From NCBI GenBank assembly GCA_023249645.1, contig JAHFCF010000007.1, forward strand, positions 1 through 64,000: DNA of 64,000 nt, given 5' to 3'. Below the pieces are notes generated by a model, which ran no database searches, was not told the DNA's origin, and saw only the letters and a program-made list of their open reading frames with translations. A program made the translations under genes and the position numbers. How positions within the stretch are numbered: position 1 is the stretch's first letter; each line of letters starts with the position of its first letter. Positions 1 through 64,000 of this stretch are shown here, piece by piece. This stretch comes from Elusimicrobiota bacterium. Lineage in GTDB: Bacteria > Elusimicrobiota > Elusimicrobia > UBA1565 > UBA9628.

Positions 1-94
1 CGGCGGTCATCAGCAGGACGAGAGAGGTGAGCAGCGTCACAAAGGAGCGGCGCTTGAAGGACAGGTCGAGATGGATGGTTAATTCTTTGGCCAT
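1..94 (-). CDS. N-terminus of an unidentified membrane or exported protein (partial)
   Basis: Only the first 31 codons are inside the window; the rest lies beyond base 1. The start is MAKELTIHLD, followed by a basic stretch (FKRRS) and a hydrophobic run (FVTLLTSLVLLMTA), as in a signal anchor or a first membrane helix near residue 18. A cytoplasmic tail, then arginines, then one helix is typical of divisome or permease-type proteins, but 31 residues do not identify a family. It is read divergently from the flavoprotein gene at 184. A TATACT box on this strand lies at 120-125, about 25 nt upstream of the ATG. Confidence 0.6.
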   Translation of the reverse strand, partial: MAKELTIHLDLSFKRRSFVTLLTSLVLLMTA

Positions 95-119
95 GGCTAT
101 ACGGTCTCTATGCGGGCAT

Positions 120-125
120 AGTATA
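120..125 (-). promoter_or_regulatory. Extended -10 box of the leftward partial gene
   Basis: On the minus strand this reads TG-T-TATACT, 25 nt before the ATG at 94. No convincing -35 box is visible. It lies back to back with the rightward promoter at 170-175. Confidence 0.4.
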
Positions 126-169
126 ACAGAAGGATGCGAAATTTCAAGACCCAGAAATTAAAAAACTGG

Positions 170-175
170 TAAACT
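170..175 (+). promoter_or_regulatory. Extended -10 box of the flavoprotein gene
   Basis: TG-G-TAAACT. It ends 8 nt before the ATG at 184 but only 2 nt before the ATG at 178, so transcription would begin at about 183-184. This favours the second ATG as a leaderless start. Confidence 0.4.
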
Positions 176-183
176 TTATGGAT

Positions 184-1035
184 ATGTGGGAGGCGGTGAT
201 CGTGGGCGGCGGTCCGGCGGGGCTCTCGGCGGGACTTCATCTTTCCCGGGCCGGGCATCGGGTCATTTTGGTCGAGAAAGGCCGGCTGGGGGGGCAGGCC
301 CGCGGCTTGGGCCGCCTTGAGAATTATCCAGGATTTTTAAGCATTAATAGTGATCGTCTCATGGATCGATGGCTGCGGCAGGCCCGGCTCTGGGGCTTGA
401 AGACTTGTCGTGCCGAGGTACGCAGGATCCGCCGTGCGCAACAGGGTTTTCTCCTGAGCCTGGATCAGGGCCGGGGTCTGTCAGCGCAAGCCGTGGTTTA
501 TTGCCCTGGCGCGATTTTCAAAGACCTGGGAGTGCCGGGGGAGAAGCGGCTCTTGGGCCGCGGCGTTTTCCATGAAGCGGGAGACGAGGTCTCGCGCTGG
601 AAGGGCCGCGCCGTGGTCGTGGCCGGCGGCGGCGAGGCGGCCGCGCACCAAGCCCTGGCCTTGGCCCGGTCAGCGCGTAAGGTGTTCCTCATCTGCCGCG
701 GCGAGAAGATCAGGGCGCACCGTCTCTTGCAGAAGAGGCTCGCCTCTTCGGGCCGGATCGTCAAGGTTTTTGGGGCCGAGGTCTGCCGGGTCCTTGGAAA
801 AAAACGAGTGCAAGCCGTCGAGATCCGCAGCCGCGCGGGGCTGACGAGGATTTCCGCGGCGGCTCTTTTCGTTTTGGTGGGGAAGATCCCCGCCCGCCTG
901 CCCTGGAGCCGGAGCCCCGCGGGATTTTTCGTGGCCGGCGACGCGCAGGGTTGGCCTTTCCGCCAGGTCGCCATCGCCTCGGGCGACGGCATGAGGGCGG
1001 CCATGGAATGCATCCGGTTTTTGGAGAAGCCATGA
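184..1035 (+). CDS. Thioredoxin-reductase-like FAD/NAD(P) flavoprotein lacking the redox CxxC
   Basis: The protein has about 283 residues and two dinucleotide folds. The FAD site is VGGGPAG near residue 8 and the second nucleotide site is VAGGGEAAAHQ near 147; a late VAGDA motif closes the FAD domain. Overall layout (LGGQ, NYPG, LGVPGE) follows thioredoxin reductases. Where those enzymes carry the CATCD redox pair just before the NAD(P) domain, this one reads VFHEAGDE, so both cysteines are missing. It may therefore pass electrons directly to a protein partner or act on another substrate (inference). Its stop overlaps the ATG of the radical SAM gene by 4 nt, so the two are probably co-translated. 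I chose ATG 184 over 178 because a -10 box ends 8 nt upstream and no Shine-Dalgarno is present. Confidence 0.85.
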   Translation: MWEAVIVGGGPAGLSAGLHLSRAGHRVILVEKGRLGGQARGLGRLENYPGFLSINSDRLMDRWLRQARLWGLKTCRAEVRRIRRAQQGFLLSLDQGRGLSAQAVVYCPGAIFKDLGVPGEKRLLGRGVFHEAGDEVSRWKGRAVVVAGGGEAAAHQALALARSARKVFLICRGEKIRAHRLLQKRLASSGRIVKVFGAEVCRVLGKKRVQAVEIRSRAGLTRISAAALFVLVGKIPARLPWSRSPAGFFVAGDAQGWPFRQVAIASGDGMRAAMECIRFLEKP

Positions 1036-2654
1036 AGATCATCGAACAGCGCCAAGCCCCGGGCTTGGCGACGCTCTATCTGGCCGAGCTTTCAGAAGGC
1101 CGCCGCATCGAGTTCGTAGACACCCTGGAGCCCGAGGTTCCCAAGACCTCAAAATGGGTCATGATGATCTCGACCCAAGTGGGCTGCGCCGTGGGCTGCC
1201 GGATGTGCGACGCGGGAGCCTTCGGCTATCAGGGCAATCTCTCCGCGGCGGAGATGCTCGACCAGGTCCGGTGCATCGTCGCACGCAACCCCGATCTGGA
1301 TGCCAGGCGCCACCCCAAGCTCAAGGTCCATTTCGCGCGCATGGGGGAGCCTTCCTTGAACCCCGCGGTCTTGGAGGCCTTGCGGCTTTTGGCCTGGGAG
1401 TTCTCCGGCCCGGGGCTGATCGCCAGCATCTCGACCGTGGCGCCCAAGAGCCCGGCGCTGGCGTCGTGGTTTGAGGAGCTCATCCGCATCAAGGATGAAT
1501 GCTATCCGCAAGGGCGCTTCCAGCTTCAATTCTCCCTGCACGCGACGGACGAGGCGGTGCGCCGCGAGATCGTTCCCATCAAGAAGTGGACCTTGGAGGA
1601 AGTGGCGGACTATGGCCGCAGGTTCGTCAAGCCCGGCGACCGCAAGGTGACGCTCAATTTCGCCCCAGGCCCTGGCGAGTCCTTGGACGCTAACCGCATC
1701 GCGGAAGTCTTCGATCCAAAGTTTTTCCTCATCAAAGTGACGCCCATCAATCCGACGCTGGCCGCGCAGAGGAGTCGGACCACGCATGTCTGGGCCCAAG
1801 CCCCCGAGTCCGTGCGTCAAGCGGCCGCGGCGCTGCAGGCGCGGGGCTTCGAGGTCATCCTCTCGCCGAGCTATCCGGAAGAGATCGAATCCGAGACTTC
1901 CTGCGGCCAGCTTTGGAGCGAGAACCTGAAGTCCGAGGCGCAGGCCGGTCTGCGCGCCGTCGAGCGCGAGAGCTCGGCCTACGCCACCGTCGATTCTCTG
2001 CCGGCCCAGACCGAGCTTTGGATGAAGGAATTATCCCGGGAACGAGCCAGGGATCTGGCGTTCATTCCGGGGAAGTCCGCGCTCCTGGTGGTCGACATGC
2101 AGGAGTTCTTCTTGAATCGGCGCTCACCGGCCTATCTGCCAGGCGCCCGTGCCGTGCTCCTGAATGTCCGGCGTCTTGTGGATGCGTTTCGCAAGGCGGG
2201 ACGCCCCGTGCTTTTCACGCTCCATGCCCACGAAGAGGATGGAGGGCTCATGAAGCTTTGGTGGAATTCCGCATGTTCTGCCGGTTCGCCTCAAGCGAGG
2301 ATCGCGGAGATCCTGGAGCCCCGGCCTGGCGATGTTTTTCAGAAGTCCCGCTATAGCGCGTTTTCCAATCCTGATCTGGGAAAGAGGCTGCGCTCCGAGG
2401 GGATCTCCCAACTCGTGGTGGCCGGCATCAAGACGGATCTGTGCGTGGAATCCACGGCGCGCGCGGCCTTCGATCTGGGCGTCTTGACCTTCATCCCGGC
2501 GGACGCGACCGCGGCGCGCACGGAGGATCAGCACCTGCAGGCGCTGAGATCCCTGGCTCGGGGTTTTTCCCTGGTGATGTGCACGGACCGGCTGGTGGAA
2601 GCTTTATATCAGACTCGCGGGCGAGAAATCGCAAAACAAAAAGATGTATTATGA
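1032..2654 (+). CDS. Fusion of RlmN/Cfr-like radical SAM domain and isochorismatase-type cysteine hydrolase
   Basis: 540 residues. Residues 1-310 resemble RlmN/Cfr: STQVGC-x3-C-x2-C (C52, C56, C59) for the [4Fe-4S] cluster, RMGEPSLN near 103, FSLHA near 167, and C291 in SCGQL, which matches the methyl-carrying Cys355 of E. coli RlmN. Two features depart from that family. The accessory region before the cluster is only about 50 residues, and the position of resolving Cys118 is Met45. Residues 345-525 are an isochorismatase/nicotinamidase-like hydrolase with an intact Asp-Lys-Cys triad (D355, K438, C471). No stop or start separates the halves. Natural substrates are unknown: RNA or a nucleotide for the first half and an amide or imide for the second are guesses. 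The upstream flavoprotein is a candidate electron donor. Confidence 0.85.
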   Translation: MKIIEQRQAPGLATLYLAELSEGRRIEFVDTLEPEVPKTSKWVMMISTQVGCAVGCRMCDAGAFGYQGNLSAAEMLDQVRCIVARNPDLDARRHPKLKVHFARMGEPSLNPAVLEALRLLAWEFSGPGLIASISTVAPKSPALASWFEELIRIKDECYPQGRFQLQFSLHATDEAVRREIVPIKKWTLEEVADYGRRFVKPGDRKVTLNFAPGPGESLDANRIAEVFDPKFFLIKVTPINPTLAAQRSRTTHVWAQAPESVRQAAAALQARGFEVILSPSYPEEIESETSCGQLWSENLKSEAQAGLRAVERESSAYATVDSLPAQTELWMKELSRERARDLAFIPGKSALLVVDMQEFFLNRRSPAYLPGARAVLLNVRRLVDAFRKAGRPVLFTLHAHEEDGGLMKLWWNSACSAGSPQARIAEILEPRPGDVFQKSRYSAFSNPDLGKRLRSEGISQLVVAGIKTDLCVESTARAAFDLGVLTFIPADATAARTEDQHLQALRSLARGFSLVMCTDRLVEALYQTRGREIAKQKDVL

Positions 2655-2684
2655 GAAGATAGAGTCGCATCCAGGAGAAACTCC

Positions 2685-5173
<2,489 letters not shown>

Positions 5174-5177
<4 letters not shown>

Positions 5178-6322
5178 TCCGTCCCGAGGGCGAGCCGTTG
5201 ACGCGTCTGGGCGCGCCCCATCCGGTGCGGCTGATCCGGCCGGACCTAATCCTGGTCGCCGCCATGCTCGTCGTGGCCGCCTCCTACGCCCTGGGCTACA
5301 AGCTGGATTGGAGTTCGGACCAGGGCTTCGGCTTCGTGGAGGAGGAGGAAGAAGAGACGGCCGGGGCCCAGGTCCCGGCCCCGGCCTCCTTGCAGACCGT
5401 TTCCATAGTTTCGCCGAAGATCCAGCCTGAGACCGCCATGGGCCAGGCCCCGACGCTGTCTTTGGCGCCGAACCCGGAGGAAGTGAATTGGGAGAAGATG
5501 ACGGGTGAATTGACCAAACAGGTCTCCCATCATCCGGGCCGGGTCGCGGTCTTCTTGAAGGACCTCAAGACCCAGCGCGAGTGGTCCTATCATCCGGACG
5601 ATCTTTTTCCAGCGGCCAGCCTCATCAAGGTCCCCGTCTTGATCTCGGCCTTCTACAAGATCCACGCGGGCGAGCTGGGTTTGAGCGACCAGCTGACCCT
5701 GCGCCGGCGCACCCGCGTGGGAGGGTCGGGGAGCCTGAAGTGGCGCCCGGACGGCACGAAGCTCACGGTCGAGGAGCTCCTCATCCGCATGATCAACGAG
5801 TCGGACAACACGGCGACGGCCATGCTCTTGGACGCCCTGGGCATCGGCTGGGTGCAGCAGCAGTTCCCGCGCATGGGGCTGCTCTACACGGGGATCTATC
5901 CCGAGGGCATGAGCATCAAGGGCGGCCGCGTGGCGCACGAGAACTATACCACGGCCCGCGAGATGAGCATGCTCATGGAGAGCATCTATTCCGGTAAAGC
6001 CGTGGATAAGGATTCGAGCATCCTTATGCTGGAGATCTTGAAGCGCCGCAAGGCCACGGCCTCTCGCCTGGCCAAGGGGCTTCCCATGGGTTGGGAGATC
6101 GCGCACAAGACCGGGCTCTTGCGCCTGGCCTGCCATGACTCGGCCATCTTCCTCACGCCTCACGGCGACTATCTCATGACGGTGCTGACGGGACAAAATC
6201 GTTCCTACCACTCGGCCAAGGACTTCATCACCAAGCTGGGCAAGATCACCTTCCGCTACTACACGGGCTCGGACCGGCTGGTCAGGAACGCCCGCCGGCG
6301 CCGGGACCTGGCCCGGCGATGA
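5174..6322 (+). CDS. Membrane-anchored class A beta-lactamase-fold serine hydrolase
   Basis: 382 residues. An N-terminal anchor (about 25-42) precedes an acidic and proline-rich spacer, then the catalytic domain from about 105. The three active-site motifs of the penicillin-recognising fold are present: S149-L-I-K152, S210-D-N212 and K312-T-G314. I do not see a clear omega-loop Glu of true class A enzymes, so a housekeeping role in peptidoglycan or protein processing is more likely than drug resistance. Translation starts at TTG 5174, which overlaps the clpC stop as TTGA and implies coupling. The 3' end overlaps the next gene by 4 nt. Confidence 0.85.
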
Positions 6323-6840
6323 GACCTTTTTTGGCCGGCGCTCTGCTCCTTCTGTTTCCCGCGGTTCTTCTCGCGCAGGATGACGCGCCGCCGATCAGGC
6401 GCACGCTGGGCAATCTGACCCTGGGCCAGACCTTCCAGGAGGTCCAGCAGCTCTATGCTCCAGCAAAGGATTGGGCCTCCTCCATCGAGAAGCGCACGGG
6501 GGTCAGGCGCTTTCGGCTGGAGCGAACGGATGCGAAATCGTTTCCCGAGCATGTCCAGATCCTTTGGCTGAGTTTTAAGAACGGCCGTTTAGTGGAGATA
6601 CAACTGGTCTATGACCGGGCCTTCACCCGCAAGAGGGCTGCGGAGAATCTGGCGGTGGATCTGGCCATCGTTTATGGGGAGCCGCACCGCAGCAGCGGGA
6701 AGTTTTGGTGGTCGGATGACCGGACCGTCCTTCGCGTCTTTGACGAGATGATCTCTGCGTCCCCAGGGAAGACTCAGGCCGTGGAGCTGCGCACGGCCAT
6801 CCAGGTCCTGGAAGCCGAGATTTTCCGTCGGGCGCAGTGA
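6319..6840 (+). CDS. Exported protein of unknown function
   Basis: 173 residues with a signal peptide (MRPFLAGALLLLFPAVLLAQ). The mature part begins with LGNLTLGQTFQEVQQLY, a pattern seen in small periplasmic proteins that sense or bind through an alpha-beta fold; it is otherwise charged and soluble. It is the last gene of the clpC-hydrolase unit and starts by ATGA overlap. No family was recognised. Confidence 0.75.
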   Translation: MRPFLAGALLLLFPAVLLAQDDAPPIRRTLGNLTLGQTFQEVQQLYAPAKDWASSIEKRTGVRRFRLERTDAKSFPEHVQILWLSFKNGRLVEIQLVYDRAFTRKRAAENLAVDLAIVYGEPHRSSGKFWWSDDRTVLRVFDEMISASPGKTQAVELRTAIQVLEAEIFRRAQ

Positions 6841-6850
6841 CGCGCAATCG

Positions 6851-6910
6851 TCTTTGGGTCCAAAGACCTAATCCTTTCTAGGTCCAAAGCCTTCCCCTCT
6901 TAGGTCCAAA
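6851..6910. repeat. Cluster of GGTC-type motifs: one inverted repeat and two half sites
   Basis: 6857-6868 reads GGTC-CAAA-GACC inside a larger near-palindrome, TCTTTGG-GT-CCAAAGA (6851-6866). Two further AGGTCCAAAG half copies lie at about 6880-6889 and 6902-6911, roughly 22 nt apart. The cluster sits between two genes and ends about 40 nt before the start of the duplicated-domain exported protein. The same motif recurs at 38018-38037 and 44568-44619. Confidence 0.6.
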
Positions 6911-6938
6911 GGCCCCTGCATGAAAATCCCGCTTCTGT

Positions 6939-6944
6939 TACCCT
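6939..6944 (+). promoter_or_regulatory. Extended -10 box, leaderless type
   Basis: TG-T-TACCCT ending 6 nt before ATG 6951, which places the transcription start at or next to the start codon. It lies immediately downstream of the GGTC motif cluster. Confidence 0.4.
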
Positions 6945-6950
6945 GGTCTT

Positions 6951-8171
6951 ATGGGAAGCCCCATGAGGATCCTGAAGCTGACGATGCGATTCCTTTTACT
7001 GATTACTTTTCTTGCAATAGGTGATGTCGCTCAAGCCGCTCAGATTGGCGGCGTGGGGGAGATCAAGGCCTGGAAACTCCCCGCCACCTTTGCAGAAGCT
7101 TCGTCGGAGGAGGTGCTGGCCCTCAAGGGGCTCTCGGCAATAGTGTCCAATTTTGATGCAGAATCCCCTTTTGACCGCCAGCTCGCAGGAGTGATGGTTG
7201 CACCTTTGAGGAAATATAAGACCTGGGATTGGTCGCAGCATGTGTCTGAAGTTGTTCAGGCCACAGAGGATGCCCGTCCGTGCATAGAGTCTTTGGTCCA
7301 AGCCCGGGAAAAGGAACTGAAAGCCGCTGTCTTGCAGCCGATGCATAATTTCAATGAACAGAAGCTCAAGGATGCTGCTGCTCAAATGGCCAAGTGTAGG
7401 GTTTTTGGCGGCCAAATCATTGGAGACAGCCTCCGGACCGTATCTGGCCTGGCCAATTGCGGGGATTTAGAAAAAGCCCGCGCGTGGGCTGTCGCGCTTG
7501 GACTCATGCAGAGCGTCTCGCCGCCAGTCCTGGCGGAAGAAGATCCTGAGCCCATCATGCGCCAACACGGTCGCCTGCGACCTTTGGGAGCACACTTGAA
7601 TGTGGGAAAGATCGTGCGGGAGCTGACGAATGAGCTCGGAGGGAAGCTGGATAAAATTAAATCTGCCTGGGTCATCTGTGACTATGACAACCGGCTGGAA
7701 GCTTTCGGAGCGGTTGCGCCGGACCAGGCTGGCGAATGGCGTTTAGCATTCGATGGCAGAAACTTCGTGGAAAAGGTTGCGGGCATTCTTAAGGCTCATG
7801 GGCTAATGTTCCGACGCGACCCAATTAGGAAAGGTTGGATTTACACGGTGTCCGCCTTTCGCCCCAGGGAGAAGCTAAATAGTTCTCTGCAACATTTTAA
7901 TGTGGAGCGGATCATGCGAAACTTGGCGCAAGCGGTGGGCGGGGTTGCGAAGAACAGCGGCAGAGACTGGTCCATCAAGTATGATGACGAGCTGTATGGT
8001 GTTAGCAGACTCGCACCGGAGGAGGACGGTCGGTGGACTTTCGTCCTCTTGGAAAAATCACTTTTTAAACGCATCAAGCAGGTCTTCAAGACATCAGGGC
8101 TGCAGTTTCAAGTCGAAGTTTATCCAGGAGGGGCGTATTGGAGAGTTTTTCCTTTCGGCAAAGCGCCTTGA
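6951..8171 (+). CDS. Exported protein with a duplicated ~85-residue domain, function unknown
   Basis: 406 residues. A signal peptide (hydrophobic core FLLLITFLAIGDVAQA) is followed by a helical middle region with several cysteines. The C-terminal half holds two clearly related copies: one starts HLNVGKIVRELTNELGG near 207 and the other HFNVERIMRNLAQAVGG near 313. Each continues through a D-rich strand (DYDNRLEAFGAV, KYDDELYGVSRL), a GxW/GRW turn and a helix (KVAGILKAHGL, RIKQVFKTSGL). This is a visible internal duplication; the domain family was not recognised. Codon use is less GC-rich than in the neighbours. ATG 6963 is an alternative start, but the promoter position favours 6951. Confidence 0.75.
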   Translation: MGSPMRILKLTMRFLLLITFLAIGDVAQAAQIGGVGEIKAWKLPATFAEASSEEVLALKGLSAIVSNFDAESPFDRQLAGVMVAPLRKYKTWDWSQHVSEVVQATEDARPCIESLVQAREKELKAAVLQPMHNFNEQKLKDAAAQMAKCRVFGGQIIGDSLRTVSGLANCGDLEKARAWAVALGLMQSVSPPVLAEEDPEPIMRQHGRLRPLGAHLNVGKIVRELTNELGGKLDKIKSAWVICDYDNRLEAFGAVAPDQAGEWRLAFDGRNFVEKVAGILKAHGLMFRRDPIRKGWIYTVSAFRPREKLNSSLQHFNVERIMRNLAQAVGGVAKNSGRDWSIKYDDELYGVSRLAPEEDGRWTFVLLEKSLFKRIKQVFKTSGLQFQVEVYPGGAYWRVFPFGKAP

Positions 8172-8224
8172 TGGGGCGGCTGATCTTCGCATAAGCAATA
8201 GGACATTCTAAAGCCAAGACACAT

Positions 8225-8253
8225 CCGAGGCTCCCTCGGTCGGGAACTTTTTC
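8225..8253 (+). terminator. Possible weak terminator after the duplicated-domain gene
   Basis: CCGAGG-CTC-CCTCGG forms a 6-bp stem with a 3-nt loop at 8225-8239, followed by a CTTTTT run at 8248-8253. The gap between stem and T-run is longer than ideal, so the call is weak. Confidence 0.3.
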
Positions 8254-8287
8254 GCCCCTCGATCGTATGGTAGGTGAGGCGATTTGC

Positions 8288-8293
8288 TAGAAT
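8288..8293 (+). promoter_or_regulatory. Extended -10 box of recA
   Basis: TG-C-TAGAAT, followed by an AGGAGG Shine-Dalgarno at about 8310-8314 and ATG 8323. The leader would be about 23 nt. No recognisable LexA box was seen nearby. Confidence 0.45.
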
Positions 8294-8322
8294 TGAAAGG
8301 CGAGTCCCCAGGAGGCATTACC

Positions 8323-9414
8323 ATGACGACGACTGTTGAAACCGCGAAGGGCAAGGCTTTGGAGCTGGCTTTGGCTCAGATCGAGAAGGCTTACGGCCGC
8401 GAGGCCATCATGAAGCTGGGCGAGCGCGCCGCCAAGATCAAGGTGGACACTATCCCCACCGGCGTCCTTTCCTTGGACCTGGCCTTGGGCGTGGGGGGAT
8501 TCCCCCGGGGACGCATCGTCGAGGTCTACGGCCCGGAGTCCTCCGGCAAGACGACCCTGGCCCTTCAGGTCGTGGCCCAGGCGCAGAAGCTCGGCGGATC
8601 GGCCGCCTACATCGACGCGGAGCACGCCATGGACCCGGCCTACACCAAGCAGTTGGGCGTCGACCTCGACAATCTTTTGATCTCCCAGCCGGACTCAGGC
8701 GAAGAAGCCCTGGAGATCACCGAGAAGCTCGTGCGTTCCAGCGCCTTGGACGTCATCGTGGTCGACTCGGTCGCGGCTTTGGTCCCCAAAGCGGAGATCG
8801 AGGGAGAGATGGGTGACTCGCACATGGGCCTGCAGGCCCGGCTCATGAGCCAGGCATTGCGCAAGCTCACGGCTTCCATCTCGCGCTCCAAGACCTGCCT
8901 CATCTTCATCAACCAGATCCGTCACAAGATCGGCGTCATGTTCGGCAACCCCGAGACCACGACCGGCGGTCTGGCGCTCAAGTTCTACGCCTCGGTGCGC
9001 CTCGACATCCGCCGCATCGAGAACATCAAGGAAGGCGACGTCGTGACCGGCATGCGCGTGCGGGTCAAGGTAGTCAAGAACAAGATCGCTCCTCCTTACC
9101 GCACGGCGGAATTCGAGATGATCCATGGGTCGGGAGCCTCGCGCGAGGCCTGCCTGCTCGACCTGGGTGTCGAATCCCAGATCCTGGAGAAGACCGGCTC
9201 GTGGTTCCTTTATAATGGCGAGCGCCTGGGACAAGGGCGGGAGAACGCCAAGGCCTATCTCAAGGCCGCCCCGGCGGTCGCGGATCGCCTGGAAAAAGCC
9301 CTGCGCGAAAAATACTTGGCCATCCCAGGGACCACGGCAACGCCTGCTCCGACCACGGCGGTCAAGCCGACGGCGAAGCTTGTGGCTGCTGGAAAAACCA
9401 AGGGAGCTGAATAG
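8323..9414 (+). CDS. recA: RecA recombinase
   Basis: 363 residues, the usual length. Walker A is GPESSGKT at 70-77. MAW-type signatures such as [31 protein letters not shown] and [22 protein letters not shown] are all present. RecA forms filaments on single-stranded DNA for strand exchange and stimulates LexA self-cleavage. ATG 8323 is chosen over an upstream in-frame TTG because of the AGGAGG site and the family N-terminus. The last 35 nt overlap the start of the recombinase gene that follows. Confidence 0.98.
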
Positions 9415-10312
9415 TACGCCTGGCAAGCCTCATCCCCTGCTCGAGGAATATCTCCGGTATTTGACGCTGGAGCGCGGCCTGGCCCGCAACACCTGCCAGG
9501 CCTATGCCGGAGACCTCGGGCAGTTCCTCGGCTGGGCCGCGCGGCTCAAACAGGACCCGCTCAAGCTCTCGCGCCAAGACCTGGAGGAGTTCCTTTGGGA
9601 GATCAAGTCCAAGGGGGATCTGGAGGCGTCGACCCTTTCGCGAAAGATAGAGGCTTTGCGCTCCTTCTACGCTTTTTCGGCGGCCGAACAGCGCGTGCAG
9701 ACCAATCCTGCCGCCGAGCTGCGCTCGCCGCGGCGGCCCATGCGCTTGCCCGAGTGCCTCGGCGTTGCGGAGGTGCAGCGGCTCTTGGCCGCCCCCGTGG
9801 GGGCCTCGTACGAGAGGATGCGCACCCGCATGATCATCGAGCTCCTCTATGCCACGGGCATGCGCGTCTCTGAGGTCCTCTCGCTCAAGCCCGACTCTGT
9901 CAATCTGCAGGACGGCTGGGTGCGCGTGGTGGGCAAGGGCTCCAAGGAGCGCCTGATCCCGGTCCATGAGAGGGCCCTGGCGGCCTTGAAGGATTTTCTG
10001 CTTGTGCGTCAGCGGCGCTTTCCTCACGCCTTGACCAGCGAGATCTTCTTGAATCGGCGCGGCGGGAGGCTTTCGCGCGCGCAGTTCTGGCGGGACCTGC
10101 AGGCCCTGGCCAAGCTCGCGGGCCTCTCGGGGAAGGTCCATCCCCATGTCCTGCGCCACAGCTTCGCCACGCACCTTCTCCAAGGCGGGGCGGATCTGCG
10201 CAGCGTCCAGGAGATGCTCGGCCATTCGAGCCTCTCCACCACGCAGATCTATACGCATCTGGAGAGGTCCGGCCTGAAGCATTCCCATGAGCAGCACCAC
10301 CCGCGTGGTTAA
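9380..10312 (+). CDS. xerC: XerC/XerD-type tyrosine recombinase
   Basis: About 310 residues. The N-terminal SAM-like domain starts [23 protein letters not shown]. All catalytic residues of the tyrosine recombinases are present: R162 (ATGMRVSE), K186, H256-x-x-R259, H282 and Y291 (TTQIYTHLE). Its role is probably chromosome dimer resolution, because length and neighbours are housekeeping and no integrase-type extra domain is present. The start is uncertain: TTG 9380 inside recA gives the normal length, and no good ATG exists. Xer C and D cannot be separated from the sequence alone. Confidence 0.9.
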
Positions 10313-10907
10313 TCTGATCCTCTCGGCATTCCTGGGACTTTCTTTGGGTTGGGCCGCCGACGCGCCGGCGGTCGTGGACAAGGACACCCTGGCCATGGTC
10401 CAGGCCTTTCTCAAGGTGCCTACGCAGAATCTGCCTGCTGAGCACGTCGAGCAGTTCTTGGCCGTGGACCCGGATTCCCTTCCCAAAAAACTGCGCACGC
10501 CTTTCAGGGCCAAACGGCTGGAACTCTACACCTTCAAGCAGATGGCTGACGGCAAACGCAAGGGCGATGTGCGCATGCCGGAGAAGGAATGCGGCATCCC
10601 CGCAGACGCCAAAAGCAATTCCGCGAAGATCCTGATGCTGGCCGGCTACGCGGAGATCTCCGAGGCGGAGGAAAAATTCGTCACGGATGAGACGCACTGC
10701 TCGGAACGGGCCCTGATGTGCGAGTTTTCTCTGCAGATCGTCGTGGAGAAGGTCGGCCGGAAGGGGGCCGCCTATCGGCGCCTATTCTTACACACGAAGG
10801 ATCCCCTCTTCGGATTGGTGGGGCAGTACCGGGATGTCGGCCGCGTGCGCCAGACCCACTTCTTCGGCGAGGGGCATGCGGTCTGCACGCCGACCTCTTC
10901 GCGCTGA
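10287..10907 (+). CDS. Exported protein of unknown function
   Basis: 206 residues, beginning inside the 3' end of xerC (26-nt overlap). A signal peptide ([20 protein letters not shown]) is followed by a soluble domain with four or five cysteines (KECGIP, HCSERALMCEF, AVCTP) that could form disulfides in the periplasm. No family was recognised. Confidence 0.7.
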   Translation: MSSTTRVVNLILSAFLGLSLGWAADAPAVVDKDTLAMVQAFLKVPTQNLPAEHVEQFLAVDPDSLPKKLRTPFRAKRLELYTFKQMADGKRKGDVRMPEKECGIPADAKSNSAKILMLAGYAEISEAEEKFVTDETHCSERALMCEFSLQIVVEKVGRKGAAYRRLFLHTKDPLFGLVGQYRDVGRVRQTHFFGEGHAVCTPTSSR

Positions 10908-10913
10908 GAATGG

Positions 10914-10919
10914 TACAAT
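10914..10919 (+). promoter_or_regulatory. Extended -10 box before the glycosyltransferase gene
   Basis: TG-G-TACAAT ending 12 nt before ATG 10932. No Shine-Dalgarno is visible in the short leader. Confidence 0.4.
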
Positions 10920-10931
10920 CGAAAAAATCGC

Positions 10932-12254
10932 ATGACCCAGATCGTCTTCATCGCCAGCCACTTGGGATACCCCCTGGACCGCACTCCTTTGGGGGGAGGG
11001 GCCATGGTGGCTTGGCGGCTGGTCCGCCATTGGATGAGTACTCACGCTTGCGAGCTGACGATCCTGGGCTCCGGGCCTGAATCTCCGGCCGAGGGGGCCG
11101 ACTATGTCCGCCTGCCGGCGGGCGGCTCCTACGATCCGGTAAAGCTCTCGGAGTTCGAATACGCGCGCTTCTGCCGGGACTTCGAAGCAGAGACGACGCG
11201 CTGGCTTCTGGAGCGCCGCGGCCGCTTCGATCCAAGCCGGACCTGCGTCTTGGTCAACGATGTCGCCGAGGGACCCACTTTGGACAAGCTCGCGGCCGCG
11301 GGCTATCCCATCGTGTCGCTTTGGCACGTGGATGTCGTGGACTACATCAACAAAATCTATCTGCGCAGCCTGGTCGCGCCCGAGAGGCTTACCCGTCTCT
11401 ATGAACGCTGCCGGCGTCTGGGGATCTCCGGCGCCGCGCCGGACCTGGTCCGCGTCATCTTCGAGAAGCAGAGCGAGACCGTGGCCTTTTCCCGGCGCCT
11501 GATCGTGCCCTCGCGGAGCATGGCCGAGACTTTGGACCGCTGCTATGGATCTTTGGCCTGCGGCCAAGGCCTGTCCTCGCGCCTGCAGGTCGTTCCCTGG
11601 GGAGCGTTCGAAGAAGATCCTGCCGCTGTCGATCCTTCCGGGGCTGACCAGCTGCGCAGCCGCTACGGCATCGGTCCCAAGACCCAGGTTTTGATGACCT
11701 TGAGCCGCATCTCGCCGGAAAAAGGCCTCCATATCCTTTTGGAGGCTTTGCGCTTGAGAGAACAGGCGAGCGCCTCTGGCGAGGACTTAGCACTCCTCAT
11801 CTGCGGCGAGGCGGCCTTCATGCAGGGCGAGGCTTATAACCGCCGGGTCCGGGCCGCGGCCGGCCGTTTGAAGCGCACGCGGGTCTTCTTCCCAGGCTAC
11901 CTCGATGCGCCGGCCAAACAGGCGCACTTCGCTTTGGCCCATCTCTTCGTGTCCCCTTCCATCCATGAGAGCTACGGCCTGACAGTGGCTGAGGCCATGC
12001 GGGCGGGACTTGCCGTGCTTGCCAGCGACCATTACGGCGTGCGCGAGATGCTGGATGAGGATTGCGGTCGGGTCGTGTCCTACGGTCGTTTGGCCCACGC
12101 TCCACAGCGTCTGGCCGAAGCCTTGTCCGGACTCTTGAGGGAGCGTGGGAGGCTGGCCGGCATGGGCCGTTGCGCGCGGGAACGCATCGCGGCCATGCCG
12201 TTTTCCCGAGCGGCTGACGCGGTCCTTGCGACATGCCAAGAGGTCGTGGGATGA
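10932..12254 (+). CDS. GT4-type glycosyltransferase
   Basis: 440 residues with the two Rossmann halves of GT-B enzymes. The N-terminal part has GGGAMVAWRLVRHW. The C-terminal domain has the donor-binding signatures LSRISPEKGLHILLEAL near 257 and SPSIHESYGLTVAEAMRAGL near 335, including the E-x7-E motif of retaining GT4 enzymes. Nucleotide-sugar donor and acceptor cannot be told from sequence. No membrane segment is visible, so it is likely cytosolic or peripheral. The stop overlaps the next start by 4 nt. Confidence 0.88.
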   Translation: MTQIVFIASHLGYPLDRTPLGGGAMVAWRLVRHWMSTHACELTILGSGPESPAEGADYVRLPAGGSYDPVKLSEFEYARFCRDFEAETTRWLLERRGRFDPSRTCVLVNDVAEGPTLDKLAAAGYPIVSLWHVDVVDYINKIYLRSLVAPERLTRLYERCRRLGISGAAPDLVRVIFEKQSETVAFSRRLIVPSRSMAETLDRCYGSLACGQGLSSRLQVVPWGAFEEDPAAVDPSGADQLRSRYGIGPKTQVLMTLSRISPEKGLHILLEALRLREQASASGEDLALLICGEAAFMQGEAYNRRVRAAAGRLKRTRVFFPGYLDAPAKQAHFALAHLFVSPSIHESYGLTVAEAMRAGLAVLASDHYGVREMLDEDCGRVVSYGRLAHAPQRLAEALSGLLRERGRLAGMGRCARERIAAMPFSRAADAVLATCQEVVG

Positions 12255-12772
12255 ATCCTTTAAAGGGGCGCCCGGTCTCTCTGAGGCCTTTGGTCGAAGG
12301 CGACGCCGAAGACCTGCTGGACGCTGTGAACTCCTCGCGCCAGGCTCTGAAGCGCCGGCTGAGCTGGGTGAGCGCGATTTCCTCGACCGAGGATTGCCGC
12401 GCCTTCATCCGCCAGAGTGAGGCCTTCGCCGTCATCGAAGCGAAGGACCCGGGGATGCTGATCGGGAGCGCGTCCCTTCAGGCGGCGCCGATCCTTCCCG
12501 GTTTGGCTGAGGCGTCCGTCTGGATCCGCAGCGACCGGTCGGGCCGAGGCTATGCCACGCAAGCGCTTCTTCTTCTGGAGGCGCGCGCTTTCCGTCAGGA
12601 CGCCCTTCACAAGCTTTATGCTAGAATCGATCCGGCCAACCGGCCAGGCCGCAAGGTGCTTCAAAAGGCGGGGTTCGGCTATGAGGGCTGTCTGCGCCGG
12701 GAAAAATGCCTCAATGGCCGCTGGGTCGACCAGGAATGCTGGGGTCTTTTGCGCGAAGAATGGAAGAAATAG
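12251..12772 (+). CDS. GNAT N-acetyltransferase, RimJ/RimL type
   Basis: 173 residues starting by ATGA overlap with the glycosyltransferase. The opening GRPVSLRPLVEGDAEDLLDAVN is typical of RimJ/RimL-like enzymes. The acetyl-CoA site is RSGRGYATQALLLLEARAF near 97, and a NRPGRKVLQKAGFGYEG segment completes motif B. It acetylates an amino group; the target may be a ribosomal N-terminus or a small molecule and is not determinable here. Confidence 0.85.
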   Translation: MNPLKGRPVSLRPLVEGDAEDLLDAVNSSRQALKRRLSWVSAISSTEDCRAFIRQSEAFAVIEAKDPGMLIGSASLQAAPILPGLAEASVWIRSDRSGRGYATQALLLLEARAFRQDALHKLYARIDPANRPGRKVLQKAGFGYEGCLRREKCLNGRWVDQECWGLLREEWKK

Positions 12773-12782
12773 GAGGCGTCTG

Positions 12783-13166
12783 ATGGAGGGGGTACTGGTG
12801 GTGGACGACGACCCCCACGTCCTCGATCTGTTGAGCCTGCGCCTCAAGGAGGCGGGCTACCGCGTCTTTACGGCGAGCGACGCTTGGCAGGAGATGATCC
12901 GGGCACAGGGCTTGCAGATCGGCCTGATCATCAGCGACATCCTGATGCCGGGCGTGGGCAGTGGGGTGGATGCGCTCAAACAGCTGCGGACCCTGCCGTC
13001 GATCTCCCAAAGGCTCCCCGTCATCTTCATCACGGGGATGAAGCTTGACGAGGCGCGCCGCCTCATCCCGCCGGATCCCCAGGTGCGGCTCATCAGCAAG
13101 CCCATCGATTTCGAGAAGCTCCGCGCCGCCATCCGGGAGCTTACGGGCGCGGACCGGCCCCTCTGA
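12783..13166 (+). CDS. Stand-alone response-regulator receiver, tandem copy 1
   Basis: 127 residues, a receiver domain only. The acidic pocket is D8-D9-D10, the phosphoacceptor is D52 in SDILMPG, and the switch residues are T84 and K106. There is no output domain, so it acts by protein contact or phosphorelay. It is closely related to the next gene (shared DAWQE, AQGL, GLIISDI, MPGVG, KPIDFEKLR and a nearly identical tail). ATG 12783 follows an AGGAGG-like sequence. Confidence 0.9.
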   Translation: MEGVLVVDDDPHVLDLLSLRLKEAGYRVFTASDAWQEMIRAQGLQIGLIISDILMPGVGSGVDALKQLRTLPSISQRLPVIFITGMKLDEARRLIPPDPQVRLISKPIDFEKLRAAIRELTGADRPL

Positions 13167-13167
13167 T

Positions 13168-13560
13168 ATGGCCCTGCCCGGCTACGTCCTTATCGTCGAC
13201 GACGATCCCGCGGTTCTGGCGCTCTTGTCCGCGTCCTTGGAGGGCGCGGGCTTCCGGGTCACTACGGCGACGGACGCCTGGCAGGAGGTGGTGCAGGCCC
13301 AGGGCCTGAAGGTCGGCCTCATCATCAGCGACATCCAGATGCCGGGCGTGGGCACGGGAGTGGACGCGGTCAAGCAGATCAGGTCCTTGCCAGCCGTCTC
13401 GCCGAAGCTCCCCGTCATCTTCATGACCGGCATGAGCCCGGAAAGGGCGCAGGCGCTCATCCCCAAGGACCCGAATATCCGGCTTGTCGGCAAGCCCATC
13501 GATTTCGAGAAACTGCGCCTGGCCATCAAGGAACTGACGGGCATCGACCGGCCCTTGTAG
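13168..13560 (+). CDS. Stand-alone response-regulator receiver, tandem copy 2
   Basis: 130 residues, starting 1 nt after the stop of copy 1. D11-D13 form the acidic pocket, D55 is the phosphoacceptor, and T87 and K109 are the switch residues. Similarity to copy 1 covers the whole length, which shows local duplication. Both copies carry an unusual insertion after the phosphosite (PGVGxGVDAxKQ) that lengthens the beta3-alpha3 loop. No histidine kinase is in the window. Confidence 0.9.
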   Translation: MALPGYVLIVDDDPAVLALLSASLEGAGFRVTTATDAWQEVVQAQGLKVGLIISDIQMPGVGTGVDAVKQIRSLPAVSPKLPVIFMTGMSPERAQALIPKDPNIRLVGKPIDFEKLRLAIKELTGIDRPL

Positions 13561-13589
13561 GCTAGGCTCCCCGGTTTCCCGTGCAGGTC

Positions 13590-14531
13590 CTAGTCCTTGC
13601 GCCGGTCCACGACGTACTTGCTGCCCGGCTGCGCCTTGGCGTGCTTCTTGAGCTCGGCCCCGATCTCGGAGACCTGGGCCAGGGAAGCGAGCTTGCGATG
13701 GGAGTTGTGACAGATGCCGATGGAGACCGACAGGAAGGGGAACTCACGGATCTTTCCCTGCCGATCCGTGGAGACGATCTTGCCGCGCCGGCGGTCCTCC
13801 TCCTTGTAGAAGGAAGGGACGGCAGCGTCAAAGCCGGCGATGACCGCGCGGGCGGTCTCCTCCATGCGTTCGGGCGCGGTGAGCAGGATGAAATCGTCTC
13901 CCCCGATGTGCCCCACGAAATCAGGGGAGTCCTTCCAGCGCCGCGAGGCCTGCACGAGGATGTCCGCGAGAGCCCGGATGACCGTGTCGCCGGCCTCGTA
14001 GCCGTAGGCGTCGTTGTAGGACTTGAAGTGGTCGATGTCCACATAGAGCACGGCCAAAGGGCGGCACCCGGCCAGAGCCTCCTCGATGCGCGACTCGATC
14101 GAGCGGTTTCCGGGCAGGCGCGTCAAGGGATTGGCGTCGAGGCCTTGGCGGGAGCGCTTCAAGATCATGCGGATGCGCGCCAAGAGTTCGCGGATGTCCA
14201 TGGATTTGGCGATGAAATCATCGACCCCCAGGTCCATCCCCTCCATCTTGGTCTCCCGGCTGCCTGAAGCGGAGAGGATGATCACGGGGAGGTTCGTGAA
14301 GAGGGGATCGTTGCGCAGCTCGCGGCACACGGAGAAGCCATCGCGTTTGGGCATCATGAGGTCCAGGACCGCGATATCCGGGGGGTTGCGGCGTATGGCG
14401 GCCAGGGCCGCTTCGCCGTCCTCGACCGCGGTCACCTCGTAGCCTTGGCGTTCCAGGGTCTCCTGCATGAGGGCGAGCAGGTCGGGCTCGTCGTCGGCGA
14501 GCAACAGGCGGGGGCGGGCGGGCTCAGGCAT
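13590..14531 (-). CDS. Receiver-GGDEF response regulator (probable diguanylate cyclase)
   Basis: 313 residues. The receiver (1-122) has D13/D14 and phosphoacceptor D57 (LDLMMPKRDG). The GGDEF domain (135-310) opens with NPLTRLPGN and has VDIDHFKSYND; the active-site loop reads GGDDF (210-214), where the usual second-to-last Glu is Asp. The metal and substrate residues otherwise look intact, so c-di-GMP synthesis is plausible with somewhat altered chemistry. It faces the two receivers convergently, which could form a signalling set. ATG 14531 is chosen over TTG 14549 because a -10 box lies between them. Confidence 0.9.
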   Translation of the reverse strand: MPEPARPRLLLADDEPDLLALMQETLERQGYEVTAVEDGEAALAAIRRNPPDIAVLDLMMPKRDGFSVCRELRNDPLFTNLPVIILSASGSRETKMEGMDLGVDDFIAKSMDIRELLARIRMILKRSRQGLDANPLTRLPGNRSIESRIEEALAGCRPLAVLYVDIDHFKSYNDAYGYEAGDTVIRALADILVQASRRWKDSPDFVGHIGGDDFILLTAPERMEETARAVIAGFDAAVPSFYKEEDRRRGKIVSTDRQGKIREFPFLSVSIGICHNSHRKLASLAQVSEIGAELKKHAKAQPGSKYVVDRRKD

Positions 14532-14540
14532 GTCGGATGC

Positions 14541-14546
14541 AGTATA
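14541..14546 (-). promoter_or_regulatory. -10 box of the GGDEF gene, leaderless type
   Basis: TATACT on the minus strand, ending 9 nt before ATG 14531; TG directly precedes it. Confidence 0.4.
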
Positions 14547-14598
14547 CAACTTTGTTCCAGGATTTGAGACAATGTCCTATCAAGGTCCCCAGGATGCC

Positions 14599-16836
14599 AT
14601 GAAGATCTCCTTTGTCCACGATTGGTTGACCGGCATGCGCGGCGGCGAGAAGGTTCTGGAGGCCGCGTGCGAGGTCTTCCCTCAGGCTGAGATCTACACC
14701 CTCATCCATCGGCCGGAGAGACTCTCGGCTCTTCTCAATTCCAGGAGGATCCATGTCTCCTGGCTCGATTCACTGCCCGGCGCGCATCGCCACTACCGCT
14801 ACCTCCTGCCCCTGATGCCTTGGGCCATCGAAAGCTTCGACCTGGGCGACTGCGACGTGGTCCTGTCCTCGAGCCACTGCGTGGCCAAGGGCGTGTCTCT
14901 GCCCGACCGCAATCGCCCTCTTCACGTCTGCTATTGCCACACGCCGATGCGCTACATCTATGACCAGTTCGAGGACTATTTTACCGGCGGGGCCAGGCCC
15001 TGGCTGAAGATGGGCGCCCGAAGCCTCAGGCCGCATCTGATGCGCTGGGACCAGAAGACCAGCCGGCGCGTGGATTTCTTCATCGCCAATAGCGAGAACG
15101 TCCGTTCTCGGATCCAAAAAGCCTATGGCCGTGAGGCTGAGGTCATCTACCCCCCGGTGGACACGGAATTCTTCAGCCTCTCCGCGGCTCCGGCCCAGCC
15201 TTCCCAGCCCTACTATCTGATGTCGGGGGCCTTGGTGCCCTACAAGCGCGTGGATCTGGCCATCGAAGCCTGCCGCCGGCTCCATGTCCGTCTCAAGATC
15301 GTCGGGGTGGGAACGGAGGAGGGGCGGCTGCGGCGGCTGGCCGGGAACGCTCCGGTGGAGTTCTTGGGCTGGAAGAGCGCCGAAGAGCTGCGCGAGCTCT
15401 ACCGGAATTGCGAAGCCTTCCTTTTCCCCGCCGATGAGGATTTTGGGATCGCCGCTGTCGAGGCCATGGCCTGCGGCAGGCCGGTGGTCGCGTACCAGAA
15501 GGGCGGCGCCCTGGAGACGGTGCAGGAGGGGATGACCGGCGTCTTCTGCTCTGCGCAGACGCCCGACTCGTTGGCCGAGGCCATCGCGCGGGGACATCGC
15601 ATGCGCTGGGATGGTCGGGCCATTCGCGAGCATGCCCGACGCTTCGATAAGTCCCGCTTTAAGACCCAGCTGGCGCGGTTCGTTCAGCAACGCTACGAAC
15701 GCCATGCCGCGGGGGCTGCCCCGCCCCGGGGCCGGAGACTGCGCGTGATGCAGGTCATCGAATGCGGCGGCCCGGGTGGGACCGGCAATCAGGTGGCCGC
15801 CATCTGCAACGGGCTGGACAAAAGCCGCTTCGAGGTCTCCTTGGTCTATGCGGTGAGGGCGGGCTCTCCACAGGACTATGAGTCGCTCTGCCTCGGGGCC
15901 GACCGCTTCTTCCATGTACCGGAGATGACCCGAGAGATCAGCCCGCTCTCGGATGCGCGGGCCCTCTGGCGGCTGTGGCGTCTCTTCAGGGCGGAGCAGC
16001 CGGACATCGTGCATGCGCATTCCTCCAAGGCGGGATTCTTGGCGCGCGTGGCGGCGCGCTTGGCCGGCGTTGAGCGCATCTATTATTCTCCCCGGGGCTA
16101 TTCGTTCCTTCAGAGCGACCGTTCGGCCTTCGCGCTCGGTTTTTATCGCCGGTTGGAGAGCTTCGCTTCCCGGATCGGCTCTGTGGTCGCGGTCTCGCCA
16201 AGCGAGGCGAGTCTGGCGCGGGAGATCAAAGCGGTCGGAGTGAAAGTCATCCGCGACGCCTATTGTGGGGACACCTTACTTAATTCGAACGAGGAGAAGC
16301 GCGGGACCGTGGTCTGCGCCTGCGGCAGGCTGAGTTTTGCCAGAAACCCCGAGGCCTTTGTGCGCTTGGCCAAGCGCTTGACGGACGCGCGCCCCGATGT
16401 CCGCTGCGTCTGGATCGGCGACGGGGAGCTGCGAGGCGTTGTGGAGCGTCTGGTTCAAGAACTGGGATTGATTGGAAAAATGGAAGTCACCGGCTGGCTG
16501 GACCATCCGCAAGCGCTTCAACGCCTCACGGTCTCGGACATCTTCGTCCATTACTCCCGCTGGGAAGGCCTGCCCAACACGGTCCTGGAGGCCATGGCCT
16601 GCGGCCTGCCTGTGGTCGCCTCGGATGTGGTGGGCAACCGCGACCTGGTCAAGCCAGGGCAGAACGGCTTTCTTGTTTCGAGTGAAGACGAGCTTTTCGA
16701 GAGGGTCAGTCAGTTGGCGGATGATCCGGAGCTCAGAAAGAAGTTCGGCGACGCAGGCGCTTCGTTGGTCCGCGCCGAGTACTCGCGTGAGCGCATGCTC
16801 CGGGAGATCTCCGAACTTTATGGGGTCAGGTCTTGA
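14599..16836 (+). CDS. Tandem fusion of two GT4 glycosyltransferases
   Basis: 745 residues. The first GT-B enzyme (1-375) resembles the WbaZ/mannosyltransferase group: MKISFVHDWLTGMRGGEKVLE, CYCHTPMRYIYDQFEDY, and FPADEDFGIAAVEAMACGRP for the donor site. The second (about 380-745) opens RLRVMQVIECGGPGGTGNQV and has YSRWEGLPNTVLEAMACGLP. One chain could add two successive sugars. The last codons (GVRS and stop) are encoded by the 55-bp repeat at 16821-16875, so the natural C-terminus has been replaced. ATG 14572 is a possible alternative start. Confidence 0.88.
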   Translation: MKISFVHDWLTGMRGGEKVLEAACEVFPQAEIYTLIHRPERLSALLNSRRIHVSWLDSLPGAHRHYRYLLPLMPWAIESFDLGDCDVVLSSSHCVAKGVSLPDRNRPLHVCYCHTPMRYIYDQFEDYFTGGARPWLKMGARSLRPHLMRWDQKTSRRVDFFIANSENVRSRIQKAYGREAEVIYPPVDTEFFSLSAAPAQPSQPYYLMSGALVPYKRVDLAIEACRRLHVRLKIVGVGTEEGRLRRLAGNAPVEFLGWKSAEELRELYRNCEAFLFPADEDFGIAAVEAMACGRPVVAYQKGGALETVQEGMTGVFCSAQTPDSLAEAIARGHRMRWDGRAIREHARRFDKSRFKTQLARFVQQRYERHAAGAAPPRGRRLRVMQVIECGGPGGTGNQVAAICNGLDKSRFEVSLVYAVRAGSPQDYESLCLGADRFFHVPEMTREISPLSDARALWRLWRLFRAEQPDIVHAHSSKAGFLARVAARLAGVERIYYSPRGYSFLQSDRSAFALGFYRRLESFASRIGSVVAVSPSEASLAREIKAVGVKVIRDAYCGDTLLNSNEEKRGTVVCACGRLSFARNPEAFVRLAKRLTDARPDVRCVWIGDGELRGVVERLVQELGLIGKMEVTGWLDHPQALQRLTVSDIFVHYSRWEGLPNTVLEAMACGLPVVASDVVGNRDLVKPGQNGFLVSSEDELFERVSQLADDPELRKKFGDAGASLVRAEYSRERMLREISELYGVRS

Positions 16837-16875
16837 CTTTTGACCGACTCGGTCACAAATCAAGACCTGACCCCA
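16821..16875. repeat. Dispersed 55-bp palindromic element, family A, copy 1
   Basis: Perfect 16-bp arms at 16821-16836 and 16860-16875 (TGGGGTCAGGTCTTGA and its complement), with a smaller inner stem TGACC-GACTC-GGTCA. It lies between convergent genes, supplies the stop of the left one, and could act as a terminator for both. Copy 2 at 26568 has the same length. Elements of this kind are often linked to RAYT-type transposases; none is in the window. Confidence 0.85.
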
Positions 16876-16876
16876 G

Positions 16877-17566
16877 TCAGCTGAAGAGATTGTATTTGAG
16901 GATGCAGCGCAAGGCCGAAACTCCGTCTTTCCAACCGATCTTCTTGCCTTCCTTGTAGGTGCGCCCTGAGTAGGAGATGCCGACCTCGTAGATGCGGCAG
17001 TTCAAGCGAGCAATCTTAGCCGTGATCTCCGGCTCGAAGCCGAAGCGGTCTTCCTCGATCGTTATTTTTTGCAGCACTTCCCGGCGGAAGGCTTTGTATC
17101 CGGTCTCCATGTCCGTGAGGTTGAGGTTGGTCAGCATGTTGGAGAGCATGGTCAAGAAAGTGTTGCCGAGCATGTGCCAATAGTAGACCACGCGGTGCGC
17201 GCTGCTGCCCACGAAGCGGGATCCGTAGACCACGTCGGCCCGGCCGTCGAGGATGGGTGCGATCAGCGCTGGATATTCTCGCGGATCGTATTCCAGGTCC
17301 GCATCCTGGACGATGACGATGTCGCCCGAGGCTTGTTGAAAGGCCGTGCGTAAGGCCGCTCCCTTGCCCCGGTTGACGTCGTGGTAGAGGACGCGGTCGA
17401 TGGTCGGGGCGATCTCCGTTCGGAGTTTTTCCCTGGTCCCGTCGGTGGATCCATCATCGACCACGAGGATCTCTTGGTCCGGGAGGGGGGATCGGCGCAC
17501 GGCTTCGATGAGGGCCGCGATGGTGTGCCCCTCATTGTAGCAGGGGATCGCGATCGTCACTTTCAT
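16877..17566 (-). CDS. GT2 glycosyltransferase (polyprenyl-phosphate sugar synthase type)
   Basis: 229 residues. GT-A fold: [38 protein letters not shown] and the metal-binding [10 protein letters not shown]. Similar proteins transfer mannose or glucose to polyprenyl or dolichyl phosphate at the membrane. The C-terminus is short and without membrane helices. It is read divergently from the GT2-methyltransferase gene, with only 22 nt between the start codons. Confidence 0.9.
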
Positions 17567-17572
17567 GGGGTT

Positions 17573-17582
17573 ATGTTACAAT
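17573..17582. promoter_or_regulatory. Overlapping bidirectional -10 boxes
   Basis: Leftward TAACAT (17573-17578) ends 6 nt from ATG 17566. Rightward TG-T-TACAAT (box 17577-17582) ends 6 nt from ATG 17589. Both genes would be transcribed as leaderless mRNAs from the same 10 bp, so the two polymerases should exclude each other. Confidence 0.45.
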
Positions 17583-17588
17583 AATCCG

Positions 17589-19271
17589 ATGATATCCGTC
17601 GTTGTCCCGACATATAAGGAAGCGGAGAATCTGCGGCCCCTGATAGATCGAATCCGCGCGTCCCTCTCCCCCTTGGGCGAGCCGTGGGAAGCCCTGATCG
17701 TGGATGATGACAGCCGCGATGGCAGCGACCTCCAGGTCGAGGCTTTGGCTGCGCAGGGCGTGCCGGTCCGATTGATCGTGCGCACCGGGGTGCGCGGTCT
17801 CTCTTCCGCCGTGATCGAGGGTTTTTGCCATGCCTCCGGGGATGTTCTGGTCTGCCTGGACGCGGATCTCAGCCATCCCCCCGAAGCCATCCCTGACATG
17901 TTGAAGTGCCTGCGCCAACAGGGCGCGGATTTCGTCATCGCCAGCCGCTATGCCCCTGGCGGAGGTACCGAGGACGGATGGGGGCTGTTGCGGTGGCTCA
18001 ACAGCCAGGTGGCGACTGCTCTGGCGAGGCCGTTCACGAGAGTATCTGATCCCATGTCCGGTTTCTTCGCCCTGCCTCGCACGGTTTTCGAGCGGGCAGC
18101 GGCCTTGAATCCTGTCGGGTACAAGATCGGCTTGGAATTGCTCGTCAAGGGTGCTTGCCGGGATATCCGGGAAGTGCCCATTCATTTCGCCAACCGCCGC
18201 TTCGGCGAGAGCAAATTGAGCTTTCGGGAGCAGTTGAATTATCTCCAGCACTTGATGCGGCTCGCGGGTTTTAAGTATGGAGGAAATCATGAAAGGACCG
18301 CACGCCGGTCCGTCCCGAGTCCGGCGTGCGGATTCGAGGCGTGTCTCTCTTGCGGCGGCAAGGACTCGGAGAAGGCCTTCGATGCCGCCGAGAAGGGCTT
18401 TGAAGTGCGCCGGTGCCGCTCTTGCGGGCAGGGCTATACCTGGCCGCCTGTGCCTCCGGAGGCCATCGCCCGCTACTATCCCGAAAGCTATTACGGCAGG
18501 GAGAACGTCCGCTTCAACGTCGTCTTCGAGACCCTGACGCATCTGCTGCGCTGGCGCCGAGCGCGCGTGATCCGCCGGCGGGTCCCGCGGGGAGCGGTCC
18601 TCGACGTCGGCTGCGGGCGGGGGTTCATCCTCTCCTATCTGAGATCCTTCGGCTATGAATCACGCGGCGTTGAGTTCTCAGACACCGCAGCCTGGCACGC
18701 GCGCTATGCCCTGGGCCTCGACGTCCACACCGGGGACTTTCTCCAGCTTCCCTGCCCAGACCCCCAAGACGCCGTCATCTTCTGGCATTCCCTCGAGCAC
18801 ATGCCGCGCCCCGTTGAAGTCCTCGAGCATGCGGCCGGTCTGCTCAAGTCGGGCGGGCTCCTCGTGGTCGCCGTGCCCAACTTCTCAAGCCTTCAGGCCC
18901 GGCTTTTCGGCCGGCAATGGTTCCATCTCGATATCCCGCGTCATTACACTCATTTTTCAGTCGAGTCGCTGCAGGCGCTCCTTCGCCGACTGGGCTTCGA
19001 GATCGTGCAGACGGATCATTTCAGCTTCGAGCAGAACCCCTACGGATGGCTGCAGAGCCTCTACAATGCCCTGGGGTTCGATGACAACTTCCTTTATACC
19101 CTGCTCAAGAACAGAAGCGCACGGACCTATCGGATACGCCACCACCCCCTCCAGGCCGTTCTGACCGGACTGCTGTTGCTGCCGTTGACGCTCCTCAGCC
19201 TGGCGTTGACGCTCGCGGAAGCGGCGCTCAGGAAGGGCGGCACGGTGGAAGTCTACGCGGTCAAGAAATGA
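17589..19271 (+). CDS. Fusion of GT2 glycosyltransferase and zinc-ribbon SAM methyltransferase
   Basis: 560 residues. Residues 1-232 are a dolichol-phosphate-mannose-synthase-like GT2 (SVVVPTYKEAENL, VDDDSRDGS, CLDADLSHPPE, ASRYAPGG). Residues 250-560 are a class I methyltransferase with a C252-x2-C255/C276-x2-C279 ribbon, the SAM motif LDVGCGRG (338-345) and WHSLEHMPRP. This second half resembles methyltransferases of polysaccharide clusters. The junction contains an 11-bp inverted repeat and an out-of-frame Shine-Dalgarno plus ATG (see 18298-18331), so the fusion may be recent or may mark a lost or gained base. ATG 17589 fits the promoter. Confidence 0.85.
   Translation: MISVVVPTYKEAENLRPLIDRIRASLSPLGEPWEALIVDDDSRDGSDLQVEALAAQGVPVRLIVRTGVRGLSSAVIEGFCHASGDVLVCLDADLSHPPEAIPDMLKCLRQQGADFVIASRYAPGGGTEDGWGLLRWLNSQVATALARPFTRVSDPMSGFFALPRTVFERAAALNPVGYKIGLELLVKGACRDIREVPIHFANRRFGESKLSFREQLNYLQHLMRLAGFKYGGNHERTARRSVPSPACGFEACLSCGGKDSEKAFDAAEKGFEVRRCRSCGQGYTWPPVPPEAIARYYPESYYGRENVRFNVVFETLTHLLRWRRARVIRRRVPRGAVLDVGCGRGFILSYLRSFGYESRGVEFSDTAAWHARYALGLDVHTGDFLQLPCPDPQDAVIFWHSLEHMPRPVEVLEHAAGLLKSGGLLVVAVPNFSSLQARLFGRQWFHLDIPRHYTHFSVESLQALLRRLGFEIVQTDHFSFEQNPYGWLQSLYNALGFDDNFLYTLLKNRSARTYRIRHHPLQAVLTGLLLLPLTLLSLALTLAEAALRKGGTVEVYAVKK
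18298..18331. repeat. Inverted repeat at the GT2-methyltransferase junction
   Basis: Perfect 11-bp arms, CCGCACGCCGG (18298-18308) and CCGGCGTGCGG (18321-18331), separated by 12 nt and located inside the coding sequence. Directly upstream, GGAGG (18279-18283) precedes an ATG (18289) in another reading frame. Confidence 0.7.
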
Positions 19272-20737
19272 GCGCCTTCCTGCGAAGGCGCGGCCTGGTC
19301 TTCGCGGCGATCATCGCCGTCTCGGTCCTCATGCATCTCAAGGGCCTTGGCTCTCCCATGCTGGACTACCACCACCACCGGCAATGCAACACGGCGGCGA
19401 TCGCGCGCAACTACTACGAGAACGGCCTGCATTTCTTCTCTCCCCAGATCGATTGGGAGGGCGCCTACCGGGGGCGCTCGGCCACGGAGTTCCCTTTGTA
19501 TATGTGGCTGATGGGGCTTCTCTGGCCCGTGTTCGGCCTCGGCGACCTCTGGGGAAGGGTCCTGTCGATCGTTTTCTCGGCTCTGAGCGCGGTCACCCTC
19601 TTCAAATTCCTGGAGCGAAAGATGGAGGCCGAGCCCGCTTTTTACGCGAGCCTCTTCTTCTCCTGCATCCCCTTGGAGATCTATTTCGGCCGGACCGTGC
19701 AGCCCGAGGCGATCGCCCTGTTCGGCACCGTGGCGGCCTTCTATCACTGGGATAAGTTCCTCGCCGACAAGTCCTGGAGGGATTGGGCCCTGGCCATCCT
19801 GTTCTCGTTCTTGGCCATCGCCCACAAGCTGCCTTACGCGTACCTGCTGCTCCCTCTGGCAGTCCTGAGCGGGCGTCAGCTCAAGACCTCCCGGGTCCTC
19901 ATCGCTCCGCTTCTCGCCCTGGCCGGCGTCTATGCCTGGTATCACTACGCGGCCACCTCGCAGATATACGTCGTTCCCTCCAGGGCCTCTGAATTCATGG
20001 GCCTGCTCACCTACCAGCATCTGCCCCGCTACATCTCCTTCCAGCTGCTCTCGCGCTTCCCGGAGCTGGCCTGCACCTACGGCGGCCTGATCCTCATGGG
20101 ATTCGGAGCGCTCGAGTGGGTGCGACGGCGCCGGGAATGCCGGCCGCAGAGCCGGTTCTTCGCGGCGTGGTTCCTGTTCGTGGCCGCCGGCATCATCGCC
20201 GGCGGGGGCTACAGTTTTTCCCACGAATACACCTCGCTCCCCTTCGCTCTGGTCAATGCCGCCTTCATGGGGATGGGGTTCTATCGCCTCAGAGGGCGCG
20301 CGGTGGGCGCCGGGCCGTGGGCGCGGGCGGGACTCGTCCTTCTGGCGCTCTCGGTCCCGATCCATGCCACGCTGCGGATCAGTCATTGGTACCGTCTCAG
20401 CCATCCCTTCCTGAAATATGCCCGCAAGGCCGCCGACGCAGTCAGCCGTCCGGATGATCTGTTCGTCTGCAACGAGAGGGCCAGCTCGGTCTTCCTTTAT
20501 TACATGCACCGCCGGGGCTGGTCATGGGATCTGGCGGAGGGGGGGGAGGAGAAGTTCGCGATGCTCCCGAAGAGGATCGACCAGGGAGCTAAATTCTATG
20601 TCACCGAAAAGACCCCCGGCTTCGAGAGGAGGGAGGGCCTGTACGCGAAGTTCCTTTATGCGCACTATCCCGTGGTTTATGACGCGGATGACATCCTGAT
20701 CTTCCGGCTGCGATCTTCCGCGCCTGCGTCGCCATGA
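19268..20737 (+). CDS. Polytopic membrane glycosyltransferase (GT39/ArnT-like)
   Basis: 489 residues with about ten hydrophobic helices. After the first helix comes LDYHHHRQCNTAAIARNYYENG, the periplasmic loop motif typical of bacterial lipid-linked-sugar glycosyltransferases. A soluble C-terminal tail starts near 395. Such enzymes take a sugar from a polyprenyl-phosphate carrier on the periplasmic side, which fits the two GT2 synthases next to it. The start overlaps the previous stop by ATGA. Confidence 0.82.
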   Translation: MSAFLRRRGLVFAAIIAVSVLMHLKGLGSPMLDYHHHRQCNTAAIARNYYENGLHFFSPQIDWEGAYRGRSATEFPLYMWLMGLLWPVFGLGDLWGRVLSIVFSALSAVTLFKFLERKMEAEPAFYASLFFSCIPLEIYFGRTVQPEAIALFGTVAAFYHWDKFLADKSWRDWALAILFSFLAIAHKLPYAYLLLPLAVLSGRQLKTSRVLIAPLLALAGVYAWYHYAATSQIYVVPSRASEFMGLLTYQHLPRYISFQLLSRFPELACTYGGLILMGFGALEWVRRRRECRPQSRFFAAWFLFVAAGIIAGGGYSFSHEYTSLPFALVNAAFMGMGFYRLRGRAVGAGPWARAGLVLLALSVPIHATLRISHWYRLSHPFLKYARKAADAVSRPDDLFVCNERASSVFLYYMHRRGWSWDLAEGGEEKFAMLPKRIDQGAKFYVTEKTPGFERREGLYAKFLYAHYPVVYDADDILIFRLRSSAPASP

Positions 20738-20749
20738 GCGGCGCAATGT

Positions 20750-20755
20750 TATAAA
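20750..20755 (+). promoter_or_regulatory. Extended -10 box of the first LPS permease gene
   Basis: TG-T-TATAAA ending 9 nt before GTG 20765. There is no room for a Shine-Dalgarno, so a leaderless mRNA is predicted. Confidence 0.45.
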
Positions 20756-20764
20756 ATTGCTCCA

Positions 20765-21868
20765 GTGATCAATGCCCCGGCCGTCCCCTTGCTGCCCCGC
20801 TATTTCCTGAGACTCTTCGGCCCGGTTTTTGGCTTGTGCCTGGCGATCTTCACGGGCGTGCTCTTGATGAACTACTTCATCCGGCTCTTCAATATGGCGC
20901 TCATGAAGGGGATCTCTCTTTTTTGGATCGCCGGGTGCTTCGGCCGTCTGCTGCCCTACTTCATGAGTCTGGCCGTGCCCATGGCCTTTTTGGTCGCCGT
21001 GCTCGTGACACTGGGACAGCTTTGCGAACAGGGCGAGGTCATGGCCCTGCGCGCCTCCGGGTTCTCTTTTTTGGGCATGACCTGGCCTTTTTTGGCCTTG
21101 GCAGCGCTCCTTTCCGGGGCACTTTTCTTCATCAATCACAAGATCGCCCCCGAGGGATTCCATTCCTTCCGCAAGCAGTACTCTTTCGCGGCGAATCAGC
21201 TTTCCCAAGTGGATGTCCAGCCGGGGACCTTCATGCGGCTGGGGACCTGGAATCTGTACGCGCAGAAGGCCGAGCCGGAGACCGGGCGCCTGGAGGGAGT
21301 CTATCTGGTGCGTCAGGAGACGAAAAAATCCGGCATCCGAGTGAGCGCGCCGGCGGGGCTGTTGATCCTGGAAAAGGGCAAGGCCTTGACCCTGGTGTTG
21401 GAGGGCGGCGCCCTCCAGCTGCCCAATCCCGAGCCGGAGAAGCTCACCACCGGTCGTTTCAACCGCTACCGTCTGCGTGTGCCCGTGGCAGGCAAGTCGG
21501 AGGTGGAGGTCCTGGACATTCCGGAGATCACCTCCGCGGGCCTGAAGACCCGCCTTCGCGACCCCGCGACGACTCCCGAGCATCGCAATGAGTATGCGGT
21601 GGAGCTCGCGCTGCGCAGCGCCGCGGCCCTGGCCCCCTTCATTTTTTTCTGGATCGCGGCGCCCCTGGGCATGCAGGTGACGCGCAACAGCCGCGGCGTG
21701 GGTTTTGTCGCGAGCCTGGGCATCCTCATGGCCTATTATGGGCTCGTCGCTCTGGGCATCGGCATGGGTCGGCGCCACGCGGCGCTGGCCTCTTTGGCGC
21801 CGTGGGCCGCGAATGTCGTCGGCCTGTCGCTGGGAGTCGTTCTGACTCGGAGAGCGGTCCTGAAATGA
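20765..21868 (+). CDS. LptF/LptG-family LPS export permease (first copy)
   Basis: 367 residues: three N-terminal membrane helices, a periplasmic beta-jellyroll (about 145-265) and three C-terminal helices, the standard YjgP/YjgQ layout. The phrase MSLAVPMAFLVAVLVTLGQLCEQGEVMALRASG is the region that contacts the LptB ATPase. With its partner downstream it would extract lipopolysaccharide from the inner membrane. lptB, lptC and lptA are not in the window. The start codon is GTG. The pair cannot be assigned to F and G with certainty. Confidence 0.9.
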   Translation: MINAPAVPLLPRYFLRLFGPVFGLCLAIFTGVLLMNYFIRLFNMALMKGISLFWIAGCFGRLLPYFMSLAVPMAFLVAVLVTLGQLCEQGEVMALRASGFSFLGMTWPFLALAALLSGALFFINHKIAPEGFHSFRKQYSFAANQLSQVDVQPGTFMRLGTWNLYAQKAEPETGRLEGVYLVRQETKKSGIRVSAPAGLLILEKGKALTLVLEGGALQLPNPEPEKLTTGRFNRYRLRVPVAGKSEVEVLDIPEITSAGLKTRLRDPATTPEHRNEYAVELALRSAAALAPFIFFWIAAPLGMQVTRNSRGVGFVASLGILMAYYGLVALGIGMGRRHAALASLAPWAANVVGLSLGVVLTRRAVLK

Positions 21869-22944
21869 TCAGCATCTTCTCGTGGTACATGGTCAAGAAG
21901 TTCTTCCAGCCCTTTTTCTTCGGGCTGGGACTTTTTGCGATCCTCATCTTCTTGGGGGACATGTTCGACCACATGCACAAGCTCATGAGCAGCCAGGCCT
22001 CCCAGGGGGCCATCCTGCAGTATCTTCTGCTCGACATCCCCTATTGGGGGGTGCGCACCATCCCCATGGCCACGCTCTTGGCGACCCTGGTCGCCATCAC
22101 GGGCTTCGTCCAAAGCGGGGAGTGGCTGGCCGCCCAAGCCTGCGGCTTCGAGAGCCGGACCTTCTGGAAGCCCTTGCTGGTCTGCGCCGTGGCTGTCACG
22201 GCGCTGAGTTTTGTGGCGCAGGAGACGCTCCTGCCCTCCTGCTTCCATAAGGCCCGCCAGATCTGGCGCGAGAAGATCCATCCTGACTGGGAGTGGAATC
22301 TGTACGAAGGGATCGCCCTGAAGGCCGGCCCCCAGCGCTTCATCTCCGCCAAGAAGCTGGAGGTCGCCGAGGGGCGCCTGGAAAGGCCCGTGCTCGACGA
22401 GTTCGTGCTCCAGGGGGTCTCCAGCCAGCTGGATGCCCGGGCTGCGCAATGGGATGCGGCGATCCAGCGGTGGATCTTCGAGGACGGCGTGGAGCGCCGC
22501 TTCGTGGGAGGCCGGGCCGTGGAGACGGTCTTCAGCCGCAAGGTCTCTGAGTTCGACCTACCGCCGCGCAGCCTGATCCCGGACACGACGAACCCCGACG
22601 AGATGAGCTTCGGGGAGCTGGTGGCCTACATCCGTCAGATGCGCCGCCTGGGCGCTCCGGTCACGGCGCTCAAGGTCGCGGCCTACGCCAAGGCCGCCTA
22701 CCCGTTCGCCAACATCGTCATCTGCGTGCTGGGCATCCCCATCGCTCTGCGCCTGCGCCGCAATCCCAAGGTGATCAGCTTCTGCCTGGCCCTGGCCCTT
22801 TCCTTTTTTTATCTTTGGGTCATTGAGCTGGGCAAGGCCCTGGGAACCAGCGAGTACCTGCCGCCGGCGCTGGCGGCGTGGAGCGCGAACGTCATTTTCG
22901 CCGGTCTGGCCGTATGGCTGATGAGGCGCTGGGAAGCGGCGTGA
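21865..22944 (+). CDS. LptF/LptG-family LPS export permease (second copy)
   Basis: 359 residues with the same six-helix and periplasmic-domain plan as the gene before it, which it overlaps by ATGA. The segment TIPMATLLATLVAITGFVQSGEWLAAQACG matches the LptB-contact region. The C-terminal helices (ANIVICVLGIPIAL, FFYLWVIELGKALG) resemble LptG more than LptF, so this may be LptG. Together the two would form the LptFG heterodimer. Confidence 0.9.
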   Translation: MISIFSWYMVKKFFQPFFFGLGLFAILIFLGDMFDHMHKLMSSQASQGAILQYLLLDIPYWGVRTIPMATLLATLVAITGFVQSGEWLAAQACGFESRTFWKPLLVCAVAVTALSFVAQETLLPSCFHKARQIWREKIHPDWEWNLYEGIALKAGPQRFISAKKLEVAEGRLERPVLDEFVLQGVSSQLDARAAQWDAAIQRWIFEDGVERRFVGGRAVETVFSRKVSEFDLPPRSLIPDTTNPDEMSFGELVAYIRQMRRLGAPVTALKVAAYAKAAYPFANIVICVLGIPIALRLRRNPKVISFCLALALSFFYLWVIELGKALGTSEYLPPALAAWSANVIFAGLAVWLMRRWEAA

Positions 22945-23001
22945 GAATCTAACGATTTTTTGGCGATGACAATCGACCATAGTCGGTTTAAAAAACCAGC
23001 C

Positions 23002-23019
23002 ACTGTGTCCGGACACAGT
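23002..23019. repeat. Perfect palindrome, family B, copy 1
   Basis: An 18-bp perfect palindrome centred on TGTGTCCGGACACA. It lies in the 137-bp gap after the second permease gene. A second copy, extended to 20 bp, is at 36248-36267. Confidence 0.8.
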
Positions 23020-23066
23020 CAATTCGCGATAATGATTCGTGAGCAATCCGGAAGCGTCAAATCTGT

Positions 23067-23072
23067 TATACT
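23067..23072 (+). promoter_or_regulatory. Extended -10 box of the outer-membrane barrel gene
   Basis: TG-T-TATACT, 9 nt before ATG 23082. An AGAGGA stretch between the two could serve as a Shine-Dalgarno. Confidence 0.45.
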
Positions 23073-23081
23073 AGAGGAACC

Positions 23082-24338
23082 ATGATAAAAACATCTTCGC
23101 TGTTTCTGTCCTTGATCTTCTTCGCCCAGACGGCCCACGCGACCGCCTGGAACATACTCGGCCCCCGCGCCATGGGCATGGGCGGAGCCGGGGTCGCTCT
23201 CGCGCAGGGAGCCGTCGGCTCCTATTGGAATCCGGCGGGTCTGGGCCAGGTGGAGAATCCCTCGGGCCTGCAGGTCCCGGTTTCAGGCCACGTCGCTTTT
23301 TCCGGCAGCCTTCTTCGGGGTCTCAATGACATCAAGACGCTCAACGACAATTGTCCCTCCGGGCCCAACTGCCAGCAGTCCGACATCAACAATGCCATCT
23401 CGGACCTCAGCGGGCCCAAGAGCGGGGTTTTGGCCGATGCCGGGGCCGGAGCCGAGCTGAAGATCAAGAAGGTCACGGTCTTCGCCAATGATTTCGTCTA
23501 CGCAGCAGCCATGCCCAGGGTCGATGCGGTCAACACCGCTCCGGCCACGCTGGTCAACAATACGTCCGCCCTCCTCATCCATGCGATCTCCGTGACCGAG
23601 TTCGGCGTGGGCTACGGGCGCGAGCTCCCCTGGGTCCCCGGCCTCTTGGTCGGCGGCAATCTCAAGGTCCTCGTGGGCCGCGTGGGCTACACGAAGATCG
23701 GCGCCTTCACCGTCAATTCCAACAATCCGTTCAAGAGCCTGATGGACAACCACGCGCAGAGCGTTCAGCCCGGCATCGATCTGGGCCTGCTCTGGGACGT
23801 CAACAAGACCTTTGAGAATGCCTGGTGGAGGCCGCGCATCGGCGTGACGAGCCGCAACATCAACAACCCACGCTTCAAGGAGTCCTCTTTGGGGCAAACC
23901 GACGGGGGGTATTCCAATAAATTCTCCCTGCAGGGCAATACCCGCGCGGGGATCGCGATCAGCCCGATGCACTTCTGGAACATCGCGGCGGACATGGACC
24001 TGACCCGCAACGTCACGCCCCTGGGGGGAGTGCTCTCCCAGGAGATGGGCATCGGGACCGAGGTCAATGTCTTCAACCGGTCCTGGATCAACATCCCGCT
24101 GCGCGCGGGCGTGCGCCGCAACATCGCCCAGTCCGACGCGCACACGGCGCTGACGGCCGGCTTCGGCCTGAACTTCCTGCATCTTATCGTCGACGCGGCG
24201 GGCATGGTGACCCCGTCTTACCAGCAATCCAAGAGCGTCGGCAAGAGCGCGAGGGTACCCGCGGACATCGGCGCCGCGGTCCAGCTGGGCTTCATGTTCG
24301 GCGGGGAAGCGGAAAAGAAGCCTGAGCCCCTGCCTTAA
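23082..24338 (+). CDS. Outer-membrane beta-barrel protein (FadL/TraF_2/PorV-like)
   Basis: 418 residues with a signal peptide (SLFLSLIFFAQTAHA). The mature start, GPRAMGMGGAGVALAQGAVGSYWNPAGL, is the signature opening of FadL-, TraF_2- and PorV-like barrels. Alternating strands follow and the chain ends in a strand (AAVQLGFMF) before a short tail. Related proteins sit in the outer membrane and handle hydrophobic ligands or help secretion. Its cargo is unknown. Confidence 0.8.
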   Translation: MIKTSSLFLSLIFFAQTAHATAWNILGPRAMGMGGAGVALAQGAVGSYWNPAGLGQVENPSGLQVPVSGHVAFSGSLLRGLNDIKTLNDNCPSGPNCQQSDINNAISDLSGPKSGVLADAGAGAELKIKKVTVFANDFVYAAAMPRVDAVNTAPATLVNNTSALLIHAISVTEFGVGYGRELPWVPGLLVGGNLKVLVGRVGYTKIGAFTVNSNNPFKSLMDNHAQSVQPGIDLGLLWDVNKTFENAWWRPRIGVTSRNINNPRFKESSLGQTDGGYSNKFSLQGNTRAGIAISPMHFWNIAADMDLTRNVTPLGGVLSQEMGIGTEVNVFNRSWINIPLRAGVRRNIAQSDAHTALTAGFGLNFLHLIVDAAGMVTPSYQQSKSVGKSARVPADIGAAVQLGFMFGGEAEKKPEPLP

Positions 24339-24341
24339 AGG

Positions 24342-25421
24342 ATGGAGATCGGCATCGTCGGCCTGCCCAATGTGGGCAAGTCCACTCTTTTCAACGCCCT
24401 GACCTCGGGCCACGCGCAGGCCTCGAACTATCCCTTCACCACGATCGAGCCCAACGTGGGCGTGGTGTCCGTGCCGGATGCGCGTCTCGATCGCCTGCAC
24501 GAGCTTTTTTCCAGCAAGAAGACGACGCCCGCGACCGTGCGCTTCGTGGACATCGCGGGCCTGGTGCAGGGCGCCTCCAAAGGCGAGGGCCTGGGCAATA
24601 AGTTCCTCTCCCACATCCGCGAGGTGGACGCGGTCCTGATGCTCGTGCGCCTCTTCGTCGATGAGGATGTGGTCCACACCATGGGCGGAGTGGACCCCCG
24701 CCGCGACGTCGAAATCATCGAGATGGAGCTCATCTTGTCGGACTTGGCCGGCGCTGAGCTGCGCATCGAGAAGCTCGCGGGCAAGGCCAAGAGCGGGGAC
24801 AAGGAGGCGCGCCAGAGTCTGACCCTTCTGGAAAAGATCCGCGCGGAGCTTTCCGCGGGCCGGCCGGTCAGGGCCATGAATCTCCCGGCCGAATCAATCA
24901 ATTCCTTTGAGTTTCTTACAGGCAAACCGGTCCTTTTCGTGGGAAACACGGATGAGACGCCTGATTCCGAGCGCGTGGCGGTTCTCGAGGCTCTGGCCCG
25001 CGAGCGCGGGGCCGGTTGCGTGTGTCTGTGCGGCAAGCTCGAGGCGGAGATCTCCCAGCTGGAGCCCGAGGAGAGGAAGTCCTTCCTCGCGGAGCTGGGG
25101 CTTTCCTCGACCGGACTGGAGCGCGTGATTGTGGCGGCCTACAAGCTCCTCAACCAGCAAAGCTTCTTCACCGCTGGCGAAGATGAGGCGCGGGCCTGGA
25201 CCGTGACCGCCGGGGCCAAGGCTCCCCAGGCCGCGGGGACGATCCATTCGGATTTTGAAAAAGGCTTCATCAAGGCGGATGTCTACCGTTTCTCGGACAT
25301 AGACGCGCACGGCAAGGAATCGATCCTGCGCGAAAAGGGGCTGATCCGTTCCGAAGGGAAGGACTATGTGGTCCAGGATGGCGATGTCTGCTTCTTTAAA
25401 TTCTCCCCGCCCGGCCGCTAG
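24342..25421 (+). CDS. ychF: YchF/OLA1-family ribosome-binding ATPase
   Basis: 359 residues. G1 motif GLPNVGKST at 7-15, switch region YPFTTIEPNVG, G3 DIAGLVQGASKGEGLGN, a helical coiled region (about 125-205), and a C-terminal TGS domain with the family ending. The G4 position reads NTDE, matching the NxxE that gives this family its preference for ATP over GTP. It binds 70S ribosomes and 50S subunits. It starts 3 nt after the previous stop. Confidence 0.97.
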   Translation: MEIGIVGLPNVGKSTLFNALTSGHAQASNYPFTTIEPNVGVVSVPDARLDRLHELFSSKKTTPATVRFVDIAGLVQGASKGEGLGNKFLSHIREVDAVLMLVRLFVDEDVVHTMGGVDPRRDVEIIEMELILSDLAGAELRIEKLAGKAKSGDKEARQSLTLLEKIRAELSAGRPVRAMNLPAESINSFEFLTGKPVLFVGNTDETPDSERVAVLEALARERGAGCVCLCGKLEAEISQLEPEERKSFLAELGLSSTGLERVIVAAYKLLNQQSFFTAGEDEARAWTVTAGAKAPQAAGTIHSDFEKGFIKADVYRFSDIDAHGKESILREKGLIRSEGKDYVVQDGDVCFFKFSPPGR

Positions 25422-26583
25422 TCAGGCGTTCTGTCCTCATTTCGGCGAATGCGGCGGCTGTTCCCTGCAGAATATCTCTTACGAAGAACAGCTTAAGAGT
25501 AAAACTGCCAAGGTCGTGCAGGCCCTTTCCTTTATAAAGGGTCTGCCTGAGCCCAAGGTCCATCCTTCGCCAGATCTGCGCTATTACCGCAATAAAATGG
25601 AGTTTTCCTTTGGGGACGTCTATCCTCCGGTTCCAGGCGGGCCGACGATCAAGCTGGGATTGAAGCCCAAGGGCAACTGGCATCAGATCTTGGATCTGAA
25701 GGATTGTTTCCTTCTTTCCCCAGAGACGGCAAGCCTTCTGGCGGCGGTCAGAAAATGGGCTGAGGAAAATCATCTCTCCCCCTATAATGGTCATAAAAAA
25801 CAAGGCTTTTTACGGCATCTGGTTCTGCGGGAGGCCAAGAATACGGGCGAGCGCATGGTCGTGCTCGTGACGAATGCCGGAGATTTTCCGAAGGATTCCC
25901 TTGTGGCTGCTGTCAAAAGAGCGTATCCGGCGACCACTGTGGTTTGGGGCATCCATGAGTCGGCTTCGGACACCGCGATCAGCGAGCGCATGAGCATCCT
26001 TGACGGGCCAGGACATATCACGGAGGTCTTGAGGTTCGAAGGCAGGGAACTCAAGTTCCGAATCTCGCCGCATTCTTTTTTTCAGACCAATACCAGGGCG
26101 GCCAATGTCCTCTATGGCGTTCTTCGCGATTGGGTGAGCGACGAAAAGCCGGACACGGTCCTGGATCTTTATTGCGGCGGCGGAGGGATCACGCTTTCCT
26201 TGGCTGATTTGTGCCGCAAGGTCGTGGGCGTGGAAACGAACCTTTCTGCCGTCGAGGATGCCAAAGAGAACGCGAAAGAAAACGACTTGTCCAATGCTGA
26301 GTTCTACGGCGGGACGACAGAGTTGCTTCTTCCCGCGCTCTTGGCCATGGCCCCGCAGATCGTCGTTTGCGACCCGCCGCGCGCCGGCATGCATGCGGCG
26401 GCTCGCGCGGCCTTGGCTGCCTCTGGTCCGCGGACTCTCATCTGTGTCTCATGCAATCCTGAATCCTTGGCCCGGGACCTGCAGGGGCTGTCCGCGTCGT
26501 ATCAGGTGGAACGGCTCGAGGTCTTCGACCTTTTTCCGCACACCGAGCATGTGGAAACAGCCGTTTTTGGGGTCAGGTCTTGA
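25384..26583 (+). CDS. RlmD/TrmA-family 23S rRNA or tRNA (uracil-5-) methyltransferase
   Basis: About 399 residues. The N-terminal [4Fe-4S] cluster is C17-x5-C23-x2-C26 with a fourth cysteine in DLKDC. The SAM site is DLYCGGGGITLSLA, the substrate motif is DPPRAG, and the catalytic cysteine lies in CVSCNPESLARDL. Enzymes of this family make 5-methyluridine in 23S rRNA (RlmC/RlmD) or tRNA (TrmA); the position cannot be assigned here. The start lies inside ychF; ATG 25384 has an AGGA nearby. The final GVRS and stop come from repeat copy 2, as in the glycosyltransferase gene at 14599. Confidence 0.9.
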   Translation: MSASLNSPRPAASQAFCPHFGECGGCSLQNISYEEQLKSKTAKVVQALSFIKGLPEPKVHPSPDLRYYRNKMEFSFGDVYPPVPGGPTIKLGLKPKGNWHQILDLKDCFLLSPETASLLAAVRKWAEENHLSPYNGHKKQGFLRHLVLREAKNTGERMVVLVTNAGDFPKDSLVAAVKRAYPATTVVWGIHESASDTAISERMSILDGPGHITEVLRFEGRELKFRISPHSFFQTNTRAANVLYGVLRDWVSDEKPDTVLDLYCGGGGITLSLADLCRKVVGVETNLSAVEDAKENAKENDLSNAEFYGGTTELLLPALLAMAPQIVVCDPPRAGMHAAARAALAASGPRTLICVSCNPESLARDLQGLSASYQVERLEVFDLFPHTEHVETAVFGVRS

Positions 26584-26622
26584 TTTGTGACTGACTCAGT
26601 CAAAAGTCAATGCCTGACCCCA
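26568..26622. repeat. Dispersed 55-bp palindromic element, family A, copy 2
   Basis: Same length as copy 1. The left arm (26568-26583) is identical; the right arm (26607-26622) has two changes, TG for GA. The inner part again holds complementary GACTGAGTC-like sequence. It supplies the stop of the methyltransferase gene and ends 10 nt before the tRNA promoter. Confidence 0.85.
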
Positions 26623-26632
26623 GGAGATAAGT

Positions 26633-26638
26633 TATAAT
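26633..26638 (+). promoter_or_regulatory. -10 box of the tRNA gene
   Basis: A consensus TATAAT 10 nt before the first base of the tRNA. No clear -35 box is seen; that position falls in the end of the palindromic repeat. Confidence 0.5.
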
Positions 26639-26648
26639 TTCATCTGCC

Positions 26649-26723
26649 GCGCTCGTAACACAAAGGATAGTGTCCAAGCCTGCGAAGCTTGGTATACAGG
26701 TTCGATTCCTGTCGAGCGCACCA
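26649..26723 (+). tRNA. tRNA-Arg, anticodon GCG
   Basis: All arms fold. Acceptor stem GCGCTCG pairs with CGAGCGC; the D arm is ACAC/GTGT; the anticodon stem is CAAGC/GCTTG with loop CTGCGAA (anticodon GCG, reading CGC and CGU); the T arm is ACAGG-TTCGATT-CCTGT; CCA is encoded. Length is 75 nt. Most bacteria read these codons with an ACG anticodon edited to ICG by TadA, so a GCG arginine tRNA is unusual. D-stem position 10 is A rather than the usual G. A run of six T follows the CCA. Confidence 0.92.
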
Positions 26724-26804
26724 TTTTTTGTGGTCAGTCCGAAGCCTTGATGTTTTTTTGATTCCCGCCTTCCATAATATGGACACCGCCCCGGAGGATG
26801 ATGT

Positions 26805-27713
26805 ATGAAGAAACTATTTGCCGTGATGGGAGCCACGGGACACATCGGTCGCGTCCTCGTCCAGGAGCTGCTCAAGGCGGGCCACGAGGTGCGCGCCATC
26901 GGTCGGGACGCTCAGAAGCTCGAGGCGCTCAGGGCGCAAGGGGCGGCCGTCGTTTCGGCCGCCTTTGACGATGTCACCCGTCTGACGAAGGCGTTCTCAG
27001 GCTGCGACGGGGTTTTCGTGATGATCCCGCCGGACTACGCGGCCGATGATCCCGGAGTCTTCCAGGATCGGATCGGCGAGGGGATCCGGGAGGCCCTGCT
27101 CAGCTCCCAAGCGAGGAAGATCCTCAATCTCAGCAGCGTCGGGGCCCAGCATGCGGAGGGGACAGGGCCGATCAAGGGCCTTCATCGCCAGGAGTCCCGA
27201 CTCAACTCCCTGCCCGGCGCCGACGTGCTCCATCTGCGGCCCTGCTTCTTCATGCAGAACTTCTTCTGGTCTGTCCCCGCGATCAGGGAGCGCGGCGTCA
27301 TCGCCAGCGCGCTCAAGGGGGATCTGCCTCTGTGGATGGTGTCTACGGACGACATCGGCCGCCAGGCAGCCCAACTCCTCGCCCAAGGAGCTTTCGAGGG
27401 CAAGTCCGTGTTCGAGTTCGTGGGTCCGCGCCCCCTCAGTCAGATCGAGGCGACGCGCCTGCTGGGCGCTGCGCTCAAGATGGCTGACCTCAAATATGTC
27501 CAGCTGTCCTATGCGGATGAAGAGAAGGCTCTCCAAGGCGCCGGCATGAAAGCGGGCATCGTCCGGCTCTTCGTGGAGATGCACCGGGGTGCCAACGAAG
27601 GGCTGATCGTGCCCACGCAGACGTTGAGGCCGGAGCAGAAAGGAACCATCACCTTTGAGAGCTTCGCGCGGGAGTTCGCGGAAGCTTTCCAAGCCCACGC
27701 CGTGACCGTTTGA
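26805..27713 (+). CDS. NmrA-like NAD(P)-binding oxidoreductase
   Basis: 302 residues, an atypical short-chain reductase. GATGHIG at 9-15 binds the dinucleotide; IGRD follows beta-2 as in NADP-preferring members; LSSVGAQH marks beta-5. The YxxxK pair of classical reductases is absent, as in NmrA and azoreductase-like proteins. It may act as a quinone or small-molecule reductase or a redox sensor; the substrate is unknown. A GGAGG Shine-Dalgarno precedes the ATG. Confidence 0.85.
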   Translation: MKKLFAVMGATGHIGRVLVQELLKAGHEVRAIGRDAQKLEALRAQGAAVVSAAFDDVTRLTKAFSGCDGVFVMIPPDYAADDPGVFQDRIGEGIREALLSSQARKILNLSSVGAQHAEGTGPIKGLHRQESRLNSLPGADVLHLRPCFFMQNFFWSVPAIRERGVIASALKGDLPLWMVSTDDIGRQAAQLLAQGAFEGKSVFEFVGPRPLSQIEATRLLGAALKMADLKYVQLSYADEEKALQGAGMKAGIVRLFVEMHRGANEGLIVPTQTLRPEQKGTITFESFAREFAEAFQAHAVTV

Positions 27714-27720
27714 AATATCT

Positions 27721-27726
27721 TAAAAT
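27721..27726 (+). promoter_or_regulatory. -10 box of the molybdenum-cofactor operon, leaderless type
   Basis: TAAAAT ending 6 nt before GTG 27733. The whole gap after the reductase gene is 19 nt, which leaves no room for a molybdenum-cofactor riboswitch. Confidence 0.4.
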
Positions 27727-27732
27727 ATAGAG

Positions 27733-28218
27733 GTGCCGGCCAAGGGAAAGTCGCCGTCGTGGAGCCATCTGGACGCCTGCGGGAAGGCCCGCATGGTCGA
27801 TGTCGGAGAAAAGCCGGTGACCGCTCGTGAGGCAGTCGCCCGTGCGTCTGTGACCATGAAGCCGGGCACTATCGCGGCGATCCGGCGCGGGCGGGTGGCG
27901 AAGGGTGACGTGTTCACCGTGGCCAAGACGGCCGCCATCCTGGCCGCCAAGCGCGTGGACGAGCTCATCCCTCTGTGCCATAGCCTGCCGCTCGACTCCG
28001 TGGATGTCCGATTCGAGGTCAAGCGGGATCGCGTTCAAGTGACAGCCTGCGCGCGCACCCATTCGCGCACGGGCGTTGAAATGGAGGCCTTGACCGCCGC
28101 GGCCGTCGCCTGCCTCACCCTTTACGACATGTGCAAGTCCATGGATAGAAGTATGCTCATCGGCGGGCTCTGCCTTCTGGAGAAGAAGGGCGGCCGCTCA
28201 GGTCACTACCTCCGATGA
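27733..28218 (+). CDS. moaC: MoaC, cyclic pyranopterin monophosphate synthase
   Basis: 161 residues. Family motifs are SHLDACGKARMVDVGEKPVTAREAVA, KRVDELIPLCHSLPL and the catalytic DMCKSMD. It converts the MoaA product 3',8-cyclo-GTP to cyclic pyranopterin monophosphate in the cytosol. First gene of the operon, GTG start, overlapping mogA by 4 nt. Confidence 0.96.
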   Translation: MPAKGKSPSWSHLDACGKARMVDVGEKPVTAREAVARASVTMKPGTIAAIRRGRVAKGDVFTVAKTAAILAAKRVDELIPLCHSLPLDSVDVRFEVKRDRVQVTACARTHSRTGVEMEALTAAAVACLTLYDMCKSMDRSMLIGGLCLLEKKGGRSGHYLR

Positions 28219-28697
28219 AGATCGGCGTGCTCACGGTCAGCGATTCCTGCGCCGCCGGCACCCGGGAGGATTTGGGAGGCCCAGCCATCAAGGCTTGGGC
28301 CCTGCGTCAAAACTGGCGCGTGGCGCATCAGAAGGTGGTGCCCGACTCTCCGCGCGCCGTCAGCCGCGTTCTGCGCGCTTGGAGCGCGGCGGGGGCTGAT
28401 GTGATACTGACGACCGGTGGGACCGGCCTGGGACCGCGGGATAATACCCCTGAGGCGACCGCGGCCGTTTTGGATAAGGAGGCTCCGGGCATTGCCGAGG
28501 CCTTGCGCCGCGAGGGCTGCCGACACACTCCCATGGCCGCCCTGTCCCGGGCTGTTTGTGGTTTGCGCAGGCGCACCTTGATCATCAATCTTCCCGGCAG
28601 TCCGCGCAGCCTCGTTGAATCCTTCCCGTTGCTCGAGGTTCTCATCCCCCATGCCTTGGCGATGATGGCTGGCCAGGGGCATGAGAAACATCGATGA
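28215..28697 (+). CDS. mogA: MogA/MoaB-type molybdopterin adenylyltransferase
   Basis: 160 residues, a single MoCF-binding domain. LTVSDSCAAGTREDLGG and TTGGTGLGPRDNTPEAT form the molybdopterin site, and INLPGSPRS closes it. It adenylates molybdopterin before metal insertion by MoeA, which is encoded next with a 4-nt overlap. MogA and MoaB share this fold; the exact name is by context. Confidence 0.92.
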   Translation: MKIGVLTVSDSCAAGTREDLGGPAIKAWALRQNWRVAHQKVVPDSPRAVSRVLRAWSAAGADVILTTGGTGLGPRDNTPEATAAVLDKEAPGIAEALRREGCRHTPMAALSRAVCGLRRRTLIINLPGSPRSLVESFPLLEVLIPHALAMMAGQGHEKHR

Positions 28698-29908
28698 TCT
28701 CCCTGGAGGCGGCGCTTGGGATCATCCGCTCGTCCGTGCCGCTTCTGGGTGTTGAAAAAGTCCCGCTCGCCAAGGCCGCGGGCCGGGTCTTGGTCCAGGA
28801 CCTTCGCGCGCGCACGCAGAGCCCCCTGTTCGATCACTCCAGCATGGACGGCTATGCCGTGTGCTCCCGGGACACGGCGCGCTCGAGCATCCGGCACCCG
28901 GCGCGCCTGGAGCTCGTCGGCCGCATCGAGGCCGGGGACGCGGGCAAGCTCCGGTTGGAGCGCGGCGAGGCCATCCGTATTTTGACCGGCGCCCCCTTGC
29001 CTCGAGGGGCTGACGCCGTGGTGATGCAGGAACTCGTGGATGCGCGAGACAAGGAGATCTGGCTGTCAGCCCCGGTCGCTGCGCGGCAGAATGTGCGTTT
29101 TGCCGGGGCGGATGTCCGCGCGGGTTCGGCGCTCCTGGAGAAGGGGCGGTCCCTTTCAGGAAGAGAGATCGCTCTTTTGGCCAGCCAGGGCTATTCACGC
29201 ATTCCCGTGGTCCGGCAGGTGCGGGCGTCGGTTGTCGTGACCGGCAGCGAGATCAAGGGGCCCCAGGCAGCGCTGAGAGCCGGCCAGATCCGCAATGCCA
29301 ATGGTCCAGGTCTGGCCGCAGCCCTTGGCCGTGCCGGCGCGTTGGTTCGCGATTTCGGGATCGTGCCGGATCAGCCCGCGGCCATGCGCCGGGTCCTGCG
29401 CCGGGCTCTTGCCGGCGCCGACCTGCTCTTGGTCAGCGGCGGGGTCTCCGTGGGGGACAAGGACCTCACGCGAGCGATCTTGGAAGACCTGGGCTTTCGG
29501 ACCCGCTTTTGGAAGGTGGCTGTCAGGCCGGGCAAGCCGCTGCTCTTCGGGATGAAAGGCAGGACGGCCGTGTTCGGTCTGCCCGGCAATCCGGTCTCCG
29601 CCTGGGTCTGCTGCGAGGAATTCGTGCGCCCGGCCATGGACCGGATGCTTGGGCGCATTCCCTCTCCGGCTGGACGCTGGCCTTTGAAGGGCTGCGCGGA
29701 AAATGATTTTCATGTCGACTCAGGTCGCCGGCAATTCGCTTTTTGCCGGATCCTCCCGGGCTCCGGCGAGATCCGGCTGCGCCTCATCGGCCCTCACGAT
29801 TCCGGAAGGCTCGCCGAGGCCTGCCGAGCCGACGCCCTGGCGCTGATCCCTGCAGGCGCGCGGCAGGTCCGCGCGGGAGCGATCCTACCGTTCCGGCTGA
29901 TCGAGTGA
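28694..29908 (+). CDS. moeA: MoeA, molybdopterin molybdenumtransferase
   Basis: 404 residues. SMDGYAV near 53 and the linker domain are followed by a MogA-like domain with VTGSEI, NANGPGL, VSGGVSVGDKD and GLPGNPVSAWV, then the C-terminal beta-barrel. It inserts molybdate into adenylated molybdopterin. Overlaps join it to mogA (ATGA) and moaA (GTGA). Confidence 0.96.
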   Translation: MISLEAALGIIRSSVPLLGVEKVPLAKAAGRVLVQDLRARTQSPLFDHSSMDGYAVCSRDTARSSIRHPARLELVGRIEAGDAGKLRLERGEAIRILTGAPLPRGADAVVMQELVDARDKEIWLSAPVAARQNVRFAGADVRAGSALLEKGRSLSGREIALLASQGYSRIPVVRQVRASVVVTGSEIKGPQAALRAGQIRNANGPGLAAALGRAGALVRDFGIVPDQPAAMRRVLRRALAGADLLLVSGGVSVGDKDLTRAILEDLGFRTRFWKVAVRPGKPLLFGMKGRTAVFGLPGNPVSAWVCCEEFVRPAMDRMLGRIPSPAGRWPLKGCAENDFHVDSGRRQFAFCRILPGSGEIRLRLIGPHDSGRLAEACRADALALIPAGARQVRAGAILPFRLIE

Positions 29909-30903
29909 ACATGCCACCATCTTCCGAGCGCCTCTGTGATCGCTTCGGACGCGTGATCGACTACCTCCGGCTTTCCGTGACCGACCAGTGCAACCTGTGC
30001 TGCCCTTATTGCCGGCCCGCGGGGGGGCATCCGTCGAGGGCGGAAGGTCCTCTTTTGACGGACGATGAGATAGTGGGGCTTCTCCAGGAACTGGTCGCTC
30101 TGGGGATCGGTAGGGTGCGCATCACGGGCGGCGAACCGCTGCTGCGGCCCCGTCTGCCTGATCTGGTTGCTCGCATCGCCGCGATGGATGGCGTCAGAGA
30201 CCTTTCTCTGACCACGAATGGGATTCTTCTTCCCGGACGCGCGGCAGAGCTGCGGCGCGCCGGCCTTCAGCGCATCAACATCAGTCTCGACACTTTGCAA
30301 CGGGAGAGATTCCGGAAGATCTCGGGTCAAGATGCCCTGACGCGCGTTTTGGCCGGTGTCCAAGAAGCGCTGACAGTGGGCCTCTCGCCAGTTAAGCTCA
30401 ATGTGGTAGTCATGCGCGGCCTCAACGATGATGAATTGCCCCATTTTGCGCGCCTGACGCAGGGCAGCCCCATCCATGTCCGATTCATCGAACTCATGCC
30501 CATCGGAGAGGCGCGGTCTTTCAGCGGCGAGCGCCATGTCTCCATTGCTGAGATGAAGCGCCGCATCGGGTCCCTGGAAAAGGTTTCTGATGCCGATCGG
30601 CCGACGGGCTGGGGCCCGGCCGTCTATTTCCGCAAGCCAGGGGCCTTGGGCACGCTGGGGTTCATTGGAGCCATGACGGACCGCTTTTGTCACAGCTGCA
30701 ATCGGCTGCGTCTCACCTCTGGCGGCACCCTGCTCTCCTGCCTGGCCCAAAGCGGCCAGGGCATGGATCTGCGTCCGCTCCTTGGGCATCGCCGCAGTCT
30801 GCGGGCTGCGGTGAGACAGGTGGTTCTGACTAAGGGTGAGGGACATCGGATGCATCAACCTTCGGGCGAGCTTCAGCGCCGGATGTGCTCGGTGGGGGGA
30901 TGA
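29905..30903 (+). CDS. moaA: MoaA, GTP 3',8-cyclase
   Basis: 332 residues. Radical SAM cluster C29-x3-C33-x2-C36; ITGGEPLLRP follows. The second C-terminal cluster is CHSC-x13-C, and the chain ends in the double glycine that MoaA needs. It starts the molybdenum-cofactor pathway by rearranging GTP. GTG 29905 overlaps the moeA stop; ATG 29911 is an equally possible start two codons later. Confidence 0.96.
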   Translation: MNMPPSSERLCDRFGRVIDYLRLSVTDQCNLCCPYCRPAGGHPSRAEGPLLTDDEIVGLLQELVALGIGRVRITGGEPLLRPRLPDLVARIAAMDGVRDLSLTTNGILLPGRAAELRRAGLQRINISLDTLQRERFRKISGQDALTRVLAGVQEALTVGLSPVKLNVVVMRGLNDDELPHFARLTQGSPIHVRFIELMPIGEARSFSGERHVSIAEMKRRIGSLEKVSDADRPTGWGPAVYFRKPGALGTLGFIGAMTDRFCHSCNRLRLTSGGTLLSCLAQSGQGMDLRPLLGHRRSLRAAVRQVVLTKGEGHRMHQPSGELQRRMCSVGG

Positions 30904-31340
30904 TGGCGGGACAGGTGTTCGCGGTCTGCGTGGGGACGCGCAAGGGGATCGCCAAGACGCCTCAGCCGCGGGTCCGTCTCATCGCGGGCCTGGGCCTGGA
31001 GGGAGATGCGCACTCCGGGCCTGGTCTGAGGCAGGTCAGCCTTCTGGCTCAGGAAAGCGCCGACAAGATCCGCGCTCGAGGCTTGGCCGTGGCCCCTGGT
31101 GATTTCGCGGAGAACATCGCCACTTTGGGAATCGATCTTCCCTCTTTATCAGTCGCGACGCGCCTGAAGATCGGCCTGGACGCTGTTGTGGAGATTACCC
31201 AGCTAGGCAAGCAGTGCCATGACCGTTGTGCGATCTACCAGAAGACCGGAGATTGCGTCATGCCCCGGGAGGGCATCTTCGCGCGTGTATTGTGCGGCGG
31301 CTCCGTCCGTCCTGGGGATAGGATTGAAACCCTGGCATAG
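30900..31340 (+). CDS. MOSC-domain protein
   Basis: 146 residues, a MOSC domain only. GLGLEGDAHSG and RQVSLLAQES are at the front, GDFAENIATLGIDL is in the middle, and the conserved cysteine lies in KTGDCVMPREG. MOSC domains bind or deliver the cofactor through a cysteine; small stand-alone ones in moa operons are thought to act in cofactor handling. Starts by ATGA overlap with moaA. Confidence 0.9.
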   Translation: MMAGQVFAVCVGTRKGIAKTPQPRVRLIAGLGLEGDAHSGPGLRQVSLLAQESADKIRARGLAVAPGDFAENIATLGIDLPSLSVATRLKIGLDAVVEITQLGKQCHDRCAIYQKTGDCVMPREGIFARVLCGGSVRPGDRIETLA

Positions 31341-32328
31341 GCCTCTTGCCCGATTCGGGGACATCCCAGGAGCCTTCGGAGATTTGGGGACGCTGGTGCC
31401 CCTCTTCCTCGGGCTCGTTTCTTTGAACGGCCTGCCCGCGGCGCGTTCCTTGATCCTGATCGGCCTCACCTTCCTGGCTGCCGCTTATTTTTTCCGCCTT
31501 CCCATGCCGGTCCAGCCGCTCAAGGCCATGTCCGCCATCGCCATCCTCAAAGGCTTCGATATGTTCTGCATCCGCTCTGCCGCGATCTGGATGGGGGTCA
31601 TCGTTCTGGGGTTGGCTTGGACCGGTGCTCTGGAGAGGATCTCCCGCTGGTTTTCCAAGCCGATCATCAAGGGCATCCAGCTGGGCGTGGGGCTGCTTCT
31701 GATCAAAGCCGGTTTTTCTCTTCTCTTTTCCGGGGCAACGCAGGCCGCGCGCCTGGCCGTTATGGCGCGGCCGCACATCCTCGCTGAGCAATGGGCCGTG
31801 CTGTGGTTTTTGGTCCTGCCGCAGCTCCCCTTGACCTTGGGCAACTCCATCTTCGCCACGCAGGATGCCGCGCAGGATTATTTCGGCCCCAACCGAGCGA
31901 CCGCCAAAAGATTGGCGGCTTCCATCGGGGTCGCCAATCTTGCGGCCGGACTCTGGGGAGGCATGCCTGTCTGCCACGGTTCGGGCGGCTTGACGGCCCA
32001 TTATCGCTGCGGAGCTCGCAGCGCCTGGTCCACGGCCCTGACCGGGGCGTTGTGTCTGACGCTCGGGCTTTTGTGCGGCGACCACGCGACAGCGGTCTTG
32101 CGCGCCATCCCTTCAGGGGTGTTGGCCCTGCTGCTTTTTTACGTGGGGCTTTGCCACGCCTGGCTTGTGCGAGGACTGGCTGACTGGCAGGGCAGGACCG
32201 TGGCAGCGGCCGTCGGCTTTTTGAGTTTGTGGACAGGGAGCCTGGCCCTCGCCATGGTCTGCGGTCTGCTCCTGGAGGCGACTCTGGCGGCCAGACTCAG
32301 TCAAAAATCAAGACCTGACCCCATTTAA
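31324..32328 (+). CDS. MOT1-type molybdate/sulfate transporter
   Basis: About 334 residues with some ten membrane helices. The two family motifs are present: GDIPGAFGDLGTLVPLFLGL near the N-terminus and GGMPVCHGSGGLTAHYRCGAR near 215. MOT1 proteins take up molybdate with high affinity, which fits the position at the end of a cofactor operon. The TTG start at 31324 lies in the end of the MOSC gene; the MOT1 motif begins only 10 residues later, so the start cannot be much further downstream. The last codons (QKSRPDPI, stop) come from half of a family A repeat. Confidence 0.85.
   Translation: MKPWHRPLARFGDIPGAFGDLGTLVPLFLGLVSLNGLPAARSLILIGLTFLAAAYFFRLPMPVQPLKAMSAIAILKGFDMFCIRSAAIWMGVIVLGLAWTGALERISRWFSKPIIKGIQLGVGLLLIKAGFSLLFSGATQAARLAVMARPHILAEQWAVLWFLVLPQLPLTLGNSIFATQDAAQDYFGPNRATAKRLAASIGVANLAAGLWGGMPVCHGSGGLTAHYRCGARSAWSTALTGALCLTLGLLCGDHATAVLRAIPSGVLALLLFYVGLCHAWLVRGLADWQGRTVAAAVGFLSLWTGSLALAMVCGLLLEATLAARLSQKSRPDPI
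32294..32323. repeat. Half copy of the family A palindromic element (copy 3)
   Basis: 30 nt matching the right half of copies 1 and 2 (GACTCAGTCAAAA followed by the full TCAAGACCTGACCCCA arm). The left arm is missing. It sits in the last codons of the transporter gene and ends 8 nt before the helicase promoter. Confidence 0.75.
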
Positions 32329-32330
32329 GG

Positions 32331-32336
32331 TAAAAT
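32331..32336 (+). promoter_or_regulatory. -10 box of the helicase gene, leaderless type
   Basis: TAAAAT ending 7 nt before GTG 32344. The sequence where a -35 box would lie belongs to the half repeat. Confidence 0.4.
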
Positions 32337-32343
32337 AGTCTCA

Positions 32344-34515
<2,172 letters not shown>

Positions 34516-34516
34516 G

Positions 34517-34786
34517 ATGCCTGAGGAAGTCCGCCGCATCGCCCAGCTCGCGCGTCTGAGGCTCTCCGACGAGGAGGCGGCGCTTTATCAGGGCCAGTTT
34601 TCCCGCATCCTAGATCTTTTTTCCCAGATCTCAAAGCTGCAAGCCCCGGCCTTGGACGGTCATGGCCAGATTCCTTCGATCCTGAGAGAAGATGAGGTCC
34701 TGCCCTTCTCCAACCCCGAAGCCTTGGTCGGTCTGGCCCCTGAAAGAGAGGGAGGCTATTACAAGGTCAAGAAGGTGATGGAGTGA
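34517..34786 (+). CDS. gatC: GatC, amidotransferase subunit C
   Basis: 89 residues. VRRIAQLARLRLSDEEAALY and the C-terminal LREDEV region are family marks. It clamps GatA to GatB in the enzyme that converts Glu-tRNA(Gln) to Gln-tRNA(Gln) (and often Asp-tRNA(Asn) to Asn-tRNA). It starts 1 nt after the helicase stop and overlaps gatA by 4 nt. Confidence 0.93.
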   Translation: MPEEVRRIAQLARLRLSDEEAALYQGQFSRILDLFSQISKLQAPALDGHGQIPSILREDEVLPFSNPEALVGLAPEREGGYYKVKKVME

Positions 34787-36231
34787 ATGCCTCGTCCATC
34801 GCCCGGGATGTGGCCAGCGGCAAGGTTTCCGCTCAAGAGGTTTTAAGTCGGCATCTCGGCAGCATCCGGGTCAGCGAGCCCCAAGTGGGCGCCTTCATCC
34901 GCGTCATGGAAACAGAGGCGATGGCCATGGCCAAGGCCGTGGATGAGAAGCGGCGCCAAGGCGCGCGCCTGGGCCGTTTGGCCGGCGTGCCCGTGGCGTT
35001 GAAGGATAACCTGCAGGTCAGCGGCGTGGAGACGACTTGCGGCTCGCGCATCCTCCAGGGTCATGTGGCGGCCTATGACGCGGCCGTGGTCAAGCGCCTT
35101 AAGTCCGAAGATGCTGTCCTGCTCGGCAAAACGAACATGGATGAGTTCGCCATGGGATCCTCTACGGAGAATTCCAGCTTTCATCCGACGAAGAATCCGT
35201 GGAACCTCGGTTGCGTTCCCGGAGGCTCCTCGGGAGGATCCGCCGCGGCGGTCACCTGCGGCATGGCTTCGCTGGCCCTGGGCTCTGACACGGGAGGTTC
35301 GATCCGCCAGCCTGCGGCCTTCTGCGGCTTGGTGGGTTTGAAGCCCAGTTATGGGCGGGTCTCCAGGTATGGACTGGTTGCCTTCGCCTCCTCGCTGGAC
35401 CAGATCGGTCCTTTGAGCCGCACCACGGAGGACGCGGCCCTGGCCCTTTCCATCCTGGCCGGTCCTGATGCGCAGGACTCGACCTGCTCGAAAAAATCCG
35501 TTCCGGATTATTCAGCGGTTCTGGGCCAAGGAGTCAAAGGCCTCAGGGTGGGCCTGCCGAAGGAATATTTCCTGCCTGGCTTGGACGCCGAGGTCGAAGG
35601 ATCCGTGCGCGGCGCTGTGGAGGTTCTGCGTCAGCTCGGCGCCGAGATCTGCGAGGTCTCCTTGCCGCACACGCGCTATGCCGTGGCCGCCTACTACATC
35701 CTCGCTCCGGCCGAGGCCAGTTCGAACCTGGCCCGCTATGACGGTGTGCGCTACGGCCGCCGCAGTCCATCGGCACGCAATCTCGAGGAGCTTTATGAGT
35801 TGTCCCGCGGCGAGGGCTTCGGTCCGGAGGTCAAGCGCCGCATCCTCCTGGGCACCTATGTCTTGAGCGCCGGCTACTGCGACGCCTATTATAACCGGGC
35901 GTCCAGGGTCCGCGGTTTGATTCGGCAGGATTTTAAAGAGGTTTTCAAAAAGGTGGATCTTCTGGCGACGCCGACGGCGCCGACGGCCGCCTTTCGTCTG
36001 GGCGAAAAATCCTCGGACCCTGTCTCCATGTATCTCTCGGATGTCTTCACAATCCCTTCCAGCATGGCGGGCAATGCGAGCCTGTCGATCCCCTGCGGAG
36101 TGAACCGCGCGGGGCTTCCCATCGGGCTGCAATTGATCGCCGATGATTTCCAGGAGCAGACCCTGCTGCGGGCGGCATCTGCGTTTGAAAAAGCCAAACC
36201 TTTTCCCCGGCCGGAGAAGTTCAGCTCATGA
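34783..36231 (+). CDS. gatA: GatA, glutamyl-tRNA amidotransferase subunit A
   Basis: 482 residues of the amidase-signature family. The Ser-cisSer-Lys triad is K74, S149 and S173, with the same spacings as characterised GatA proteins; the GGSSGGSAAAV loop is intact. It releases ammonia from glutamine and channels it to GatB. GTG start overlapping gatC. gatB is 1.8 kb downstream. Confidence 0.97.
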   Translation: MNASSIARDVASGKVSAQEVLSRHLGSIRVSEPQVGAFIRVMETEAMAMAKAVDEKRRQGARLGRLAGVPVALKDNLQVSGVETTCGSRILQGHVAAYDAAVVKRLKSEDAVLLGKTNMDEFAMGSSTENSSFHPTKNPWNLGCVPGGSSGGSAAAVTCGMASLALGSDTGGSIRQPAAFCGLVGLKPSYGRVSRYGLVAFASSLDQIGPLSRTTEDAALALSILAGPDAQDSTCSKKSVPDYSAVLGQGVKGLRVGLPKEYFLPGLDAEVEGSVRGAVEVLRQLGAEICEVSLPHTRYAVAAYYILAPAEASSNLARYDGVRYGRRSPSARNLEELYELSRGEGFGPEVKRRILLGTYVLSAGYCDAYYNRASRVRGLIRQDFKEVFKKVDLLATPTAPTAAFRLGEKSSDPVSMYLSDVFTIPSSMAGNASLSIPCGVNRAGLPIGLQLIADDFQEQTLLRAASAFEKAKPFPRPEKFSS

Positions 36232-36247
36232 AAAAAAATTCTGCGGG

Positions 36248-36267
36248 AACTGTGTCCGGACACAGTT
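36248..36267. repeat. Perfect palindrome, family B, copy 2
   Basis: A 20-bp perfect palindrome centred on TGTGTCCGGACACA, in the short gap between gatA and the Nudix gene. As RNA it would form a strong hairpin upstream of the Nudix start. Confidence 0.8.
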
Positions 36268-36290
36268 GCTGTAAGATCCGCCCCCCATCC

Positions 36291-36725
36291 ATGCTCGAGG
36301 AAATTTCTTCTGGAGGTTTTGTGGTGCGTGACGGCCAGGTCCTTATGATTGAGGTGGAGAACCTCCTGGGCGAGATCGTGTGGACCTTCCCCAAGGGGCA
36401 TCTTGAGAAGGGCGAGGGTCCCCGCCAAGCGGCCCTGCGCGAGGTGGAGGAGGAGACGGGCTGGGCTTGCCGCATCCAAAGCCTCCTGATGACGGCTCGC
36501 TATCATTTCCTTCGCAACGGGCAAGAAGTTTCCAAGCAGGTGAAGTGGTATGGCATGGAGCCGGTGAAGAAAACCGGCAGTCGCGACTCGGATGAGGTCA
36601 TGGCCGTGAAGTGGGTCAAGCTTGAGCAAGTGCTTGCGATGCTTACTTATCCTAGTGACTTCCGGCTTTTAGACGTTTTTAAAAAATCATTCAGGGACAG
36701 ACAGGCTCCACCACCAAAGCCTTAG
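36291..36725 (+). CDS. Nudix hydrolase
   Basis: 144 residues. A complete Nudix box runs from G36 to W58 (G-x5-E-x7-REVEEETGW). It cleaves a nucleoside diphosphate linked to another group; similarity to Ap4A or RNA 5'-end enzymes is possible but unproven. An in-frame ATG at 36228 would run the family B palindrome through the coding sequence and add an odd Cys-rich leader, so ATG 36291 is preferred. The 3' end overlaps the convergent gene by 39 nt. Confidence 0.88.
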   Translation: MLEEISSGGFVVRDGQVLMIEVENLLGEIVWTFPKGHLEKGEGPRQAALREVEEETGWACRIQSLLMTARYHFLRNGQEVSKQVKWYGMEPVKKTGSRDSDEVMAVKWVKLEQVLAMLTYPSDFRLLDVFKKSFRDRQAPPPKP

Positions 36726-37961
36726 CTTGGAATCTGTGGCAGGAGCGCCGTGTTTGGCCAGGGCGATCCTCGCATTCTTGACGTTGGCCATCTCGGAATC
36801 GGCATGCTCGGTCATGGCCGCGATAAGAGCCCTGATGGCGTAACGAGGCAGGGCGGGGCGCTCGCCCAAGTATCTGGCCGCTTCTGCTGCCACATCAGAG
36901 TCCTTGTCTAAATCTTCGACCAGCTCGCGGATACTCGGGTCAGGGATTTTTTTGGAAAGGAAAATCTGGCTCAGCGGACGCCCCGCGAGTCTTCTGATTT
37001 TCGGATCTGAAATTGAGTAGTCCCAGAAGATGGCTTCTGCCAAGAGAGTCCGGTAGTCTGGTCCGATCCTTCCCCACCCGTATCGATTTTGCAAGGGAAA
37101 ATAGCGCCCGGCGGTTGCGCGCAGTCCCGCGACCGGATATTCATGGGCGAATCTTTCCGTGAGATAATCAAAAAATTGATCCCGGATCTCGAAGATTCCG
37201 TGTGTTCCTTTTCTGATCAAGTCCGGGGAGAAGCGCTTGGCCAGCCTGCGGATGTTGCGTTCTAGAAAAACGTCGAACTTCACGTGGGCCAGCTCGTGAA
37301 CGAGGGCAAATGTGTCGTTATGAACACCGCCAGCATCGATCGGCCTGTCCTGGATAAAAACCGTATACGGGCTCTTTAGTTTGTGGGCAGAGATGATCGT
37401 TGCGGGGGCTGGGGTCGGTTCGGCATAGACGTTCGTCTTGTTCGGTGAAGGCGAGGATTCGGTGGCTGGAAACCGTCCGAAAGACTGGTTCTTATGGAAT
37501 GTTACTGCTTCCATCAGACCGACCGAAGAAAATTCGTTCATGACGGCGTTCGTCAAGCGGGAGATGGCCACTTGATGCTTTTCTATCGAATCCCGGAGCA
37601 GCCTCTTCGTCGCTCTCGGGACCAGTGGATCCTGCATCATCCTTAGAATTTGCATTCGGATGCCCGGAACCTCAGCCAGCGCGGTTGAAATCTTCTCGGG
37701 GGAATAGCGAAAGGGGGACGCTGCTGGGGCTGCCGCTGGCGTTAGTGGGGGCGTCGCAGGCATCTGAGCGTTGCCAGGCAAGACCCCCGGCCTTGATTCG
37801 GGAGCAGAGGCGGAGCCGACGACAGAGAGCATAGCGCCGGGAGAGCTTCCTACCGGGACGTTGACTTGGTTCTGGGCAATCCGCGGGACAGAGGTAACGG
37901 CCTCCAGGCCGGGGCCCCATAACAGCAAGGCCCCGCAAAGAAAAAATGCTGCTTTGCGCAT
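36687..37961 (-). CDS. Exported HExxH putative zinc metalloprotease
   Basis: 424 residues: signal peptide (AAFFLCGALLLWGPGLEA), then a Pro/Ala-rich stretch (about 50-85), then a helical region. H222-E-L-A-H226 lies in a helix (FALVHELAHVKFD), the zinc-metalloprotease motif; a third ligand was not identified with certainty. The C-terminal part contains repeat-like helices (DPSIRELVEDLDKDSDVAAEAARYLGE) resembling HEAT repeats. No named family recognised. Codon use is less GC-rich than in neighbours. It interrupts gatCA and gatB on the opposite strand. Confidence 0.75.
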   Translation of the reverse strand: MRKAAFFLCGALLLWGPGLEAVTSVPRIAQNQVNVPVGSSPGAMLSVVGSASAPESRPGVLPGNAQMPATPPLTPAAAPAASPFRYSPEKISTALAEVPGIRMQILRMMQDPLVPRATKRLLRDSIEKHQVAISRLTNAVMNEFSSVGLMEAVTFHKNQSFGRFPATESSPSPNKTNVYAEPTPAPATIISAHKLKSPYTVFIQDRPIDAGGVHNDTFALVHELAHVKFDVFLERNIRRLAKRFSPDLIRKGTHGIFEIRDQFFDYLTERFAHEYPVAGLRATAGRYFPLQNRYGWGRIGPDYRTLLAEAIFWDYSISDPKIRRLAGRPLSQIFLSKKIPDPSIRELVEDLDKDSDVAAEAARYLGERPALPRYAIRALIAAMTEHADSEMANVKNARIALAKHGAPATDSKLRLWWWSLSVPE

Positions 37962-37967
37962 ATCTGC

Positions 37968-37973
37968 AGTATA
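37968..37973 (-). promoter_or_regulatory. -10 box of the HExxH protein gene, leaderless type
   Basis: TATACT on the minus strand, ending 6 nt before ATG 37961. The spacer GCAGAT resembles that of the gene at 44498. Confidence 0.45.
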
Positions 37974-38017
37974 GAGGGAATGTCGATTCCGCGCAGGGGT
38001 CTTTTGGCCCTGCTATC

Positions 38018-38037
38018 CATAGGTCTATGGACCTATG
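38018..38037. repeat. GGTC-N4-GACC inverted repeat
   Basis: CATAGGTC-TATG-GACCTATG, 8-bp perfect arms around a 4-nt centre, between the divergent HExxH gene and gatB. A GGTCTTTTGGCC stretch lies just upstream at 37998-38009; a similar stretch lies at 44585-44598. Confidence 0.7.
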
Positions 38038-38047
38038 CCTGAAATGA

Positions 38048-38053
38048 TAAAAT
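38048..38053 (+). promoter_or_regulatory. Extended -10 box of gatB
   Basis: TG-A-TAAAAT, 25 nt before ATG 38079. The short leader shows no Shine-Dalgarno. Confidence 0.4.
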
Positions 38054-38078
38054 GAATCTATTCGTTAACGATTAAAAT

Positions 38079-39518
38079 ATGAGCATTCGTTATGAGATGG
38101 TCGTGGGCCTCGAAGTCCATGCGCAGCTGGCCACCAAGAGCAAGCTCTTCTGTTCGTGTCCCACGGACGGTTTCGGCGCGCCGCCCAACTCTCGCGTCTG
38201 CCCCCTCTGCACGGGGCAGCCCGGGACCCTGCCGGTCTTGAATCGCAAAGCGGTCGAGCTGGCTTTCCGCGCGGCCCTGGCCCTGGATTGCCGCCTGGCC
38301 CCGTTCTCGATCTTCGCGCGCAAGAATTATTTCTATCCGGACCTGCCCAAGGGCTACCAGATCTCGCAATATGAGCACCCCTTCGCCCAGAACGGCCGGC
38401 TCCAGGTGAAGGATAAAAGCGTGCGCATCCACCGCATCCACCTCGAGGAGGACGCCGGCAAGCTCCTGCACGCGATCGGCTCCAAAGAGCTCGACGGCAC
38501 GCTGGTGGATTTCAACCGCGGCGGCATGCCCTTGATCGAGATCGTCAGCGAGCCGGACATGCGCTCAAGCGAGGAGGCTGCCGCGTATTTATCGGCCTTG
38601 AAGGAAATTGTTCAATATGTGGGAGCCTCGCGCTGCGATATGGAGAAAGGAGAGATGCGTTGTGATGCCAATGTCTCGATCCGTTCATCGGGATCCGCGG
38701 AACTCGGCGTTCGCGTGGAGATCAAAAACCTCAATTCCGTGCGCGCGGTCAAGGAGGCCTTGGACCACGAGTTCGAGCGCCAGTCAGAGCTTCTGACCTG
38801 CGGCGGCCGCGTGCTCCAGGAGACGAGGCTGTGGGATCATGAAGCGGGGACAACCCGCGCCATGCGCTCCAAGGAAGAGGCCCACGACTACCGCTATTTC
38901 CCGGATCCGGATCTGACGCCGTTGGTCGCGGATGAGGCGTTCATCGAGAAGATCCGCTCCGAGCTTCCGGAGCTGCCGGCCGCGCGGCGCCAGCGGTTCC
39001 TGTCCGAATACGGCCTCTCGGAGTATGACGCGGGACTTTTGACTTCCCAGCAGGCTTTGGCGGATTATTTCGAGGCGGCGGTCCGGGGCCGCCAAGCAGC
39101 GGCCAAGACCGCAGCCAATCTCATGGCGACCGAGCTGTTGGCCCGCCTCAATGCCGAGGATGTCGGCATCGACGCCTCGAAAGTGAAGGCGTCGGACCTC
39201 GGAGAGCTCGCCGGCTTGGTCCAGGACGGCACGCTTTCCAGCAAGGGGGCCAAGGCGGCCTTCGCGGCCCTGTGGGCAGGCGGCGATTCCCCCGCCGTCT
39301 TGGTCCAGAAGCTCGGCTTGGCCCAGGTCTCTGACGAGGGACCATTGCGCGCGTGGGTCCAGGAAGCTTTGAGTACCAACGCGCAGGCGGCGGCTGACGC
39401 GAAGGCCGGCAAGCAGCGCGCCGTAGGCGCGCTCGTGGGCGCGGTGATGAAGCTCTCGTGCGGCCAGGCCAATCCCGCGATGGTCAATCGACTCATCAAG
39501 GAGTCCTTGGGCTTATGA
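38079..39518 (+). CDS. gatB: GatB, aspartyl/glutamyl-tRNA amidotransferase subunit B
   Basis: 479 residues. EMVVGLEVHAQL opens the kinase-like domain; FCSCP, VCPLCTGQPGTLPVLN and RKNYFYPDLPKGYQISQYE form the zinc and active-site region; the tail is the helical YqeY-like domain. It phosphorylates the glutamate on mischarged tRNA and amidates it with ammonia from GatA. A separate promoter suggests it is expressed apart from gatCA. Confidence 0.97.
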   Translation: MSIRYEMVVGLEVHAQLATKSKLFCSCPTDGFGAPPNSRVCPLCTGQPGTLPVLNRKAVELAFRAALALDCRLAPFSIFARKNYFYPDLPKGYQISQYEHPFAQNGRLQVKDKSVRIHRIHLEEDAGKLLHAIGSKELDGTLVDFNRGGMPLIEIVSEPDMRSSEEAAAYLSALKEIVQYVGASRCDMEKGEMRCDANVSIRSSGSAELGVRVEIKNLNSVRAVKEALDHEFERQSELLTCGGRVLQETRLWDHEAGTTRAMRSKEEAHDYRYFPDPDLTPLVADEAFIEKIRSELPELPAARRQRFLSEYGLSEYDAGLLTSQQALADYFEAAVRGRQAAAKTAANLMATELLARLNAEDVGIDASKVKASDLGELAGLVQDGTLSSKGAKAAFAALWAGGDSPAVLVQKLGLAQVSDEGPLRAWVQEALSTNAQAAADAKAGKQRAVGALVGAVMKLSCGQANPAMVNRLIKESLGL

Positions 39519-42500
39519 AAACGAATTTTCTGACACTCTTGATGGCGGTGATGAGCGCGGGGGTCTGCCCCTGGGTCGGGGCGTACGACTCGCTCGGGCT
39601 GCAGGCGCCCATCAGATCCGAACAGATGCTGCGCCCCGTGGCCGCGGCCGCGCGCGGCGAGAGGCTTTATGTCCTCGACGAGAAAAAAAGCGCGCTCCTG
39701 ATCTTCGATCGCGACGGCAAGCTTTTGAAACTTGCGGGGCATCCCGGCGACGACAAGGCCTCCTTCGACGAGCCTCAAGGCGTGGCTCTCGGGCCCGACG
39801 GCAGGGTCTTTGTGGCGGACACAGGCAACTCCCGCATCCAGATCCTCGACGGCGAAGGGAATTTCCTGGGGTCTTTCGGCGTCCACGGTTCGGATCGCGG
39901 CAGGCTCAAGAAGCCATCCTCCGTCGCGGTCGGGCTTGACGGCCGCGTCTATGTGGCGGATACGGGCAATTCCCGCGTCCAGGTCTTCACCTCCGAGGGG
40001 ATCCTTCTCTGCGAATTCGGCACCAAGGGCGAGGGTCTTTTGAAGAAGCCCGTCCGCGTGGAGGTCGACGCCGCGGACAACGTCTATGTCCTCGACAGCG
40101 GCAGCGAGCGCCTCTCGAAATTCGACGCGGCCGGGAAATTCACGCGTTCGATGGAGTGTTCCGGCCGCGATTTCGCCATCGACGATTATGGGTTCTTCTA
40201 CGTCCTCGACTCCAAAAGCGGGCGGGTGATCGAGCAGGGACCCGACGGCGCCGTCCTGGGCCGGTTCGGGAGTTCCGGGTCGGGGGCCGGTCAGTACCGC
40301 AAGCCGCAAGGTATCGCGGCGGCTTCGGATGGGACGCTCATCATCCTGGACACGGGCAATTCCCGCGTCCAGAAAGTGGCGATAGCCAACAAACTCAAGA
40401 CCGAACCAGTGGCCTCCAATCTCGGCACGAAGCTGGAGGTCTCTGGGCCCCGCCAGTCATGGCCCGTCCCGGCCACGCTTCTGGCGCCTCTCGCGGAGGA
40501 TGTATACGCCTACCTGCCCGGGGCCGGAGAGTTCGTCGTGCTCGATGGCGATGGCCGCGAGAAGGTCCGCTTCGGGACGAAGCTGGGAGAGGGGCTCCAT
40601 GTGACCCGCGGCACGCAGGGCTTCGCTCTCTCTTCCAAGTCCGGGCTTTATGTCTCCGACACTTCCAACGACCGCCTGCAGCATTTTTCTCTGGCAGGGG
40701 ACTGGCAATCCAACATCGCCGAGAGCACCGGCTTTTTTGACTCCCGGACGAAGGAGGGGCGCTTGAAGGACCCGCGGGGCGTGGCCGTGAACGAGGCCGG
40801 CATGGTCTATGTGGCCAATGCGGGCAATCACCGCGTCGACGCCTTCAATCAGGAAGGGGTCTTCCTCTTCAGCATCGGTCCGGTCGTGGGCCCGCACGCC
40901 TTGGTCGAGCCGACGGCTCTCGCCTGGGATAAGTCTCAGTTCCTTTATTTCACGGACAAGGCCTTGAAGAAGGTGTTCAAAGTCGAGCCCTCAGGGACAT
41001 TCCTCGCGGCGTGGGGGGAAGAAGGGGACGGCCCCGGGCAGTTCGAATCGCCGGCCTCCCTGGCCCTCGACGGCCGCGGCTACCTTTACGTCCTCGACGA
41101 CAAGCTGGGCCGGGTCTCCGTCTTTTCCGCAGACGGCCTCTGGATGACGGATTTCTTCGCCAAGGGGAGAGGCGAGCGCGAGCTCTCCGCGCCCTCGGCG
41201 GTGGCGGTCCAGGGGAAAAGGCTTTTGATCTCAGACCACGGCAGAGGCATCCTCGTGTCCTATGACCTGCATCCCCGCCTGGCTCCGCCCGTGGCCGTGA
41301 GCACGGTCTCCAAGGGGGGAGCGGTGACCCTGTCCTGGCCCGCCGCGGCCGACCCCTGGATCGCCGGCTATCAGGTCTGGCGCTCGAGTCTGTCCGCAGG
41401 CCCATTCCTGCAGGTGGCGCGAGTCGAGACTTCCACATTCCAGGATGAAGACGTCATCCCCTACACGCCCTATTGGTATCAGGTGGCGACCATCGCCAAG
41501 ACCAAGGATGCCGGACCGCTCTCTCGACCGGTGCCGGTCTACGTCACCGGCGCTTTCAACAGGCCGCCCATCGAGATATCGACCATCGCCATCGGCAACA
41601 TCTTCTCGGCGAACTACAAATGGTATCTCAAGAATCCCGTGGGCAAAGCGGTGCTCAAGAACAACGTCCAGATGCCGTTCCAGAATCTGAAGTTCTCCTT
41701 CCGCTTGAAGGAGTTCATGGATTTCGCCACGGACACTCCCCTCGAGCGACTCGAGCCCGGGCAGTCCGTGGAACTTCCCCTCATCGCCACCTTGAACAAT
41801 AAGATCCTCGAGGTCAGCGAGGACACGCCGGTCCAGGCCGAGTTCACGCTGACTTACTTCGAGGAGGGTCAAAGCCGGACCATCTCCCTGGGCAAGCCTC
41901 TGCGCGTCTACTCGCGCAACGCCATCACCTGGGAGAACCCCGAGCGCATCGCCAACTTCATCACGCCCAAGGATCCGCCGGTGCATGACTTCCAGGTGGA
42001 GGCTTTGCGCGACTATCCTCGTCTGGAGCGGGCCGAATTCCTGAACCGCAATCTGGTCACCGCCATGCACCTCTGGGACGCCCTCTCCGAGGCGGGGGTC
42101 CGGTTCCAGAGCAACCCGAACAGCCCCTACGAGGCCCTGCGCGAGGATTCCAACTTCCCGGTGGATTACAGTCAGTTCCCGCGCGAGACCTTGAAGCGCA
42201 AGAGCGGCCAATGCGACGATCTGGCCACGCTCCTGACGGCCATGCTCTACGGCGCCAATGTCCGCGCCGCGATCCTGGACTATCCGGGGCACATGGCCCT
42301 GATGTTCGACACGGAGACGGCCGATCCCGTGGAAGCCGGCCTGCCGGAGACGGACATGGTCCTCTATCAGGGGACCTATTGGATCCCCCTGGAGGCGACC
42401 ATGCTGGGAAAGTCCTTCCCTGAAGCGTTCCACAAGGCGCTCTACGCCTACAGGAGCGAGCAGGAGAAGGGGCGTCTGCATGTCATCGATCCGCGCCAGG

Positions 42501-43018
42501 CTTGGGCTGATTTCGAGCCCGCGACCCTTCCGGAGGTCCATTGGACGGCGGAGGTCCCCAAGGCCGAGGCGCGCCAGAAGCGCTTTGCCGAAGAGGCGGG
42601 CGCTTTGGCGTCCGACCGCCGACAGTTCCTTAGGAAGCATTATGAGGGGGAACTGCGAGAGGATCCCAAGAACACGGATGCCCGCGTCGAATTGGGGCTT
42701 TTAGAATATCAGAACGGGAACTTGGCGGGAGCGGCAGGCGAGTTCACGAAAGCCCTGGCTGTCGATCCGAAGGAGCCCGCGGCCTTGAACAACTTGGGGG
42801 CCCTGGCTTTCTTGTCCGGCGACTATGCCCGCGCCGAGGGGCAATACCTCAAGGCGGTCGACTCGGATCCCACGAGCGCGGATTTCTGGCTCAATCTGGC
42901 CAAGACCGAGGTCAAGCTCAAGAATAGAGCGAAGGCCGAGGAATACGGACAGAAGGCGGCCGCCTTGGACGCATCCTTGGCTCCCGCCATGGAGACTCTG
43001 CTCGAAAATCTGAAGTAA
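39515..43018 (+). CDS. Exported NHL-repeat, FN3, transglutaminase-like and TPR protein
   Basis: 1167 residues with a signal peptide. Residues ~45-585 are NHL-type beta-propeller repeats (recurring VADTGNSRIQI, YVADTGNSRVQV, VYVANAGNHRVDAF). A fibronectin type III domain follows at ~590-675 (VTLSWPAAADPWIAGYQVWRS). A transglutaminase-like fold has KSGQCDDLATLLTAML (Cys ~899) and a GHMALMFD His near 925, with Glu where Asp is usual (WIPLEATM). TPR repeats end the protein (~1045-1160). It is a large extracytoplasmic scaffold, possibly with cross-linking or protease activity; the substrate is unknown. Starts by ATGA overlap with gatB. Confidence 0.85.
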   Translation: MKTNFLTLLMAVMSAGVCPWVGAYDSLGLQAPIRSEQMLRPVAAAARGERLYVLDEKKSALLIFDRDGKLLKLAGHPGDDKASFDEPQGVALGPDGRVFVADTGNSRIQILDGEGNFLGSFGVHGSDRGRLKKPSSVAVGLDGRVYVADTGNSRVQVFTSEGILLCEFGTKGEGLLKKPVRVEVDAADNVYVLDSGSERLSKFDAAGKFTRSMECSGRDFAIDDYGFFYVLDSKSGRVIEQGPDGAVLGRFGSSGSGAGQYRKPQGIAAASDGTLIILDTGNSRVQKVAIANKLKTEPVASNLGTKLEVSGPRQSWPVPATLLAPLAEDVYAYLPGAGEFVVLDGDGREKVRFGTKLGEGLHVTRGTQGFALSSKSGLYVSDTSNDRLQHFSLAGDWQSNIAESTGFFDSRTKEGRLKDPRGVAVNEAGMVYVANAGNHRVDAFNQEGVFLFSIGPVVGPHALVEPTALAWDKSQFLYFTDKALKKVFKVEPSGTFLAAWGEEGDGPGQFESPASLALDGRGYLYVLDDKLGRVSVFSADGLWMTDFFAKGRGERELSAPSAVAVQGKRLLISDHGRGILVSYDLHPRLAPPVAVSTVSKGGAVTLSWPAAADPWIAGYQVWRSSLSAGPFLQVARVETSTFQDEDVIPYTPYWYQVATIAKTKDAGPLSRPVPVYVTGAFNRPPIEISTIAIGNIFSANYKWYLKNPVGKAVLKNNVQMPFQNLKFSFRLKEFMDFATDTPLERLEPGQSVELPLIATLNNKILEVSEDTPVQAEFTLTYFEEGQSRTISLGKPLRVYSRNAITWENPERIANFITPKDPPVHDFQVEALRDYPRLERAEFLNRNLVTAMHLWDALSEAGVRFQSNPNSPYEALREDSNFPVDYSQFPRETLKRKSGQCDDLATLLTAMLYGANVRAAILDYPGHMALMFDTETADPVEAGLPETDMVLYQGTYWIPLEATMLGKSFPEAFHKALYAYRSEQEKGRLHVIDPRQAWADFEPATLPEVHWTAEVPKAEARQKRFAEEAGALASDRRQFLRKHYEGELREDPKNTDARVELGLLEYQNGNLAGAAGEFTKALAVDPKEPAALNNLGALAFLSGDYARAEGQYLKAVDSDPTSADFWLNLAKTEVKLKNRAKAEEYGQKAAALDASLAPAMETLLENLK

Positions 43019-43030
43019 AGGAGGATGGTC

Positions 43031-43561
43031 ATGAAGAAAATCGTGCTATCGGCGGTTGTCCTGGTCTTGGGAAGCGTGGCGCTGAGGGCCGCTCCGGCGG
43101 AGAAGCCCAAGAGCGCGCTGGATTCCATCAAGGTCTATTTTCAGCATCTCAAGCAGGGCTTGACCGAATCAGCGGTGCAGGGAGACTATCAGCGCGGCCG
43201 GCACACGGCCGTGGCCGCGGTGCGCGGGGCGCCGCAGGCCGACGCTCGGGCCGATGCGGACAAGCCCGTGATGAGCCAGCCGGCACAGACGCGGCGGCAG
43301 AAGGCCGAGGCGGCGGAGAGAAGGGAGTTCGAGGGCGCGGTGGACCTGGTCGCCGAGGGGATCAAGCTCAAGAGCGCGGCCAAGGTGGATGCGGGCATCG
43401 CTGCCTTGCAGGCCTTCGAGAAGGCGCACCCCAAGAGCTTGAGGCTCGGCGAGGTCCGCGAGGCTGAGGGAAAGGCTCAGCAGCTCAAGGCGCTGCTGCC
43501 TAGCGAGGCCGTACTTCCCACTCCTTCTTCGTCATCGGGGTCTGGGGCGTCTGGAAATTAG
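43031..43561 (+). CDS. Small exported Ala/Lys/Gln-rich protein
   Basis: 176 residues with a signal peptide (IVLSAVVLVLGSVALRAA) and a charged helical body with a low-complexity Ser/Gly tail. No family was recognised. An AAAGGAGG site lies 6 nt before ATG 43031; the ATG at 43025 is too close to it. It follows the NHL protein by 12 nt, so the two are probably co-transcribed. The last 62 nt overlap the convergent gene. Confidence 0.7.
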   Translation: MKKIVLSAVVLVLGSVALRAAPAEKPKSALDSIKVYFQHLKQGLTESAVQGDYQRGRHTAVAAVRGAPQADARADADKPVMSQPAQTRRQKAEAAERREFEGAVDLVAEGIKLKSAAKVDAGIAALQAFEKAHPKSLRLGEVREAEGKAQQLKALLPSEAVLPTPSSSSGSGASGN

Positions 43562-44498
43562 TATCCACGGGATTGTAGTGCGGGGCATGGATCATGCTGG
43601 CTCTGAATTTCGGCCCGCAGTTCTTGATGGCCTTGTGGAATTCAAGGTGATACTTGCCCCTTTCGGTCTCGTAGCATTGCACGGGAGGGTCCTCGAGCGC
43701 GGCGCCGGCGCATAGGTCGGTGGCGTCGTCTCCGCTCAGATGCTCCTGATGCACTGCCTGCTCATAGTAGCGAGCCGTGTGTTCTCCGGTCGCGTAGCCG
43801 GAGCACAAGTGGATGGCATTTTTGAAAGTGATGGAAGTATTTTCCAGGTCCCTCGTCGCTCGTTTGTAGCAGCCGACGGGATCGCTCTGAAGAGTGGCGT
43901 CCTTGCAGAGCTGGACGGCTTCCGCCTCAGGCACGAGCGCCTGACGGGCTCGGCGATAAAAGATGGCCGTGTGCAGGCCGGCATAGGGTCCTTCGCATAA
44001 CTCCTGGGAATAGGGGTAGCTGATCTTGGCGTCGAAGTTCCTGACCAGATAGGAGCAGAGGGCCGGGTCCGGACGGTAAGGACTGTACTGGCATACGATG
44101 AGCGAATCGGGAGGCAAGGAGTCTCCTTGGGCGCTGAAATTCTCGTTGTTGTTGACATTGACATGGCGTCGGACGGCGTAGTCCAGGCAGATCTGAGGTG
44201 AACCGGCATCCTTCCACAGGGCCAGCGCGTGGAGAACAAGGGCACGCTCTTCCTTGGTGTATTGGGCGAGATTGAGAGGGTCGTCTGTCGGACCGGGCGC
44301 GCTGATGGTCTGGCCGGCCGCTGCCGTGGAGGCGAGGTCCGATGGCTTGACCGGCTGGATGCTCTGGGCGGTCGCAATCGCGTCGCGGATCTGGACCGCC
44401 GCGGGGCTGTCCACGGGGACAATGGGCTGACCGTCGGACGCGAGAGCGTTCGCGGCCGAGAGGCCCAGGGCCACAAGCAACGTCGGCAGACGGAGCAT
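43500..44498 (-). CDS. Exported cysteine-containing repeat protein
   Basis: 332 residues with a signal peptide (LPTLLVALGLSAANALA). The mature part has spaced cysteines in repeat-like helical segments of roughly 35-40 residues, several with the pattern C-x2-A-x5-D-x2-x-C-Y (LCKDATLQSDPVGCYKRA, LCAGAALEDPPVQCYETE). This suggests a disulfide-stabilised helical repeat in the periplasm, reminiscent of Sel1/TPR-like folds. Function unknown. Confidence 0.7.
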   Translation of the reverse strand: MLRLPTLLVALGLSAANALASDGQPIVPVDSPAAVQIRDAIATAQSIQPVKPSDLASTAAAGQTISAPGPTDDPLNLAQYTKEERALVLHALALWKDAGSPQICLDYAVRRHVNVNNNENFSAQGDSLPPDSLIVCQYSPYRPDPALCSYLVRNFDAKISYPYSQELCEGPYAGLHTAIFYRRARQALVPEAEAVQLCKDATLQSDPVGCYKRATRDLENTSITFKNAIHLCSGYATGEHTARYYEQAVHQEHLSGDDATDLCAGAALEDPPVQCYETERGKYHLEFHKAIKNCGPKFRASMIHAPHYNPVDTNFQTPQTPMTKKEWEVRPR

Positions 44499-44506
44499 CT
44501 GCAGAT

Positions 44507-44512
44507 ATTATA
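44507..44512 (-). promoter_or_regulatory. -10 box of the cysteine-repeat protein gene, leaderless type
   Basis: A consensus TATAAT on the minus strand, ending 8 nt before ATG 44498; spacer ATCTGCAG. Confidence 0.5.
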
Positions 44513-44567
44513 GCTCAAGGGTCCGATCTGGGACAGGGCCTTTTTGCCTATGCGGCGGGGGGACAAA

Positions 44568-44619
44568 GGACCTAGAGGGACCTAGGTCTTTTGTGGCCGC
44601 TGGGTGGGTCCAAAGACCC
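44568..44619. repeat. GGTC motif cluster upstream of the peptidase array
   Basis: Two GGACCTAG sites (44568-44575 and 44578-44585) are spaced 10 bp apart, one helical turn; the second is part of the palindrome GACCTAGGTC (44579-44588). A GGGTC-CAAA-GACCC inverted repeat is at 44606-44619. It lies in the 163-bp gap between the divergent cysteine-repeat gene and the first peptidase gene. Confidence 0.65.
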
Positions 44620-44661
44620 TGTTGCGGATTCTCAAGCGTTCTTATCCTATGTAGGAATACA

Positions 44662-45471
44662 ATGAAACAGTGGATTCTCGTTGGTCTTCTGGCGATGCTT
44701 GCGGTTCCCATGAGCTCCGCTGCGGGCCTTCCGGATTTCGACACGGACTTGAAAGCTTTTCGCGCGAAGATGTCCAAGATGGAAGTTCCTCCTGTGCCGG
44801 AGGAAGCCCAGCTGCCGCGTTCCGTGAATGCTTTCGGTCGTTATCCGGAAAAGACGCTCAGGACTATCATCCACCGCTTAGCTGAGCGCGCGGCGCTTGG
44901 CAACATCGAGGCACGCATCTTCATCGACAGGAACAATGATTATGCGCAATTCGATTGTCTAACCCATACTCTTTGGCCGATACAAGGGCCGAATCCTGCC
45001 GCCAGTCAGGCTGCCCATTGTCGGGATGGTTATTACATCATTGCCGGGAGAATTCTCTTCAAGGACGCTCATTCCGCAGATGAGCTGTCATTCGTTATCG
45101 CCCACGAACTCGCCCACATCGCCGACAGGGATTATCGAGGGCAGTTGAGAGCGCTGCAAAAGCTTTGCGGCGTCTCGTTGATGGGTCCTGATGGTGAGCA
45201 AGTCGGCCAAAGGTGCTTGGACGCCCCCAAGATCAGCGCTCGGTTTGATGCCTTCTGCCGGAAGCAAGAGGACGCAGCAGACGCCAACGCCCTCGATCTC
45301 GTCCGGCTGGCCGGTTTCGATCCGTCGGTCGCCAAAGGCTTCTTCATCCATGATAAGGTGCGTATGGGGGTGATGGGCCATAAAGAATCCAAGGGCAGAC
45401 ACGACCGCCTACTCGACCGCGCCTTGAAATTGGACGGTTATAATAGGGACTGGCCGGGGGATCCAAAATGA
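44662..45471 (+). CDS. Secreted M48-like metallopeptidase, array member 1
   Basis: 269 residues: signal peptide (WILVGLLAMLAVPMSSAAG), a conserved leader domain (LPDFDTDLKAFRAKMSKM) and a peptidase-like core. H148-E-L-A-H152 and E203-D-A-A-D207 match the HExxH and ExxAD motifs of M48 peptidases; LVRLAGFDP follows as in that family. Unlike HtpX or Ste24 it has no membrane helices. Between the motifs is a ~45-residue helical insert with cysteines. Its first 104 bases after the signal are identical to those of member 2. Start ATG 44662 has AGGA upstream. Confidence 0.82.
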   Translation: MKQWILVGLLAMLAVPMSSAAGLPDFDTDLKAFRAKMSKMEVPPVPEEAQLPRSVNAFGRYPEKTLRTIIHRLAERAALGNIEARIFIDRNNDYAQFDCLTHTLWPIQGPNPAASQAAHCRDGYYIIAGRILFKDAHSADELSFVIAHELAHIADRDYRGQLRALQKLCGVSLMGPDGEQVGQRCLDAPKISARFDAFCRKQEDAADANALDLVRLAGFDPSVAKGFFIHDKVRMGVMGHKESKGRHDRLLDRALKLDGYNRDWPGDPK

Positions 45472-46166
45472 AAAAATGGCTCCTAGCCGTTTTTGTGGCG
45501 ATGCTCGCGGTTCCCATGAGTGCCGCTGCGGGCCTTCCGGATTTCGACACGGACTTGAAAGCTTTTCGCGCGAAGATGTCCAAGATGGAAGTTCCTCCTG
45601 TGCCGGAGGAAGCCCAGCTGCCGCGTACGGTGGATGCTTTTGGCCCCAATCCGGAGAAGACGCTCCGGGATATTGTCCAGCGCCTAGCGGAGCATGCGGG
45701 GCTGGGGGATATCGGCAGCCGCGTCTTCATCGATATGGCCCACGATGGGGCGGCTTTCGACTGCCAGATCCATTCCCTTTCGCTGAAAGGAGGGCCTGAT
45801 TCTGCCACGATCTATTATTGCCCGGATGACTATTATCTGGTGTTTGGCAACGGCATCTTCTTGATTCGCCATTCCACGGATGAACTGGCCGCATCTGTTG
45901 CCCATGAATTAAGCCATGCAGCCACCCGGAATGCACGGCATACGCTTTCCCCGCGGCAGCAGGAGGATATGGCGGATGCCGAGTCCCTGGACCTGCTTCG
46001 CCTCGCCGGTTTCGACCCCGTTGCCGCGACAATGAAGTGTATGCATTCTAAAGAGTATTGGGATGCGCTGCAAGTGCAGGAGTACGAAGATGGCCATGAT
46101 TTATTGCTTAACCGTGCTCAAAAAATGAAAGTCTATAATCTGCGCTGGCCGGGGACTTCGCCATGA
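45468..46166 (+). CDS. Secreted M48-like metallopeptidase, array member 2
   Basis: 232 residues, the shortest member. Signal peptide and leader domain are nearly identical to member 1. HELSH is at 146-150 and EDMAD at 166-170, so the helical insert found in the other three is deleted and the two motifs are only 16 residues apart. Starts by ATGA overlap with member 1. The deletion may leave a minimal active site or an inactive relative; both zinc-binding motifs are intact. Confidence 0.8.
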   Translation: MKKWLLAVFVAMLAVPMSAAAGLPDFDTDLKAFRAKMSKMEVPPVPEEAQLPRTVDAFGPNPEKTLRDIVQRLAEHAGLGDIGSRVFIDMAHDGAAFDCQIHSLSLKGGPDSATIYYCPDDYYLVFGNGIFLIRHSTDELAASVAHELSHAATRNARHTLSPRQQEDMADAESLDLLRLAGFDPVAATMKCMHSKEYWDALQVQEYEDGHDLLLNRAQKMKVYNLRWPGTSP

Positions 46167-47056
46167 AGAAATGGTTCCTGGCCGTTTTTTTGGCGATGTT
46201 CGTGTGCCCCGTGCGAGCCGGAGAGGGTCTTCCTGATTTTTCCACAGACTTGAAGAAATTCCAAGCGCAGATTTCCAAAATGGAAGTGTTGATGCTGCCT
46301 AAGCCGGAGCAGCTGCCGCGCACAGTGGACGCTTTCGGCCCCGATCCGGAAAAGACGCTCAGGGACATCGTTCACCGCCTGGCGGAGCATGCGGGGCTTG
46401 GCAGCATTGATGACCGCGTCTTCATCGATACGGCCAATCTCGTCACAAATTTCGACTGCCAGGAACATCGCGCCTCGCTGAAGCCGGGGCAGAAATTCGC
46501 TTATCCTGCCACCACGGTTGCTTGCCCGGATGGAGAGTATCTCGTGTTTGGCAGTTTTGTGTTCAAGGCCTATCATTCTACGGATGAGCTGGCCATGGCT
46601 GTCGCGCATGAGCTCGGCCACATGGCTGCCGGGCATGCCGCAGAAAGGAAGAAGATATTGACGAGTTTTTGCGAGGAGTGGGCGCTCCTCCTCAGTCGAA
46701 GCCAATACTCGGACATCGAGAAGCGGCTCCGGGCGCAGGGTGTTTCCTTGCAGGGCGAAGAGTTCCATGCGCTTGCGCGCGCGATGCTGATCGTAGGGTG
46801 TCAAGAGGAGATGTCGCACTCCTCCCCATTCCATCCTTTGTGGCAGAAACAAGAGGATGCGGCAGATGCCAATGCGTTGGATCTTCTCCGGTTGGCAGGC
46901 TACGATGCTTTCGTCGCGCAAATCTTCTTTATGCATTCCAAGGAATGTCTGGATGCTCTCCATAAACCAGAGATCGTCGGAAGACACGATTTGCTGATTC
47001 ATCGTGCTGGAAAAATGGATGTCTATAATCAGAACTGGCCAAGAGCTGCTCCATGA
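46163..47056 (+). CDS. Secreted M48-like metallopeptidase, array member 3
   Basis: 297 residues. Signal peptide; leader domain LPDFSTDLKKFQAQISKMEV; HELGH (AVAHELGHMAAGHA), the closest of the four to classic M48 sequence; then the long insert (TSFCEEWALLLSRSQYSDIEKRLRAQ...) with cysteines, and EDAADANALDLLRLAGYD. Starts by ATGA overlap with member 2. Confidence 0.82.
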   Translation: MKKWFLAVFLAMFVCPVRAGEGLPDFSTDLKKFQAQISKMEVLMLPKPEQLPRTVDAFGPDPEKTLRDIVHRLAEHAGLGSIDDRVFIDTANLVTNFDCQEHRASLKPGQKFAYPATTVACPDGEYLVFGSFVFKAYHSTDELAMAVAHELGHMAAGHAAERKKILTSFCEEWALLLSRSQYSDIEKRLRAQGVSLQGEEFHALARAMLIVGCQEEMSHSSPFHPLWQKQEDAADANALDLLRLAGYDAFVAQIFFMHSKECLDALHKPEIVGRHDLLIHRAGKMDVYNQNWPRAAP

Positions 47057-47934
47057 AGAAATGGCTCCTGGCCGTTTTTCTGGCGATGTTTGTGTGCCCC
47101 GCGAGCGCCGAAGGGGGGCTTCCTGATTTTTCTCAAGACGTAAAGAAATTCAATGCGCAGATCTCCCATATGGCAACTTTGGTCTTGCCGACGCCGGCGC
47201 CGCTGCCGCGTTCGGTGGATGCTTTTAGTCCCCATCCGGAAAAGACGCTCAGGGACATCGTCCACCGCTTGGCGGAGCACGCCGGGGTGGGGGACATTGA
47301 AAACCGCGTCTTTATCGACACGACCAACGATTTCGTGGATTTCGACTGCCAGACACATGCGCCCTTTCCGCGAGGCGGCGGGTATATCGCCCTGACAGCT
47401 CTCTGTTCAGACGGCGAGTACATCGTGTTCGGCAACGCCCTCTTCACGATCTATCACTCCGTGGATGACTTGGCCTTTACCGTCGCTCATGAGTTCAGCC
47501 ATGTGGCTGCCGGACATATGGCAGAGACGATGAAAATTATTTCCATGATTTGCCATGCTTGGCAGCAGGGTTCCGGTCATGACGAGGCTGCTGCAATCGA
47601 GAAAGAGATCCGAAGGACGTACGGGGTTTTGGATGAGGAGGCCTTAAAGTCCGTCGTGAGGAATGCTGTTTTTGTGCGGTGCCTGGAGAAACCGGAGAAC
47701 CGCGCTCTTTTGGATGCCTTTAAGCGGCGCCAGGAGGACAGAGCGGACGCCGAGGCCTTGGACCTCCTCCGGTTGGCGGGTTTCGATCCTTTGGTCGCCA
47801 AAGCGCATTTCCTTCATTTTCTGGAGCATACGGATGCGCGGGATAAAGTGGAAACCGACGGGCAGCACGACGTGTCGCTCAAGCGCGCTGGGAAAGTGGA
47901 CGGCTATAACACTCAGTGGCTTGGAAATCCGTGA
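47053..47934 (+). CDS. Secreted M48-like metallopeptidase, array member 4
   Basis: 293 residues. Signal peptide; leader LPDFSQDVKKFNAQISHM; HEFSH (TVAHEFSHVAAGHM); insert; then EDRADAEALDLLRLAGFDP. Starts by ATGA overlap with member 3 and ends the array. The sequence is most like member 3. All four genes are probably one transcript. Confidence 0.82.
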   Translation: MKKWLLAVFLAMFVCPASAEGGLPDFSQDVKKFNAQISHMATLVLPTPAPLPRSVDAFSPHPEKTLRDIVHRLAEHAGVGDIENRVFIDTTNDFVDFDCQTHAPFPRGGGYIALTALCSDGEYIVFGNALFTIYHSVDDLAFTVAHEFSHVAAGHMAETMKIISMICHAWQQGSGHDEAAAIEKEIRRTYGVLDEEALKSVVRNAVFVRCLEKPENRALLDAFKRRQEDRADAEALDLLRLAGFDPLVAKAHFLHFLEHTDARDKVETDGQHDVSLKRAGKVDGYNTQWLGNP

Positions 47935-47950
47935 GGCACAGCGCAGTCTC

Positions 47951-49537
47951 CTACCGGCTGCGGCCGGCCATCCTCCAGCGGGATTGCCCGCCAGGCTGAG
48001 AATCCATCCAGCTGAAGAACTGCGGGACTTTCTCGCCATCAGTCATCCGGGTCCCTCCGGGCAGATAAAAAAGAAGACCATTCTGGCTGATGGCCGGCGA
48101 GTGAGACCATCTTGCCGGCTCCTCCTCCACGGACAAGGCCGGATCATCGATGGCAAAGACGCGGTGCCGCGTCTGGCCGTTGAAAGCCCAGAAATCTTCC
48201 GGCAGCCGGAATTGGCCGAAACCCTTGTACGCCCCCGGCAGGAGGACGTGAACAAAGGCTCCGCGGTCGTAGTAATAAAGGAACATGACCGCGCTGTTGG
48301 GATTGTTGAAGACCAAGGCATCCTCGGCATGGACGGTTTCTCGGAGTGTTTGGATGATGTTCTGGGTGACTCGATATTTGGATGTCAGAAACGAAACATC
48401 GGCCTGATAGATCGGCGCGATCAGCAAGGCGATGGCGCCCAAGGCGGCCGTTGCTAAGTGCCTGGCCCCCTTCGGGAGCGCCAGGATCCCCTCAACGCCT
48501 TTGGCCGCGATGAGGAGGTAAAAAGGCAATAGGAATAAAGTGTGACGAGGGGCGAAGAAGTAATTGAAGATCCGGTCCAGGCTCAAAATGCCCAGGAAGC
48601 CTGCCGGCACCCAGCCGACCGCCAGCAGCCAGTCGGGCCGCTTGAGCGCCTGTTCTCGGCGCAGCAGGGCGAGCCCGAACGCGAAGAGGGCCATGTGCGT
48701 CAGTGCCAGGATCAGGCGTGCGTTTTTGAGCCAATCCGCCCCTTGATAATGCTGGGACATCGCCGATGTCCCGCCGAAAGCCATCAGCATGCCCCAGCCA
48801 TATTCCATGGGATGCCAGCCATAGATGTTTTGAGAGTCAAAGCCATTCTTGTGGAGCAATTTCCCGCCCAGGTATAAGTGCCAAGGCAGATACAGGAGTT
48901 CCATGGCAGCCCAACAGGCGAGGAAATGAAGAAGGCTCTTCCTGTGAAAACAAAGCACCCAGGCGAACTCCAGGGCCATGACCAGATGGGCATAGAGATG
49001 GACATGGACGAATACTCCTTGGACTGCCAGGAAGGGGAGGAAGGCGGATATCCCTTCGGATTCAACGGCGATTAGCAGGGTCTCGATGGAGAGCAGGGTC
49101 AACGCGAGGAGGGGTGAATAAAAACCGATCTCCCTGGAGAAATCGATGTGCAGGGGAGATACCGCCAGCAGTCCGGCGGCGATCAGCCCCAAGCGCTGGC
49201 CGCCCATGCGGCGCCCGAGCCGGAAGATCAGATAGACGCTCAGAGTCCCCAGGAGGATGTATGGCAGGTGCAGCATCACGGGAGACGTTGAGAGACGGGC
49301 CATGGAGAAATTGCAGAAGGAATAAAGCAGCCCTCGAAGAGGATCGTCGTGGAAGACGAAATCAAGGAAATCGCGCAGAGAGGAGTGGCTGATGGCTGTG
49401 AAGGCCGCGAAGTATTCGTCGCCGAACAGCGATTGGCTGTCGATGCGCCAGCATCGCAGGGCGCCGGCGATGGCCGCCAGCGCGAAGAGAGGCAGCCAGG
49501 GGGTTTTGGGTTGCGTGGCGGTCTTGGAAGGCTTCAA
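47951..49537 (-). CDS. Polytopic membrane glycosyltransferase (GT39/PMT_2-like)
   Basis: 528 residues with ten or more helices. The loop after helix 1 has SQSLFGDEYFAAF, the acidic motif that in PMT/ArnT enzymes binds the lipid-phosphate sugar; SREIGFYSPLLALTLLS and a C-terminal soluble domain follow. It is likely to glycosylate a lipid or protein in the periplasm. The TTG start overlaps the HldE-like gene as TTGA. It may belong to the same envelope pathway as the gene at 19268. Confidence 0.82.
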   Translation of the reverse strand: MKPSKTATQPKTPWLPLFALAAIAGALRCWRIDSQSLFGDEYFAAFTAISHSSLRDFLDFVFHDDPLRGLLYSFCNFSMARLSTSPVMLHLPYILLGTLSVYLIFRLGRRMGGQRLGLIAAGLLAVSPLHIDFSREIGFYSPLLALTLLSIETLLIAVESEGISAFLPFLAVQGVFVHVHLYAHLVMALEFAWVLCFHRKSLLHFLACWAAMELLYLPWHLYLGGKLLHKNGFDSQNIYGWHPMEYGWGMLMAFGGTSAMSQHYQGADWLKNARLILALTHMALFAFGLALLRREQALKRPDWLLAVGWVPAGFLGILSLDRIFNYFFAPRHTLFLLPFYLLIAAKGVEGILALPKGARHLATAALGAIALLIAPIYQADVSFLTSKYRVTQNIIQTLRETVHAEDALVFNNPNSAVMFLYYYDRGAFVHVLLPGAYKGFGQFRLPEDFWAFNGQTRHRVFAIDDPALSVEEEPARWSHSPAISQNGLLFYLPGGTRMTDGEKVPQFFSWMDSQPGGQSRWRMAGRSR

Positions 49538-50010
49538 CTCTTGCCCTGCAGCCGCCGGATGAGAGCGGTGGTCGAGTATCCCTTCTTGAGCGCCAGGCGC
49601 GCGACCCGGCCCGCGTGAGCCGCGCCGGCGATCTCGCCCTTGCGGTAGTCCGCTCCCTTGACCAGGACGTCCGGCTTGAGTTTCGAGAGGAGCTTCTCCG
49701 GCGTGTCCTCGCCAAAGGCGATGACGGCGTCCACGGCGGATAATCCCGCCAGAATAGCCGTCCTGTCGACAAGACGGTTGATGGGGCGGTCCTTGCTCTT
49801 CCCCAAGCGGCGGGCGGACGCGTCGGAATTGATCCCCACGATAAGGATGTCTCCCAGGCCGCGGGCGCGTTCCAAGATGCCGAGATGCCCCGTATGGAGG
49901 ATGTCGAAGACGCCGTTGGTGAAGACCACGGTCTTGGCTTGGCGCTTCCAGAGTCGGCGCAACACCAGGAGCCGTGGCAGAGGTATGATCTTGTTTTTCG
50001 AGGGGAGCAT
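49534..50010 (-). CDS. HldE C-terminal-type D-glycero-beta-D-manno-heptose-1-phosphate adenylyltransferase
   Basis: 158 residues: a single cytidylyltransferase-fold domain with VFTNGVFDILHTGHL (HxGH motif) near 24-38, VGINSDASARRLGK and DVLVKGADY. It corresponds to the nucleotidyltransferase half of HldE (RfaE2); the kinase half is not in the window. With the adjacent GmhA it belongs to ADP-heptose synthesis for lipopolysaccharide core or S-layer sugar. ATG 50010 is 1 nt from the end of gmhA. Confidence 0.85.
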   Translation of the reverse strand: MLPSKNKIIPLPRLLVLRRLWKRQAKTVVFTNGVFDILHTGHLGILERARGLGDILIVGINSDASARRLGKSKDRPINRLVDRTAILAGLSAVDAVIAFGEDTPEKLLSKLKPDVLVKGADYRKGEIAGAAHAGRVARLALKKGYSTTALIRRLQGKS

Positions 50011-50011
50011 G

Positions 50012-50608
50012 TCAGTGGGCCTTGGGGGCGTTCGGGAACAGGGCTTCTTCCACGATCTCGCACCAGACGTGGATGATGGCGCCGTGCACCTCCTGGACGC
50101 GGGCCGTGGAGGCAGAGGGCGCGCAGAGGCAGAGGTCAACGGCGGCTTTGAGCTTGCCGCCGCGGCCGCCGGAGAGCCCGATGGTGGCCAGGCCCAGCTT
50201 GCGGGCCAAGGCCACGGCCTTGAGTACGCTCGGTGAGTTGCCGGAGGTCGAGATCGCCACGGCCACGTCGCCGCTCTTGGCCAGGGCCTCCAGTTGGCGG
50301 GAGAAGACCTCCTCGTAGCCGAAGTCGTTGGCGATCGCGGTCAGGTTCGAAGTGTCGACGCTCAGGGACAGGGCGGGCAATGCCGGTCGGTTGCGCTCAA
50401 AGCGCCCCACCAGTTCGGCGGCGAAGTGCTGGGCGTCCGCGGCGGAGCCTCCGTTGCCGAAGATCAGGATCTTGCGGCCCCGGCGGTAGGCGGAGAGGAT
50501 CATCTCGGCCGCCCGCGCGATGTCCGCTGAGAGCTTCGCCGCGGCCGACAGGGCGCGGCCGGATTCCTTCAATCGGGATTCGATGAGCGGCTTGAGGTCT
50601 TTGGACAT
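50012..50608 (-). CDS. gmhA: GmhA, sedoheptulose-7-phosphate isomerase
   Basis: 198 residues with a SIS domain: IFGNGGSAADAQHFAAELVGRF, LSVDTSNLTAIANDFGYEEVF, STSGNSPSVLKA and EVHGAIIHVWCEIVE. It forms D-glycero-D-manno-heptose 7-phosphate, the first step to ADP-heptose. Confidence 0.93.
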   Translation of the reverse strand: MSKDLKPLIESRLKESGRALSAAAKLSADIARAAEMILSAYRRGRKILIFGNGGSAADAQHFAAELVGRFERNRPALPALSLSVDTSNLTAIANDFGYEEVFSRQLEALAKSGDVAVAISTSGNSPSVLKAVALARKLGLATIGLSGGRGGKLKAAVDLCLCAPSASTARVQEVHGAIIHVWCEIVEEALFPNAPKAH

Positions 50609-50619
50609 GGCTTCCCCCT

Positions 50620-51678
50620 TCAGGAGTTTTTCCTTGCGCGGATGTAATCGAGGTCCTCGGGCTTGACGCAGAGTTTGGAGGCTTCGCTTAAGTCGTGTTG
50701 GGCCTGCGGCTCGCGGTGCAAAGAGAGCAGAGCGTCGGTCCGCGCGAGGAGGATGCTGCAGCGGTCTTGGGCGGAGAGACCCTCGAAAGCCAAAAGGGCG
50801 TCGTATTCCTCGAGGGCTTCGGCGTATTTGCTGAGCGCGTTCTTGCGGGTATCCGCCAGGATGGCGTGCAGGTGATAGAGACTTTGGGGAGACAGCTTGG
50901 AGGGGGTGGTGCGGCTCAATTCCAGAGCCGCGGCGCAGGCCTGTTCAGTTTCCAACGGCGCTCGGCGGTAGTAGATCGCCTCGCAGAGGTAGCCTTGGGC
51001 CATGGGATCGCGGGGATTGATGCGCGTCGCGGCCTGCGATAGGATGAGGGCCAGTTCGGGGGTGTTCTGATCGAAGGCGGCTTCGGCTTTTTTGAGGAGG
51101 GTCCAATTGTAGGGACGCACCCAGCGGCCGCCTTCCTGCGCGAAGAAGAGGAAGTCCTCGCTCGGCGCTTGGCCTGGGATGGCAAGGCGGTATTGCACGA
51201 GGGCGTTGGCGGGCTCCAGGCGCAGGACTTGGACATCGGACCAGGACCAGGGAGGAGCCTGACGTTGAGCTTGGAATTCCTCCAGGGAGCATTGGCTCTT
51301 GGATTCCTGAGAGAGCAATTCATAGGCGGCCTGGAAATCCTGGCGTTGGAGGGCGTCTAGATATTGCGCCGCGGCTTGCCGGAGCATTTTTTCAGGCGTG
51401 TGGGAGTTGTGATAGAGCGTACCGGCCACGGCGGCCAGGGCCAGGAGCGGGAGGACGAAGAGCCAGGTCTGCCGTCTGTCTTTTTGGCGCAAGCGCGAGT
51501 AGACGGCGCCGGTGCGCGCCGGCGCTGAGGGGATCTGAAGTTGTTCTGAGGCTGCAGAAGGAGCGCCGGATTGCAGGCGGCCGGCCGGGGGGATGGCCAG
51601 GCTTAAAGGAACGCCGCAGCGGTCGCAGTAGTTCTTGGCCGCGGCATTCTCGAAGCCGCAGCTGGCGCAGACCTTCAT
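50620..51678 (-). CDS. Zinc-ribbon and TPR membrane protein
   Basis: 352 residues. N-terminal C4-x2-C7/C18-x2-C21 zinc ribbon on the cytoplasmic side; one membrane helix at ~73-90; then a soluble region with a SnoaL/NTF2-like segment (~100-200) and TPR-like helical repeats to the end. The architecture suits a membrane adaptor. It starts by ATGA overlap with cdd. No family name. Confidence 0.75.
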   Translation of the reverse strand: MKVCASCGFENAAAKNYCDRCGVPLSLAIPPAGRLQSGAPSAASEQLQIPSAPARTGAVYSRLRQKDRRQTWLFVLPLLALAAVAGTLYHNSHTPEKMLRQAAAQYLDALQRQDFQAAYELLSQESKSQCSLEEFQAQRQAPPWSWSDVQVLRLEPANALVQYRLAIPGQAPSEDFLFFAQEGGRWVRPYNWTLLKKAEAAFDQNTPELALILSQAATRINPRDPMAQGYLCEAIYYRRAPLETEQACAAALELSRTTPSKLSPQSLYHLHAILADTRKNALSKYAEALEEYDALLAFEGLSAQDRCSILLARTDALLSLHREPQAQHDLSEASKLCVKPEDLDYIRARKNS

Positions 51679-52127
51679 TTCGCCCTCAGCAGGTTTCGGG
51701 GGTTGGGAGGGAGCAGTCCCGAGGCGATGGGGTCGAAGGCGGCCGGCAGCATCTTGAACACGGTCGTCTTGGTCACCCGGCGCCGGCCCGTGGCGTTGTT
51801 GAGGTCGATGAGATAGAGGACCGTGTCCTTGGTGGCGAATTCCATCATGACCTGACGGCAGGCGCCGCAGGGTTTGGCCGCGCTGGCCACGATGCAGACC
51901 GCCTTGAGCGTCCTCTCATTACGGGCCGCCGCGTTGAAGATGGCGACGCGCTCGGCGCAGATGCTCAGGCCATAGGAGGCGTTCTCCACGTTGGCGCCGG
52001 CGAAGATCCGGCCGGACTCGGTCAGGACCGCGGCCCCGACCCGGTAGCGGGAATAGGGGCAGTAGGCGTGCTTCTGGGCGGCGATGGCCGTTTCCATCAA
52101 GCGGGAGATGATGGCGGTCGTTTTCAT
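51675..52127 (-). CDS. cdd: Cytidine deaminase
   Basis: 150 residues. ENASYGLSICAERVAIF provides the CAE (zinc Cys and catalytic Glu); PCGACRQVMMEF provides the second zinc pair. It deaminates cytidine and deoxycytidine for pyrimidine salvage. The short homotetrameric type. Starts by ATGA overlap with mtnP. Confidence 0.94.
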   Translation of the reverse strand: MKTTAIISRLMETAIAAQKHAYCPYSRYRVGAAVLTESGRIFAGANVENASYGLSICAERVAIFNAAARNERTLKAVCIVASAAKPCGACRQVMMEFATKDTVLYLIDLNNATGRRRVTKTTVFKMLPAAFDPIASGLLPPNPRNLLRAK

Positions 52128-53005
52128 GGATTCTTCCTCCCTGGGACATATTTCCCGACGATCAGCCCGAGTTTTCCGGCTGTGCGGCGGTCGAGTTGCG
52201 CCGGTGCGGTCAAAATGGCATGGGCCAAGGCTGAGGAACAGGGGCAGCGCCGGGGCAGGGCGGCTAGCGCCGGCACGATGGCGGCGATGAGCCGCTGGGC
52301 GTTGGCCGTGTTGGCGGCGAGGTTGTCCACGATCTGGGAGGGGGAGACCTCCGCGCCTTGCTTCCAGCAGTCATAGTCCGTGACCAGGGACATGGGGGCG
52401 TAGCAGATCTCCGCTTCGCGCGCGAGTTGGGCCTCGGGGCTGGCGGTCATGCCGATGATGTCGTAGCCCAGCCGGCGGTGGGTGAGGGATTCCGCTTTTG
52501 TGGAGAAGGCCGGGCCTTGCATGCAGACCAGGGTCCCGCCGGCGTGGGCGCGGATGCCCAGGGATGATGCCTTGGCGAACATGAGGCGCGAGAGCTCGGC
52601 GCAGAAGGGGCGGTCGAAGGTGACGTGGGCGACGATGCCCTCTCCGAAGAAGGTGGAGGTCCGGCCCTTGGTCTTGTCCACGAGCTGGTCTGGGAAGACG
52701 AAGTCGCGCGGGGCGAGCTCTTCTTTCAGCGAGCCCACGGCCGAGACCGAGAGGATGCGCTCGACGCCCAGGGACTTGAGAGCCCAGATGTTGGCGCGGC
52801 CGTTGATCTCCGAAGGAAGCAGCGTGTGGCCCGCGCCGTGGCGGGCTAAAAAAGCGCAGGGGACGTCTTCGAGGGTGCCCAACAGGATCGGTCCCGAGGG
52901 GTTGCCGAAGGGGGTCTTCACGCGCCGGACTCGGCGCGCCGAGAGCCCCGGCATGTCGTAGAATCCGCTTCCGCCGATGATTCCGATCAAAGCGTTCGTC
53001 TTCAT
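52124..53005 (-). CDS. mtnP: S-methyl-5'-thioadenosine phosphorylase
   Basis: 293 residues of the PNP/MTAP family. [14 protein letters not shown] at the start, [43 protein letters not shown] and [20 protein letters not shown] are characteristic. It cleaves methylthioadenosine to adenine and methylthioribose-1-phosphate. Overlaps glyA and cdd by 4 nt each. Specificity between MTA and inosine cannot be fixed with certainty. Confidence 0.9.
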
Positions 53006-54264
53006 GGGGCCTCCAGCCTCCTTAAGAGTTCCGGATAGATGGGGAATCGGTTGCAGAGCCGGCGCACCTCGTCCCGGATGGCGGTCAGTTTTTTGTCGTC
53101 GGCGCGGGCGCAGAGGGCCTCGTCGATGTGGAGGGCGATCTGCTCCATCTCATCGACCCCCATGCCGCGGGTCGTGACCGCCGGCGTGCCGATGCGGATG
53201 CCTGAGGCGATCATGGGTTTCTGGGGATCGTAAGGGATGGCGTTCTTGTTGACCGTGATGCCGGCCTTATCCAGCGCGATCTCGGCGTCGCGGCCCGTGA
53301 CGTTCTTGGGGCGCAGGTCCACGGAGAAGAGGTGGCAGTCCGTGCCCCCGGCCACGATGCGCAACCCGCGCGAGGCGAGGGCCGAGGCCAGGCGCTTGGC
53401 ATTGGCCTTGACCTGCTTCTGGTAGGTCTTGAATTCGGGCCTGAGGGCCTCGGCAAAGCACACAGCCTTGGCCGCGATGATGTGCATCAAAGGGCCGCCC
53501 TGGGTGCCGGGGAAGTTGATCCTGTCCACGGCGGCCGCATGGCGGGCTTGGGAGAGGATCAGGCCTCCGCGCGGGCCGCGCAGGGTCTTGTGCGTGGTGG
53601 AGGTCGTGAAGTCCGTGTAGGGGACGGAGGAGGGGTATTCTCCCGCGGCCACAAGGCCGGCGTAATGGGCGATGTCTGCCGCGAAATAAGCGCCGACCGA
53701 GTCCGCGATCTTTTTCAAGCGCGCCCAGTCGAAGACGCGGGAGTAGTTCGAGGCCCCGGCGAAGATCATCTTGGGTTTGTGCTCGTGGGCCAGGCGCTCG
53801 GCCTCGTCGTAGTCGATGAGCTCGTCGTCCTGGCGCACGTTGATGGGCACGATCTTGAAGAACTTGCCCGAGAAGTTCAGAGGATGGCCGTGGGAGAGGT
53901 GCCCGCCGTGGGCGAGGTTGAGGCCCATCACCGTGTCCCCCGGGGTCAAGACCGAGAGGTACATGGCGATGTTGGCCTGGGTCCCGGAATGGGGCTGGAC
54001 ATTGGCGTGCTCGGCGCCGAAGAGTTTTTTGGCCCGTGAGATGGCCAGGTTCTCGACGATGTCGACGAACTCGCAGCCGCCGTAATAGCGCTTGCCCGGA
54101 TAGCCCTCGGCGTATTTGTTGGTCAAGACCGAGCCTTGGGCTTCGAGGACGGCTTGCGACGTGTAATTCTCCGAGGCGATGAGCTCGAGGTTGTCCGCCT
54201 GCCGTCGGGTCTCCCGGCGGATGGCGTCGAAGACTTCAGGGTCCTGGTTTTTGAGTTCGTCCAT
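53002..54264 (-). CDS. glyA: Serine hydroxymethyltransferase
   Basis: 420 residues. [48 protein letters not shown] and the PLP-lysine motif [15 protein letters not shown] are all intact. It interconverts serine and glycine with tetrahydrofolate. It overlaps the 3' end of the Sua5-phosphatase gene by 29 nt. Confidence 0.97.
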
Positions 54265-55306
54265 GGCGGGCGATCACCTCCTGGAGGGATTGCTTGATCT
54301 CGCGGCAGGCGGCGGCGTAGACCGGTTCAGGCTTGCCGATGGGATCGGCGACGTCTGTGCTTTTGAGGGGGCGCATCTTGTAGGCGACCTGGGGCCATTG
54401 GTCCAGGATGTCCTCTTGGTGGCGGCGCTCCATGACGAGGATCAAGTCCGCCTCCTCCACGAGCTCTCGGGTCACGTGCCGGGCGACGTGGAGAAAGTCC
54501 TGGATGCCTTCCGGAGCCAGGGCCGTCCTCACGGCGGGCGGCACGGGGAAATAAGGCTCCGCTTCGGTCCCCGCCGAGCCGATGGTCCAGTCCAGGCCGC
54601 GTTCCTTGGAGAGTTTTTTGAATAGGAGTTCGGCCATGAGGCTGCGGCAGGTGTTTCCCGTGCACACGAAAAGGATGTGCGGCCGCACGGCTAGGATCTC
54701 AGCGGCGGGGATCATCCCTTCGCGTAGGATGAGAACGGGCGAGGCTGCCGCGTCGACCACGGTGGATTGCCGGCCGGGCACTGGGCCGGCATCGATGGAG
54801 AAAGCGATCTTCTCGGCGAAGGCGCGCGCGATGGCCGCGCCGTCGCTGAGCGGCGGCTCGCCCGAGAGGTTGGCGCTCGTCGAGGCCCAGGGAGTCCCGG
54901 AGCGTTCGAGAAGCCGGCGGGTCATGCTCTGGGCCGGCACGCGCACGGCCAGGGTCGGGCCGGCGGAGCAGGCCAAGAGCCGTCCGGCCGGATTGGCTCG
55001 CAGCACGAGGGTCAAGCCGCCGGGCCAGAATCTCCGAACCAAGGCCTCGGCCTGCGGTGTCCACTCGACCCAGCGGCGAGCCTCGGCGCTGGAGGCCGCC
55101 AGCAGCGGCAGGGGTTTCTTCGGGTCGCGGGCTTTGAGGCGGTAGAGACTCTCGACCCCCGCGCGGCTCAAGGCCGATGTGCCCAAGCCGTAAACCGTAT
55201 CCGTGGGGAACGCGACGATCTCCCCGCGCCCGGCCGCTTGGACCGCGCGATCCAGCGCTTCATCGGGCAGCGCGCCCTGCGGGTTCAGGGACAAGACTTC
55301 AGCCAT
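54236..55306 (-). CDS. Fusion of Sua5/YrdC threonylcarbamoyl-AMP synthase and low-MW protein-tyrosine phosphatase
   Basis: 356 residues. Residues 10-205 are YrdC/Sua5-like: [45 protein letters not shown] and SSTVVDA-type ending. Residues 208-350 are a low-molecular-weight phosphatase with the P-loop VCTGNTCRS (C215, R221) and the general acid D321-P322. The first half makes threonylcarbamoyl-AMP for tRNA t6A37. Why a phosphatase is joined to it is not known; related arrangements exist elsewhere. ATG 55306 lies in the end of rsmI. Upstream in-frame codons give an Arg/Cys-rich leader that does not look native. Confidence 0.88.
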
Positions 55307-55976
55307 GGGCCTCCTCGGGATGCAGCACCACCACGAATTCGCCGAGGATCTCCGGACGACGCACAAGATCGGCATGGACCGTTTGCGTCGTACCGCAGAG
55401 CCATTCCTCATGGAGTTTGGAGAGCTCCCGCACCACGCAGGCCTGGGCCTGGGGCCCGAGGGTCTCTAGGGCCGCGGCCAAGAGCGAGACCACGCGGAAG
55501 GGCGACTCGTAGATGACCAGGGTGCGGCCCAGGGCGGCGGTCTCCTGGAGGATCTTCTTTTTCTTCCCGTCGGAGCGGGGCAGAAAACCAAGAAAGACGA
55601 AGGAGTCCCCCGGCAGGCCCGAGCCGGCCACGGCCGCCGCGGCCGCCGTGGGGCCGGGCAGGACCGTGACCGCGATCCCGTTCTGGCGCGCCAGGGCCAC
55701 CAGCTTGCGGCCCGGGTCCGAGACCACGGGCAGGCCCGAGTCCGAGACCAGGGCGAGGGCCTCTCCGGCCTTGAGGCGTTCGATCAGGCGGCGATTGTCG
55801 CGGTCGTCATACTCGTTGTAGCGCGCCACGGGCGTGTGGATGGAGAAATGGGACAAAAGAGCCCGCGTGCGCCGCGTATCCTCGCAATAGACGACGGCCG
55901 CCTCGCGCAGGGCCCTCAAAGAACGGGGAGAGATATCCTCGAGATTGCCCAGGGGCGTGGGCACCAGGGAAAGCAT
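55299..55976 (-). CDS. rsmI: RsmI, 16S rRNA 2'-O-ribose C1402 methyltransferase
   Basis: 225 residues of the tetrapyrrole-methylase fold. LVPTPLGNLEDISPRSLRAL, CEDTRRTRALLSHF, LVSDSGLPVVSDPG and LPGPTAAAAAVAGSGLP are family marks. It methylates C1402 in the decoding centre. The start overlaps the HD-GYP stop by 1 nt. The length is shorter than E. coli RsmI because the C-terminal extension is absent. Confidence 0.93.
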   Translation of the reverse strand: MLSLVPTPLGNLEDISPRSLRALREAAVVYCEDTRRTRALLSHFSIHTPVARYNEYDDRDNRRLIERLKAGEALALVSDSGLPVVSDPGRKLVALARQNGIAVTVLPGPTAAAAAVAGSGLPGDSFVFLGFLPRSDGKKKKILQETAALGRTLVIYESPFRVVSLLAAALETLGPQAQACVVRELSKLHEEWLCGTTQTVHADLVRRPEILGEFVVVLHPEEAHG

Positions 55977-56647
55977 CAGGCCCCCGGCGCCTCGATCTTG
56001 AGGAAGGCCTCCACCACCTGGGGGTCGAATTGAGTGCCCGTGCAGCGGCGCAGCTCGAGCAGGGCTGCTTCGCGCGGCAGGGCCTTGCGGTAGGGTCGAT
56101 CCGAGGTCATCGCATCCCAGGCGTCGATGACCGCGATGATGCGCGAACCCAAGGGGATGTCCTCTCCCTGTAGGCCCGACGGATAGCCGCTGCCGTCGTA
56201 GTGTTCCTGGTGGGAGAAGACGATCCGGGCGACCGGCCCCAGCGACGGGACCAGGGCGAGTATCTGATAACCGATGGCTGGGTGACGCTTGAGGATCTCA
56301 TATTCCTGCGGCGTGAGAGGGCTGGGCTTGAGGAGCAGGGATTGGTCGATGGCGATCTTGCCGATGTCGTGCAGGAGCGCGGCGTATTCGACGTGGAGTG
56401 CCGTCGCGGCCGGGATCTTGAGCTCTGCGGTCAGGCGCCGGGCTTGGCTGCGGGCGCGGCCCGAATGTTCGCGGGTGTAGGCGTCTTTTAAGTCCACGGC
56501 CAGGGCCAGGGCCTCGACGAATTCCAGGGGCACGGCCGTGGAGGCGAGAGGAAGGGTCTGGCACGCGAGAAGCTTTCTGAGGGCGAGCAGAAGAGCGACG
56601 GCCAAGGCCGCGCAGACAGCGAGCAGGATCCCGTCCAGAGGGGACAT
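55976..56647 (-). CDS. Membrane-anchored HD-GYP phosphodiesterase
   Basis: 223 residues: one N-terminal helix (about 7-28) and an HD-GYP domain. H93-D94 (LLHDIGKI) and the HQEHYDGSGYP motif (146-156) are intact apart from Gln at the second His of the usual HHE; VIDAWDAMTSDRPYR follows. It probably hydrolyses c-di-GMP, the counterpart of the GGDEF protein at 13590. It has no sensor domain in the visible part. Confidence 0.9.
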   Translation of the reverse strand: MSPLDGILLAVCAALAVALLLALRKLLACQTLPLASTAVPLEFVEALALAVDLKDAYTREHSGRARSQARRLTAELKIPAATALHVEYAALLHDIGKIAIDQSLLLKPSPLTPQEYEILKRHPAIGYQILALVPSLGPVARIVFSHQEHYDGSGYPSGLQGEDIPLGSRIIAVIDAWDAMTSDRPYRKALPREAALLELRRCTGTQFDPQVVEAFLKIEAPGA

Positions 56648-56664
56648 GGGCTTAGGTTAGCAAA

Positions 56665-57735
56665 TTAGGGCGCGGAGGGTGTCTGGAGCATGTCCGCGGC
56701 GGTTTTGCGGGTCTCCTCGTCCGCGTCATGGGCCGCGGCCTGTTCCAACAGGGTCTTCCTTTCAGTCGTGCCGAGCATGGGCCCCAGCTGGATGAGGCTG
56801 CCAAGCCGCAATTTGGCGTCCGGATTCTCAGCGGCCTGTTTCTTGAGCCAGGGCACCGTGCGGGAGCTGCGCGAGGCGAAGAGCGCGGTCGCGATCATGA
56901 GCTTGGCCGTCGGGTCCTGGGCGGTCTGCCACTGGGCGAGGAGCTCATCGATCTCAGGATCAGTGGAGGACGATCCCACCTTGATCGCGATCTGGTGGCG
57001 CAATTCCTTGTCAGACTTTGAGTCGTTGAGGATTTTGAGCATGTCCGGGCGGGTCGCGCGCAGCGCTGAGAGCGGCACGTCCGCGGCCAGGGCCTCATGG
57101 GCCTTTTCCTCCTGAGAGCCTCCGGCATCGGCCCAGGCGGCGATCTGGGGAAGGGATTCCTTCCAGAGGAAGAGCGCCATCAAGCGCGCCACGCCCGGGG
57201 CCTCGTCCGCCTTTTTCTCCAGAAGGGGATAAGCTTGGGGGCCTTGCCATTGGGCCAGGGCGGAAAGGGCGTCGTATTGCACCCACCAGGCGTTCTTGTC
57301 GGACAAGACAGGGCTTTCCCCCGGGCTCTTGACTTTGAATTTCTTTTTGGCGATCTCCGTGATGAGGGGCAGGGCCCTCTGGCTGCGCAGGCGCAGGGCT
57401 CCATTGATGCCGAAGATCACGGCTTCGCTCTCCGGCAGTTTGAGATACTCGATGAAGGCCGGTTCGAGAGCCGCGCTTTTGGGGTCTAGCCTTGAGAGAG
57501 AGGCCATGACGGTTGCGCGCACGGCCGGGTCGGGGAATCGCGAGAAGAGGTCGAAGAGCCAGCGGACCTCCATCATCGTCTCGGGCGTCGTGACCGCGAT
57601 ACGGTCCAGCACGAGCTGTTTTTGGGAATTGTCCACGGCTTCCACGAAGTCCTCGTGGAGCTCGTGGATGTTCGCGGGACGATCTACGGCCCATACTGCG
57701 CCAGCCAATGCCAAGCCGAGCACGAGGATGTTCAT
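56665..57735 (-). CDS. Exported HEAT-repeat-like protein
   Basis: 356 residues with a short signal peptide (MNILVLGLALAGAVWA). The rest is alpha-helical with repeats of about 35-40 residues (DPAVRATVMASLSRL, SQRALPLITEIAKKK, AYPLLEKKADEAPGVARLMALFL). Probably a periplasmic binding scaffold; partners unknown. ATG overlap with the NagZ stop. Confidence 0.75.
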   Translation of the reverse strand: MNILVLGLALAGAVWAVDRPANIHELHEDFVEAVDNSQKQLVLDRIAVTTPETMMEVRWLFDLFSRFPDPAVRATVMASLSRLDPKSAALEPAFIEYLKLPESEAVIFGINGALRLRSQRALPLITEIAKKKFKVKSPGESPVLSDKNAWWVQYDALSALAQWQGPQAYPLLEKKADEAPGVARLMALFLWKESLPQIAAWADAGGSQEEKAHEALAADVPLSALRATRPDMLKILNDSKSDKELRHQIAIKVGSSSTDPEIDELLAQWQTAQDPTAKLMIATALFASRSSRTVPWLKKQAAENPDAKLRLGSLIQLGPMLGTTERKTLLEQAAAHDADEETRKTAADMLQTPSAP

Positions 57736-59204
57736 GGTTTCTCCTTGTCCAGAATGAGTTCGAGGGCTGCCTCGAGCTGGCAGAGGCGGTATCCCCGCGA
57801 ATCAATGACCGTCACGCGTCCGTCCAAAAGATCCAAGTCGAAGGGACTGCGCATCAGGCAGACCGCGCTGCGCCGCGGCGCCTCTCGATTGAGGAGCCGG
57901 AGCACGGCTCTCTGGCCGGCGAAGCGTCTGGCCTCGAAGCAGAAGAAAACGACCTGATCCGCTTGGCGCAGGGCGTCCGGGATGAGGCCCAGATCTGAGG
58001 ACTCGATCGGCGTGCGAATCAGCCGGGCGCCAAGGGCTTTCGATACAAAAGCTTCCGGCCCTCGGAATCCGTTTTCAAAGGCGAATCTTTCTTTGACCTC
58101 GGAAAAATCCGGGAAAAGGACCACGGTCTTCTTTCCCTTGATGAGAGGCAGAGACAGCGTCCCCTGGCGGATGAGCTCGACGCTTTTTTGCGCGATCTCT
58201 CGGGCCAATCGGACGCCCGCGGCCGGATTCGCCGCTCGGGATCGTTTCTGGAAACTCGATAATCTTTCGATGCGCAGCCGGGACTCGTCGAAATCCTGTC
58301 GGGCGAGGCGGGCTCTGAAAAGTTCGACGGCTTCCCTCTGCGCCATGGGCTCATGGGCGATCATGAGGATGTCGTGACCGGCCTCCCAGGCGCTCCAAGC
58401 GGCGGCTGGGACCGGGCCGCGCGATGTGATGGCCCCCATGCATAGGTCGTCGGAGATCACGGCGCCATCGAATCGCAGGCGCTTGCGGATGAGGTCATGC
58501 ACGATGTGCCGCGAAAAGGTCGCGGGTTTTTTATCGAAGGCGAGACAGCGGGCGTGGGAGGTCATGAGGCTGCAAACCCCGGCGCGCGCGGCAGCGGCAA
58601 AAGGCGCCACGTGCGTGCGGAGAAGCTCGACTTCAGGCAGACGGATGGTCGGCAGGGCTACATGGGCGTCGACGGTGGCGGCACCCTTGCCGGGAAAATG
58701 CTTGGCGCAGGCGGCCACGCCGTGGTCCTGCAGGCCGCGGATGAACGCGGTTCCCAGGCGCGCGACCAGCTTGGGGTCCGTTCCGAAGGAGCGGATGCCG
58801 ATGCCCGGGTTGTAGCGGGAGGTCGCGACGTCCAAGACCGGAGCCAGGTTCAATCCGATGCCCATGGCGGAGAGTTCCAGGGCCATCTGGCGTCCTACGG
58901 CATAGGCCAGGCGCGGGTCCTTGGCCCGACCCAGGGCTGCGTTGCCAGGGAAGGCGGTCACGCCGCTGGTGAAGCGCAAAACCCAACCGCCCTCGTGGTC
59001 GATGGCGAACAAGAGCGGCCTGCCGACTTTTTGGGCGAGTTCTCGGGTCAGCCGGCGCACTTGCGCCGGGCTCTCGATGTTACGGGCCAACAGCAGGACG
59101 CTGGAGGCTCCGGTGTCGCGCAAGAGTTGGACGGTCTGTCGGGTCGCGCGCTTGCCGTAGATCCCGAACATGAAGAGACAGCCGGGGTCGCTCGTCGCGC
59201 TCAT
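57732..59204 (-). CDS. nagZ: NagZ-type beta-N-acetylhexosaminidase (GH3)
   Basis: 490 residues. AIDHEGGWVLRF, GIGLNLAPVLDV, KHFPGKGAATVDAH (catalytic D-x-H dyad) and SDDLCMGAI (nucleophile Asp) are characteristic of NagZ. The extra C-terminal ~150 residues beyond the minimal E. coli enzyme are the kind found in two-domain family members. It removes N-acetylglucosamine from muropeptides during cell-wall recycling. No signal peptide, as expected of a cytosolic enzyme. Confidence 0.9.
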   Translation of the reverse strand: MSATSDPGCLFMFGIYGKRATRQTVQLLRDTGASSVLLLARNIESPAQVRRLTRELAQKVGRPLLFAIDHEGGWVLRFTSGVTAFPGNAALGRAKDPRLAYAVGRQMALELSAMGIGLNLAPVLDVATSRYNPGIGIRSFGTDPKLVARLGTAFIRGLQDHGVAACAKHFPGKGAATVDAHVALPTIRLPEVELLRTHVAPFAAAARAGVCSLMTSHARCLAFDKKPATFSRHIVHDLIRKRLRFDGAVISDDLCMGAITSRGPVPAAAWSAWEAGHDILMIAHEPMAQREAVELFRARLARQDFDESRLRIERLSSFQKRSRAANPAAGVRLAREIAQKSVELIRQGTLSLPLIKGKKTVVLFPDFSEVKERFAFENGFRGPEAFVSKALGARLIRTPIESSDLGLIPDALRQADQVVFFCFEARRFAGQRAVLRLLNREAPRRSAVCLMRSPFDLDLLDGRVTVIDSRGYRLCQLEAALELILDKEKP

Positions 59205-59210
59205 GGCTCG

Positions 59211-59216
59211 AACATA
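59211..59216 (-). promoter_or_regulatory. Extended -10 box of nagZ, leaderless type
   Basis: TG-A-TATGTT on the minus strand, ending 6 nt before ATG 59204. A long hairpin at 59255-59290 lies upstream. Confidence 0.35.
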
Positions 59217-59254
59217 TCAAATTTGAGACGGCCGCGTCAGTTTATTGGCAGACC

Positions 59255-59290
59255 TATCCACCGACCCTTCGCGCGAAGAGTCGGTGGATA
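59255..59290. repeat. Long imperfect palindrome between hydrolase gene and nagZ
   Basis: 36 bp: outer 11-bp perfect arms TATCCACCGAC/GTCGGTGGATA and an inner CTTCGCGCGAAG palindrome, with one mismatched pair between them. It could form a strong hairpin at the end of the hydrolase transcript. No T-run follows on the minus strand, so it is not a standard terminator. Confidence 0.7.
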
Positions 59291-59303
59291 ACTCGATCAG
59301 TTT

Positions 59304-59996
59304 TCAGTGGCTATTGTGCTCGATCCAGTCGATGAGCTTCTGGAAGAATTCCGGGTCAGCGAACATCTGCGCGCCGTGGCCTTGGCGCGCGGTCAGAAAG
59401 ACCGCGCCTTTTGCTGAGGCCGTAAGATCCTGGGAGGATTCAAAGGCGTAGGAGTCCGCCGGCGATGCCGCGACCAGAGTGGGCACGCCCTTTGGGGGTG
59501 AAGCCAAGCGCACTCCTCGATAGTCCACGCCCGGCGAGAGCAGGACCAGAAAGCGAGGCTTGGGTTTTGCTGAGGAGACGAGGTTGGCTCCGATGGATGC
59601 GCCGATATAGCCGATGCGCGAAGCGGCGATGCCGTGCTTCTTGAGGAATGCCGCCGCAGCCTCGATATCCCTCTCTGCTTGAGCCCATTCTCCTGTCGCG
59701 TCGAAGTTCTGAAAATCGGTCTTTCCCGACGGGCCCTGCAGACTCTCTCCGTGGCCGCGCAGGTCGATGGCCAAGGATCCGATGCCGCGGCGTTCCAGTT
59801 CCACGGCAAGAGGTTCCCACTCGCCCTTGCCGGCGGCGACTCCATGGACCATGATCGCGACGGGACGATGGATGCGCGGGGCGCGGTAAACGGCGGCGAT
59901 GGTCCAGCCGTCCTCGGTCTTGAACCGGGCGTTCTGGCCCTGCGAGGCCCAGGAAGGGACGGCCGCCATCAGCGCCAGCAGGAGACTGATCATCAT
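59304..59996 (-). CDS. Exported alpha/beta hydrolase
   Basis: 230 residues with a signal peptide (ISLLLALMAAVPSWA). The oxyanion region is VHGVAAGKGEW, the nucleophile elbow is G132-A-S134-I-G136, and candidate acid and base are D181 and H207. A dienelactone-hydrolase or carboxylesterase type; substrate unknown. Overlaps the previous gene by 4 nt. Confidence 0.82.
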   Translation of the reverse strand: MMISLLLALMAAVPSWASQGQNARFKTEDGWTIAAVYRAPRIHRPVAIMVHGVAAGKGEWEPLAVELERRGIGSLAIDLRGHGESLQGPSGKTDFQNFDATGEWAQAERDIEAAAAFLKKHGIAASRIGYIGASIGANLVSSAKPKPRFLVLLSPGVDYRGVRLASPPKGVPTLVAASPADSYAFESSQDLTASAKGAVFLTARQGHGAQMFADPEFFQKLIDWIEHNSH

Positions 59997-60640
59997 TTGC
60001 AGCGCATGGCGAACTCGTAGGCCGCGTTGTAGACGCTGAAGACCGCGTCCTGCACGCGCGCCACGCTGCGCACCAGCTCGTCCATGCGGAAGCGGAAATT
60101 CTTGTCAGCAGCCCAGCGGTTGTCGGACACGATCTTGCGCGCGGCGGCCGCGTCGAGGTAGAGGGTGTTCAGGGAGAGCTGCAGCTGCTGGATCTGCCCC
60201 AGGATGAGCAGGCCTCCTTGGTAGAGTTCCGGATCGGGCAGGGCTTGGGAAGAAGCCAGGCGGCAGCGCGCGGTGAGGTAGTAGAGGTTGTTGCGGATCT
60301 GGTCCGCGCCGGCGCCGAGGGTCTCGAAATTGGACGCGATGGTGGATAGGCTCTGCCGCGGGTCGTCCTGGCCAAAGGCGTAGCGCAGGTTGTCCTGCTG
60401 GGCCTTCATGTAGAGGCCGATCTGGCGCAGGTTGGCGACCTGCTGGGCGACCTGGCCGGCCACGGTCTTGAGCATGGGGGAGAGCTGCGGATCGCTCTGC
60501 TGTCTGGCCATGCGGTCGCGCGACTGCAAGAGCGCGTCGAAGAAATAGCTCTCCTGCCAGAGCTGGGGACCTTCGGTCCAGGCCGCTGCCGGCCGCGGGC
60601 AGGCGAGAAAAAATAAGAATATCGAGACGATGCGAGTCAT
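59993..60640 (-). CDS. Exported helical protein of unknown function
   Basis: 215 residues with a signal peptide (IVSIFLFFLACPRPAAA). The mature protein is Gln-rich and helical, without obvious repeats or catalytic motifs, and ends with AMRCK. It begins divergently from the giant gene at 60741 and overlaps the hydrolase by 4 nt. Confidence 0.7.
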   Translation of the reverse strand: MTRIVSIFLFFLACPRPAAAWTEGPQLWQESYFFDALLQSRDRMARQQSDPQLSPMLKTVAGQVAQQVANLRQIGLYMKAQQDNLRYAFGQDDPRQSLSTIASNFETLGAGADQIRNNLYYLTARCRLASSQALPDPELYQGGLLILGQIQQLQLSLNTLYLDAAAARKIVSDNRWAADKNFRFRMDELVRSVARVQDAVFSVYNAAYEFAMRCK

Positions 60641-60648
60641 CCGTCTAC

Positions 60649-60654
60649 AGTATA
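60649..60654 (-). promoter_or_regulatory. -10 box of the 59993-60640 gene, leaderless type
   Basis: TATACT on the minus strand, ending 8 nt before ATG 60640. Confidence 0.45.
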
Positions 60655-60670
60655 GTGGATTTTCGAAAAT

Positions 60671-60722
60671 AAGTGTAGGCCCTCATTAGGCCTTGCGCAA
60701 TTCAGGAACGGGGGCTACACTT
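60671..60722. repeat. Inverted repeat in the divergent promoter region
   Basis: AAGTGTAG (60671-60678) and CTACACTT (60715-60722) are perfect 8-bp arms 36 nt apart, between two divergent genes. A regulator binding both arms could control either side. Confidence 0.45.
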
Positions 60723-60740
60723 TCGAGACCAACTATCGCG

Positions 60741-63700
60741 ATGAAAAGATTCTCTTTAGTCATCGGTTTCTCCTTTCTGCTGGCTTCTTCAGCAGGCGCG
60801 GGAGACTCCAATCTTTCAGAGTCAGGCGCGGCGCTGGTCACAGTCGTCGGCGACATAGGCAAGGACCTGGAGCGCATCGAGCAATACGCTCGCGGGTTGG
60901 AAGAGAAGACCCCGCCGCACATCTCCCAACCCCTGTCCGATGTTTTTTCCAAGCTGCCCGAGGAGCTTGACCAGTATCAGATCAAGGTCCAGGAAGTGGT
61001 CGCTGAAAATCCTGCGGATATTGAGCGTTTCGCGCCGTTTTTCAAGATTCCCGACCCCGTCAAGGTGGTGGCGCTGATCGTCCAGCTTAAGGCCATCGAG
61101 CTTCCCGCGGCCCTCATGGACGCGAAGCCCTGTTCCCAGAAGGCCTTTGAGAGCCAGGCGTGCCCCAAGGAGCTCGGTCCGCGGCTTAAGGACGTCAGCG
61201 CGGCTTTAAGAACGATCTTGGGGCTGCCTTCTGAAGGCAGGATCCCCGATCCCAAGGACCTGAGAATTTTCGTGAACGAGTGCCAGACGCCGAATAAGAC
61301 CAATGCCGCGATGGGGCGGGAGAGCGCCCAGCAGTGCGCCCGTATCCGGTTGCAGGCTCGCCAGAAGCCTGTGAGCTCGCTTGATCTGCAGAAGCTGAAG
61401 ATCGGTTTTGCTTCCAAGTCCTTGGAATCCATTGAAGGCGGTGCAGCACGCCAAGTAGCTGGCGGGGCACCCGGCGTCCAAGCACCTCGTTCGGCGAGCC
61501 AGTCAGCTTTCACCGGTTCTTCCCGCGATCTGCAAAGCCTGATGTCGCAGGCGCATAAGACGCAGGTGCCTTCTCCCAGCGTTGCGGGCAGTATTGCGGA
61601 TGTCTTTCACTGGGTGAACGCTCCCTCCAGGCTTGGCCTGATGAGTGGGGTAGCTTTTGTTGACAGCGTATGGAAGACGAAGCTGAAGCAGGAGGATTTG
61701 AAGGACCTCTCCGAGTCCGAGCGGCTCAAGGTCATGTCCTGCCAGCAGGCGGTTGTTGACAAGCCCCAGCTGGCGCCATGGTGTCTGGCCGATCCTGACG
61801 AGACCATGGTCACGGCAGGGGTTTATGATGCCATGAAGGAACAGGTGATCGGCCCATCGGCGGTGAAGAACTTCCTTGTCTGCTCCGCGGTCATGGCCCT
61901 GGTCACGGCATCGATAGGGACCGGCGGCGTGGCGTTGGCCGTCTCATTGCTCATCGGTCTTTTCTTCGGGTCCACGATGATCATGCAGATCGTGAACAGT
62001 TATTTGCCGCGCCTGCTGGCCGCCATCGCTGCATATAAAGCAGCTCCCGAGGGAAGCGAGGGAGACGCGACTCGCTACTACTATCGGCGGCAAATAGCCT
62101 ATTTGTGGAGCACGATCATTGTCTTGGGCATTTTTGCCGGCATGGCGTTCTATGGCGCGGGCAATGGCGCGGTCAAGGGGTACCGAGCGCTCGCGGACCA
62201 TGCCGCAGTCCTGCGCGCGGCCGAGCCGTCCCTGTCGCCGTTGCGATCGATGCTCCAGGCGAAGGTCTTGACTCCCGAACAGCTGAAGGCGGATGTCATC
62301 CTGCGCGCGCGCCAGGTCGGTGCCGGGCCGATGCAAAGCCGTTCCATGGTGCAGCTTCGGATCCTCAAGGCGGCGAAAATCCAGGGGGAAGACCTAGCGG
62401 CTCTCGTGAGATCCGGGGCGTTGAGCGGGGCGTTTGCACCGTCGCTCGAGGGAGAGCCTGTCGCGGTCGGGATGCGTGGAGCCGTTTTCCGCCTGCGACA
62501 ATTGGGCGAACAGGCCATCGAGAAGTTTCGCGGGAGCCGAGAGAGCGCTGCTGATCAGCGAAAGGCATTAATGAAAAAAGATTTGGGCGCGTCTTTTGCC
62601 GAGATGAAAAAGGCGGGCATCACGCATCTGATCCTTTATGATTTTCCTATCGAAAAACAAGCGCTTCTGGACCAGTATCTCACGAGCCCCCACACAGGGG
62701 AAGCCCTCCTGGCTCAGCGCAGCAAGGTCGCGGGGGTTCTGGCCGAGCATTTGGCGCGTTCGGGGGAGAGTACTAGCTTTGCGAGCTGCATGGAAGTCAT
62801 CGATGCCGCAAGAGGGCAGGGGGGCGGTAAGATTAAAGTCATTGCTCTGGCTAATAGCATTCAGCTGTGGCCTGACAAGGGGGAAGAAGCGTGGGTTGAA
62901 GAGATTCTGCGGGAGCCGAACGCCAAGGCTGTTTCTCTTCATAATTCCTCGGTCGTTCTCGAAGGGTCGGAGTCGGGCTCGGACGCGAAGATGGCTGTTG
63001 ACCGCTTTGCGGAGCATTACGCTTCTTACCGCCAGCTGTCCGAAGTGCTCGCGGCGTCCGTGGGCCTGAAGTTCACGGAAGGCCGCGTCTCCCCAGAAGT
63101 GGCTCAAGAACTCCAGCGTTTCCCGTCCATCGAAGGAAAAAGTCTGGCGGAACTGGAACAGATGTCTGTCGAGCGGCCGGCAAAAAGGACGTCCGCGTGG
63201 ATGGGCGCTGAACTGGCGTGGGATATGAATAAGGATGCTGCGGTGGGGGCGATGCGGCTTGCCGAGTCCACAGAGTTCAAGACCATTGCGCAGTCGGATG
63301 CTTCGACCGCCCAAAAACTCAAGATGGTCCGCCGGTTGGTGGACTCCTTTAAGCCTCTCAACGATAACATCCTCCCGGAGCAGCGACTGCCCGTTGCCCG
63401 AGAACTCTCATCGCGGATTGTCGCCAAGGAGGTCATTCGGCGACTGGAGAGTCTTCCCAGTGTTGCTGGTAGAACTCCAGCGGAATTCACGCAGCAAAGA
63501 GCCTCTATCCGCCCGGGCTTATTTGCCTCAAGCGTTGAGCGAGAGGCATACGCGATCTGGCTGGAAGAGAGCAAGGTCGTAGAGGTCCGGCTAGCGGGCG
63601 CCGTAAGCAAGAGAGTTGAGATAGAAGTGGGCAAGCTCGATAGACATATTAAAGAAAACGCAGCACAACGGGGGCGGGTTTTTGGCAGGTATCTGGAAAA

Positions 63701-64000
63701 TCATTCAGACATTGATCCCTGGACGGCCAAAGTCCTAGAGGCGTATTCCCTCCTCCCGGATGCTCGCGGCAAGAGTTATGACAAGCTCTATGAAATGGAG
63801 GGGGGAGTTAAGCCGCCAGGGCGGTTTGCCAGTGAAATGCAAAAACAAGCTTTTGAACTTTGGAAGCAGCGCCTTGAGGAGGCAAGAGCGGCCGCGTTGA
63901 TAGGGGAGGGAGGTAACCTTGGGAGAGCGTATGAGCTCCCGCGAGAACGATTTTTTAAAACCATATCGGATTTAAAGCTTCCTCTTGATGTAAAAAAAGA
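60741..64000 (+). CDS. Giant exported or membrane protein, start only (partial)
   Basis: Reading from ATG 60741 the frame stays open to the last base: at least 1086 residues, with the end outside the window. Signal peptide (FSLVIGFSFLLASSAGAG). Residues ~20-370 are helical with several cysteines (KPCSQKAFESQACPKEL, VMSCQQAVVDKPQLAPWCLAD). Three or more hydrophobic segments lie at ~378-422 and ~454-476. The remaining ~600 residues are polar, helical and rich in charged residues. No domain was recognised. The start has no Shine-Dalgarno. A small minus-strand frame in the same region is a shadow. Confidence 0.85.
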   Translation, partial: MKRFSLVIGFSFLLASSAGAGDSNLSESGAALVTVVGDIGKDLERIEQYARGLEEKTPPHISQPLSDVFSKLPEELDQYQIKVQEVVAENPADIERFAPFFKIPDPVKVVALIVQLKAIELPAALMDAKPCSQKAFESQACPKELGPRLKDVSAALRTILGLPSEGRIPDPKDLRIFVNECQTPNKTNAAMGRESAQQCARIRLQARQKPVSSLDLQKLKIGFASKSLESIEGGAARQVAGGAPGVQAPRSASQSAFTGSSRDLQSLMSQAHKTQVPSPSVAGSIADVFHWVNAPSRLGLMSGVAFVDSVWKTKLKQEDLKDLSESERLKVMSCQQAVVDKPQLAPWCLADPDETMVTAGVYDAMKEQVIGPSAVKNFLVCSAVMALVTASIGTGGVALAVSLLIGLFFGSTMIMQIVNSYLPRLLAAIAAYKAAPEGSEGDATRYYYRRQIAYLWSTIIVLGIFAGMAFYGAGNGAVKGYRALADHAAVLRAAEPSLSPLRSMLQAKVLTPEQLKADVILRARQVGAGPMQSRSMVQLRILKAAKIQGEDLAALVRSGALSGAFAPSLEGEPVAVGMRGAVFRLRQLGEQAIEKFRGSRESAADQRKALMKKDLGASFAEMKKAGITHLILYDFPIEKQALLDQYLTSPHTGEALLAQRSKVAGVLAEHLARSGESTSFASCMEVIDAARGQGGGKIKVIALANSIQLWPDKGEEAWVEEILREPNAKAVSLHNSSVVLEGSESGSDAKMAVDRFAEHYASYRQLSEVLAASVGLKFTEGRVSPEVAQELQRFPSIEGKSLAELEQMSVERPAKRTSAWMGAELAWDMNKDAAVGAMRLAESTEFKTIAQSDASTAQKLKMVRRLVDSFKPLNDNILPEQRLPVARELSSRIVAKEVIRRLESLPSVAGRTPAEFTQQRASIRPGLFASSVEREAYAIWLEESKVVEVRLAGAVSKRVEIEVGKLDRHIKENAAQRGRVFGRYLENHSDIDPWTAKVLEAYSLLPDARGKSYDKLYEMEGGVKPPGRFASEMQKQAFELWKQRLEEARAAALIGEGGNLGRAYELPRERFFKTISDLKLPLDVKK

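Follow-up and report, generated by a model that had tools for sequence, protein, structure and literature searches.

What do a flavoprotein, a radical SAM enzyme and a cysteine hydrolase do together? The question is raised by the first genes of a 64,000-nt stretch of Elusimicrobiota DNA (referred to as the window; its start is the contig end), in which a gene encoding a flavoprotein is followed by one whose single-chain product combines a radical SAM domain with a cysteine hydrolase domain. A search of the open literature, which covered few subscription papers, revealed no description of these three parts together. As detailed below, the recurrence of their genes points to one undescribed reaction or short pathway, whose substrate is probably a small molecule.

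Organization of the locus

The features identified within the locus are listed in Table 1. The flavoprotein ORF begins with an ATG codon at position 178, six nucleotides upstream of the start assumed in the initial annotation (184), and ends with a stop codon at 1033–1035. The 4-nt overlap with the fusion ORF (ATG at 1032, stop codon at 2652–2654), also part of that annotation, was found as described, and an identical overlap between the two ORFs recurs at several homologous loci. ORF reading, profile matches and Foldseek comparison agree in assigning a radical SAM half and a hydrolase half to the 540-residue chain, and all the residues named in that annotation (C52/C56/C59, C291, D355, K438 and C471) occupy the positions given for them. 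Confident AlphaFold models were obtained for both the flavoprotein (pLDDT 95.4, pTM 0.90) and the fusion (pLDDT 95.7, pTM 0.88). The possibility of a chance or misassembled fusion was ruled out by its conservation across many species.

Table 1. Features of the flavoprotein and fusion genes (positions within the window).
Feature	Position	Strand	Evidence or remark
TrxR-like FAD/NAD(P)H flavoprotein, no CxxC, 285 aa	178..1035	+	PF07992, 66.6 bits; TIGR01292, 181.5 bits; AlphaFold
FAD-binding GGGPAG motif, residues 10-15	205..222	+	G10, G12, P13 and G15 invariant in 24 aligned members
Position of the TrxR CxxC, here E133-A-G-D136	574..585	+	alignment to solved TrxR 4zn0
NAD(P)H-binding AGGGEAA motif, residues 149-155	622..642	+	G150 invariant, G152 nearly so (alignment)
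ATGA overlap, flavoprotein stop/fusion start	1032..1035	+	4 nt, read from the sequence
Fusion protein, radical SAM domain and cysteine hydrolase domain	1032..2654	+	540 aa
RlmN-like radical SAM domain, approx. residues 1-320	1032..1991	+	TIGR00048; Foldseek 6fz6, 3rfa, 5hr7
M45 at the RlmN C118 site (second catalytic Cys missing)	1164..1166	+	alignment to E. coli RlmN
CxxxCxxC [4Fe-4S] motif, C52/C56/C59	1185..1208	+	invariant
C291, equivalent of methyl-carrying RlmN C355, SCGQL motif	1902..1904	+	alignment
Isochorismatase-fold cysteine hydrolase domain, residues 349-519	2076..2588	+	PF00857, 150.6 bits (cut-off 27)
Triad residue D355	2094..2096	+	60/60; archaeal 32/32
Triad residue K438	2343..2345	+	60/61; archaeal 32/32
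Triad residue C471	2442..2444	+	61/62; archaeal 32/32

Distribution and linkage of the three genes

The family, either fused or encoded by adjoining genes, is present in 41 of 97 related genomes (E ≤ 1e-60, manual count) and in 54 of 341 genomes of the phylum (E ≤ 1e-30). Analysis of GTDB representatives revealed bacterial carriers among Elusimicrobiota, Myxococcota and other former Deltaproteobacteria, Bdellovibrio bins, Krumholzibacteriota, WOR-3, Coatesbacteria, Aminicenantes and Pseudothermotoga, as well as archaeal carriers among Thermoplasmata and in one Heimdallarchaeote; nearly all of these are metagenome bins, so individual phylum labels may be wrong. Profile searches around three of the carrier bins identified the family in 4 of 247 (Deltaproteobacterium), 16 of 195 (Myxococcota) and 44 of 293 (Thermoplasmata) genomes. 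The family is therefore widespread yet patchy in its distribution.

Outside Elusimicrobiota, the radical SAM enzyme and the hydrolase are encoded by separate genes, yet these adjoin each other and the flavoprotein gene, and in about 12 phyla, bacterial as well as archaeal, the unfused genes are tightly packed into an operon. At the 52 loci with enough flanking sequence on either side, the radical SAM gene is adjoined by the flavoprotein gene in 47 cases and by the hydrolase gene in 45, with all three genes together in 40. The order hydrolase-flavoprotein-radical SAM was observed at 33 of 35 Thermoplasmatota loci; flavoprotein-radical SAM-hydrolase and radical SAM-hydrolase-flavoprotein arrangements also occur. 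Besides the radical SAM:hydrolase fusion there is a second kind, hydrolase:flavoprotein, found in one genome (L114:1424-2950, a single frame of 508 aa). These counts bear out the proposal that the three parts make up one conserved unit, and neither of the patterns that had been named as speaking against it, i.e. a fusion peculiar to this contig or unlinked halves lacking the flavoprotein, was found.

The distance matrices of the three proteins from 24 distant non-fused loci are correlated (r = 0.74-0.77, with 0 of 2000 permutations as high), which supports co-inheritance but does not prove contact, since vertical descent adds to the correlation. The linkage has exceptions: the fusion gene stands without an adjacent flavoprotein gene at 5 Elusimicrobiota loci, and several Myxococcota have only the flavoprotein and radical SAM genes side by side, their nearest hydrolase homologue being located elsewhere and fused to another domain. 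Two homologues of the latter kind (Myxococcota; L176:1498-2712 and L180:682-2103), in which the extra domain is N-terminal, adjoin a gene with PilZ-like repeats (named by eye). The partnership is conserved and the catalytic residues are intact, the folds being those predicted by modelling; it is very likely that the three proteins serve one pathway.

The flavoprotein

The flavoprotein is more similar in sequence to thioredoxin reductase (TrxR; 4e-40) than to FNR chains (1e-12), and its TIGR01292 (TrxR) score is under the cut-off of 343 bits. It had been described as lacking CxxC, and this proved to be a property of the whole family: the motif is missing from its TrxR site in all 61 flavoproteins checked and, likewise, in all 36 of a second batch. 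CxxC sequences at other places were detected in 2 members. It is plausible that the flavoprotein feeds the radical SAM cluster and that the hydrolase serves the same pathway.

The radical SAM half and its relation to RlmN

Foldseek places the radical SAM half of the fusion on RlmN. The RlmN model of NCBIfam (TIGR00048) matches residues 2-303 with 83 bits (E 1.9e-23; cut-off 290), the Cfr models give 68-70 bits (cut-offs 468-550), and the Pfam Radical_SAM match (residues 46-219; 25.0 bits) is slightly below the Pfam cut-off. The TIGR00048 alignment spans positions 70-351 of the 355 in the profile, leaving unmatched the first 69, which represent the N-terminal helical domain of RlmN; the unfused radical SAM members are about as short. 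The motifs C-x3-C-x2-C, MGEP, SLH and CGQL are retained in the family. The cluster cysteines and C291 are present in every radical SAM sequence that reaches them (approx. 120 sequences), the C291 column being Cys in 82 of 82 sequences and in 33 of 33 archaeal sequences having this column. At the site of RlmN C118, none of the approx. 120 sequences has a Cys, this position being occupied by M, I, N, V, L, T, R, W or H instead.

The known class A radical SAM methylases act on RNA and depend on two cysteines. In RlmN, C118 is required to resolve and release the enzyme-RNA adduct, and a C118A variant was caught as a covalent adduct (PDB 5hr6, 5hr7; PMC9692996). Since the second catalytic Cys and the N-terminal domain are missing, and the scores are far below the cut-offs, membership of the analyzed system in RlmN/Cfr was ruled out, and RNA methylation of the RlmN/Cfr type, which the initial annotation had drawn upon, is unlikely.

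The module might still encode a new kind of RNA methyltransferase, a relative of RlmN/Cfr acting on a base in tRNA or rRNA. The flavoprotein would then serve as its reductant, and the hydrolase would either be a passenger or process the modified base. The RlmN-like core, recognizable by sequence, by predicted fold and by the four retained motifs, would fit such an enzyme, as would the self-contained character of the operon (see below), because self-contained operons without fixed neighbours are common among RNA-modification genes. This explanation is nevertheless considered unlikely: the N-terminal domain is missing (with unfused members about as short), the cysteine needed for adduct resolution (PMC9692996) is never present, known RNA methylation has no use for the hydrolase, which is a near-constant partner here, and the window's own genome already contains a separate RlmN-like gene. 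A small molecule is favoured over RNA as the substrate with fairly high confidence.

A second RlmN-like paralogue (36% identical) is encoded within the module cluster of one further locus (L064:4711-5949), in which a B12-radical SAM gene lies between this paralogue and the flavoprotein gene. It also seems to lack an equivalent of C118.

The hydrolase half

The hydrolase half matches isochorismatase-fold hydrolases in Foldseek comparison, and its triad is conserved throughout the family almost without exception (Table 1). In one fusion (L099:4335-5849, the same as L030) the catalytic Lys and Cys are both absent, the radical SAM half remaining intact. The domain scored 25.8 bits with the nicotinamidase model (cut-off 174), 62.7 bits with the RutB model (cut-off 378) and 49.4 bits with the biuret amidohydrolase model (cut-off 370). 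It lies nearer to isochorismatase and to ureido/carbamoyl and biuret hydrolases than to nicotinamidase, and a nicotinamide-type substrate, as suggested previously, is not specially favoured.

Genomic neighbourhood of the module

Outside Elusimicrobiota, no constant further neighbour of the module was found in the other phyla or in archaea (Thermoplasmatota included); the core unit therefore seems to be self-contained. In two Myxococcota-type bins (L130 and L149), by-eye inspection identified a glycyl radical enzyme-like gene with its activase, both upstream and on the opposite strand; in four archaeal genomes with a syntenic arrangement (L243, L244, L245 and L268), it identified a gene for an ArsM-like methyltransferase upstream of the module.

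In one Elusimicrobiota family, the module (flavoprotein and fusion genes) terminates a DUF2520-like-panB-panC-coaC-coaB-coaX-panD operon (L083, L088, L089, L091, L093, L104, L194 and L197; in L194 the panD and flavoprotein genes overlap by 4 nt). L148, L111 and L128 also have a pan cluster or panB in the vicinity of the module, bioY adjoins it in L116 and is near it in L093, and folP, thiC or bioF/bioD are near it in some loci. Such an environment would be consistent with a vitamin- or cofactor-linked step near pantothenate/CoA synthesis, in which the module would serve to make, repair or recycle a compound resembling a cofactor. At most loci, however, there are no such neighbours, and the window's own genus has no PanB. 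The specific version of this explanation, in which the module replaces PanD in beta-alanine synthesis, was ruled out, since PanD is present in 26 of the 35 carrier genomes that are not close relatives; it is also contradicted by the above family, which has both in one operon. Among close relatives, PanD is missing from 29 of 31 PanB-positive module carriers, compared to 20 of 42 non-carriers, a deficit that looks like a lineage effect. A cofactor-linked role is, on balance, rather unlikely. In the family and order to which the window belongs, PanD was absent from most genomes that have PanB.

Elusimicrobiota often add further genes to the module, encoding B12-radical SAM, tyrosine phenol-lyase-like, other radical SAM or chorismate mutase proteins. 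The B12-binding radical SAM gene is often placed directly after the fusion gene; one of its products is a 653-aa protein (L051:449-2410) with relatives in L058, L060, L068 and L107, and in L058 it is followed by the tyrosine phenol-lyase-like gene, with 4-nt overlaps. These additions would fit a secondary-metabolite pathway in which the core would modify an aromatic compound derived from tyrosine/phenol or chorismate, the B12-radical SAM enzyme, the beta-eliminating lyase and other radical SAM enzymes catalyzing further steps. Near the module, the B12-binding radical SAM gene was detected in more than 12 Elusimicrobiota genomes, the tyrosine phenol-lyase-like gene in 6, and chorismate mutase in 4-5 genomes of the window's own genus. 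Against this, none of them was found near the module outside Elusimicrobiota, which led to their rejection as core parts, and the window's own genome has no B12-radical SAM enzyme; given this confinement and absence, they are add-ons at most. An aromatic secondary-metabolite pathway is accordingly regarded as very unlikely.

Proposed reaction

Our preferred outline is that of a redox-fed radical SAM enzyme and a hydrolase acting on a small molecule, with the identity of the substrate left open; we give this outline as a whole an even chance of being correct. Co-localised genes do not show direct electron transfer, and we infer this transfer, the reaction and the substrate from the features described above. 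In the first step, the flavoprotein, devoid of the CxxC, would take up electrons from NAD(P)H at its FAD and pass them to the radical SAM protein, either directly or via a ferredoxin or flavodoxin. The [4Fe-4S] cluster expected to be bound by the CxxxCxxC motif would then convert SAM to a 5'-deoxyadenosyl radical. In the third step, C291 may hold a SAM-derived methyl group, as in RlmN, lose a hydrogen from it to the 5'-deoxyadenosyl radical, and attach the resulting CH2 to the substrate at an sp2 carbon. Because the enzyme has no counterpart of RlmN C118, the thioether-bound intermediate would need another route of release, possibly aided by the flavoprotein or another residue; this is the weakest step of the scheme. 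Finally, the Asp-Lys-Cys hydrolase would act on a precursor or product, cutting a bond of the amide, imide or ureido type, and fusion of the hydrolase to the radical SAM half would allow a labile intermediate to be channelled.

It is about as likely as not that C291 acts as a carbon carrier in the manner of RlmN, and this residue could have a role other than that of methyl carrier. Taken together, we tentatively propose, at somewhat less than even confidence, an undescribed system of about a dozen phyla, in which an RlmN-derived enzyme without the second Cys performs one-carbon transfer, or other radical chemistry at C291, on a small molecule; a flavoprotein and a cysteine hydrolase would be dedicated to it, the former as its reductant.

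If correct, this would be the first branch of class A radical SAM methylases known to us whose substrates are small molecules. A widespread relative lacking one Cys and the N-terminal domain, and having two constant partners, would show how class A chemistry has moved to another substrate, and how an enzyme without C118 can let go of its bound intermediate. It would perhaps also reveal the reductant of class A chemistry, the reductant of the RlmN cysteinyl radical having been called unidentified (PMC9692996). With its three genes, the unit is small enough to be reconstituted directly.

Comparison with known systems

The radical SAM domain has the radical SAM core, CxxxCxxC, MGEP and CGQL motifs, the Cys equivalent to C355 and the predicted fold in common with RlmN/Cfr, but differs from them in being fused to, or encoded next to, a hydrolase, in its pairing with a flavoprotein, and in the lack of both C118 and the N-terminal domain. 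The flavoprotein shares FAD and NAD(P)H domains with low-Mr thioredoxin reductases and TrxR-like ferredoxin-NADP reductases; unlike TrxR, it has no CxxC, is approx. 285 aa long, scores below the TrxR cut-off and is tied to a radical SAM operon. The fold and the Asp-Lys-Cys triad of the hydrolase are those of RutB, biuret/triuret hydrolase, N-carbamoylsarcosine amidase, maleamate amidase NicF and nicotinamidase, whereas its scores are far under all the specific NCBIfam cut-offs and its genomic partners are nearly constant. In contrast to true isochorismatases (EntB, PhzD), it retains the catalytic Cys, which is replaced by Gly in the aligned EntB.
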